Source: Promethearchaeota archaeon
Lineage (GTDB): Archaea; Asgardarchaeota; Lokiarchaeia; Sigyniarchaeales; SOKP01
Direction of reading: 5' to 3'
Assembly (NCBI GenBank): GCA_016926735.1
Contig: JAFGOA010000021.1
Location: 1-35,993 of the forward strand
Length of the DNA stretch: 35,993 nt
A model generated the notes under the pieces. The model did no database searches, was not told where the DNA came from, and worked only from the letters and a program-made list of their open reading frames with translations. How positions within the stretch are numbered: the first letter of the stretch is position 1; every line of letters starts with the position of its first letter. Both the position numbers and the translations under genes were made by a program. Positions 1 to 35,993 of this stretch are shown here, in pieces.

Positions 1-23
1 TAGAATTATATTATTAAACAATT

Positions 24-45
24 AATTTATAATTAATAAAAGAGG
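24..45 (+). promoter_or_regulatory. Putative TATA box and Shine-Dalgarno for the proline-rich gene
   Basis: A TATA-like stretch TTTATAATTA lies around positions 26-36, about 26 bases before the ATG at 57. It is followed by GAGG at 42-45. GTGAT then abuts the start codon, which fits extended pairing to the archaeal 16S tail (GATCACCTCC). The assignment rests on position and composition in very A+T-rich DNA. Confidence 0.35.
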
Positions 46-56
46 CTAAGTGTGAT

Positions 57-509
57 ATGGCAGAAGAATTTAATAGCTTTCTTGCAGAAGCAAAAAAATC
101 ACCGATAGAAGATAAAGTAAATGCATTTGGAGATATTGTAGAAAAAATAATGAGTATTATATTACGTATCCCAGATTTGGTGGATCAATCTCTTTCAGGT
201 ATTAATCAAAAGATATCCAATCTAGAATCACAAATAGGTCAATTAAGAGTATCAGGAAATGTACAACCATCAATGGGAATGGGGGGCGGTCCTTCTCCTG
301 CTGGTCTTTCTACAAGCTCAAGTGTTCCGAGAGCTCCTGGAGGTCCACCTGGAGGTCCAGGACCACCCGGAGGTCCGCCCGGAGGTCCACCTGGAGGTCC
401 AAGACCACCCGGAGGTCCGGAACCTGCGCGTCCCGCAAGTCCTGTATCTCTTAGAGGTGCTATTATGGGAGAATTAAAAGAATTATTCTCTAAAAGGCGT
501 CAAGGATAA
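57..509 (+). CDS. Coiled-coil, Pro/Gly-repeat protein with WH2-like C-terminal helix
   Basis: This 150-residue protein has three visible parts. Residues about 15-65 are helical with a heptad-like segment (LVDQSLSGINQKISNLESQI). Residues about 90-128 form a proline/glycine tract built from PPGG and GGP units. A basic amphipathic C-terminus follows (LRGAIMGELKELFSKRR). Coiled coil, then polyproline, then a short Arg-initiated helix is the layout of eukaryotic WASP/WAVE/WASH-type actin regulators, and the last helix loosely resembles a WH2 motif, though a clear LKKV tail is absent. Asgard archaea encode actin and polyproline-binding profilin, so an actin-cytoskeleton role is possible but inferred. 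It stands alone, with its own TATA-like box and GAGG/GTGAT upstream. The repeat tract could equally serve another scaffold. Coding status is good: the repeats keep frame and both ends are non-repetitive. Confidence 0.75.
   Translation: MAEEFNSFLAEAKKSPIEDKVNAFGDIVEKIMSIILRIPDLVDQSLSGINQKISNLESQIGQLRVSGNVQPSMGMGGGPSPAGLSTSSSVPRAPGGPPGGPGPPGGPPGGPPGGPRPPGGPEPARPASPVSLRGAIMGELKELFSKRRQG
336..422 (+). repeat. Imperfect tandem repeat of GGAGGTCCACC-type units inside a CDS
   Basis: The core GGAGGTCC recurs about six times at 9-12 base spacing, interleaved with GGACCACC and CGCCC variants. This G+C-rich block encodes the PPGG/GGP tract and contrasts with the A+T-rich surroundings. Slippage could change its length between strains. 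Confidence 0.8.
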
Positions 510-726
510 TTAGGGTTATTTATCAAATAATCTTCTATTTTTTATACCTTGAGAACAATTAATAATTATTATTTAATTTCTTCGATATATTTATTTTAAT
601 ATAGTCATTTTGATATTTTTCATTCTAAATAATATAGAAATAGAGAATCATAAACGGGTATTATAACCTAATTTATAATTTAACAATGATATTTAGAAGA
701 TAATAAAAATTATAATCACTGGGTTC

Positions 727-751
727 CTAATCTTTATTTTAGAAAGATTAG
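727..751. terminator. Stem-loop at the 3' end of the Elf1 gene
   Basis: CTAATCTTT (727-735) is the exact complement of AAAGATTAG (743-751), giving a 9-base-pair stem with a 7-base loop. On the minus strand it begins at the Elf1 stop codon (750-748). It may act in termination or transcript 3'-end stability. Archaeal terminators usually rely on T-runs, so the role is uncertain. Confidence 0.4.
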
Positions 752-1362
752 AATTCTAAAAATCCAGGATCTTCAAAAACATCTTCAATATCTCGCTTTT
801 TGCGAATATCACTTTCATCATGTTCAGAGAATAAAGAATCCTCATCAGTTTTAATTCCTTCTTCTAGTTCTTCGGTCTCTAATTTCAATAAAACATCTTT
901 CTCAAGTCTTTTATATTTTTCTGCTTTAGCTTTCCAATCATTTACTTCATTGATATCGGCATTATCTTCTTCTTCTAATAGTTGAGCCGCTTTTATTCTG
1001 CATAAACTTGATAAAAGTGAGTAGGAAAGTGCGAGTTCTCCCCATTCATTATTTTCTTTTAATTTTGCAATACCTTTTTCTAGCCTTTGTAATTCTGTAT
1101 CTGCATAAAAAACATCAATAAAATCTCCAAAAGCATCAACAGGTTCTGATATAGAGTTGATCAATACTTCTTTTTCTAATCCACAATGACCACATTTGAC
1201 CTTAGCAAACCCCTCTTGTTTCTTTAAACTTTCCACTTTAACACTTTTTTCACCACAATCCTCATTTTATAGTAAGTCTATTAAATTTTGTGGGCAGGTG
1301 AAAATTTTTGGTAATTTTTTTACCCTTTTATATGTTTGCTGTTTTCTTTTTCTTCTTCCCAA
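748..1362 (-). CDS. Elf1-type transcription elongation factor, interrupted by a 30-base stop-containing insert
   Basis: Elf1 binds transcribing RNA polymerase through a basic N-terminus and a four-cysteine zinc ribbon. The visible downstream ORF (GTG at 1236) carries only the second half: CGHC, then SEPVDAFGDFID, matching the Elf1 signature SEPVDVYSDWID. Upstream in the same frame lies the missing half. A TTG codon at 1362, six bases after AGGAG, starts a basic stretch GRRKRKQQTYKRVKK, then FTCP. The reading frame then meets TAA at 1269-1267 before resuming at CGEKSVKV. Removing 30 bases (about 1287-1258, boundary uncertain by a few bases) gives a normal CPxCGEKSVKV. The mature product would be about 194 residues, with an acidic C-terminal extension beyond the usual small Elf1. 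TTG was chosen because of the strong Shine-Dalgarno, an in-frame stop just upstream and the family match. Confidence 0.8.
1258..1287 (-). other. 30-base in-frame insert with stop codon in the Elf1 gene (candidate mini-intron)
   Basis: Reading the minus strand, codons TGC CCA (1296-1291) are followed by extra sequence containing TAA (1269-1267) before TGT GGT (1257-1252). Elf1 proteins need C-P-x-C here, so 30 bases are surplus. Equivalent removals run from 1291-1262 to 1287-1258 and give CPDC, CPHC or CPQC. Flanks can pair: TTTTCACC (1304-1297) with GGTGAAAA (1254-1247), and ACAA (1291-1288) with TTGT (1258-1255). Inside, AATAG and CTATA form a small hairpin. Intron identity is an inference. 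Confidence 0.7.
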
Positions 1363-1369
1363 TTAAATC

Positions 1370-1411
1370 TCCTAAGTTTTTGAATTAACTAGATAAAAAA
1401 TATATATAAAG
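1370..1411 (-). promoter_or_regulatory. Promoter and Shine-Dalgarno of the Elf1 gene
   Basis: On the minus strand, CTACC followed by TTTATATATAT (about 1411-1401) forms a BRE/TATA-like element. Roughly 30 bases downstream comes TTAGGAGAT (about 1378-1370), a good Shine-Dalgarno six bases before the TTG at 1362. This supports the upstream start and hence the existence of the interrupted first exon. Confidence 0.6.
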
Positions 1412-1575
1412 GTAGTAATTAAATCATGATATGATATAGAATCAAAACTAAAAAATTTTTGCTTTCTAAGATTTCGATAATTTTCCATAAAATTTTTTAG
1501 GGATAATGTATATACTTATTTACTCTTTTTAGCCAAATTAATTAAATCAATGATAAATAAGAGTGGATAATAGGT

Positions 1576-2670
1576 ATGGAACATAATAATCTATCATTAG
1601 AATATGATGAAAACTTGATAAATCGAATTCTTGATGATATTAATATGAGATATATCATTCTTTTTCAATATATCATACGAAATGACCTATTTAAGAATTT
1701 AAATGATTTAGAATTATTAGAATCTTATGAAAGAATTTTAAATCTCGATGAAATTTTTAAAAATAATATAACTAAATTTTGGAATGAAAATTTCATTGAA
1801 ATAGCAATAGATCTTGGATTATTTAAGAATATTCGAAATATCAATGATTTTAAACAAAAAGATCAAGATTATATTATAAAATTAGGAGAAGAAACAGTTA
1901 CTCTAGAAGACAATACAATTTTAGTACCCGAAGATACCCTTTTTCTTATGATAAATAAAAAATTTAAACATCTTACAAGGAGAAATTTTAATTTGGCTCT
2001 CACAAAATTAAAAAGTGTAAGATGTGAATCCACTGGAGTAATTCATTCATTTATTTATACAATTGGAGAAAATGACATTACTCTTGCTGATGATGTTTAT
2101 GAGATATTGGATCAATTTGGAAATGTTTATCAATCAATTAAAATTGAGATTACAATTGAGGGATTTTATAAAAATTTTAGAGATATATATGATAAAATAG
2201 TTGAATATATAGAAATTTATGACCCAATATTTAATAATAAAAATATAATAAAAAAAATTGAAAAGGCAATTGAAGAAAATAAGGATATCTTAAAATATTT
2301 AGTTGATCAAAAAATTGTTTTACCCGAGAAATTTGATTTTAGTAAAATTGATAATAATGAGAAAATATTTAAAGATTGGAATTTACAATTGATTGATCTT
2401 CTACATTTTAGATATAAAATGAATAAGATAGATGAAGAACTTGAAAAGATTAGATGTTATTATACAGGTAAAAATAGAAAAAATAGTTATCTTCAATTTA
2501 TAGAAAAAATATCATTTGACGAAGATAACATTAATGAAAAAATAAAAAATGAATTAATCACTTTAAAAAACAAGATAGTGGATATTAATAAAATCTTGAA
2601 ACTTCTAACTAAAAAACAAATAAAACTATTAAATTTAGATTATGAAAGATTTTTCATTACAAATAATTAA
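1576..2670 (+). CDS. Unrecognised helical protein, first gene of the SMC-like cluster
   Basis: I do not recognise a family for this 364-residue, Asn/Ile/Lys-rich protein. It looks largely alpha-helical and soluble. A central segment (about residues 100-200) has alternating hydrophobic strands such as GVIHSFIYTIGEND and IKIEITIEGFY, suggesting a mixed alpha/beta domain. The C-terminal 150 residues are charged and helical. It opens a run of eight same-strand genes separated by about 16-23 bases, so it is probably the first gene of that operon. The ATG at 1576 follows ATAGGT, a plausible ribosome site. The 213-base gap to the divergent Elf1 gene would hold both promoters. Function is unknown. 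Confidence 0.8.
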   Translation: MEHNNLSLEYDENLINRILDDINMRYIILFQYIIRNDLFKNLNDLELLESYERILNLDEIFKNNITKFWNENFIEIAIDLGLFKNIRNINDFKQKDQDYIIKLGEETVTLEDNTILVPEDTLFLMINKKFKHLTRRNFNLALTKLKSVRCESTGVIHSFIYTIGENDITLADDVYEILDQFGNVYQSIKIEITIEGFYKNFRDIYDKIVEYIEIYDPIFNNKNIIKKIEKAIEENKDILKYLVDQKIVLPEKFDFSKIDNNEKIFKDWNLQLIDLLHFRYKMNKIDEELEKIRCYYTGKNRKNSYLQFIEKISFDEDNINEKIKNELITLKNKIVDINKILKLLTKKQIKLLNLDYERFFITNN

Positions 2671-2688
2671 AATTAGTCAATACTAGCT

Positions 2689-3666
2689 ATGAAATGTCCA
2701 GCATGTAATATTGAAATGAAGACCTTGGTTGAAGGAATTTTTCAATGTCCTCAATGCAAAAAAATCACTAAAGAAAAAACTGAAAAAGAAGAGGAATTAG
2801 AAAAGAAATCAACACTTGAAGGGGAAATAATTAATGGAGATTGGTTTCATAAACATGTTTCGCTTAATTCAGCATATGAAGTATGTGAAAAAGGTATAAT
2901 TATCAACAAAACAGATACTAGAATGTTTGCTGTATTAATATGTCACAGCGCGTATTTAAAAGATGAAAGATATATAAGACTTTCTTGGTGGAAAAAATCT
3001 TTTTATCAACATGCTGGGATGATAAAAATATATGAACCTGATGTATTAATAAATTTAATTAAATCATTAGAGTCTCTCGATCGTGATTTTGATGAATTTT
3101 GGACATTTAAAGGTAAATTTAGAGAAAAAAAATCAAATAATGAAGAAGATTCAATAAAAGAAAAAAATCTAGAATTAATAAAATACAGAATAATTGAAAA
3201 TCGAACATGTCCTAATTGTCAAAAAAAAATGAAAAAAGAAAAATCTCACTATGAATGCCCCCATTGTGGGGAAATTGTTATCTTAGAGGGGTATAATCAA
3301 CCAATATTTAATATACCTCCTTCTGAACTTAAGTTAAATTTTCAAGGTAATTTTCCAATTAATTTTTATTTACCTGTAAGTGGGATAACGATAAAATGGC
3401 TTATGGGAGAATGGAAAGCTTTAGTTGTTATTTATTCTAAAGATAATCCTAATAAAAAATGGCTTAGATTTTATTGGTGGACAAGAGATTTAAAAAGTGT
3501 TCTTAAATACGGAATTACTGAAATTGGAGATGGATCAAAACTGGGTTGGAAAGCTCAAAAAGGGTCAGGAAACAGTAATATTTATAATAAAAAATTAATT
3601 AGGCCATTAATTGAATCTTTGAAAAAAATAGCTAAAGAATTAGATTGGAATATTCATCTTAATTAA
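2689..3666 (+). CDS. Protein with two zinc-ribbon plus WW-strand repeats
   Basis: The 325-residue protein is an internal duplication. Repeat one has a CxxC/CxxC ribbon at Cys3, 6, 20 and 23, followed by a domain containing RYIRLSWWKK and ending LINLIKSLESL. Repeat two has a ribbon near Cys174, 177, 190 and 193, followed by KWLRFYWWTRD and LIRPLIESLKKI. Both halves share the order ribbon, charged linker, beta-rich segment with a double tryptophan, terminal helix. I know no named family for it. A nucleic-acid or protein-binding adaptor is plausible from the ribbons alone. It sits 18 bases after the preceding gene and 16 before the next, inside the presumed operon. The Shine-Dalgarno is weak, so translational coupling may matter. 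Confidence 0.8.
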   Translation: MKCPACNIEMKTLVEGIFQCPQCKKITKEKTEKEEELEKKSTLEGEIINGDWFHKHVSLNSAYEVCEKGIIINKTDTRMFAVLICHSAYLKDERYIRLSWWKKSFYQHAGMIKIYEPDVLINLIKSLESLDRDFDEFWTFKGKFREKKSNNEEDSIKEKNLELIKYRIIENRTCPNCQKKMKKEKSHYECPHCGEIVILEGYNQPIFNIPPSELKLNFQGNFPINFYLPVSGITIKWLMGEWKALVVIYSKDNPNKKWLRFYWWTRDLKSVLKYGITEIGDGSKLGWKAQKGSGNSNIYNKKLIRPLIESLKKIAKELDWNIHLN

Positions 3667-3682
3667 AATTATATAATTTATC

Positions 3683-4825
3683 ATGTCTGAAAGTAAAGAT
3701 CAAACTTGGAAAAGCTTATTGGATGAATTTAAAAAAAGTGTAGAAAAAGTTATTGTTCAATTAGAAAAAAGAGATATCGAAAGAATACCTGGTTCTAGAG
3801 AGGCTCTTTTAAGACGACTAGAGGATATTAAAAATCAATTTCCCAAAAATCAAGGGGAAATATTCATTAAAGCAATTGATGACAAGATTCAAAATGCTTT
3901 CTTTCCTAGTACTCTAGACTTTAGTGAAGCTTTTAAGAAAATTTTAATATCACGCACTCATGAACAAGATTTTATTATAAATGAATTAATAAATGGATTT
4001 ATTTCATCAAAATCCAAAGCAATAGCTTCGGGAACACAAGTTCCTATTATTGATCGAATGGTAGAGGCTTTTAGTAGGAGAAATGATTTTCACATTGTTG
4101 ACCATCAATTTTATGCTATGTTTGGAGATCCAAATAATCCCAAACAATATATTAAAAAACAACTAGATGAGCTGGTAAAATTATTCGGTCTGGTTTCAAA
4201 AGAATTAATTATTGAAAAAGATAAAAGGAGAAGTGAAAAAAAAATCTATACTTTCTATACCTTTCCTGATGAGATCTTAAAAATACTTGAAGAAAAATAT
4301 TTAATTTTAGATGAAAAATTGGGATATACCTATGTTTCTGAAGAATTTGATCGAAATGTTTTTATTTGCATGTTTTTAGCAAATATTGCTATTAACCGTG
4401 AAAATCTTGATAAAATAGGCGGAGAATATACAATTAATGGAATATCTGCAATTTTCGCTTTAATTTTGTTACTAAGTTTTATGCCAAAATTATCTGTAAA
4501 TGAAGATAATCCAATACTTCGAGATCCAACATATAATGATAGTAATATGAGTGTTATTCCAAAATCATGGATGATGAAACAGGTACTGGATGACCTATTT
4601 GATCCATTGATTAAAATTATAGCATACAGGTTAGGTGGGGGATTATGGTATACAAAAATAATTGATTCAGATGTAAGAAAAAACCTAGTCAATCAAATTC
4701 GCTTTCTTATTAGAGATATTAACAAATGGATCCTCGGAGAGATGATAAGGATTGAAATACCGATATTTGTTGAAATCTCTAATATATTCACACAAATCTT
4801 TATTGATAGTAATAGAGATACCTAA
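3683..4825 (+). CDS. Unrecognised helical protein of the SMC-like cluster
   Basis: This 380-residue protein has no motif I can name. The first 70 residues are charged helices (TWKSLLDEFKKSVEKVIVQLEKRD). A middle part around residues 165-220 (KKIYTFYTFPDEILKILEEKYLI...LGYTYVSEEF) has the strand/helix rhythm of a winged-helix-like segment. A hydrophobic stretch near residue 255 (ISAIFALILLLSFM) could be buried core or a single membrane segment. It lies 16 bases after the zinc-ribbon gene and 23 before the next, so it belongs to the same transcript. A structural subunit of a complex with the downstream AAA and SMC-like proteins is conceivable, but that rests on context alone. Confidence 0.8.
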   Translation: MSESKDQTWKSLLDEFKKSVEKVIVQLEKRDIERIPGSREALLRRLEDIKNQFPKNQGEIFIKAIDDKIQNAFFPSTLDFSEAFKKILISRTHEQDFIINELINGFISSKSKAIASGTQVPIIDRMVEAFSRRNDFHIVDHQFYAMFGDPNNPKQYIKKQLDELVKLFGLVSKELIIEKDKRRSEKKIYTFYTFPDEILKILEEKYLILDEKLGYTYVSEEFDRNVFICMFLANIAINRENLDKIGGEYTINGISAIFALILLLSFMPKLSVNEDNPILRDPTYNDSNMSVIPKSWMMKQVLDDLFDPLIKIIAYRLGGGLWYTKIIDSDVRKNLVNQIRFLIRDINKWILGEMIRIEIPIFVEISNIFTQIFIDSNRDT

Positions 4826-4848
4826 AAAACTAAGAAGAGGGAAATTAA

Positions 4849-6111
4849 ATGAGATTAGAAAAATGGACAGATATTCTACCAAGATATCAAACATTTCTTA
4901 GTCATATGAAACCTATCCTTAGAGAAACAAGAAGAATTATTGAGGATCTGGACCCTGATCTCTTATATGATCCTGAAGTGTTAGATAAAATAAGAGAAGA
5001 AGAAGAAAAAAGAAATGTAAGAAAAGTTCGAGCTTTATCTGAATTCTCTGCAATGTATAGATCAAATGTATATGAAATTATGAAGGATTTTATCACAAAA
5101 TACAAAGATAGAATTTCTTTAATTGATATAAAAGATTATATAATTGAATTTCTTCAAGAATCTGTAGATGCTTTAGCTATTTTAGGAAATATAACTAATC
5201 CTGATGAACGAAATTTAGAAAATACCTACTTATATAAATTAACTAAATTTATTGAAAATATTTTATTTCCAAGAGGTACATCTTTAAAAAAGATATATGA
5301 AAGATTGCTTGAATATGCACCTCAATTCTATGAATCACAAAGACATATACTTATGTCACACACTCATTATAGAGATGAATTAGAAAACAAGGATTTTTTC
5401 ATTATACCAGGGATGTCTCCCAAAGTATATCAAATTATAAATAATATTACATCGTTATTTAATTTGGATCCTAATTATGGGGATTTTCCCGAAAGAGAAA
5501 ATCATGAAATTCCTTTAATCTTAAAAAATGATGTTTTTTTGCCATATATTGATTCGATCGCTAGTGCCGAAGAAGATGCAATTGAAAAAATTGTTGAAAG
5601 AATAGGTCTAAGAGTAATAGATGGAATTTTCTTAGGTCCTAATGAAAAATTAGTAGATATTCTCTTGGACAATAATTATTTTAGAATAAATAAACAATCA
5701 GATGGGATAAGCAGACTTATTCCTCAATTTAGTAATGAAACACTTATTCTTTATTATTTAGCATTTGCTTCAAAGAGTAGAGGTTTTCTAACAAAAGAAA
5801 TAATTAATTGGATTGCAATGAATTTTGCTTTTTTGATATATATGGGTATTTTGAAATGGAAATTATCTGATGAGAATATTTTTTACGGTATATTTAAAGA
5901 TCTTCAGACAAATGAGAAGGTATTACCTTATTTAATGAAATTGATTTGTTTTCCAAATTATATAAGTTTAGATAAAATGCAAATAAGAGACTCTCCCCAA
6001 TATAGAAAAGAGATTTTTAATTTTATAGGATCACAGATTGATAATATTCAAAATTTAATTGATGAAGTTGGAAATCATTGTCAAAATATCGAAAATGAAA
6101 ATAATAATTAA
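4849..6111 (+). CDS. Unrecognised helical protein preceding the AAA ATPase
   Basis: This is a 420-residue, predominantly alpha-helical protein without recognisable catalytic motifs. An N-terminal charged region includes EVLDKIREEEEKRNVRKVRA. The C-terminal third contains a hydrophobic run (IINWIAMNFAFLIYMGILKW) that could be buried or membrane-associated. GAGGG eight bases before the ATG is one of the best ribosome sites in the cluster. The gene is of similar size and helical character to its upstream neighbour, but I could not align the two convincingly. Position directly before the AAA ATPase suggests a substrate or partner subunit. Function is unknown. Confidence 0.8.
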   Translation: MRLEKWTDILPRYQTFLSHMKPILRETRRIIEDLDPDLLYDPEVLDKIREEEEKRNVRKVRALSEFSAMYRSNVYEIMKDFITKYKDRISLIDIKDYIIEFLQESVDALAILGNITNPDERNLENTYLYKLTKFIENILFPRGTSLKKIYERLLEYAPQFYESQRHILMSHTHYRDELENKDFFIIPGMSPKVYQIINNITSLFNLDPNYGDFPERENHEIPLILKNDVFLPYIDSIASAEEDAIEKIVERIGLRVIDGIFLGPNEKLVDILLDNNYFRINKQSDGISRLIPQFSNETLILYYLAFASKSRGFLTKEIINWIAMNFAFLIYMGILKWKLSDENIFYGIFKDLQTNEKVLPYLMKLICFPNYISLDKMQIRDSPQYRKEIFNFIGSQIDNIQNLIDEVGNHCQNIENENNN

Positions 6112-6129
6112 CAATTATAGAAATAGGAT

Positions 6130-7215
6130 GTGAATAAAATTACGTTTAAAGATGAAGAAATAAAGGAAAGATTAGGTAAATATGGAGTGGTTTATTTACC
6201 ACAAGATATAAAAGAAGAAATTGATGATATTAAAGGAAATAACGAAATAAAAGAGCGATTAGAGGACTTTTTCAATGCTCTTATTAAATATGAAGAAATG
6301 GTAGAACAACTAAAAAAAACAAAATTATCACCTAATTTAACAGTATTATTATATGGTCCCCCTGGTACGGGAAAAACTTCCTTGACAAGAGCTTATTCTA
6401 AAAAATACAATATTCCTATGTGTATTGTTGAATCTGATCGATTGGTTTCACCACTTTTAGGGGATACTATTAAAAATTTAAGAAACGTTGTTGAATTATC
6501 AGCAGAAATAGCTAAAGAAAATGGTGTGTTTGTTTTGTTCTTTGATGAAATTGATGCTATTGGATCAGAAAGATCAAATATCCATGAGGTAGGTGAAATT
6601 AAAAGAGCTGTTATTTCGTTTCTCCAAGTGATTGATAGAGTTAATTATGAAGGATTACCTCTGGCTATTATAGGTGCTACAAATCATCAGCACCAACTTG
6701 ATTCTGCAATATGGCGTCGTTTTACTTTCCATTTAGAATTTAATTTTCCAGATTATGAAATGAGGAAAAGTATTATTGAGTCTTTTTTGATTAAAATTGA
6801 AAAGGCAAATATAGGAGTAGACAAAAAAATTCAAGAATCATTAGAAAACGAATATAAAAAAATTAAAGAAATACATCAAAGTCTAGAATCTAAATTTGGG
6901 CGTAGGATCAATGAATTTGAGGACAATATCTTATGGAATGAGGTTGAAAAAAAAATAAATTTGAAGGGATTAATACATCTAACAATAGGATATTCAGGCT
7001 CTGATATTGAAAGAGGTACAAGAGTTGCTATATTTAAAGTAATTCATACTGGTCTTTTAACATTTGATCTCTTTTATAACTCATTAAATCTTGTAGGAGG
7101 TACTGCCATTCATGTTGAAAGACAAGATGTTGTAAGTAATATCCAAACTACAGAAAAAAAACAAAATAAATATAGTGTAAATAAAAAAAAATCGTCTGGT
7201 CCTCCAGAAATTTAA
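6130..7215 (+). CDS. AAA-family ATPase
   Basis: A single AAA module of 361 residues. Walker A GPPGTGKT is at about 76-83, Walker B LFFDEID at about 136-142, sensor-1 GATNH follows, and an arginine-finger-like WRRF comes after LDSAI. A late GYSGSDIERGTRVA matches the sensor-2 helix pattern (GYSGADI) of classical AAA proteins such as Cdc48, Vps4 and proteasomal ATPases. All catalytic residues look present. A charged insert of about 50 residues (EYKKIKEIHQSLESKFGRR) separates the core from the sensor-2 region. The N-terminal 60 residues are short and resemble no known N-domain, so the substrate is probably supplied by neighbouring subunits. The start is GTG at 6130. The gene lies mid-operon and is the only clear ATPase in it. 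Confidence 0.9.
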   Translation: MNKITFKDEEIKERLGKYGVVYLPQDIKEEIDDIKGNNEIKERLEDFFNALIKYEEMVEQLKKTKLSPNLTVLLYGPPGTGKTSLTRAYSKKYNIPMCIVESDRLVSPLLGDTIKNLRNVVELSAEIAKENGVFVLFFDEIDAIGSERSNIHEVGEIKRAVISFLQVIDRVNYEGLPLAIIGATNHQHQLDSAIWRRFTFHLEFNFPDYEMRKSIIESFLIKIEKANIGVDKKIQESLENEYKKIKEIHQSLESKFGRRINEFEDNILWNEVEKKINLKGLIHLTIGYSGSDIERGTRVAIFKVIHTGLLTFDLFYNSLNLVGGTAIHVERQDVVSNIQTTEKKQNKYSVNKKKSSGPPEI

Positions 7216-7236
7216 AATTATATTTTTTCTTATAAT

Positions 7237-8274
7237 GTGATATATATGGAGGATAAAATTTTTGATCTTGATAATATAAAGCAATATTTTTATCCAATCG
7301 AAGAAATACAAAGTAAAATTAGTTATATTAATTCTATTCTTATTAAGAACAATAGTCTAAATCAATCCATTGAAAATTATGTTGAAAATGAAGAATTAAA
7401 AATAAATATTAAACAAAACGCTTCAAATATAAATGACCTAAGTTTAAAATTAATTAATATTATCAATAACAACTTAAAAAAATATATAATTTTTGAAGAT
7501 AATCTAATTAAGAAATATAAAGATGTTTACTTAAATAAAATAAAATTATTGAATGCAGATCAAAATTTTCTGAAAAAAATAGGGTTATTTCTTATAGACA
7601 CTAAACAAATCTCAAAAGTTATTCAAGAAACATCATATATTCCATCAATAACCTATAATAATTGGTCAGATTTATTAGATTCCCTCAAAAATAATTCATC
7701 GTTTATTGCTATAATCGATAAAATAGATAAATTTTACAATAAAATAATAAAAGAAAAATTAAAAGAAATTATTTCAAAAATTCCTAATGATATTAGTCCA
7801 ATAATTATCGCAGATTTTAAAAAAGAATTTCTGAAAAATCCTAATATTTCATTTAATGATTTCGTTAAAAATATCGAAAATAAACTAACAGAAAAAGAAT
7901 TTATAGAAAGAAAAGAAATAATAGAAGAATCAAGGGAAAAACAAAAAATCGAAGAATTAAAGAAAACTCAAGAAGAACAGAAAAAATCTTATGAAGATTA
8001 CTTTAAATATTCTGATAAAGAGTTTGAAAGAAGAAGAAGAAAAAAAAAAAGAGAAAAATTATCTGAAATCTCTGAGAAAGCAATTAAAAATGATACTATT
8101 AATGAAGAAATTACAGAAAAAATAAAACAATTTAAATCTAAATTTGGAAACTCATTTGAAGAAAAATATCTTATTCAAAAAGATGATAATAAAGATCCTC
8201 TTAATATAATCCGTGAAAGAAAGAAAAAAAAAGAAGAAGAATACAAAAAGTTCCTAAATAAATTGAAAGAATAA
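7237..8274 (+). CDS. Charged coiled-coil protein of the SMC-like cluster
   Basis: The protein (345 residues from GTG 7237, or 342 from ATG 7246) has a helical N-terminal half with many Asn/Ile residues. From about residue 215 it is strongly charged, with a run of Lys/Glu helices, a basic patch ERRRRKKKREK near 263-273, and a lysine/glutamate tail. It could be a flexible linker subunit joining SMC-like and AAA partners, comparable in position to a kleisin, but no kleisin motif is visible. GTGAT precedes the alternative ATG and could act as the ribosome site. It lies 21 bases after the AAA gene and about 19 before the next open frame. Confidence 0.75.
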   Translation: MIYMEDKIFDLDNIKQYFYPIEEIQSKISYINSILIKNNSLNQSIENYVENEELKINIKQNASNINDLSLKLINIINNNLKKYIIFEDNLIKKYKDVYLNKIKLLNADQNFLKKIGLFLIDTKQISKVIQETSYIPSITYNNWSDLLDSLKNNSSFIAIIDKIDKFYNKIIKEKLKEIISKIPNDISPIIIADFKKEFLKNPNISFNDFVKNIENKLTEKEFIERKEIIEESREKQKIEELKKTQEEQKKSYEDYFKYSDKEFERRRRKKKREKLSEISEKAIKNDTINEEITEKIKQFKSKFGNSFEEKYLIQKDDNKDPLNIIRERKKKKEEEYKKFLNKLKE

Positions 8275-8293
8275 TAAAAAAGTGTGATTTAAT

Positions 8294-9868
8294 ATATCTA
8301 AAAATGAATTTAAAATATCAATAGGCAATAATAATATCGCTATAAAAGATAAATATACGATTATTTCTGGAAATATTGATAAAAATAATTTTAATTCTTC
8401 TAATGATAATAATCTTTTTCAAACTTATGATAAATTTGATAATCTTTCTTTAGATGGTTTTCTTTCAATTATTAGTCAATTTGAAAAAACATTTAAAAAA
8501 TTAGAGAAGTATAGTGAAATGCTATCTTTTTTAAAAATATTCAGAAAGGTTTCCAATAACAATATTTCAATTCTTGATGATATTATAAATTTAATAGAAT
8601 CCACATACACATATTCAAATACTATTCTCTTAAAAAATGAGATCAGATCACTCCAAGAGGAATTAGAATTATCAACTATTAGAGATAAATCAAGTTTATT
8701 ATCCGCAAAAACTGATTTTATTCATAAAATGGAATTAAATATTGAAAAAAACAGTGAAAAATTATCCTTTTTAGAAGAGGATTATCAAAAAATAAAAAAA
8801 AAGAAAGATAAAATTGAGAAAAAGATCCAGAAGTATAAAGAAGATGTTAAAGAGCTTTCACAAAAAAAAAAAGATAAATTTGATGTAATTAATAAAATTA
8901 CACGAAATATGGAAGATCCAGATAATAAAAGTAATGAAATATTAATTGAAGCAAATCTTTCAAATTCAGAAATGATTAAAAAACTTAGAATTGAAGCAAA
9001 AGAAATCCATAACCAAATTAATCAGACTAAATTAGATTTAAATGAATCAAATGAAGAATTAAAAAAAATAGCGCCAAAATATAATCTCTATAAAAAAGAT
9101 TATGATGATCTTAGTTCAATTATACAAAAAGAAAGCATAAAATTAAAGGAAACTAAAATTGAAATCGATAAAGAAACATCTGATAATATCAAAACAGATA
9201 CGGGAAAAATAAATCAGTTTGGAAAAATTAGATCTTCTGATACCATAAAAAGAGATTTAAATGAGAAACAAAGAGCTTTAAATCAGATAAATCTTTTTAA
9301 AAATTCTTTAAAAGTAAAGGCTAAAGAAGACTTTTCAGGATTAAGAAAAAAAATATCTGATATTACGACATTTATCAATAAAAATCAAGAAAAAATCATA
9401 TTTTTTCCGAATGAAGGTGATATAATTTCAAGTATTGAAAATTTCAGGGATTTGGAATTATTGACAATTAAAGTAGAGGATCAATTAAATCAATTTCTTC
9501 TGACAATTAATCTAAAAGCTGAATTAAAAATAAAATTAGAAACAAAAGAATTCTTTATCCAAATATCATTTATCCGAAATAATAAAGAAATTGTTAAATT
9601 TGAGAATTTGACAACACCAGAAAAAGTCTTTTTTGTTATAATGTTCTATATTTCTATGAAGATCATTCTTAAATTTAAGAATATTATTTTTTCAAATCTA
9701 TTTATTCATCAAAATTATAATAAAAGAGGATCTCTATTTAGGACAATAGAAAAAATAATCCCGATATTTAAAACTAACAAACAATTGGCAGATAAAAATC
9801 TTATTTTTATTATATCCAATTTTGAGATGAATAGATCAATTAGTAATGTAAAATTAATAAAAATTTAA
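8294..9868 (+). CDS. Long coiled-coil protein with degenerate SMC-like C-terminal lobe
   Basis: The first ATG of the frame (8519) is internal. The frame is open and protein-like from 8288, and the natural gap of about 19 bases used throughout this operon places the start near an ATA codon at 8294, after GTGAT. No ATG, GTG or TTG exists there, so the start is uncertain. The product would be about 524 residues: an N-terminal beta-rich part (KISIGNNNIAIKDKYTIISG), coiled coil at about 115-360, then a C-terminal domain. In that domain LTTPEKVFFVIMFYISMKI sits where SMC/RecN proteins have the signature LSGGEK helix, and NLIFIISNFEM sits where they have the late IVISH strand. No Walker A is present. 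A catalytically dead SMC-head relative is my inference. Confidence 0.65.
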   Translation: MSKNEFKISIGNNNIAIKDKYTIISGNIDKNNFNSSNDNNLFQTYDKFDNLSLDGFLSIISQFEKTFKKLEKYSEMLSFLKIFRKVSNNNISILDDIINLIESTYTYSNTILLKNEIRSLQEELELSTIRDKSSLLSAKTDFIHKMELNIEKNSEKLSFLEEDYQKIKKKKDKIEKKIQKYKEDVKELSQKKKDKFDVINKITRNMEDPDNKSNEILIEANLSNSEMIKKLRIEAKEIHNQINQTKLDLNESNEELKKIAPKYNLYKKDYDDLSSIIQKESIKLKETKIEIDKETSDNIKTDTGKINQFGKIRSSDTIKRDLNEKQRALNQINLFKNSLKVKAKEDFSGLRKKISDITTFINKNQEKIIFFPNEGDIISSIENFRDLELLTIKVEDQLNQFLLTINLKAELKIKLETKEFFIQISFIRNNKEIVKFENLTTPEKVFFVIMFYISMKIILKFKNIIFSNLFIHQNYNKRGSLFRTIEKIIPIFKTNKQLADKNLIFIISNFEMNRSISNVKLIKI

Positions 9869-9887
9869 AAATTAGGTATTATATAAA

Positions 9888-10394
9888 ATGTCAAGTGAAA
9901 TAAATCAACAAGATATTACGAAAATAACCAAAATAATTCTAACTAATAAACAAAAGATAATTCGAGAAGAAGATTTACAAAATTTAGTTGATAGTTCATA
10001 TGAATTCAATGAAGTTATTAATATTATATATGCTAATCTAAAAGAAGTAGGATTTGAACTTATAACAACTACTTTTTTGGATCAGAAATATTATATTTTG
10101 ACATCGGATGGGAAAGATGATAATATCACCCCAAGTCAATACGGTATTATAGCTGTTTTATTTGCATTAAGTAAAGAAATTGATGAAAATCTAAAATTGA
10201 ATGATATTAAAGATATATTCTCACAAGTATGGGATTCCGATGTAAAGTATTTAATAGAAAATGATTATCTACGAAAACAATCAATTGACAATTTAGAAAT
10301 TATCAAAATAACTCCTTTAGGTAAAGCACTATTGAAAAATATACATAAAGATCTCCAATTAAAAAATCTTATTGATATTTTTAAAAAAGAATAA
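9888..10394 (+). CDS. Tandem winged-helix protein resembling KITE/MAGE (Nse3, ScpB, MksE) subunits
   Basis: The 168 residues read as two winged helices. The first is about residues 10-75: ITKIILTNKQKIIREEDLQNLV, then LKEVGFELI and QKYYILTS. The second is about 84-160: GIIAVLFALSKEID, then IKDIFS, VKYLIENDYLRKQ and IKITPLGKALL. KITE proteins (bacterial ScpB and MksE/MukE, eukaryotic Nse1/Nse3-MAGE) share this layout and bind SMC/kleisin complexes. The phrasing here is closest by eye to the MAGE/Nse3 pattern. It directly follows the SMC-like coiled-coil gene by 19 bases, which strengthens the reading. It could otherwise be a simple DNA-binding regulator. It ends 20 bases from the convergent Sm-like gene. 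Confidence 0.7.
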   Translation: MSSEINQQDITKITKIILTNKQKIIREEDLQNLVDSSYEFNEVINIIYANLKEVGFELITTTFLDQKYYILTSDGKDDNITPSQYGIIAVLFALSKEIDENLKLNDIKDIFSQVWDSDVKYLIENDYLRKQSIDNLEIIKITPLGKALLKNIHKDLQLKNLIDIFKKE

Positions 10395-10414
10395 GGAGAA
10401 TTAAAAAAGAAAAC

Positions 10415-10831
10415 TTATTCTAAATCTAATTTAAATTGTTCAAAAATCTTTTTTACTCTTTCTGCGGATGGTCCTTCCCCTCTAACACCATTTTCATCGA
10501 CTAGAATTTTACCGTTTAGTATTGAAATTAAATTTTGATCTTCTTTATAAGAAACATGCCCCTTAGAAAAAATAGTAGCTATTCTATCAGCTAGGGCTTC
10601 CATAGGAAAAGGTTCATCTTCTATAGTCATATAACTATAAAAAGAATTTTGGATCAAAATCGTGGGATATGGTTTATTTCTATTATCTTTAACATTTGAA
10701 AGAATTAAGTTTGAATTTTCAGATACACCCTTTAATAATCCTACAAAATATTTTTCATTGTCAATATATACTTTTACAGTCTTATCAATTAATTTTTGTA
10801 ATTCTGTATTATACTCTCTGCCAATAGACAT
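10415..10831 (-). CDS. Sm-like (LSm) RNA-binding protein with C-terminal extension
   Basis: The first 70 residues show the Sm fold pattern: LIDKTVKVYIDNEKYFVGLL (Sm1 strands with the glycine in strand 2), then SNLILSNVKDN. A second domain of about 65 residues follows, with an acidic and helical end (GPSAERVKKIFEQFKLDL). Archaeal SmAP3-type proteins combine an Sm domain with such an extension. They form oligomeric rings that bind U-rich RNA. The gene lies 45 bases downstream of the HypB-like gene on the same strand and is probably co-transcribed with it. The ATG at 10831 is the only reasonable start. Confidence 0.75.
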   Translation of the reverse strand: MSIGREYNTELQKLIDKTVKVYIDNEKYFVGLLKGVSENSNLILSNVKDNRNKPYPTILIQNSFYSYMTIEDEPFPMEALADRIATIFSKGHVSYKEDQNLISILNGKILVDENGVRGEGPSAERVKKIFEQFKLDLE

Positions 10832-10876
10832 GATATATCATTTTATTTTTTTTGTAAGTATATAAAGAGTTATCAG

Positions 10877-11548
10877 CTAATGAATTTTTTCTTCTATTAG
10901 ATTGGTTAAAAGTTCTTCTATATTTGTTTCTGTCTTAGTGCTTGTTATAAATATTTTTATATTTGGATTAATTTTTTTTGCATCATCAATCATATTTTCA
11001 ATATCTATATCCAAAATATCTAAAAGGTCTATTTTATTTATTATTGCAATATCAGACATTTTAAAAAGAAGAGGATGTTTTTTGATTACCCATTCTCCTT
11101 CTGTGATCGATACTACAACAATTCTTTTGTCTGCTCCTAATATAAAATCAGAAGGACAAATTAAATTACCGACATTTTCTATAAAAATATACTTATATCT
11201 ATCTAAATTTACATGCTTAAGAACTTGGGATATATGATAGGCATTTAGAGCGCATTCTCTTCCTGTATTAATTTGAATTGTTCTTACACCATATTTTTCA
11301 ATTCTATTTGCATCTATTCTAGTAGCTATATCCCCATTTATTACTAAAATATCTTCTTTTTTTGAAAGTTGATTTATTATAGATTCTAATATTGAAGTCT
11401 TTCCCGCTCCTATAGCCCCTACTATCTCAAATGATTTTATTTTTTTTTCACTAAAAAGTTTATTGTTATGAGCCGCAATAATATCATTATTTCTGATTAA
11501 ATCTTCATTTAATTCGATAATCCGAGAGATTTTTCCCTTTTTTGACAT
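10877..11548 (-). CDS. hypB: HypB-like GTPase (nickel metallocentre assembly family)
   Basis: The 223-residue protein matches the SIMIBI-class HypB GTPase: P-loop GAIGAGKT near residues 44-51, NGDIATRIDA, ENVGNLICPSDF, and a late NKIDLL base-recognition motif. HypB inserts nickel into [NiFe]-hydrogenases with HypA. Family members normally read GxxCHLDA at the inter-subunit metal site. Here the stretch is GRECALNA, so the cysteine is kept but the following histidine is alanine, while the second cysteine (LICP) is present. No other hyp or hydrogenase gene is visible in the window. It may be a standard HypB with an altered metal site or a divergent metallochaperone. Confidence 0.85.
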   Translation of the reverse strand: MSKKGKISRIIELNEDLIRNNDIIAAHNNKLFSEKKIKSFEIVGAIGAGKTSILESIINQLSKKEDILVINGDIATRIDANRIEKYGVRTIQINTGRECALNAYHISQVLKHVNLDRYKYIFIENVGNLICPSDFILGADKRIVVVSITEGEWVIKKHPLLFKMSDIAIINKIDLLDILDIDIENMIDDAKKINPNIKIFITSTKTETNIEELLTNLIEEKIH

Positions 11549-11659
11549 ATTCTATAATAAAATATTCTTAAAACTGTTTTTTAGAAATTTAGAAGGTTTG
11601 AATAAAGTGTATAATTATGTATCATTGAAAATAATTATTATTTTTATAGAAGGTAATAA

Positions 11660-12610
11660 TTATCTTATTTTTCTAAATTTATATTTAAATATTATATATG
11701 ATCCTAACAATCCACCTAAATCAGGAAGATAAGCAACTATATAATACAAATCAATAAATATCATAAAAAATCCTGGAAGCAGAACTAAAAGGACTATTAA
11801 CAATAACATAATCTTCCCTTTCATTCTAACAGGGACAAACATAATTAACATTGTCATTTCAGTATTCATACTAAAGAAAATCAAAAATGATATTATTCCT
11901 ATAACTCCTCCAAATGCAAGCCCAATAGGGAGTATTGGTAAGTCTGGAGTTGTGAGATAAAAAGGAAGCCAAAGTAAAATATATAATAATCCTGAGAAAA
12001 AAGCAGATATTAGATATAATTTTAGTAAAAAAATACCTCCAAATCGCATCTCAATAATTCTGACAGTGTTATAAAAAAATAATATAAAGAAAAATAAGAT
12101 AAATATTCCTAAAAAATCTCCTGTATAATAAACAAAGGATGAAGTAAAAAAAGTCCAGATATAATAATTTAAAAAGCTAAATGAACTAAGACAAAGTGCT
12201 AGTGTAAAATCATCACGAATAATAGCCGCAATAGATAATATTAAAATACTAAGGATAAGATAAGTTGAGACATTTGAAGTAGGAGATTCTCTAATATGCC
12301 TCTCATAAATCTTACTAGCTCTTCTTTTCTTCTTTTCTTCTTTTTTTAAAAATTTGTTCATTTTCTTTTCTTCATTGGAAGCTGAATATTTTATTGATTT
12401 TTCATCAATATCCTTTCTTCTTTTTCTTTGAGATATTGATGATGGTATATGTTTTATTTCAAATGTACAATTATGATTCTCTGGAAGTCTATGATCCTTA
12501 CAAAAAGTTCCTCCACAATATTTGCACTTAAACGGGAGATACCCCATTTCTTCATTACAATGATCGCAATATGGCACTTTTTTTACCTTTAATCTTGCTT
12601 TTATAATCAA
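11660..12610 (-). CDS. AN1-type zinc finger fused to a pseudo-rhomboid membrane domain
   Basis: The first 55 residues carry an AN1-like zinc finger ([20 protein letters not shown], then CKDH and HNC). A basic linker follows, then five to six transmembrane segments from about residue 115. The membrane part has the rhomboid layout ([10 protein letters not shown], then IIEMRFGG, then a glycine-rich GLAFGGVIG), but the catalytic GxSG serine is absent, so proteolysis is unlikely. Inactive members of this superfamily (Derlin, TMEM115, UBAC2 types) handle membrane-protein quality control in eukaryotes. AN1 fingers are often found in ubiquitin and proteasome-linked proteins, so a protein-quality role is a reasonable inference. 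It lies downstream of another AN1-membrane protein gene on the same strand. Confidence 0.75.
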
Positions 12611-12746
12611 TAAGAAATATATTATAAGTTTATAAATTGAAACTATAATTTAAAATAACTCCTTAGTAATTAAAGTTATGATTGAAAATTATATATAAAA
12701 AAAAGAACTATTTCATAAAAGAAAAAAAAATAATTTGTTGTTATTC

Positions 12747-13742
12747 TTAAATATAATAAGGATTAATATTGGGTGGTAGGTAAATACAAATATAATTTAT
12801 AGAAATTAAAATTATCATTGTTATAACTAAAGAAAAATATACTTTCTTATTCCATTTAAATATATTTTCTCCATCTAATATTCCTATAGGAATTAAATTA
12901 AATAATCCCAACATAAAGTTTAAAGAGGCTGCTTGAGCTATAAAAAAATTTATAGGATAAATTGGAACTAAAAAGGATAAAATCAATAATATCGATCCAT
13001 AGACTAAATTCACCAATGGACCCGCTGATTTGCATAACCCTGTTTTTCTATCAATTTTATCTAATCCTAAAACCACAACCGCACCTGGCAAGGCTAAAGA
13101 GGGTAATGCTTGAGATCCTGTTACCATAGAAGTAATTCCCATAATTAAACCAAATATGGTTATTATCATTCCAAATTTTAACAATCTAAACTTAGTTTGA
13201 AGACCAAAATGAACAGCAACTTGACGATGCCCTAATTCATGAAAAAAAAAAGCTGTTGTATAAAATCCTGCTAACATAAATACTATCCAACCGTAACCTA
13301 AAGAGATTAACTGAGTTTGCTGTTCTGGTTGATAAAAACTAATTAAACCTATAATGTAGATTAATACACAACCAATTAGAAGGTGAATAAATTCCGATTG
13401 ATAGGGAAATAATATTCCTTTAAATTCTATTCCGGAATTAGGATCAAATGCATTCTCAGGAATATTAGATTCTCTCCTATACCAAGTAAAACTTCCATCA
13501 CTTCTAGCTTCTGTTGTATTTGATGTTATATTTGAAGATCTTGAAGGTTGTTGTGAAAAATCATTAGGTGAAGTTATATTTGATATAGGATTAATTTGAG
13601 CATTATTCATTTCCAATGTTTCTTTTACAATATTACATTCATGGTCTATTGATTCTTTATGTAGATAACAATAAGATTGCCTGCAAGTACTGCAATAATA
13701 CAGATTTTCAGACTCATTACCGCAATGATAACAATATGGCAT
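12747..13742 (-). CDS. AN1-type zinc finger fused to a site-2 protease-like (M50) membrane metalloprotease
   Basis: An N-terminal AN1-like finger (YCYHCGNESENLYYCSTCRQ, CYLHK, HEC) is followed by a low-complexity Ser/Asn/Thr linker. Several membrane segments then carry the M50 motif HELGH at about residues 169-173 (FFHELGHRQVAVHFGL). The second metal-binding motif appears late as NLIPIGILDGENI, the usual NxxPxxxLDG. Both catalytic motifs look intact, so intramembrane proteolysis is likely. Archaeal site-2 proteases are common, but the AN1 fusion is unusual. The next gene downstream on the same strand has the same AN1-plus-membrane plan. The ATG at 13742 begins directly with the finger. Confidence 0.85.
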   Translation of the reverse strand: MPYCYHCGNESENLYYCSTCRQSYCYLHKESIDHECNIVKETLEMNNAQINPISNITSPNDFSQQPSRSSNITSNTTEARSDGSFTWYRRESNIPENAFDPNSGIEFKGILFPYQSEFIHLLIGCVLIYIIGLISFYQPEQQTQLISLGYGWIVFMLAGFYTTAFFFHELGHRQVAVHFGLQTKFRLLKFGMIITIFGLIMGITSMVTGSQALPSLALPGAVVVLGLDKIDRKTGLCKSAGPLVNLVYGSILLILSFLVPIYPINFFIAQAASLNFMLGLFNLIPIGILDGENIFKWNKKVYFSLVITMIILISINYICIYLPPNINPYYI

Positions 13743-13917
13743 ATAATTAACAACTCTGACTTTTTTTGAAATTAAACATTATTAAATATAAAATTTTATC
13801 TATTAATAGATAAAAGTCATAAAAAACTAATATATAATATATTTATTGATTTAGAAAATGTTTAATTTTAAAAAAAGATATAATTGTCTAAGAAATATAT
13901 AAGTTTAGAACTCCGTT

Positions 13918-15540
13918 ATGACAAGTACACCCACATCTGTTAGAGATGGTCCATACTCTACAAACACCCTTGTATCGAAAAAATTCTTAATTATTTATAT
14001 TATAAATATTTGGATAAGTTTTTATCTCCTTCTAATAGAGTTTATATTATTTTGGAAATTGAGTGAAGTAAATATGATTGTATTCTTTTTATTTTTTCCA
14101 ATAGAAATTCTATTTGGATACTATACTATTATTTTTTCTTCTTTCTTAATCTCGAAATTATTAATGATATTAATTAATTTACTTCATAAACCAAAAGAAG
14201 GGATTTTTAGAAGAGAAAAATCTGATAAAGATTATTATTATTGGAGTTTGCGTGCAGTTATAAAAAAATGGCCTATCTGGATTTTAACCTTTATTCCATC
14301 ATCCTTATTAAACAATCTTTTTTTAACGTTATTTGGTGTAAAAACTTCTTTATCTAATAGTCTTAATCATGTTAATATTGATACTGAATTTATCGAATTA
14401 GGAAGCAAAATCCATATCGGTAAAGGTGCTTTTATAAAATCAAGTTTGATTTTTAAAGATTATCTAATCATAAAAAAGATAATTATTGAAGATAATGTTA
14501 ATATTGCCCCTCATTCATATATATCCCCAGGAACAATAATAAAGAATAATACTGTTATAAATACTCTTTCTGTAACAAAATTAGATCAATTATTAGAACC
14601 TAATTCTATATATTCTGGATATCCCGCAGAAAAGATTGGAAGTAAGGAAAAAAGCACTCTCAGTCAAATAAATATTGATATAATCCTTAAAGAAAAAAAT
14701 ATTAAGACAAATAATAGAATAGAATTGGAAAGAAAAGGGAAGATTCCTGAAAATAAGTTTATCAAAAAAATCCCAACTTATATTGGTATTTTTGCACTTG
14801 TATATTTTTGCTCTTATGCTTTTGTATTTTATGGACTTTATCTTTATTTTACAAAAATTTTCTTTCCATTTGTTTTGAATTCTCCATCATATTCTACTTT
14901 AATATTTACCAATATTTCTATAATTATACTTGTATTTACACCTATAATTATTCTTGGATTTCATATTTTAAATATTCTCTTTATGGTTTTAATTACAAAA
15001 GCTCTTTATAATATCATGAGTAAAATGATTAAACCAAAAGAAGGAGTTTTTCATTGGTCAAAAAAAACGATAGATTATGATTTTTATTTTCTTAGATCCT
15101 TTTTACTTCGATATGCTAAATGGAAGATTCAGAGAAGTCCGTATCCTTGGCTTATTAAATCTGTTTTTAATTTCATTGGAAGTTGTTCAATTGGAAAAGG
15201 GACTGTTATAGAAGATCCATATTTATCAAAAGAATTCATAAATATCGGTGAAAATACATATATTGGCAAAATACTCCTTACTAATCAACTATGGGATACA
15301 GCCTTAACTATAAAAGGAGTAAAAGTTGGAGAAAATGTTGTTATTAATGATGGATGTTGTATTGCTCCAGGTAATAATATTGAAAAAAACGTTACTATTC
15401 TCCCTCTTTCAATAACTTCAAAATACGATTGTTTAGAATATGGTGGAATTTACTATAATGCACCTATTAAATTAATAAAAAATCAAGAAGATTTAATTAA
15501 AATTTTAAATATAAAGATAGACAATAACAATAAATTATAA
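13918..15540 (+). CDS. Membrane protein with two transmembrane/left-handed beta-helix modules
   Basis: This 540-residue protein contains two copies of one module. Each has two membrane helices, a conserved KPKEG(I/V)F...DYxFxxLR segment, and a hexapeptide-repeat beta-helix (for example KIHIGKGAFIKSS and IIEDNVNIAPHSYISPGTII in copy one; SIGKGTVIEDPYL and KVGENVVINDGCCIAPG in copy two). Hexapeptide beta-helices are typical of acyltransferases. Paired membrane/beta-helix modules also occur in the C-terminal domain of some non-ribosomal peptide synthetases (TIGR02353-like). The acyl donor and acceptor are unknown. The next gene, three bases downstream, has a third copy, so the two probably form one complex at the membrane. 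Confidence 0.8.
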   Translation: MTSTPTSVRDGPYSTNTLVSKKFLIIYIINIWISFYLLLIEFILFWKLSEVNMIVFFLFFPIEILFGYYTIIFSSFLISKLLMILINLLHKPKEGIFRREKSDKDYYYWSLRAVIKKWPIWILTFIPSSLLNNLFLTLFGVKTSLSNSLNHVNIDTEFIELGSKIHIGKGAFIKSSLIFKDYLIIKKIIIEDNVNIAPHSYISPGTIIKNNTVINTLSVTKLDQLLEPNSIYSGYPAEKIGSKEKSTLSQINIDIILKEKNIKTNNRIELERKGKIPENKFIKKIPTYIGIFALVYFCSYAFVFYGLYLYFTKIFFPFVLNSPSYSTLIFTNISIIILVFTPIIILGFHILNILFMVLITKALYNIMSKMIKPKEGVFHWSKKTIDYDFYFLRSFLLRYAKWKIQRSPYPWLIKSVFNFIGSCSIGKGTVIEDPYLSKEFINIGENTYIGKILLTNQLWDTALTIKGVKVGENVVINDGCCIAPGNNIEKNVTILPLSITSKYDCLEYGGIYYNAPIKLIKNQEDLIKILNIKIDNNNKL

Positions 15541-15543
15541 AAA

Positions 15544-16299
15544 TTGATAAAAATGGATAATTCTGAGATAATAATAACTGGAAATAATCTTAGAGAAAAT
15601 AGATTCTTTATTTTAAAATTTTTGATAATGTGGCCAGCAATATTATTCACAATCTGTACAATATTACCATTTATAGAAATAACTATTCATTATTTTAATT
15701 TATTAACTATAATCCTTGTTCTTCCATTTGTAATGATAGTATATTTTATGGCGTTCATTATATCAATGGTTTTTTTTTCTAAATTATATTTAATTCTATT
15801 TAATCTAATACAAAAGCCAAAGGAAGGATTTTTTAAAATATCTGTCTATAATAAAGATTATTATTTTTATTATCTCAGAAAAGTATTAAAAGAATTTGTT
15901 ATAAAGATTTTTGATTATTTTCCTCTTCCTTGGTCAAAATTATTACCTTTAAAATTATTCAATATAAAAATTCCTAGCAGTGCAGGAGTACTGGATAGTT
16001 ATATTGATTCTGAATTTATTGAATTTGGTGAAGAAGCTATATTAGGAGAAGGATCGATTGTCATGAGTTCTATAATAATTGGTGATAAATTATTAGTAAA
16101 AAAAACAATTATCGAAGATCGAGTAACAATTGGAGCATACAGTGTTGTAGCACCAGGAACGATAGCTGAAGAAGGGTCTATTTTGGGTATGGGTAGTTAT
16201 ACAAATATAAACCAGCGTCTTGAAAAAAATTGGATATATGTAGGACGACCTGCTAAAAAATTAAAACAAATCATTGATGATTTTAGTAGAAAAGAATAA
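15544..16299 (+). CDS. Membrane-anchored left-handed beta-helix protein, paralogue of the preceding gene
   Basis: The 251 residues form a single copy of the module duplicated in the upstream gene: two hydrophobic segments (about residues 22-45 and 52-85), then KPKEGFFKISVYNKDYYFYYLR, then a hexapeptide beta-helix (LGEGSIVMSSIIIGDKL, IIEDRVTIGAYSVVAPGTI) and a VGRPAKKL end. The listed start TTG at 15544 is followed by ATG three codons later (15553), which is as likely. The near-zero spacing implies co-expression with the upstream protein. An acyltransferase-like role in envelope or lipid chemistry is inferred from the fold only. Confidence 0.8.
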   Translation: MIKMDNSEIIITGNNLRENRFFILKFLIMWPAILFTICTILPFIEITIHYFNLLTIILVLPFVMIVYFMAFIISMVFFSKLYLILFNLIQKPKEGFFKISVYNKDYYFYYLRKVLKEFVIKIFDYFPLPWSKLLPLKLFNIKIPSSAGVLDSYIDSEFIEFGEEAILGEGSIVMSSIIIGDKLLVKKTIIEDRVTIGAYSVVAPGTIAEEGSILGMGSYTNINQRLEKNWIYVGRPAKKLKQIIDDFSRKE

Positions 16300-16396
16300 G
16301 TATTATATTATTAAGAACAAAATATTTGTTTAATAAATTATAAAGTTTTTTTAGCCATAAAGATCTAATCTAATTATTATTAAAGTTGATGTATGA

Positions 16397-16621
16397 GTGG
16401 ATAAAAAAGTGTTTTGTAATACATGTGAACGCTATGTAGAATTAAAAAGGAAACAAATTGATCAAAAATATCACGAATTATGGTTTTTCTTTGTTTTTTT
16501 AACTTTTGGATTTGGTTATCTTATTTTTCTAATAGTTAAATATAGAAAAAGAAAGAACTCTTGTCCCTATTGTGAGGATATATTTGATTTAAATAATATC
16601 CAAGAAGGACCAATTGGTTGA
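16397..16621 (+). CDS. Small single-span membrane protein with a split zinc ribbon
   Basis: The 74-residue protein has CNTC near its N-terminus, one hydrophobic segment (LWFFFVFLTFGFGYLIFLIV, about residues 29-48) and CPYC near its C-terminus. The two cysteine pairs flank the membrane helix, so they are likely either on the same face through a hairpin or in separate sites. I do not recognise the family. The start is GTG at 16397. An ATG four bases earlier is followed by a stop after three codons. It abuts the convergent small zinc-ribbon gene. Confidence 0.65.
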   Translation: MDKKVFCNTCERYVELKRKQIDQKYHELWFFFVFLTFGFGYLIFLIVKYRKRKNSCPYCEDIFDLNNIQEGPIG

Positions 16622-16623
16622 AT

Positions 16624-16872
16624 TTATAATTCCTTAATTTTCATTTGACTTTTACATCTTGAACATATGATATCTTTTTCTGAAAGAGTAGATTTTAAAA
16701 TAGTCTTTTGATAGTTACAGTTTGATTTTGGACATTTCAATAGGTATTTTTTTAGATTTCCTTTTTTTTTTAAATCCTCAGATTCAAATAGATCTTTCTT
16801 ATTATCTACTTTTTTTGTTATTTCCTTTTTTTTTTGTTTTGAATTAACCCATTTATCTAAACTCAATAACAA
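16624..16872 (-). CDS. Small lysine-rich zinc-ribbon protein
   Basis: The 82-residue protein has a basic, charged N-terminal half and a C-terminal zinc ribbon (CPKSNC...CSRC, about residues 48-75). Such small ribbons often bind nucleic acid or RNA polymerase, but no specific family is evident. It lies between MAT on the same strand and the small membrane zinc protein on the other. GGAGAT precedes the ATG (on the minus strand), a good ribosome site. Confidence 0.65.
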   Translation of the reverse strand: MLLSLDKWVNSKQKKKEITKKVDNKKDLFESEDLKKKGNLKKYLLKCPKSNCNYQKTILKSTLSEKDIICSRCKSQMKIKEL

Positions 16873-17038
16873 ATCTCCTTTATTGTCAGAATTTTAAAAA
16901 TTGTTCTCATTTTTTATTATAATATAGTAAAAAATAATTATTCCTATAATCCTTAGTATTTTCTATTTTTTATAATATTTATTTTGATTATTATATTAGC
17001 ATAAAAAAAGATAAAAAAAAAAACCGAAAAGATCTAAT

Positions 17039-18274
17039 TTAAAAAACCTGTTCTTTTCCTGCAATTAAACGTTCTCTTAAATTAATAATATTTTCCTTGC
17101 TTAATTTTTCCTCAGCTACTTCGGTAGCTATTTTCTGTATACTTGAGAAATTAACGTTATCAGAAGGTATTAGACTGATAGAAGTAACCCAAGGGTCGGT
17201 AATTGGACGACCAATTTGAGATAATAATTTGACATGGGCTTCTAAAATATCTCCATTTCCTCTTGTGTAAATTTCCCGAGCAATATTAGTACTTAAAATG
17301 TTGTAGATTTTTCCAACATGATTAATTGGATTTTTTCCACATACTGCTTCTAAACTCATAGTACGACAGGGAGTAATTAAACCATTACTACGATTTCCTC
17401 TTCCAACTTGACCATCATCTCCAGCTTCAGCACTAGTACCTGTAATAGTAAGAAAAACAATATCTTTTTCAATTACATCTCCAACATTAATAGCACAAGA
17501 ACAATTTTTCTCTGGAATGATCTTGGTAGCTAGATCTAATACAGCATCCTTCATTTGTTCAATATAGTTAACATATTCACTTCTATCTTTAATATATTTA
17601 CTAACCATTGCACCACATATTGTGATATCAACATCTTTATCGACTCTTTGTACCATTACCTTGATATCTTCTCCTGATGCAGGACATTTACTTTTAAACT
17701 GATCTGAATTAAGCATTCTTTCTGTTTCTAATGCTATTTTTTCAACATCAGAATAAGGTGCAAAACCAACACCGAAACTTGTATCATTAGCAAGGGGTAC
17801 ACTTTCGATTGCGTCTGATTCTTCAAAAACACCTGTTAAATCAATTGAACCAGGTCTAACAGCATAATCAAATTGAATATGTTGATCTGATGAGATATCA
17901 ATATTTCTAAAAGTATCTCCAACAACTTGTCGGCAAGCATCCAAACAAAGAGTGGCTACTGGGACATATTCCAATTTATTATCTTTGAAAATTTGGTTAA
18001 TTGCCCGTCCTACTATTAAGAAATATTCGGGTTCTATTATTAATCCTCCACCATATTTTGGTTTAGAAATTCCCCCGACTAATGCTGCTTTATCAACATT
18101 ATGGTGATAATATCTACCAAAATTTTCAAAATAATACTTACAGAGAGCTCTAGAACAAGCATCTGCAGTCGCATCACATACAGAATCTGGATGCCCAACA
18201 CCTTTTCGTTCGACAATTTCTGGAAAATTACTCTTTTCAATTGGATCAAACTTGGCGTGATCGATTTTTAACAT
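17039..18274 (-). CDS. mat: Archaeal-type S-adenosylmethionine synthetase
   Basis: The enzyme makes S-adenosylmethionine from methionine and ATP. The 411-residue length and motifs match the archaeal family rather than the bacterial one: ERKGVGHPDSVCDA near the N-terminus, NVDKAALVGG, the GTSAEAGDDGQVGRGNR loop (about residues 279-295), and GKNPINHVGKIYN. The full length is present and no key stretch is missing. It is probably monocistronic, with a TATA-like TTATTTAAATA about 20 bases upstream suggesting a very short leader. Upstream and downstream gaps hold no other gene. Confidence 0.95.
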   Translation of the reverse strand: MLKIDHAKFDPIEKSNFPEIVERKGVGHPDSVCDATADACSRALCKYYFENFGRYYHHNVDKAALVGGISKPKYGGGLIIEPEYFLIVGRAINQIFKDNKLEYVPVATLCLDACRQVVGDTFRNIDISSDQHIQFDYAVRPGSIDLTGVFEESDAIESVPLANDTSFGVGFAPYSDVEKIALETERMLNSDQFKSKCPASGEDIKVMVQRVDKDVDITICGAMVSKYIKDRSEYVNYIEQMKDAVLDLATKIIPEKNCSCAINVGDVIEKDIVFLTITGTSAEAGDDGQVGRGNRSNGLITPCRTMSLEAVCGKNPINHVGKIYNILSTNIAREIYTRGNGDILEAHVKLLSQIGRPITDPWVTSISLIPSDNVNFSSIQKIATEVAEEKLSKENIINLRERLIAGKEQVF

Positions 18275-18287
18275 TTAATCATCATCT

Positions 18288-18300
18288 ATTTATTTAAATA
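18288..18300 (-). promoter_or_regulatory. Putative TATA box of the S-adenosylmethionine synthetase gene
   Basis: On the minus strand, TTATTTAAATA lies about 16-26 bases before the ATG at 18274, where a near-leaderless archaeal transcript would place its TATA box. There is no obvious Shine-Dalgarno in between, in agreement with a leaderless message. Confidence 0.35.
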
Positions 18301-18466
18301 ACAACTTAAATTATAAAATTAAATTATTCATCAAAAAAAAATTATACTACAAATATTAGAAAAGTCGATTAATATTGAAATCATTTCTTATAAAAATTAA
18401 GTATAAGTTTTGATCAATTTTATTGAATAAATTTTTTAAAATCATACAATATAATTCTAATAGGAA

Positions 18467-19486
18467 ATGAAATTATTAATTCAGAGAATAAATCAATTAC
18501 TTAAGGAAGCCAAATTTGAGACATTTGTTTTTGACTTTCCCTCACATATAAATAAGTTTTGTTATGATTTAATTGTAAAAAGAAACGATTTAGTCTTTAT
18601 TATTAAAACATTCCAAAATATAGATAATATTAATGAAGATATTATTAAAGGAATAAAATTATTATCCAAATTACTTAATTCTAAACCCTTATTAATCGGA
18701 GTTAAAAATCGTTATAAAAAATTAGAAGATAATACTATCTATCTTAGATATGATGTGCCCTTTATCACAGTAACTACTTTAGAAGGAATTCTAAAAAATG
18801 AGTTATATCCCTTTATTTTCGCTCGCAGAGGAGGTGGAATTGTTTTTATTGATGGGAAGTTGCTTAAAACCATAAGAGAAGAGCAAAACAAGACTAGAAA
18901 AGAATTATCTGAAGAAATAGGAATTACTAAAAGAACCCTTTGTTCATATGAAAATGAAAATATGAGACCATCAAAACAAATAGCTGAAAAAATAAGTGAG
19001 ATATTAAAGTCAAAATCTATATTTAGGGAAATTAATGTGTTTAATTGGGATATTAAAATTGATTTTAAGATTAAAGAAATAAAAAAAAATGAGGAGCTTA
19101 ACCAATTTGAAGAGCATATTCAAAATATAATTAAAGACATTGGAATTAAAACAAATTGGTATAAAACTGGCCTTTTTCCTTTTGATATGTTAATTTCTCC
19201 CCAAAAATGGGACAATCTTTCAGAAAATCAAATTTATCCTTTATGTTCTGATATAGCAAATGTAAAACAAGAAATTGATAAAAATTCTTTAATTAATTTA
19301 CTTACATTTACTAAATTATTTCAGAAAGATGCACTTTTTATTGTAGATAATGATTTTAAATTTCCTAATTTTACTTCAAAGGTTCAAATACCAATAATTA
19401 AAATCCGAACCCTTGAAAAAATAGATAATGAGGACGAATTTATTGATTATATACAGAATTTAAAAATAAAACCAAATAAAGAATGA
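18467..19486 (+). CDS. COG1395-type HTH transcriptional regulator
   Basis: This 339-residue protein has the three-part plan of archaeal COG1395 regulators. The N-terminal alpha/beta domain of about 125 residues resembles restriction-endonuclease-like folds. An XRE-type helix-turn-helix follows (LLKTIREEQNKTRKELSEEI, then GITKRTLCSYENENMRPS, about residues 127-165), and a C-terminal domain repeats the same alpha/beta theme (IGIKTNWYKTGLFPFDMLIS). These proteins are widespread in archaea, and targets are mostly unknown. It is followed 23 bases later by RNase HII on the same strand and may be co-transcribed with it. Confidence 0.85.
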   Translation: MKLLIQRINQLLKEAKFETFVFDFPSHINKFCYDLIVKRNDLVFIIKTFQNIDNINEDIIKGIKLLSKLLNSKPLLIGVKNRYKKLEDNTIYLRYDVPFITVTTLEGILKNELYPFIFARRGGGIVFIDGKLLKTIREEQNKTRKELSEEIGITKRTLCSYENENMRPSKQIAEKISEILKSKSIFREINVFNWDIKIDFKIKEIKKNEELNQFEEHIQNIIKDIGIKTNWYKTGLFPFDMLISPQKWDNLSENQIYPLCSDIANVKQEIDKNSLINLLTFTKLFQKDALFIVDNDFKFPNFTSKVQIPIIKIRTLEKIDNEDEFIDYIQNLKIKPNKE

Positions 19487-19509
19487 TAATGATCTGAAAT
19501 TGAAATTTT

Positions 19510-20229
19510 ATGTCTGAAAATTTAATATGTGGAATTGATGAGGCCGGGAGATCCAATTACATCTCGTAATAAAACCCCAAAGGCCCTGTCTTTGGTCCAA
19601 TGGTATTATGTGGTGTATGCTATAATGCATCTGAATTACAATATTTAAATGATATTGGTGTAAGAGATTCTAAACAACTTACTCCTAATAAAAGAACAAA
19701 ATTAGCTACCTTAATAAAAAAAAAATGCATTGGTTTTAAGGAGGTTCATGTATCCTCTGAAGAGATAGATAATCGAGAAGTAAGTAATATTTCATTAAAT
19801 CAACTTGAAGTTAATAAAATAGTTGAAATAATTGATACTTTGGAGCCAGATATTATATATATCGATGCTGCAGATGTAAATGAGGAAAGATTTGGTCAAA
19901 ATATTGAAAAACTTTTATCTTACAAACCAAAAGAGATAATATCTAAGCATAAAGCAGATGAAATTTACCCCATTGTATCTGCAGCTTCAATAATTGCAAA
20001 AACTAGTAGAGATACCGTAATAAATAGTATTAGAACTATTAATATAAATGATGGGCATGGAGATATCGGATCTGGATATCCTTCTGATAGAAAAACAACA
20101 GAATTTTTACGAAATTGGATAAAAAAATATAAAAAAGTTCCAGATTTTGCAAGAAAATCTTGGAAAACAACACAAAGAATCATAGATGAAGAATTAAATA
20201 ATAAAAAGATAACTGAATTTTTTAGCTAA
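19510..20229 (+). CDS. rnhB: Ribonuclease HII, interrupted by a 30-base stop-containing insert
   Basis: RNase HII cuts the RNA strand of RNA-DNA hybrids and removes single ribonucleotides from DNA. From ATG 19510 the frame reads MSENLICGIDEAGR, the N-terminal active-site motif with its catalytic Asp-Glu. It then runs into TAA TAA and resumes in the same frame as GPVFGPMVLCGVCY, completing the family signature GIDEAGRGPV(x)GP. The remainder is normal: VRDSKQLTPNKR, YIDAADV (third acidic residue), IVSAASIIAKTSRD and GSGYPSD. An ORF starting at 19600 alone would lack the catalytic Asp-Glu. Removing 19552-19581 gives 229 residues, a typical archaeal length. Its stop lies one base from the stop of the convergent fibrillarin gene. 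Confidence 0.88.
19552..19581 (+). other. 30-base in-frame insert with two stop codons in rnhB (candidate mini-intron)
   Basis: Codons GGG AGA (19546-19551) and GGC CCT GTC (19582-19590) would join to give the invariant GRGPV. The 30 bases between them read TCC AAT TAC ATC TCG TAA, then TAA and AAC CCC AAA. A one-base left shift of both boundaries (19551-19580) is equivalent. GAGAT (19548-19552) pairs with ATCTC (19561-19565), and GGCC on each flank (19542-19545, 19582-19585) is self-complementary. Two consecutive stops make simple readthrough implausible. Confidence 0.75.
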
Positions 20230-20230
20230 A

Positions 20231-20920
20231 TTATTTTTTTGCTATAAATACAATATGATCTGAAGCATATTTTTGAATATCTATGCTTTCTAAAATGAGT
20301 AAACCTGCTTCTTGCAAAACTCTTTTTTCCTTTTTATAGATTTTTTCTGATTTTGATACACTATCTATAGATTGGGATTTAATAGCTAAAATTAGGATAC
20401 CCTCTTCTTTTAAATAATAATCACAATTACGAACCGCTATTTCTGCTTGATTTGGTTGAGCTACATCTTGATAGATAATATCTATATCTGTAAAAATAGA
20501 TTTAGCATATTTTACAGGAAATCGAGCATCTCCTAGAATGGGAATTACATTCATTCGTTCTGAAGTATTTTGGATAAGCTGTCTAATACTTCTTTCTGCA
20601 AATTCCAATGCATAAATAATTCCATTAGTTAAAATATCAGATAAATGAGATATTGTTGTACCGGAAGCAGCTCCTAAATAAAGACATTTTGATCTTTTTG
20701 ATAAGAATTTTATTGAAGGATTTTTAAGAATTATTGAAGCTAATTTACTTCGATAAGGATTCCATTCTCGATATTCAATTCCATTATCAGTACATAATTT
20801 TTCTCCATATATTGTTTTTCCCTTAATTGCATTTTTTGTATATAATTTTGGTCTTTCTAGAGAACCAGAGATAAATACATTTTTTATGTGAGGATGTGGT
20901 CTAATTTTCTTTTTTTTCAT
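20231..20920 (-). CDS. flpA: Fibrillarin-like rRNA/tRNA 2'-O-methyltransferase
   Basis: Fibrillarin is the methyltransferase of C/D-box guide RNPs. The 229-residue archaeal form lacks the eukaryotic GAR domain. The SAM site LYLGAASGTTISHLSD (about residues 82-97), VYxxE-like IYALEFAERS, and DIIYQDVAQPNQAEI (about 148-162) are all present. C-terminal AIKSQSID fits the family catalytic lysine region. It follows Nop5 by 20 bases on the same strand, the usual archaeal arrangement, so the two are co-expressed and assemble with L7Ae and guide RNA. Confidence 0.97.
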   Translation of the reverse strand: MKKKKIRPHPHIKNVFISGSLERPKLYTKNAIKGKTIYGEKLCTDNGIEYREWNPYRSKLASIILKNPSIKFLSKRSKCLYLGAASGTTISHLSDILTNGIIYALEFAERSIRQLIQNTSERMNVIPILGDARFPVKYAKSIFTDIDIIYQDVAQPNQAEIAVRNCDYYLKEEGILILAIKSQSIDSVSKSEKIYKKEKRVLQEAGLLILESIDIQKYASDHIVFIAKK

Positions 20921-20940
20921 TTTGATTCAACCTAATACTT

Positions 20941-22098
20941 TTAATTTTTCGGAGTTGGGTATTTAATTTTAATTTCTTCTATTTTTCTTTCGATATCCTT
21001 TATTAATTCATTACCAATAAATTTTCCTCCAAAGTAATCAACTTTTGCAGCAATAGCTAATTTACCAGCAATTAATCTTGCAATATTTCCCCTATGGTAT
21101 ATTTTACTACTCCTAATTTGTTGCCATTGAAAAATTAGACCATGTTTCGGTAATCTATCCCCTGATCTTAAAAATCGATATAAAGCACTTTCAGCCCCTA
21201 ATAACTGAATTCTTGAAGCGGGCATTATTGCTAATTTTCGAAGGGTTCCAGATTTAGCAATTAATTTTGCTCCAATTAAAGCTCCTACTATTGATTTTAT
21301 ATTTGGAGCTATCTCTTCCATTAAATTTTCTAAATATAATTCTAAATCGTTTCTATATTTTTCTAATGATAGAATTTGGTTTGCGCATTCTATAACCATG
21401 GATAAATCAATTTCTGCCCCCATAGATTCTTGAGCAATATTAAAAATATATTCTTTTTTTTTTTCCCCAATTTCTAATTTTTCTAATAAATCTTTAGAAA
21501 TATTATTTCTGTGTCCTGCTAAAGAAATTAGTTTTGCTAAAAAAATATTATCCTCAATTATTTTATCCGTTAACTCTGGAAAATGAAGGCCATACCATTC
21601 TTTTAATCGACTTGAAAAAAGACTTATTGTTTTCTTTAGCATATCCAAGTTATCAATTATTTGAATAATAATAATATCTTTTTTGTTTCCAACTTGTCTA
21701 ATTTTTAATTTTATTAATTGTTCATTGATATTTTTATAATTTATCAATAATTCCTCATAAGATGTAAATAATCCAATTTTTTTCAATTCATTGCTCAGAT
21801 TTAATCTAAAATTTCGGAATTCTAAAGAATCAATTTCTAAAAATGTTTTCAGATTATATACTTTGGATGTTAAGATTTGTAAATTCTCATCATCGAAGAT
21901 AAATTCATCAAAACCAGAGTTTTTCAACTCCGTAAATAATTCTAAATATTCGTCTTCTTCAATAATATCTTGACTTATTTGGGAGTAAAATTTAACAAAT
22001 CTTTGATTTGAATTATTAAAATCTCTAAAATTTAAGATATTTCCAGCATTGTCAATTACAAAGATTCCAACTAATGTGTTTATTATATAGCACTTCAT
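20941..22098 (-). CDS. Nop5 (Nop56/58-like) C/D-box RNP scaffold protein
   Basis: Nop5 bridges fibrillarin and L7Ae-bound guide RNA. The 385-residue protein has the N-terminal fibrillarin-binding domain, a coiled coil (about residues 110-240), and the C-terminal NOP domain with the hallmark stretches APNIKSIVGALIGAKLIAK, SRIQLLGAESALYRFL and GLIFQWQQIR (about residues 262-340). It lacks the long Lys-rich tail of eukaryotic Nop56/58, as expected in archaea. The gene leads the Nop5-fibrillarin pair and is divergent from pyrD, with an 80-base gap holding both promoters. Confidence 0.96.
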   Translation of the reverse strand: MKCYIINTLVGIFVIDNAGNILNFRDFNNSNQRFVKFYSQISQDIIEEDEYLELFTELKNSGFDEFIFDDENLQILTSKVYNLKTFLEIDSLEFRNFRLNLSNELKKIGLFTSYEELLINYKNINEQLIKLKIRQVGNKKDIIIIQIIDNLDMLKKTISLFSSRLKEWYGLHFPELTDKIIEDNIFLAKLISLAGHRNNISKDLLEKLEIGEKKKEYIFNIAQESMGAEIDLSMVIECANQILSLEKYRNDLELYLENLMEEIAPNIKSIVGALIGAKLIAKSGTLRKLAIMPASRIQLLGAESALYRFLRSGDRLPKHGLIFQWQQIRSSKIYHRGNIARLIAGKLAIAAKVDYFGGKFIGNELIKDIERKIEEIKIKYPTPKN

Positions 22099-22178
22099 TT
22101 TCTATTGATGATATCATACGTTAATTTCAAATAAAAAAATGACTATTAATAAATAATTATTATAATTTTTAAAAAGCT

Positions 22179-23105
22179 ATGTTAAATGTAAAGATTTCTA
22201 ATTTAGAATTAAAATCTCCTGTGATTTTAGCTTCAGGAATCCTTGGAGTATCATATTCATCAATGAAAAGAGTTTTTGATTCTGGAGCAGGAGCGATAAC
22301 AACAAAGTCAATAGGACCAAAACCAAGAAAAGGGTATAAGAATCCATCTATTTTTGAAATCTATCAAGGAAGTTTTCTTAATTGTGTTGGATTGGGTAAT
22401 CCTGGGATAGATGATTTTGTATATGAGATAAAAAAGATCAAAAAATATAATTTTCCATTAATTGTAAGTGTTTTTGGAGATTCTATTAATTCATATTTAG
22501 ATGTTGCACTTAAAGCACAAAATGCAGGTTGTGATGCTATAGAAACAAATATTTCATGTCCACATGCAGAAGTCTCTTCAATTGGAGTTAATTCTGAATT
22601 AACATTTACTCTTGTAAAGAGATTAAAACAGGAACTTTCAATACCTTTATTTGTTAAACTTAATCCAAATGTAACTGATATTACAGAAATAGCTTTAGCT
22701 GCAGAAAAAGGAGGTGCTGATGCTATAGTAGCAATAAATACTTTAACAGCTATGGCTATAGATATTAACACAAAAAGACCAATTCTTTCTCATGGGAGCG
22801 GCGGATTGTCAGGAAAGGCGATTCATCCAGTTGCTATTAAAAAAGTATATGATCTTTATAAAATTTTGAAAATACCAATAATTGGTTGTGGAGGAATTTC
22901 AAATTGGGAAGATATTGTCGAATTTTTTCTCGCTGGAGCATCTGCTATCGCTGTTGGAACAGCTCTCACCCAAGGAATGAAATTTTTTGAGAATATTAAT
23001 CAAAAATTAGAAAATTATCTTGAAAACAATGGATTTAATTCAATAAATGATATAAAAGGATTAGCTCATAATTTTCAAAATCAAGAGGTGCCTGATTTTG
23101 ACTGA
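22179..23105 (+). CDS. pyrD: Dihydroorotate dehydrogenase, catalytic subunit (class 1B type)
   Basis: This enzyme oxidises dihydroorotate to orotate in pyrimidine synthesis. The 308-residue FMN-binding TIM barrel shows TTKSIGPKPRKGY, NCVGLGNPG, ETNISCPH (carrying the catalytic cysteine of class 1 enzymes), FVKLNPNVTDI, GGLSGKAIHP and PIIGCGGI with AVGTAL phosphate-binding ends. The next gene overlaps it by eight bases and encodes the electron-transfer subunit, which identifies the NAD-linked class 1B enzyme. Upstream, the ATG follows AAAAAGCT without a strong ribosome site. Confidence 0.95.
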   Translation: MLNVKISNLELKSPVILASGILGVSYSSMKRVFDSGAGAITTKSIGPKPRKGYKNPSIFEIYQGSFLNCVGLGNPGIDDFVYEIKKIKKYNFPLIVSVFGDSINSYLDVALKAQNAGCDAIETNISCPHAEVSSIGVNSELTFTLVKRLKQELSIPLFVKLNPNVTDITEIALAAEKGGADAIVAINTLTAMAIDINTKRPILSHGSGGLSGKAIHPVAIKKVYDLYKILKIPIIGCGGISNWEDIVEFFLAGASAIAVGTALTQGMKFFENINQKLENYLENNGFNSINDIKGLAHNFQNQEVPDFD

Positions 23106-23931
23106 AAATACAATCAAAACAACAAAAATCAACAATATTTCGGATGAATGTGAAGATATTAGGACAATTACATTTCATTTAGAAACTTCTTCTAAACCAA
23201 AGCCTGGACAATTTGTTATGATATGGGTTCCTGGAATTGATGAAATTCCTATGTCTATTTCTAACTATGATGAAAACGGGATTTGGGAAATAACTGTAAA
23301 AAAAATTGGTGATTGCACTCAAGCCCTTTTTAAATTAAAAAAAGGTGATTATATTGGAGTAAGGGGGCCATTAGGTAATTATTTTATTATACCTAAAGAA
23401 AAGGATACAAGAATAATCTTAGTTGGTGGTGGGATAGGACTAGCGCCTTTAAGATTTTTATCTTCAGAACTAAAAAAAAAAGAAAAGGAATTTCAATTTA
23501 TTATAGGAGCAAAAAAGGTCAATGAACTGGTGTTTGTAGATGATCCTAGTAATTATCTTGAAAATCACTACTATTGCACTGATGATGGGAGTTTTGGAGA
23601 AAAGGGTTATACTTCAGATATTTTTGAAAAAATTATAAATGAGATCCCTCTTAAAGAGTATAAAAACTTAGTTGTATATACATGCGGTCCAGAGATAATG
23701 ATGTTAAAAATACTAAATATTTGTATAAAAAATGGTATTCAATTATTTGCTAGTTTAGAAAGAATTATGAGATGTGGTTGTGGATTATGTGGATTATGTG
23801 TTCTCGATCCATTAGGGTTATTAGTATGTAGCGATGGTCCCATTTTTAATAGAGACACCTTAATAAAAATAAAAGATTTTGGAAAGAAAAAGAGAGATTT
23901 TTCTGGAAAAAAAATAAAATTAGGGTCCTAA
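23098..23931 (+). CDS. pyrK: Dihydroorotate dehydrogenase electron-transfer subunit
   Basis: PyrK carries FAD and a [2Fe-2S] cluster and passes electrons from PyrD to NAD. The 277-residue protein has the FAD region (PMSISNYDENG), the nucleotide-binding GGGIGLAPLRFL (about residues 107-118), and the C-terminal iron-sulfur motif RCGCGLCGLCV...LVCSDGPIF, with the expected spaced cysteines. Start is TTG at 23098, inside the last codons of pyrD, so the two are translationally coupled. The 3' end overlaps the convergent SWIM-TIR gene by 12 bases. Confidence 0.95.
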   Translation: MTENTIKTTKINNISDECEDIRTITFHLETSSKPKPGQFVMIWVPGIDEIPMSISNYDENGIWEITVKKIGDCTQALFKLKKGDYIGVRGPLGNYFIIPKEKDTRIILVGGGIGLAPLRFLSSELKKKEKEFQFIIGAKKVNELVFVDDPSNYLENHYYCTDDGSFGEKGYTSDIFEKIINEIPLKEYKNLVVYTCGPEIMMLKILNICIKNGIQLFASLERIMRCGCGLCGLCVLDPLGLLVCSDGPIFNRDTLIKIKDFGKKKRDFSGKKIKLGS

Positions 23932-25341
23932 ATTCTTAAACATCTCACTAAGATCTTTTAATAACTTATCATAAAATATTTCTTTTGTAAGTTCAAATTT
24001 TTGAATTCCTTGAACTCTCCTAATTCTCATTTGTAATCCCGGAATAAGGTCTGCTTCCTCTAAATAAATTGCTAAATAAGGTTTTTTTTGATTAATTGCA
24101 AAATGAATTTCATCTTGAGTATTATCCGAATTATTTACATTATTTGAAATAAATGATAAAAATACACTACTATTCATTAATTTCTCTGCGATTGTATTAC
24201 ACCAATCTTTCGATAATGGGATACCCTCATCATACCATATATTGAATCCTTGTTTATATATTTCATTTAGAATTGGGTAAACTTCTGCTTTATCTTTATG
24301 TGTATAACTTATAAATAAATAAGGATCATCTCCCATATATGATGAAAAAGGAGGCTCGATATCGATATCAGTTGTTGATTCCTTTATACTACCCCTTAAA
24401 TATTTCTCCAAATCAGTCTCATTTTTTGGTAATTTGGGATCGTTAAGCAGAGAAAACTTTTTCAGAATTTTATTTACTTGCTTTTGGTCTTTCATAATTT
24501 TATCAATTACGTTATAGGAATCAATTATTAATTTTACAGGTAGAGCTTCCTTATTATCTACTTTAATGTATCTTGTAATTAGATTTACAACCTTTTTTAC
24601 AACCCATGTTTCAATATCATCTTTCTCCTTTGAAATGTCTTTGGTTGATTTACCTGCATATTCCCCTGACCAATCTAAAATTACTAAATTTTGTTTTTCA
24701 TAAATATATATTTTATAACCATCTTCAAACATTATGCTTGGATCTTCTTTAAAAAGACTTTGAGTAGCTAATAAATCCAATCTCTTTTTTATTGAATTAT
24801 AAAACTTACTCTCAACACTAAAAGGTAGATCATCTACATTTAGTACGTTTTTACTTATCAACATCAAATAAATAGCCATTTGATGTAAACATAATCCTCC
24901 AGGTTTACCAATCTTACAATCACAATCTCTATCTATTGTATCATTATTTATTTGTAATGAAGATTTATGAGATCCATATTTTCCTTTATACCAAACAGTA
25001 TAACCATTTCCTCCGCCAATTATTGCAGCATTCTGTATCGTTTCTACTCTATTTTCTCCACTTATTAATTCAATACCTTTATTCATCAGATCATTCACAA
25101 ATTCACTCTCATGTTCTCTATATATTTGTTCCTTCCTCTTTTCAGAAATAGTTGAATCTAATAGGGTTATCAATTCTTCTTTTTTTAATTTTGAATATCC
25201 CTTTATTTTCTCTTCATTTTCTTTAGTTGATTCATTATAATCATGGAGAATCTCTTTTACTTTTAAAGCTGTAATAGAAAATAGAAATGTACGGAAATTT
25301 AAATATTCTAATTTTTCTTTTTTAGATATCTTTTGTGACAT
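23920..25341 (-). CDS. SWIM zinc-finger and TIR-domain fusion protein
   Basis: I place the start at ATG 25341 (or 25347), because the longer frame from 25410 only adds a hydrophobic run that spans the TATA-like promoter. From there the 473-residue protein has a SAP-like helical motif (KGYSKLKKEELITLL, about 47-61), a SWIM zinc finger (CDC...CLH, about 139-152), a middle domain of unknown fold, and a C-terminal TIR domain (about 335-470: LFISYTHKD, FNIWYDEGI, SVFLSFIS, and a Glu in QDEIHFA at the usual NADase glutamate position). TIR domains commonly consume NAD in defence or signalling. SWIM fingers bind nucleic acid or protein. A nucleic-acid-sensing TIR effector is my inference. A SIR2-TPR gene lies nearby on the same strand. 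Confidence 0.85.
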   Translation of the reverse strand: MSQKISKKEKLEYLNFRTFLFSITALKVKEILHDYNESTKENEEKIKGYSKLKKEELITLLDSTISEKRKEQIYREHESEFVNDLMNKGIELISGENRVETIQNAAIIGGGNGYTVWYKGKYGSHKSSLQINNDTIDRDCDCKIGKPGGLCLHQMAIYLMLISKNVLNVDDLPFSVESKFYNSIKKRLDLLATQSLFKEDPSIMFEDGYKIYIYEKQNLVILDWSGEYAGKSTKDISKEKDDIETWVVKKVVNLITRYIKVDNKEALPVKLIIDSYNVIDKIMKDQKQVNKILKKFSLLNDPKLPKNETDLEKYLRGSIKESTTDIDIEPPFSSYMGDDPYLFISYTHKDKAEVYPILNEIYKQGFNIWYDEGIPLSKDWCNTIAEKLMNSSVFLSFISNNVNNSDNTQDEIHFAINQKKPYLAIYLEEADLIPGLQMRIRRVQGIQKFELTKEIFYDKLLKDLSEMFKNLGP

Positions 25342-25360
25342 ATGCATTAATATTAACAAT

Positions 25361-25370
25361 ATATAAAAAA
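25361..25370 (-). promoter_or_regulatory. TATA box of the SWIM-TIR gene
   Basis: TTTTTTATAT on the minus strand is centred about 24 bases before ATG 25341, the spacing of a leaderless archaeal promoter. It lies within the longer frame that starts at 25410, which argues that the upstream 23 residues are not translated. Confidence 0.5.
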
Positions 25371-25429
25371 TTATAGGAAAATACATAGAATACAAAAAAG
25401 ATTTTTTCAAATGAAGTATTATATAAAAT

Positions 25430-27055
25430 ATGGATAAGAATTTAGAGGATACAATAAAATTAAAAAAGCTTTCAAAAGAAATTATAAGCTATATAATCAG
25501 TAATCCTCATATCTCCAAAGATAAAATTACAAATATAAAAGCAAAATTAGGAAAAAAATATCATATTAAGAATGTTATAAAAAATGCAACAATCCTATAC
25601 TATGCTACAACAGAGGAAAAAAAAAAAATAATTCCTATATTAAAAAGAAGAAAAACAAGGACACTTTCTGGTGTTTCTGTAATTGCTATTATGACAAAAC
25701 CATTACTTTGTCCTGGAGAATGTGTTTTTTGTCCTGGAAAAAATTCTCAACCTTTTGAAAAAGTGGCACAATCTTATACTGGCAGAGAACCTGCTGCTAT
25801 GCGATCTATTCATTATAATTACGATCCTTATCTACAGGTTCAAAGTCGAATAGATGATCTTGAAAGTATTGGGCATAAGGTAGATAAAATTGAACTTGTC
25901 GTTATGGGTGGAACATTTCTATCAACAGATATCTCATATCAAAGGGAATTTATCAAAGGAGCATTAGAGGGTATAGTTGAAGAGAGAACATCTTCATTAG
26001 AAGAGGTTAAAAAAAAAGCAGAAACCTCTAAACGAAGATTAGTAGGAGTTACTATAGAAACTAGACCTGATTATTGTAGAACAAATGAAATCGATTTAAT
26101 GTTGAATTATGGTACGACTCGAGTTGAAATTGGAATCCAAACTATCTATGATGAAATATATAAGATTGTGAAAAGAGGCCATTCCATAGAAGATAGTATA
26201 CAAGCCATAAGACTGGCTAAAGATGCAGGTTTGAAGATTAATGCTCACATAATGCCTAATTTACCTAATTCTGATTATTATAAAGATTTAGAAATGTTTG
26301 ATGTTCTATTTAATAATCCTAATTATCGACCAGATATGTTAAAAATTTATCCAACAATAGTGATAAAAGGGACTATTTTGTATAATTGGTGGAAAGTGGG
26401 AAAATATAATTCTTATCCATTGAATAAATTGGTTGAATTAATTGCTACAGCAAAAAGCAATCTTCCACCTTATGTAAGAGTTCAGAGAATAATGCGGGAT
26501 ATACCCGCTAATTTAATTGTGTCAGGATGCAAAAAGAGTAATTTAAGACAATTAGTTAAAAATAAATTAAAAGAAATGAATCAGAAATGCAATTGTATAA
26601 GATGTCGTGAATATGGAATTGTAAAAAATTCGAAAATCCTCGAAGATAATTCATTAGATAATGTTAAATTATATCGTATAGATTATGAAGCTTCTAAAGG
26701 TCAAGAAATATTTCTATCCTATGAAAATAAAAAAGAAGGATTTTTGGTTGGATTTCTCCGTTTAAGAAAACCTTCAGAATTAGCTCATAGACCTGAATTA
26801 AATGATGGTAAAACAATGATTGTTAGGGAAGTACGCGTGGTTGGTGAATTAGTACCGAAAGATGTAAAACCAAATGGATTAACTCAAATTCAACATAGAG
26901 GATATGGAAAACAATTAATGCAAAATGCAGAAAAAATATCATTAGAAGAATTTGCTTCTAGAAAAATAGCAGTTATTAGTGGTATAGGTGTTCGAAATTG
27001 GTTTTATGATTTGGGTTATAAATTAGATGGTCCCTATGTTTCTAAAAAATTATAA
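25430..27055 (+). CDS. elp3: Elp3-type tRNA uridine-34 carboxymethyl transferase (radical SAM plus GNAT)
   Basis: Elp3 modifies the wobble uridine of tRNAs using a radical SAM domain and an acetyltransferase domain. In this 541-residue archaeal protein the radical SAM cysteines lie in CPGECVFCPG (about residues 87-96), followed by YTGREPAAMRSI, VVMGGTF and IETRPDYC, all typical. A Cys-rich CNCIRCREYG follows near residue 390, and the C-terminal GNAT domain has VRVVGELVPKD and HRGYGKQLMQNAEKIS for acetyl-CoA. Length and motifs are complete. It stands alone between the two minus-strand TIR and SIR2 genes. Confidence 0.96.
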   Translation: MDKNLEDTIKLKKLSKEIISYIISNPHISKDKITNIKAKLGKKYHIKNVIKNATILYYATTEEKKKIIPILKRRKTRTLSGVSVIAIMTKPLLCPGECVFCPGKNSQPFEKVAQSYTGREPAAMRSIHYNYDPYLQVQSRIDDLESIGHKVDKIELVVMGGTFLSTDISYQREFIKGALEGIVEERTSSLEEVKKKAETSKRRLVGVTIETRPDYCRTNEIDLMLNYGTTRVEIGIQTIYDEIYKIVKRGHSIEDSIQAIRLAKDAGLKINAHIMPNLPNSDYYKDLEMFDVLFNNPNYRPDMLKIYPTIVIKGTILYNWWKVGKYNSYPLNKLVELIATAKSNLPPYVRVQRIMRDIPANLIVSGCKKSNLRQLVKNKLKEMNQKCNCIRCREYGIVKNSKILEDNSLDNVKLYRIDYEASKGQEIFLSYENKKEGFLVGFLRLRKPSELAHRPELNDGKTMIVREVRVVGELVPKDVKPNGLTQIQHRGYGKQLMQNAEKISLEEFASRKIAVISGIGVRNWFYDLGYKLDGPYVSKKL

Positions 27056-27069
27056 AAATATAAAAAAAA

Positions 27070-29646
27070 CTATTGAGGGTTATTAAGATAATCTAGTAAT
27101 TTTTGAGCCTCTTCCACTAAAGGATTTGGATTATCTATTTCATTCCAATAATTAAGAGCATCTTTTACAATCTCTTTAGCTTTTTCAACATCATTTACAC
27201 GGATTAAACTTAATGATAGATAATAACAAGCCATCCCTGCTAAGTTATAATCTTTTCGTTCAATTGATGAATTTTTTACTATTGTATAAAGCTCTACAGC
27301 TTTCCCATAATTTTCTTGAGAAAAATAAACTCCAGCTAGATTTATCATAGTAATATCCCTTAATCCGATTTTATTTGCCTTTTCAGCAAGTTGAATTGAT
27401 TCATTATATTGTTCTATTGCTTTTCCAAGATCTCCTGATTTCACAGTAATATTAATAATATTTGCTTTTGTTGTTAATATAGCGGGAATATCCTCTATCT
27501 CTTGAAATATTTCTAAAGCTTCCGTATAATATTTCAGCGCATCTTCCAATTTTTCCATTCTATAATATAAATTTCCGATATTTGCTGTTGAATTCGCCAT
27601 CATTTTGATTTGTCCTGCTTTTTTTTTATTCTCATATGATTTCAGATAATTTTTTAAGGCTTCTTCATATCTTCCTTGTTGCTCCAAGAGAATTCCAAGA
27701 TTATTATAAATATTTGCGGCTCTCCCTTCTAAACCCAATTTATTTGCCTCGATAAGCGCATTGTTATAGATTTCAATAGCTTTTCCAAAATTACCTTGAA
27801 ATTGAACAGCTAATCCCATTTTTTCCCACATATCCATTATTAATATAGCATCATCAACTTCATTTATTAATGAATTTGTTTCTATCAAAATATCATAAGC
27901 TCCCGAGTAATCTCCACTTTCAAATTTAAAATCAGATTCTGTTAATTTTGCTCTCGCAATACCTTCTTTATCTCCAGAAAGATAGGCTTTCTCTTTTGAT
28001 AATTTAAGATTTTTTATTGCTAATTCATTCTCACCTTTATCAAAATTTAGCCTTGCTAAATTTCTATAAGCTTTTGATAAAAGTTCATCATCATAAAGTC
28101 TGGTAAAAATCTCTATTGCTTTATTCGTATCCTTCTCAGCAATTTCTATATTTCCTAACTCTGATTCAGTCAATGATTTACTTGAATAAGCTAATCCTAA
28201 TGTAAATTCCTCACCATTTTTAATAGATAATTCTATCGCTTCATTATATGCGTCTAGAGCGTCTTGAAATTTACCAAGATTATTATAAAGAACCCCTAAT
28301 CCAAGTAATGATGTGATAATCCCATAATAATCATTGTTTTCTCTCCATATTCTAACTACTTCTTCCATATTTTTCTCTGCTTTTACATATTCTCCAAAAA
28401 GTTGTTGCATCTTTGATATCTCATAAACAGAAGTTATATATCCTTCTTTATCTTCTATAATCTTAAATTCTGCCATAGCTTTTTCGTAATAAGAAATAGA
28501 TTCTTGATTCTCATTAAAATTTCTTAAAACTTTTCCATACTCGTTAAACAATATTGCTTTTACACGAGCGTTCATTTTATACTTATCAATGTTTTCCATT
28601 AAATCTTCTAAAATTGATCTTACTTGTTCTTTTAATCCTGTAGTATATCCAATATCAATTAAGATAAGTAAAGACACAATTTCCCCCCTTTTCTTAGCCC
28701 AATTTAAAGAATGATTTTTAATTTTCTCTAGCTTTTCTTGTTTTATTTTTTCAATCTTATTTTCTTTTCTTTCAAATTCTTTGGGTGGGGTTATATTGTT
28801 TGGTAAGAGTGTTTTTAAATTATCTAACCAATTAGGTAAAGTACCATAATCAATAATTCCTCGATCATTGCCATAAAGGTCACTTAATTCTATAACTGCT
28901 TTTGGAGGTTTTGCATTTTCCAAAAAAAGCCATAGATAACCAGGAGAATCATTCATTCTATGTCTTAATCCTAAATAATTAGGTTCGGCATCTAGATCTG
29001 CCCCTGAATAACCTAAAAATATCCAAAAATTCTGTGCTCCTATAATATTTAACACTTGGGTGATTTTATGATCTAAACCTTGTTTTCTTTGTTTCAATGT
29101 ATCTATACAAGTCTCTGGACGAGTAGCTGTACCATGTAATTTTAATAATAAGCAAGAATTATCATCTTCATTTGAGTTCTCTAGTAATTTGAGAATTTCC
29201 TTATACTCCTCTGGATCGACATAAACCTTTATAGATGCTCCAACCATTTTAAATGCTTTCTCAATAAGTGTATCGAAGTTTGTTGTTATAATCAATTTAA
29301 TTTTTCCTATTTTTGCTAAAGTAGCTAACCATAAATGAATTTGATTAGGAATATCCCCTTCTAAACCTTGTAAAACTTCAAAATATGATTCACCAATCCT
29401 ATCACTTATAATTTCAGAAACATATTCCGGTGGAAGTTTACCTTCTTCTTCTCTTAATTTTATTAAATTTGTAAAATTGGGAATCTCAGGATTAATTGAA
29501 CTGGATAAAATGGTAAGAGAATCAAGAATTATATGATTTACTTCCCACCAACTTGGCAAACTGGACGGTGGAATCATTGAAACTCCGGCACCAATAAAAA
29601 AGACTGCTTTTTTGTTCTCTATTATCTCTAAAATTTTTTGATTCAT
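27070..29646 (-). CDS. SIR2-domain protein with long TPR array
   Basis: The protein is 858 residues from ATG 29646; an upstream in-frame TTG at 29658 is less likely. Residues 1-290 form a SIR2-like NAD-binding domain: FFIGAGVS (16-23), TTNFDTLIE (about 118-126), KLHGT (about 167-171) and GYSGAD (about 211-216). The classical deacetylase zinc cysteines are absent, as in SIR2 NADase effectors of anti-phage systems. From about residue 330 to the end there are roughly a dozen tetratricopeptide repeats (for example YNNLGILLEQQGRYEEALKNY). SIR2-TPR proteins occur in prokaryotic defence and signalling, where repeats sense a partner. Whether this one is defensive is inference. It is single-gene, with its own TATA box. 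Confidence 0.88.
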   Translation of the reverse strand: MNQKILEIIENKKAVFFIGAGVSMIPPSSLPSWWEVNHIILDSLTILSSSINPEIPNFTNLIKLREEEGKLPPEYVSEIISDRIGESYFEVLQGLEGDIPNQIHLWLATLAKIGKIKLIITTNFDTLIEKAFKMVGASIKVYVDPEEYKEILKLLENSNEDDNSCLLLKLHGTATRPETCIDTLKQRKQGLDHKITQVLNIIGAQNFWIFLGYSGADLDAEPNYLGLRHRMNDSPGYLWLFLENAKPPKAVIELSDLYGNDRGIIDYGTLPNWLDNLKTLLPNNITPPKEFERKENKIEKIKQEKLEKIKNHSLNWAKKRGEIVSLLILIDIGYTTGLKEQVRSILEDLMENIDKYKMNARVKAILFNEYGKVLRNFNENQESISYYEKAMAEFKIIEDKEGYITSVYEISKMQQLFGEYVKAEKNMEEVVRIWRENNDYYGIITSLLGLGVLYNNLGKFQDALDAYNEAIELSIKNGEEFTLGLAYSSKSLTESELGNIEIAEKDTNKAIEIFTRLYDDELLSKAYRNLARLNFDKGENELAIKNLKLSKEKAYLSGDKEGIARAKLTESDFKFESGDYSGAYDILIETNSLINEVDDAILIMDMWEKMGLAVQFQGNFGKAIEIYNNALIEANKLGLEGRAANIYNNLGILLEQQGRYEEALKNYLKSYENKKKAGQIKMMANSTANIGNLYYRMEKLEDALKYYTEALEIFQEIEDIPAILTTKANIINITVKSGDLGKAIEQYNESIQLAEKANKIGLRDITMINLAGVYFSQENYGKAVELYTIVKNSSIERKDYNLAGMACYYLSLSLIRVNDVEKAKEIVKDALNYWNEIDNPNPLVEEAQKLLDYLNNPQ

Positions 29647-29660
29647 TGCCCTTCTCAATC

Positions 29661-29672
29661 TATTTATAAATA
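29661..29672 (-). promoter_or_regulatory. TATA box of the SIR2-TPR gene
   Basis: TTATTTATAAATA on the minus strand is about 20-26 bases before ATG 29646, with GAGAAGGG just before the start codon as a ribosome site. The short spacing leaves almost no leader if both are used. Confidence 0.4.
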
Positions 29673-29829
29673 ACCTTATTAATATCTGAGTACTAAAAAT
29701 TTAAAGTTTTTGAAAAAATATTCAATTCTTATTTTTAAAATATAAATATTTGATTCTGATTTTCTTACCTAAACTAATAAAAAATTTTTGTAAAATAAAT
29801 AATAAATTCTAACAATTATTTGATTCAAT

Positions 29830-31749
29830 ATGGATAAGTTCGATTATAAAAAATTAGGTCTCAAATGTGGACTTGAAATACATCAACAATTAAATTCAAA
29901 AACAAAATTGTTTTGCAGATGTCCTAATGAGCTTCAAGGAACAAAAAATCCAGATTTTACATTAAAACGGTTTATGCGTCCTGTACTTGGAGAAATGGGG
30001 GTCTATGATGAAGCTATGCTTACTGAATATCTTAAAGGAATGACTATTATTTATGAAGGATATAATGATTTGATTTGTACTTATGAACTTGATGAAACAC
30101 CCCCCTTTTCATGTAATAAAGAAGCAATAAATATCGCAATTGAAATCGCTTTACTACTCCAGTCAAACATTATTGAAGAAATGCATGTATGTAGAAAAAA
30201 TTATCTAGATGGAAGTGTACCTTGTGGGTTCCAAAGAACGATGATCTTAGCAAAAGATGGGTGTATAGAATTAGAAAATGGAAAAAAAATAGGAATTGAT
30301 ATATTATGTTTAGAGGAAGATGCTGCAAGGAAAATTAAAACTGACAATAAAATTAATTATTTCAGATTAGACAGACTGGGCATTCCTCTTGTGGAAATAG
30401 CTACAAAACCGGATATAAATACTCCAATAGAATGTAGGGATGCGGCAGAAAGATTAGGATTGTTATTGTGGTCAACAAATGTAAAAAAAGTCCTTGGTTC
30501 AATCAGACAAGATGTTAATGTAAGTATAAAAGAAGGAACTAGAATCGAAATTAAAGGGGTTCAGAAATTGGATTGGATTCCCATATTAATTAATCATGAA
30601 ATATCAAGACAACTTGAATTAGTGAATATAAAAAGTGAATTAGAAAATAGAGGATTAAAAGCAACTAACATTTTTAAAAAATCAATTGATTTATCAAAAG
30701 CTTTAGGAAAAACTAAATCTAATTTTATATTGAAAGGAATTAAATCTGGAAAACAACTTTACGGAATTAATATTGAAGGATTTAAAGGTATATTTGGTAA
30801 GGAATTATCAGTAGATTATCGTTTTGGATCTGAAATATCGAGTAAAGTAAAATCTATTTCAGGAATAAGGGGAATAATTCATTCTGATGAAGATTTAAAT
30901 AAATACAAATTTTCTGAAAATGATATTAACAAAATCAAAGAATTATTGGAATATAATGACAATGACTGTTTTGTACTCATTTTAGGATATAAAAAAGAGA
31001 TTGAAAAAGCAATAGATACTATAATAAAAAGAGTTCAATATGCATTCAAAGGTGTTCCTCCTGAGACAAGGAAGGCATTAGATAATGGAAATACTGAATT
31101 CTTAAGGGAGCTTCATGGAGGTGCAAGATTATATCCAGATACTGATTCTCAAGCAATAATTAATTCAGTAGAAAATATAAATAGAATTAAAAAAGCACTT
31201 CCGAAATATCCGTGGGATATAATCAAAGATTATTCTAATAAATTTAAAATCAGTGATGATAAAATAAAAGATCTTATTTTCACAGGAAATTTGGATTTAT
31301 TTAATATCTTGCTAGAAATATATCCAGAAAATCCTATATTAATAATAACAACTTTACTAGATTTGACTACTGCTCTAAGAAGAGATGGAAAGAATATAGA
31401 TAACGTTATGGAAAAAGATTTTAAGTCTATCTTCAATCTTTTACGTAAAAAAGAAATAGGTAAAGAGGCGATAGAGGAATTAATGACCTTAAAATCAGAG
31501 CAACCACATTTATCAATAGAAGAAATTAAACAAGAATTGAATATCGAAAGTATATCATTGGAGGATTTAAGAAAGATAATTGTAAAAAAAATAAACAATA
31601 CAATAAATCTTATTAAAGAAAAAGAAATGAATGCTATGGGACCATTAATGGGTGAAGTAATGAAAGAAGTAAGAGGAAAAATTGATGGAAAAATAGTGTC
31701 TGAAGAATTAAAAAAAGAATTAATCAATAAATTAGAGGCGTTAAAATAA
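29830..31749 (+). CDS. gatE: Glu-tRNA(Gln) amidotransferase subunit E
   Basis: GatE is the archaea-specific kinase/amidotransferase subunit that, with GatD, converts Glu-tRNA(Gln) to Gln-tRNA(Gln). The 639-residue protein opens with KCGLEIHQQLNSKTKLFC, followed by CNKEAINIA, RKNYLDGSVPCGFQRT, LEEDAARKI and PLVEIATKPDI, the conserved cradle-domain motifs of the GatB/GatE family. A GAD-like insert region sits around residues 270-410, which separates GatE from GatB. The C-terminal helical YqeY-like tail (MNAMGPLMGEVMKEVRGKID) is complete. The gatD GTG start follows the stop directly. Confidence 0.97.
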   Translation: MDKFDYKKLGLKCGLEIHQQLNSKTKLFCRCPNELQGTKNPDFTLKRFMRPVLGEMGVYDEAMLTEYLKGMTIIYEGYNDLICTYELDETPPFSCNKEAINIAIEIALLLQSNIIEEMHVCRKNYLDGSVPCGFQRTMILAKDGCIELENGKKIGIDILCLEEDAARKIKTDNKINYFRLDRLGIPLVEIATKPDINTPIECRDAAERLGLLLWSTNVKKVLGSIRQDVNVSIKEGTRIEIKGVQKLDWIPILINHEISRQLELVNIKSELENRGLKATNIFKKSIDLSKALGKTKSNFILKGIKSGKQLYGINIEGFKGIFGKELSVDYRFGSEISSKVKSISGIRGIIHSDEDLNKYKFSENDINKIKELLEYNDNDCFVLILGYKKEIEKAIDTIIKRVQYAFKGVPPETRKALDNGNTEFLRELHGGARLYPDTDSQAIINSVENINRIKKALPKYPWDIIKDYSNKFKISDDKIKDLIFTGNLDLFNILLEIYPENPILIITTLLDLTTALRRDGKNIDNVMEKDFKSIFNLLRKKEIGKEAIEELMTLKSEQPHLSIEEIKQELNIESISLEDLRKIIVKKINNTINLIKEKEMNAMGPLMGEVMKEVRGKIDGKIVSEELKKELINKLEALK

Positions 31750-33111
31750 GTGATAGAAAAATTAAAAGGTTATAAAGATGAAGCAAAAGATATTCTTGAG
31801 AAAAATGGAATTAATATTTGGGATATCATAAATATTAAAACTAAAGAAAGTATATATGAAGGAATATTACTTCCAAGAAATGAATATTCAGCATCCAATT
31901 TTATTGAAATAAAGTTAGGTAATAATTATAATATTGGTATTGATGTCTCAAAGATAATAAATATTGAAAAAACTGGAGAAAAAAAAGCTGATTATAAGAT
32001 CCCAGAAAAAAAATTTCCTAAAAATAAATCTCTTCCTAATATTATACTCTTTGGAACTGGAGGAACAGTTGCTTCAAGATTAGATTATACTACAGGTGCT
32101 GTTATTCCATCTTTTACTCCTGGAGAATTATTTAGTGCCGTTCCAGAATTAGCAGATATTTGCAACATTGAAACAGAAATCGTTTTTGAAATATTATCTG
32201 AAAATATGAAACCTGAATATTGGCAAAAATTGGCATTGAAAATTGAAAAAGCAACAAGAGAAGGCATAGATGGAATTATAATTGGACATGGAACTGATAC
32301 AATGGGGTTTACATCCGCAGCTTTGTCATTTATGCTAAAAGATCTCAATATTCCAGTAGTTCTTGTAGGTAGTCAAAGAAGTTCTGATAGACCCTCCTCA
32401 GATGCAGCATTAAACTTGATTAATGCTTCAACTGTAGCAACATCAGATATCGCTGAGGTAACCGTTTGTATGCTTGGTTCTTCCGCACATGATTATGGTC
32501 TTATTCATAGAGGAACCTTAGTAAGAAAAATGCACTCTTCTGTAAGGCATACATTTAGAACTATTGATGATATTCCTCTCGGAATGGTCAAAGACAAGAA
32601 AATTACAATGTTTAAACAAGATTATCAAAAACGATCGGATAAAATTACTACAGCTAAAGTTGATTTTGAAAAAAAAGTTGCATTAATTTATTCTTATCCA
32701 GGGATGGAAAATGATATTATTGATTTTTATGTTGATAAAGGATATAAAGGAATTGTTATTGCTGGGACTGGCTTAGGTCATGTAAGCACTATGGTTTATG
32801 ATTCGATAAAAAGAGCAATACAAGAAGATATTACTATTCTTATGACAGTGCAAACACTTCATGGATTTACAGGTATGAATGTTTACTCCACAGGTAGACA
32901 ACTTCTCAATATGGGAGTACTTTCTGGAAAAAATATGTTACCTGAAACTGCTTATATAAAACTAGGATGGACTTTAGGACAAACAAAAAATAAAAAAGAA
33001 ATTCAAAAATTATTATTAAGTAATATATCTGGTGAATTAATCGAAAGAGAATTACCAATAGCATTTAATTATAATATCGATCATCTATTAAAAAATAAGG
33101 ATTTATTCTGA
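31750..33111 (+). CDS. gatD: Glu-tRNA(Gln) amidotransferase subunit D
   Basis: GatD is the asparaginase-like subunit that frees ammonia from glutamine or asparagine for GatE. The 453-residue protein has the archaeal N-terminal beta-barrel extension (about residues 1-90), then the L-asparaginase core with FGTGGTVAS (first catalytic threonine, about 101-109) and GHGTDTMGFT (second motif). SSDRPSSDAALN and GTGLGHVS are further family motifs. The GTG start at 31750 immediately follows the gatE stop, so the pair is an operon with tight coupling. No key residue appears missing. Confidence 0.97.
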   Translation: MIEKLKGYKDEAKDILEKNGINIWDIINIKTKESIYEGILLPRNEYSASNFIEIKLGNNYNIGIDVSKIINIEKTGEKKADYKIPEKKFPKNKSLPNIILFGTGGTVASRLDYTTGAVIPSFTPGELFSAVPELADICNIETEIVFEILSENMKPEYWQKLALKIEKATREGIDGIIIGHGTDTMGFTSAALSFMLKDLNIPVVLVGSQRSSDRPSSDAALNLINASTVATSDIAEVTVCMLGSSAHDYGLIHRGTLVRKMHSSVRHTFRTIDDIPLGMVKDKKITMFKQDYQKRSDKITTAKVDFEKKVALIYSYPGMENDIIDFYVDKGYKGIVIAGTGLGHVSTMVYDSIKRAIQEDITILMTVQTLHGFTGMNVYSTGRQLLNMGVLSGKNMLPETAYIKLGWTLGQTKNKKEIQKLLLSNISGELIERELPIAFNYNIDHLLKNKDLF

Positions 33112-33236
33112 TATTATATATTCTTTTTTTTCTCTATATCGAATTTTTTTTTACAACACAAAACAATAAACAATAAAAATTTTATATTTTCTTTTATTTA
33201 CTAAAATAATTAATTATTTATAATAATGTGAATCAG

Positions 33237-33965
33237 ATGGGAAAACGAATACTTGCACAGAGGAAAGGGCAAGGACACTTATGGGCGAGATCTCCTAGTC
33301 ATAGACACGTTGGCGAAGTAAGATATCGCTCCTTTCAAGAAAAGGATAAAGCATTTAATTTTAAAATTACAGAATTAGTTCATTCTCCAGGGAGAGGTGC
33401 TCCTGTTGCTAGAATCAGATATGATGATGGAGAAAAAGGATTATTTCTCCCACCAGAAGGGATATATGAGGGACAAACTTTTATTCAATCAAAAACAGGT
33501 TATGGTCTTGATATAACTGTTGGAAATATTATACCTTTAAAAAAAGTGCCCTTAGGGACTTTAATTTACAATATTGAAGGAACACCTATGGATGGGGGAA
33601 AATTTGCCCGAGCTTCAGGAGTTTCGGCTGTTGTAAAAGAGAAAACAAAGGATGGGGTAAAAATTATGTTTCGTTCTAAAAAAATGAAATGGTTTAATAA
33701 AAATTGTCTTTGTACCATAGGAGTTGTAGCTGGTGGTGGTCGAACAGACAAACCCTTCTTGAAAGCAGGTGCAAAACATTATTATGTTCAATCAAAAGCT
33801 AAAAAATGGCCTGTCGTTCGTGGATGTACAATGAATGCTGCATCTCACCCTTATGGCGGTGGAGCAAAACAATCACCTCACAAACCTACAACAACTAGAA
33901 GAGGAGCTCCTCCTGGTCGAAAAGTTGGCCAAATAGCAGCAAGAAGAACTGGTCATCAGAATTAA
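33237..33965 (+). CDS. rpl2: Ribosomal protein L2 (uL2)
   Basis: L2 is a core large-subunit protein near the peptidyl transferase centre. I prefer ATG 33237, giving MGKRILAQRKGQG, the normal archaeal N-terminus, over the GTG at 33228. The 242 residues contain RSPSHRHVGEVRY, the beta-barrel and SH3-like domains, and the conserved C-terminal NAASHPYGGGAKQSPHKPTT with the universally conserved histidine. It stands apart from other ribosomal protein genes here, not in a standard S10-type operon, which is notable for an archaeon but seen in some. Confidence 0.97.
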   Translation: MGKRILAQRKGQGHLWARSPSHRHVGEVRYRSFQEKDKAFNFKITELVHSPGRGAPVARIRYDDGEKGLFLPPEGIYEGQTFIQSKTGYGLDITVGNIIPLKKVPLGTLIYNIEGTPMDGGKFARASGVSAVVKEKTKDGVKIMFRSKKMKWFNKNCLCTIGVVAGGGRTDKPFLKAGAKHYYVQSKAKKWPVVRGCTMNAASHPYGGGAKQSPHKPTTTRRGAPPGRKVGQIAARRTGHQN

Positions 33966-34108
33966 AATCCTTTTTATTTTACTCAAGGATCTAAATTTTA
34001 CTTTTTTCTAATAATAACATCTTTATTATTTATTTTAGATATAACAGAAGTGATCTATCTATTAATATACAAGAAATAATAATGAAAAAAGAAATTAAAT
34101 AAAGAAAT

Positions 34109-35008
34109 TTATAACTGATAATTAATACTTATATTTTTCATTAGTTCTTTATATCTGGAGCGGAGAGTTACTTCCGTAACACCCACGACAGTAGATATTT
34201 CTTTTTGGCTTACTCGTTTATTTTTTAGTTTTGATACTAAATATATTGAACCCGCACACAAACCTTTAGGATCTTTTCCACAAATTGCATTTTTGTCAAT
34301 AAAACCCCTTAATATTTTAACGACATTTTTTTCAATTTCGATAGGAAGGCCTAAATCAGCACAATAACGAGGGATTAAAGAAATTGGATCTATATTTGGA
34401 GGTTTTAAATTTAATTCTCTGACAAGAATTTTATAACATTTTTTAACAATATTATCGCTTATTGAAGCCTCATCTAATATTTCTTGTAGAGTAATAGGTA
34501 CTTTTTCCTCTTTGCATTTATAATAAGCACAGGCAGCAATCATTCCATTAATAGATCTACCTCTTAAAAGATTCCTTTTATAAACTTGTTTATAGAGTTT
34601 TACAGCCGCCTTTTTTACTCTTTCTGGAAAATTAAGATTACTACCGATTCGTTTTAATTCCGTAATAGCTATAAGCATATTACGTTTTTCCCATGATAGG
34701 TGGGTATTCCATTTTGCAGCTCTTCTTAAATCTGGATTCTTTATCTTTGTGCGATCAATAATTGTTGATAAGCCAATATCCGGCATTAAAATAGAGATTG
34801 GACATCCTGTTCTCTCCTTTTTTTCTTTCTCTCTTTTTGTATATGCCCTAATTCCACTATGGGATATATCTAATAATCGTTCCCCAATTACTAAACCACA
34901 TTGTTTGCAGACAGTTTCTCCTCTTTCATCAATTGATATTGTAAAACCCCCACATTCAGGACATATATTAGATATATCACAAATAGTTGTTCGTTCAGTT
35001 TCTACCAT
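34109..35008 (-). CDS. tfb: Transcription initiation factor TFB (TFIIB homologue)
   Basis: TFB bridges TBP and RNA polymerase at archaeal promoters. I start it at ATG 35008, which follows AAGGGG. The longer frame to 35083 adds unrelated residues. Of 299 residues, the zinc ribbon uses Cys16, 19, 34 and 37 (CPECGG...CKQCGLVI), then a B-reader-like linker (YTKREKEKKERTGCPISILM, usual ERTGAP), then two cyclin repeats (about 105-190 and 200-295) ending with the BRE-reading helix-turn-helix VSQKEISTVVGVTEVTLRSRY. All parts are present. Other TFB paralogues may exist elsewhere. The gene is divergent from a histidine kinase gene across a long A+T-rich gap. Confidence 0.95.
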   Translation of the reverse strand: MVETERTTICDISNICPECGGFTISIDERGETVCKQCGLVIGERLLDISHSGIRAYTKREKEKKERTGCPISILMPDIGLSTIIDRTKIKNPDLRRAAKWNTHLSWEKRNMLIAITELKRIGSNLNFPERVKKAAVKLYKQVYKRNLLRGRSINGMIAACAYYKCKEEKVPITLQEILDEASISDNIVKKCYKILVRELNLKPPNIDPISLIPRYCADLGLPIEIEKNVVKILRGFIDKNAICGKDPKGLCAGSIYLVSKLKNKRVSQKEISTVVGVTEVTLRSRYKELMKNISINYQL

Positions 35009-35450
35009 ATTTACCCCTTTATTATAAAGATAAATTGTCTCCAAATATTTTTTAGTAAAAAGAAAATATTTTTTTATACACAATTAATCTTTTTTTTGTA
35101 ATATATTTGTATATGACAAGGGTATATTTAAAGGTTTTGTTATAAAAATATTAGTCAATCAATCTTTTTGTTATAATAAATCATTTATTTTATAATAAAA
35201 TCAGTACAAAATATAGTTTAAATGTTTATATCTTTAAAATATAAAAAATTGGGATTTGTGTACAAAAACAGATTGAACACAAAAAAACTTGAAAATTTTT
35301 AATTTTTTATCAACATAAATTTAAATTAAACCTTTTTTATTATAAAGACAGTTTAAATGGCTTAGCTAATATTAGTCAAAAACATAGATAATTTTTCCCT
35401 AAATTAAAAAAATTTTCCAATTCAAACAAATATTAAGGTATCACTAATTT
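35009..35450. other. Long A+T-rich divergent intergenic region with short repeats
   Basis: No gene is evident in these 440 bases between TFB and the histidine kinase. Several short direct repeats are present: AATATTAGTCAA at 35147-35158 and 35368-35379, AGTTTAAATG at 35215-35224 and 35350-35359, TTTTGTTATAA at 35135-35145 and 35166-35176, and GTACAAAA at 35204-35211 and 35260-35267. These could be operator sites for one or both genes, or background in A+T-rich DNA. Confidence 0.4.
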
Positions 35451-35993
35451 ATGAGTAAGAGAGAATTAGAAAGAGATAAAGAATTCATTGATAAATTGGA
35501 GTCGCATAGTGATTTTGATAAAGATTCACAAATGAAAGAATATGAAGAGGAAACTGGGAAATATGCGATATGGAGAGGAGTAGTAACTGAAGGATTTAAA
35601 CGATGGGTGCGAGGAGAAAAAATATATGATCGGAATAAAGAACGAATTTCTCTTTATGTTTCTGAAGAAACTAAAAATATTTGGCAAGAATTTTTGGATC
35701 AGAATAATTTATCTACACTTTCTAAACTTATTAGAATGAGTGTTAAAAGTTTTATAAATAAGTATAGTAATTCTTCAGATGATATTTCAAAATTAAACCC
35801 TTCTAATGTATCAAGAATATCACATGCTCTTAAAGAACCTCTTACATCAATAAAAGGATATGCTCAATTAATATTAGAAAATTATAAAGATCACCTTAGT
35901 GAACAGATTTATAGTACAATTAGAAATATTTTTGACCAAAGTATACTTCTGGAAAATAAAATAATTCAATTTTTGGATAATATCAGAATTCAA
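35451..35993 (+). CDS. Histidine kinase, N-terminal part (runs off the window)
   Basis: The open frame from ATG 35451 reaches the window end with 181 codons and no stop. An acidic N-terminus leads to a ribbon-helix-helix-like segment (ERISLYVSEETKNIWQEFLD, then LSKLIRMSVKSFINKY, about residues 64-104). A HisKA dimerisation domain follows, with the phospho-acceptor histidine in RISHALKEPLTSIKGYAQLI (about residues 122-141). The ATPase domain would lie beyond the window. No membrane segment is visible, so this is probably a cytosolic kinase. A DNA-binding-like domain joined to HisKA would be unusual, but the ribbon-helix-helix reading is by eye only. Confidence 0.8.
   Translation, partial: MSKRELERDKEFIDKLESHSDFDKDSQMKEYEEETGKYAIWRGVVTEGFKRWVRGEKIYDRNKERISLYVSEETKNIWQEFLDQNNLSTLSKLIRMSVKSFINKYSNSSDDISKLNPSNVSRISHALKEPLTSIKGYAQLILENYKDHLSEQIYSTIRNIFDQSILLENKIIQFLDNIRIQ

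Follow-up and report, generated by a model that had tools for sequence, protein, structure and literature searches.

How an RNase HII could be made from the rnhB gene of a Lokiarchaeota genome (G000; 3.88 Mb, 99% complete, 238 contigs) is the question raised by the window, i.e. the whole stretch of 35,993 nucleotides that was analysed. The frame of this gene reads GIDEAGR, then SNYIS-stop-stop-NPK, then GPVFGP, with the same frame kept throughout, which confirmed the description in an earlier note of a 30-base insert, with two TAA codons, splitting the RNase HII motif. That note had proposed a very small intron in an archaeal mRNA, and the conservation, covariation and empty sites described below support this proposal.

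Deletion of the 30 bases led, as had been claimed, to a restored gene: the 229-aa product covered profile positions 1-199 of PF01351 as one stretch and scored 221 bits against the NCBIfam equivalog TIGR00729 (cut-off 123). In a Pfam profile search of the whole genome this rnhB was the single PF01351 match, and a second intact copy, which the earlier note would have counted against its reading, was not found in G000. In two relatives a second RNase HII-like match was observed within long open frames of ~560-590 aa (G026:C18:144667-145191 and G140:C9:18861-19388). The rnhB exons evolve under purifying selection, with a dN/dS of median 0.18 and maximum 0.40 over 467 pairs (0.21 for the window compared with the sister genome G001), and the remaining gene is intact, in keeping with the lack of pseudogene decay already pointed out.

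We placed exon 1 at 19510..19550 on the + strand, an open frame that runs from the ATG to the AG of an Arg codon (13 codons and two bases), and exon 2 at 19581..20229 (+), an intact frame up to the stop codon. Because an A stands both in front of the insert and at its end, the insert may be placed at 19552-19581 or, one base further left, at 19551-19580. In one relative (L030), with the sequence GGGAGT TAATAG at this point, the Arg codon is kept only by the left-shifted cut, AG/T at the 5' end and AA/A at the 3' end (the slash marks the cut). The L030 junction and the cleavage rule of bulge-helix-bulge (BHB) introns agree, and the predicted intron, a 30-nt BHB intron present in 35 family genomes, is therefore 19551..19580 (+); the length given in the earlier note stands, and its position, 19552-19581, lies one base too far to the right.

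Comparison of the same locus in relatives, which had been advised, was done by a Pfam search later widened to 228 genomes; among the matches listed, in-frame stops inside rnhB were present in many genomes of the same family and in none of the order's other families. A covariance model found the insert in 35 of 65 family genomes, at one locus per genome and with E <= 7.4e-12, and the exact empty site was found in at least 23. All extracted inserts sit at GR/GP and, in the family, each contains an in-frame stop, and the sequences have diverged; the length is 30 nt with the sole exception of a 28-nt copy (L047) that breaks the frame. Chance is excluded by the recurrence of the insert, once per genome and always at one and the same codon, in 35 genomes of the family. 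On the rnhB tree, where the family clade is well supported, 10 changes of the intron-state label were needed compared with 30.8 for shuffled labels, a pattern that suits an old intron gain followed by repeated clean losses, change counts alone being unable to tell gain from loss.

An insert was also found at the same codon in 3 of 42 rnhB-bearing genomes of one order of Thermoplasmata. These putative BHB introns of 43 nt (L008, 2939-2981), 37 nt (L123, 394-430) and 38 nt (L124, 964-1001) break the frame and have perfect central helices, in which GGGU pairs with GCCC or GCCU, as well as intron stems of 7 bp with compensatory changes. The Thermoplasmata rnhB genes form a separate supported clade in the tree; therefore two separate uses of the site, an ancient intron or a transferred one would explain the pattern. 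Apparently the same rnhB codon has been used in parallel by two phyla.

The rnhB inserts share a layout of 1+9+5+9+4+2 = 30, with a common plan: a tetranucleotide in exon 1, AG/N, a 9-nt arm, a 5-nt loop, a second 9-nt arm, a tetranucleotide pairing with that of exon 1, and NN/A. The 28-nt copy has 8-nt arms, one base fewer in each, and in the L042 intron the two arms differ in length. Across the 30 distinct rnhB copies, 87.7% of cells were paired compared with 75.7 after shuffling, with 33 double changes (8.4 shuffled) and a covariation score of 0.402 (0.194 shuffled), a value reached by none of 500 shuffles and falling to 0.06-0.09 when the register was slid. The central helix, four base pairs between two 3-nt bulges, was 91.6% paired with compensatory changes. 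A cut between bulge bases 2 and 3, i.e. AG/A and NN/A in rnhB, restores the frame. RNAalifold, to which the plan was not supplied, recovered the intron hairpin together with an exon-exon outer helix that has one-base bulges and with which the 3' bulge becomes 4 nt long.

In the window (all + strand), the 5' strand of the central helix is CGGG of exon 1 (19545..19548) and the 3' strand is CCCC of the intron (19575..19578). The 5' bulge AG/A occupies 19549..19551, with a predicted cut after 19550, and the 3' bulge AA/A occupies 19579..19581, with a predicted cut after 19580. The intron hairpin at 19552..19574, with arms 19552-19560 and 19566-19574 and loop 19561-19565, covaries and is 85.9% paired among relatives. 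A possible exon-exon outer helix, irregular, spans 19537..19591 (19537-19544 with 19583-19591) in both RNAalifold and the single-segment fold; relaxed BHB forms occur among known introns (PMC6379350). The window copy is structurally among the weakest, with 3 of 4 pairs in the central helix and 6 of 9 in the arms. A segment of 58 nt took the BHB fold, and the copy on its own in 99 nt gave a different one, no better than shuffles (z -0.16), so that the comparative evidence is needed. As regards the outer helix, all of 23 distinct intron copies carry GAG, compared with 12 of 17 empty ones, counts that come from related and hence not independent genomes.

Low-scoring matches of the rnhB model to other loci revealed further inserts in protein genes. 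In G000, the AMP phosphorylase gene carries a 30-nt insert at DKHS/TGGVPG (C50:76347-76376, L201 16347-16376, + strand) in which all 13 pairs are formed; after splicing in silico the product scored 578.6 bits (cut-off 535), and the gene of a relative (G139, L183) is interrupted at the same codon. A DeoC-family aldolase gene on the - strand (L200) contains two, of 30 nt (C50:42770-42799) and 32 nt (C50:42170-42201), at DHG/YF and GVD/MGRN. A MoxR-type ATPase gene has a 30-nt hairpin insert in its Walker A region (C235:10263-10292, L186 964-993, - strand), and such an insert is also present at L187 1000-1029 (+ strand); the central helix of these moxR introns does not fit the standard register. 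Besides rnhB, three or more protein genes of G000 are interrupted by mini-introns of this kind, and a stop-containing hairpin insert at GYGGP/PPSGTHRY of a PEBP-like gene (~C50:5,627, L198 about 5627-5656, + strand) is probably another. In relatives, rps3 has two inserts in each gene (L177, L184), with an insert at the GxxG of the KH domain; rpl11 is interrupted at two positions in different genomes, one gene having a second insert (L176, L185); and dnaG has a mini-intron (L175). Pyruvate kinase (L178) carries 31 nt whose G/TT junction restores LGVEIP, and a Mg-chelatase-like ATPase (L179, L180) carries 32 nt whose G/AG junction restores NPEEGELRP. The cut rule of rnhB also restores the AMP phosphorylase, aldolase, rps3, rpl11, pyruvate kinase and Mg-chelatase-like frames. 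Aligned jointly, the introns of six genes gave a covariation score of 0.723, compared with 0.232 shuffled and at most 0.16 when slid, in an alignment whose AMP phosphorylase (G000) and aldolase introns came from a structural scan, which favours pairing. The mini-introns all lie in highly conserved motifs, which may partly reflect how they were recognised.

From the sequence data, we consider it very probable that the rnhB pre-mRNA contains, in this insert, an archaeal BHB intron that is removed by EndA, the tRNA-splicing endonuclease. The exon 1 CGGG would pair with the CCCC near the intron 3' end, the two bulges would flank this central helix and the intron itself would form a hairpin. EndA, of the alpha/beta type and with a relaxed-specificity loop, would cut both bulges after base 2, and an RNA ligase, RtcB in most relatives, would then join AG to A, so that the essential GRG motif regains its AGA codon; cleavage and ligation are the steps that we infer.

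An explanation at the level of translation would be programmed bypassing, in which the ribosome hops over the 30 bases with the help of the hairpin. Bypassing elements such as phage T4 gene 60 and the byps of yeast (Magnusiomyces) mitochondria are short stop-containing hairpin inserts in otherwise intact genes. The hairpin within the rnhB insert and the selection on the gene are both in agreement with a hop, which would also tolerate insert lengths not divisible by three. However, a hop in L030 would give Ser (AGT) in place of the GRG Arg, and the GTT codon of pyruvate kinase and the GAG codon of the Mg-chelatase-like ATPase arise only from joined RNA; codons built from both exons in these three cases argue for joining at the RNA level and against hopping. 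Moreover, the take-off and landing codons are unmatched (AGA and AAA in the window) and the covariation extends to the pairing of exon 1 with the intron 3' end, in the BHB register. Bypassing elements are retained in the mRNA and, unlike the rnhB insert, need neither exon-intron pairing in this register nor the rebuilding of split codons. We regard bypassing as very unlikely.

As to which nuclease would remove a BHB intron from the rnhB mRNA, two EndA-family genes were found in G000, coding for a catalytic alpha subunit of 203 aa on C33 and a structural beta subunit of 202 aa on C100, the latter without the catalytic histidine in an alignment to 1a79. The 203-aa protein aligned best to the catalytic subunit of Aeropyrum pernix EndA: its K61-P62-R63 match K44-P45-R46 in the loop specific to Crenarchaea, the lysine-loop signature of crenarchaeal enzymes with relaxed specificity, and the part played by these residues in such recognition is discussed in PMC12397907. 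The two sequences suggest an EndA of the (alpha-beta)2 type. Of the 58 genomes searched for RtcB, 51 have it, among them the sister G001 of the same genus. Whole-genome searches did not find it in G000, G005 and G013, three fairly complete genomes, which may reflect either an assembly gap or a different ligase. In G000, 13 of 49 tRNA matches are 97-105 nt long, in agreement with tRNAs that have short introns. Many tRNA genes of this genome (e.g. L159-L167) exceed the standard length by 25-30 nt, and in one (L161) the D arm is apparently interrupted, i.e. by a non-canonical intron.

Removal by another route, through an unknown nuclease or a ribozyme rather than EndA, would fit the failure to find RtcB in G000, the irregular outer helices and the moxR introns off the standard register. 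Against it, the geometry and the cut positions match BHB introns, and the insert gave no Rfam match at the gathering threshold; introns of 28-32 nt are also too short to hold a group I or group II ribozyme. A self-splicing intron of group I or group II was rejected on this length, 30 nt here, and on the Rfam result, and we judge a route other than EndA to be very unlikely.

The two in-frame stop codons could by themselves indicate a decaying pseudogene or, if read through, a protein with ten additional residues. This is extremely improbable for the sole rnhB of its genome, which is under selection as strong as that given above (dN/dS 0.18) and interrupted at the same site in 35 genomes; inserts of 28, 31, 32, 37, 38 and 43 nt moreover break the frame, so that readthrough cannot help. 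The assembly artefact against which the earlier note had warned, or an artefact of binning, has a negligible probability even though most genomes compared are probably metagenome-assembled, since diverged copies stand at the same place in 35 independent assemblies, two of them single-contig (G143, G144), and a second archaeal phylum has the insert too.

The number of such introns in the genome was approached by scans covering 435 kb (~11%), from a genome sample with 399 kb of stretches. A mechanical BHB and ORF scan of the 435 kb gave 35 candidates compared with 28-42 in slid registers, i.e. no overall excess, and for this reason only candidates confirmed by a protein motif were kept. The 222 candidates of a split-gene scan with a coding score were rejected as mostly ordinary gene boundaries, and that scan therefore gives no density estimate. 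A generic model (R2), searched against the whole genome, recovered rnhB, AMP phosphorylase and moxR; it missed the aldolase intron because scoring was limited to 150 candidates. The two matches with the lowest scores, L216 and L217, resemble uninterrupted coding sequence. Four genes per 435 kb, the PEBP-like case included, suggest tens per genome, as an extrapolation and not a count. It is likely that each Lokiarchaeal genome has tens of BHB mini-introns of ~30 nt in its protein genes, at highly conserved motifs of housekeeping proteins (those of the ribosome, DnaG, and enzymes of glycolysis and of nucleotide salvage). Some genes would have two, and a relaxed EndA would splice them all, as a spliceosome-independent system of mRNA introns that gene callers would take for frameshifts.

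BHB introns in archaeal protein-coding sequence were previously thought almost absent. If mRNA splicing is required to make ribosomal proteins, primase and metabolic enzymes, the annotation of Asgard genomes is affected through apparent frameshifts and missing genes, and the tRNA-splicing endonuclease would be central to mRNA maturation in relatives of eukaryotes. The conserved positions, the at least 23 empty sites and the codon apparently used in parallel by two phyla also make the gain and loss of introns accessible to study here. A literature search on Asgard, Lokiarchaeota and rnhB, with most subscription papers and preprints outside its reach, turned up no description of BHB introns from protein-coding genes of these archaea.

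Among known systems, the archaeal tRNA introns, including non-canonical ones and those of the intron-rich tRNAs of Atabeyarchaeia and Freyarchaeia (PMC11291895), are likewise BHB substrates but interrupt tRNAs and not ORFs; the rnhB-intron model picked up some tRNA introns in the same family (L181, L182). The HVO_1309 BHB intron of Haloferax volcanii is similar in that an mRNA is processed by EndA at BHB sites, and differs in lying in the 5' UTR, outside the coding sequence (PMC7714728). Archaeal pre-mRNA splicing had been confirmed, by cDNA, for cbf5 only (PMC2738675), again stated in 2020 to be the only such report apart from the Haloferax 5'-UTR intron (PMC7714728). The cbf5 introns of Desulfurococcales and Sulfolobales resemble those described here: they are protein-coding BHB introns, often unconventional, cut between bulge bases 2 and 3, situated in a catalytic codon, gained once and lost several times in their lineage, and associated with a hetero-oligomeric EndA (PMC2738675). 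Unlike them, the introns proposed here lie in another gene and another phylum, are very uniform at 28-32 nt and would be spliced as predicted from sequence, and the Lokiarchaeal mini-introns, of which a gene has up to two, are spread over nine or more gene families within a single archaeal family.
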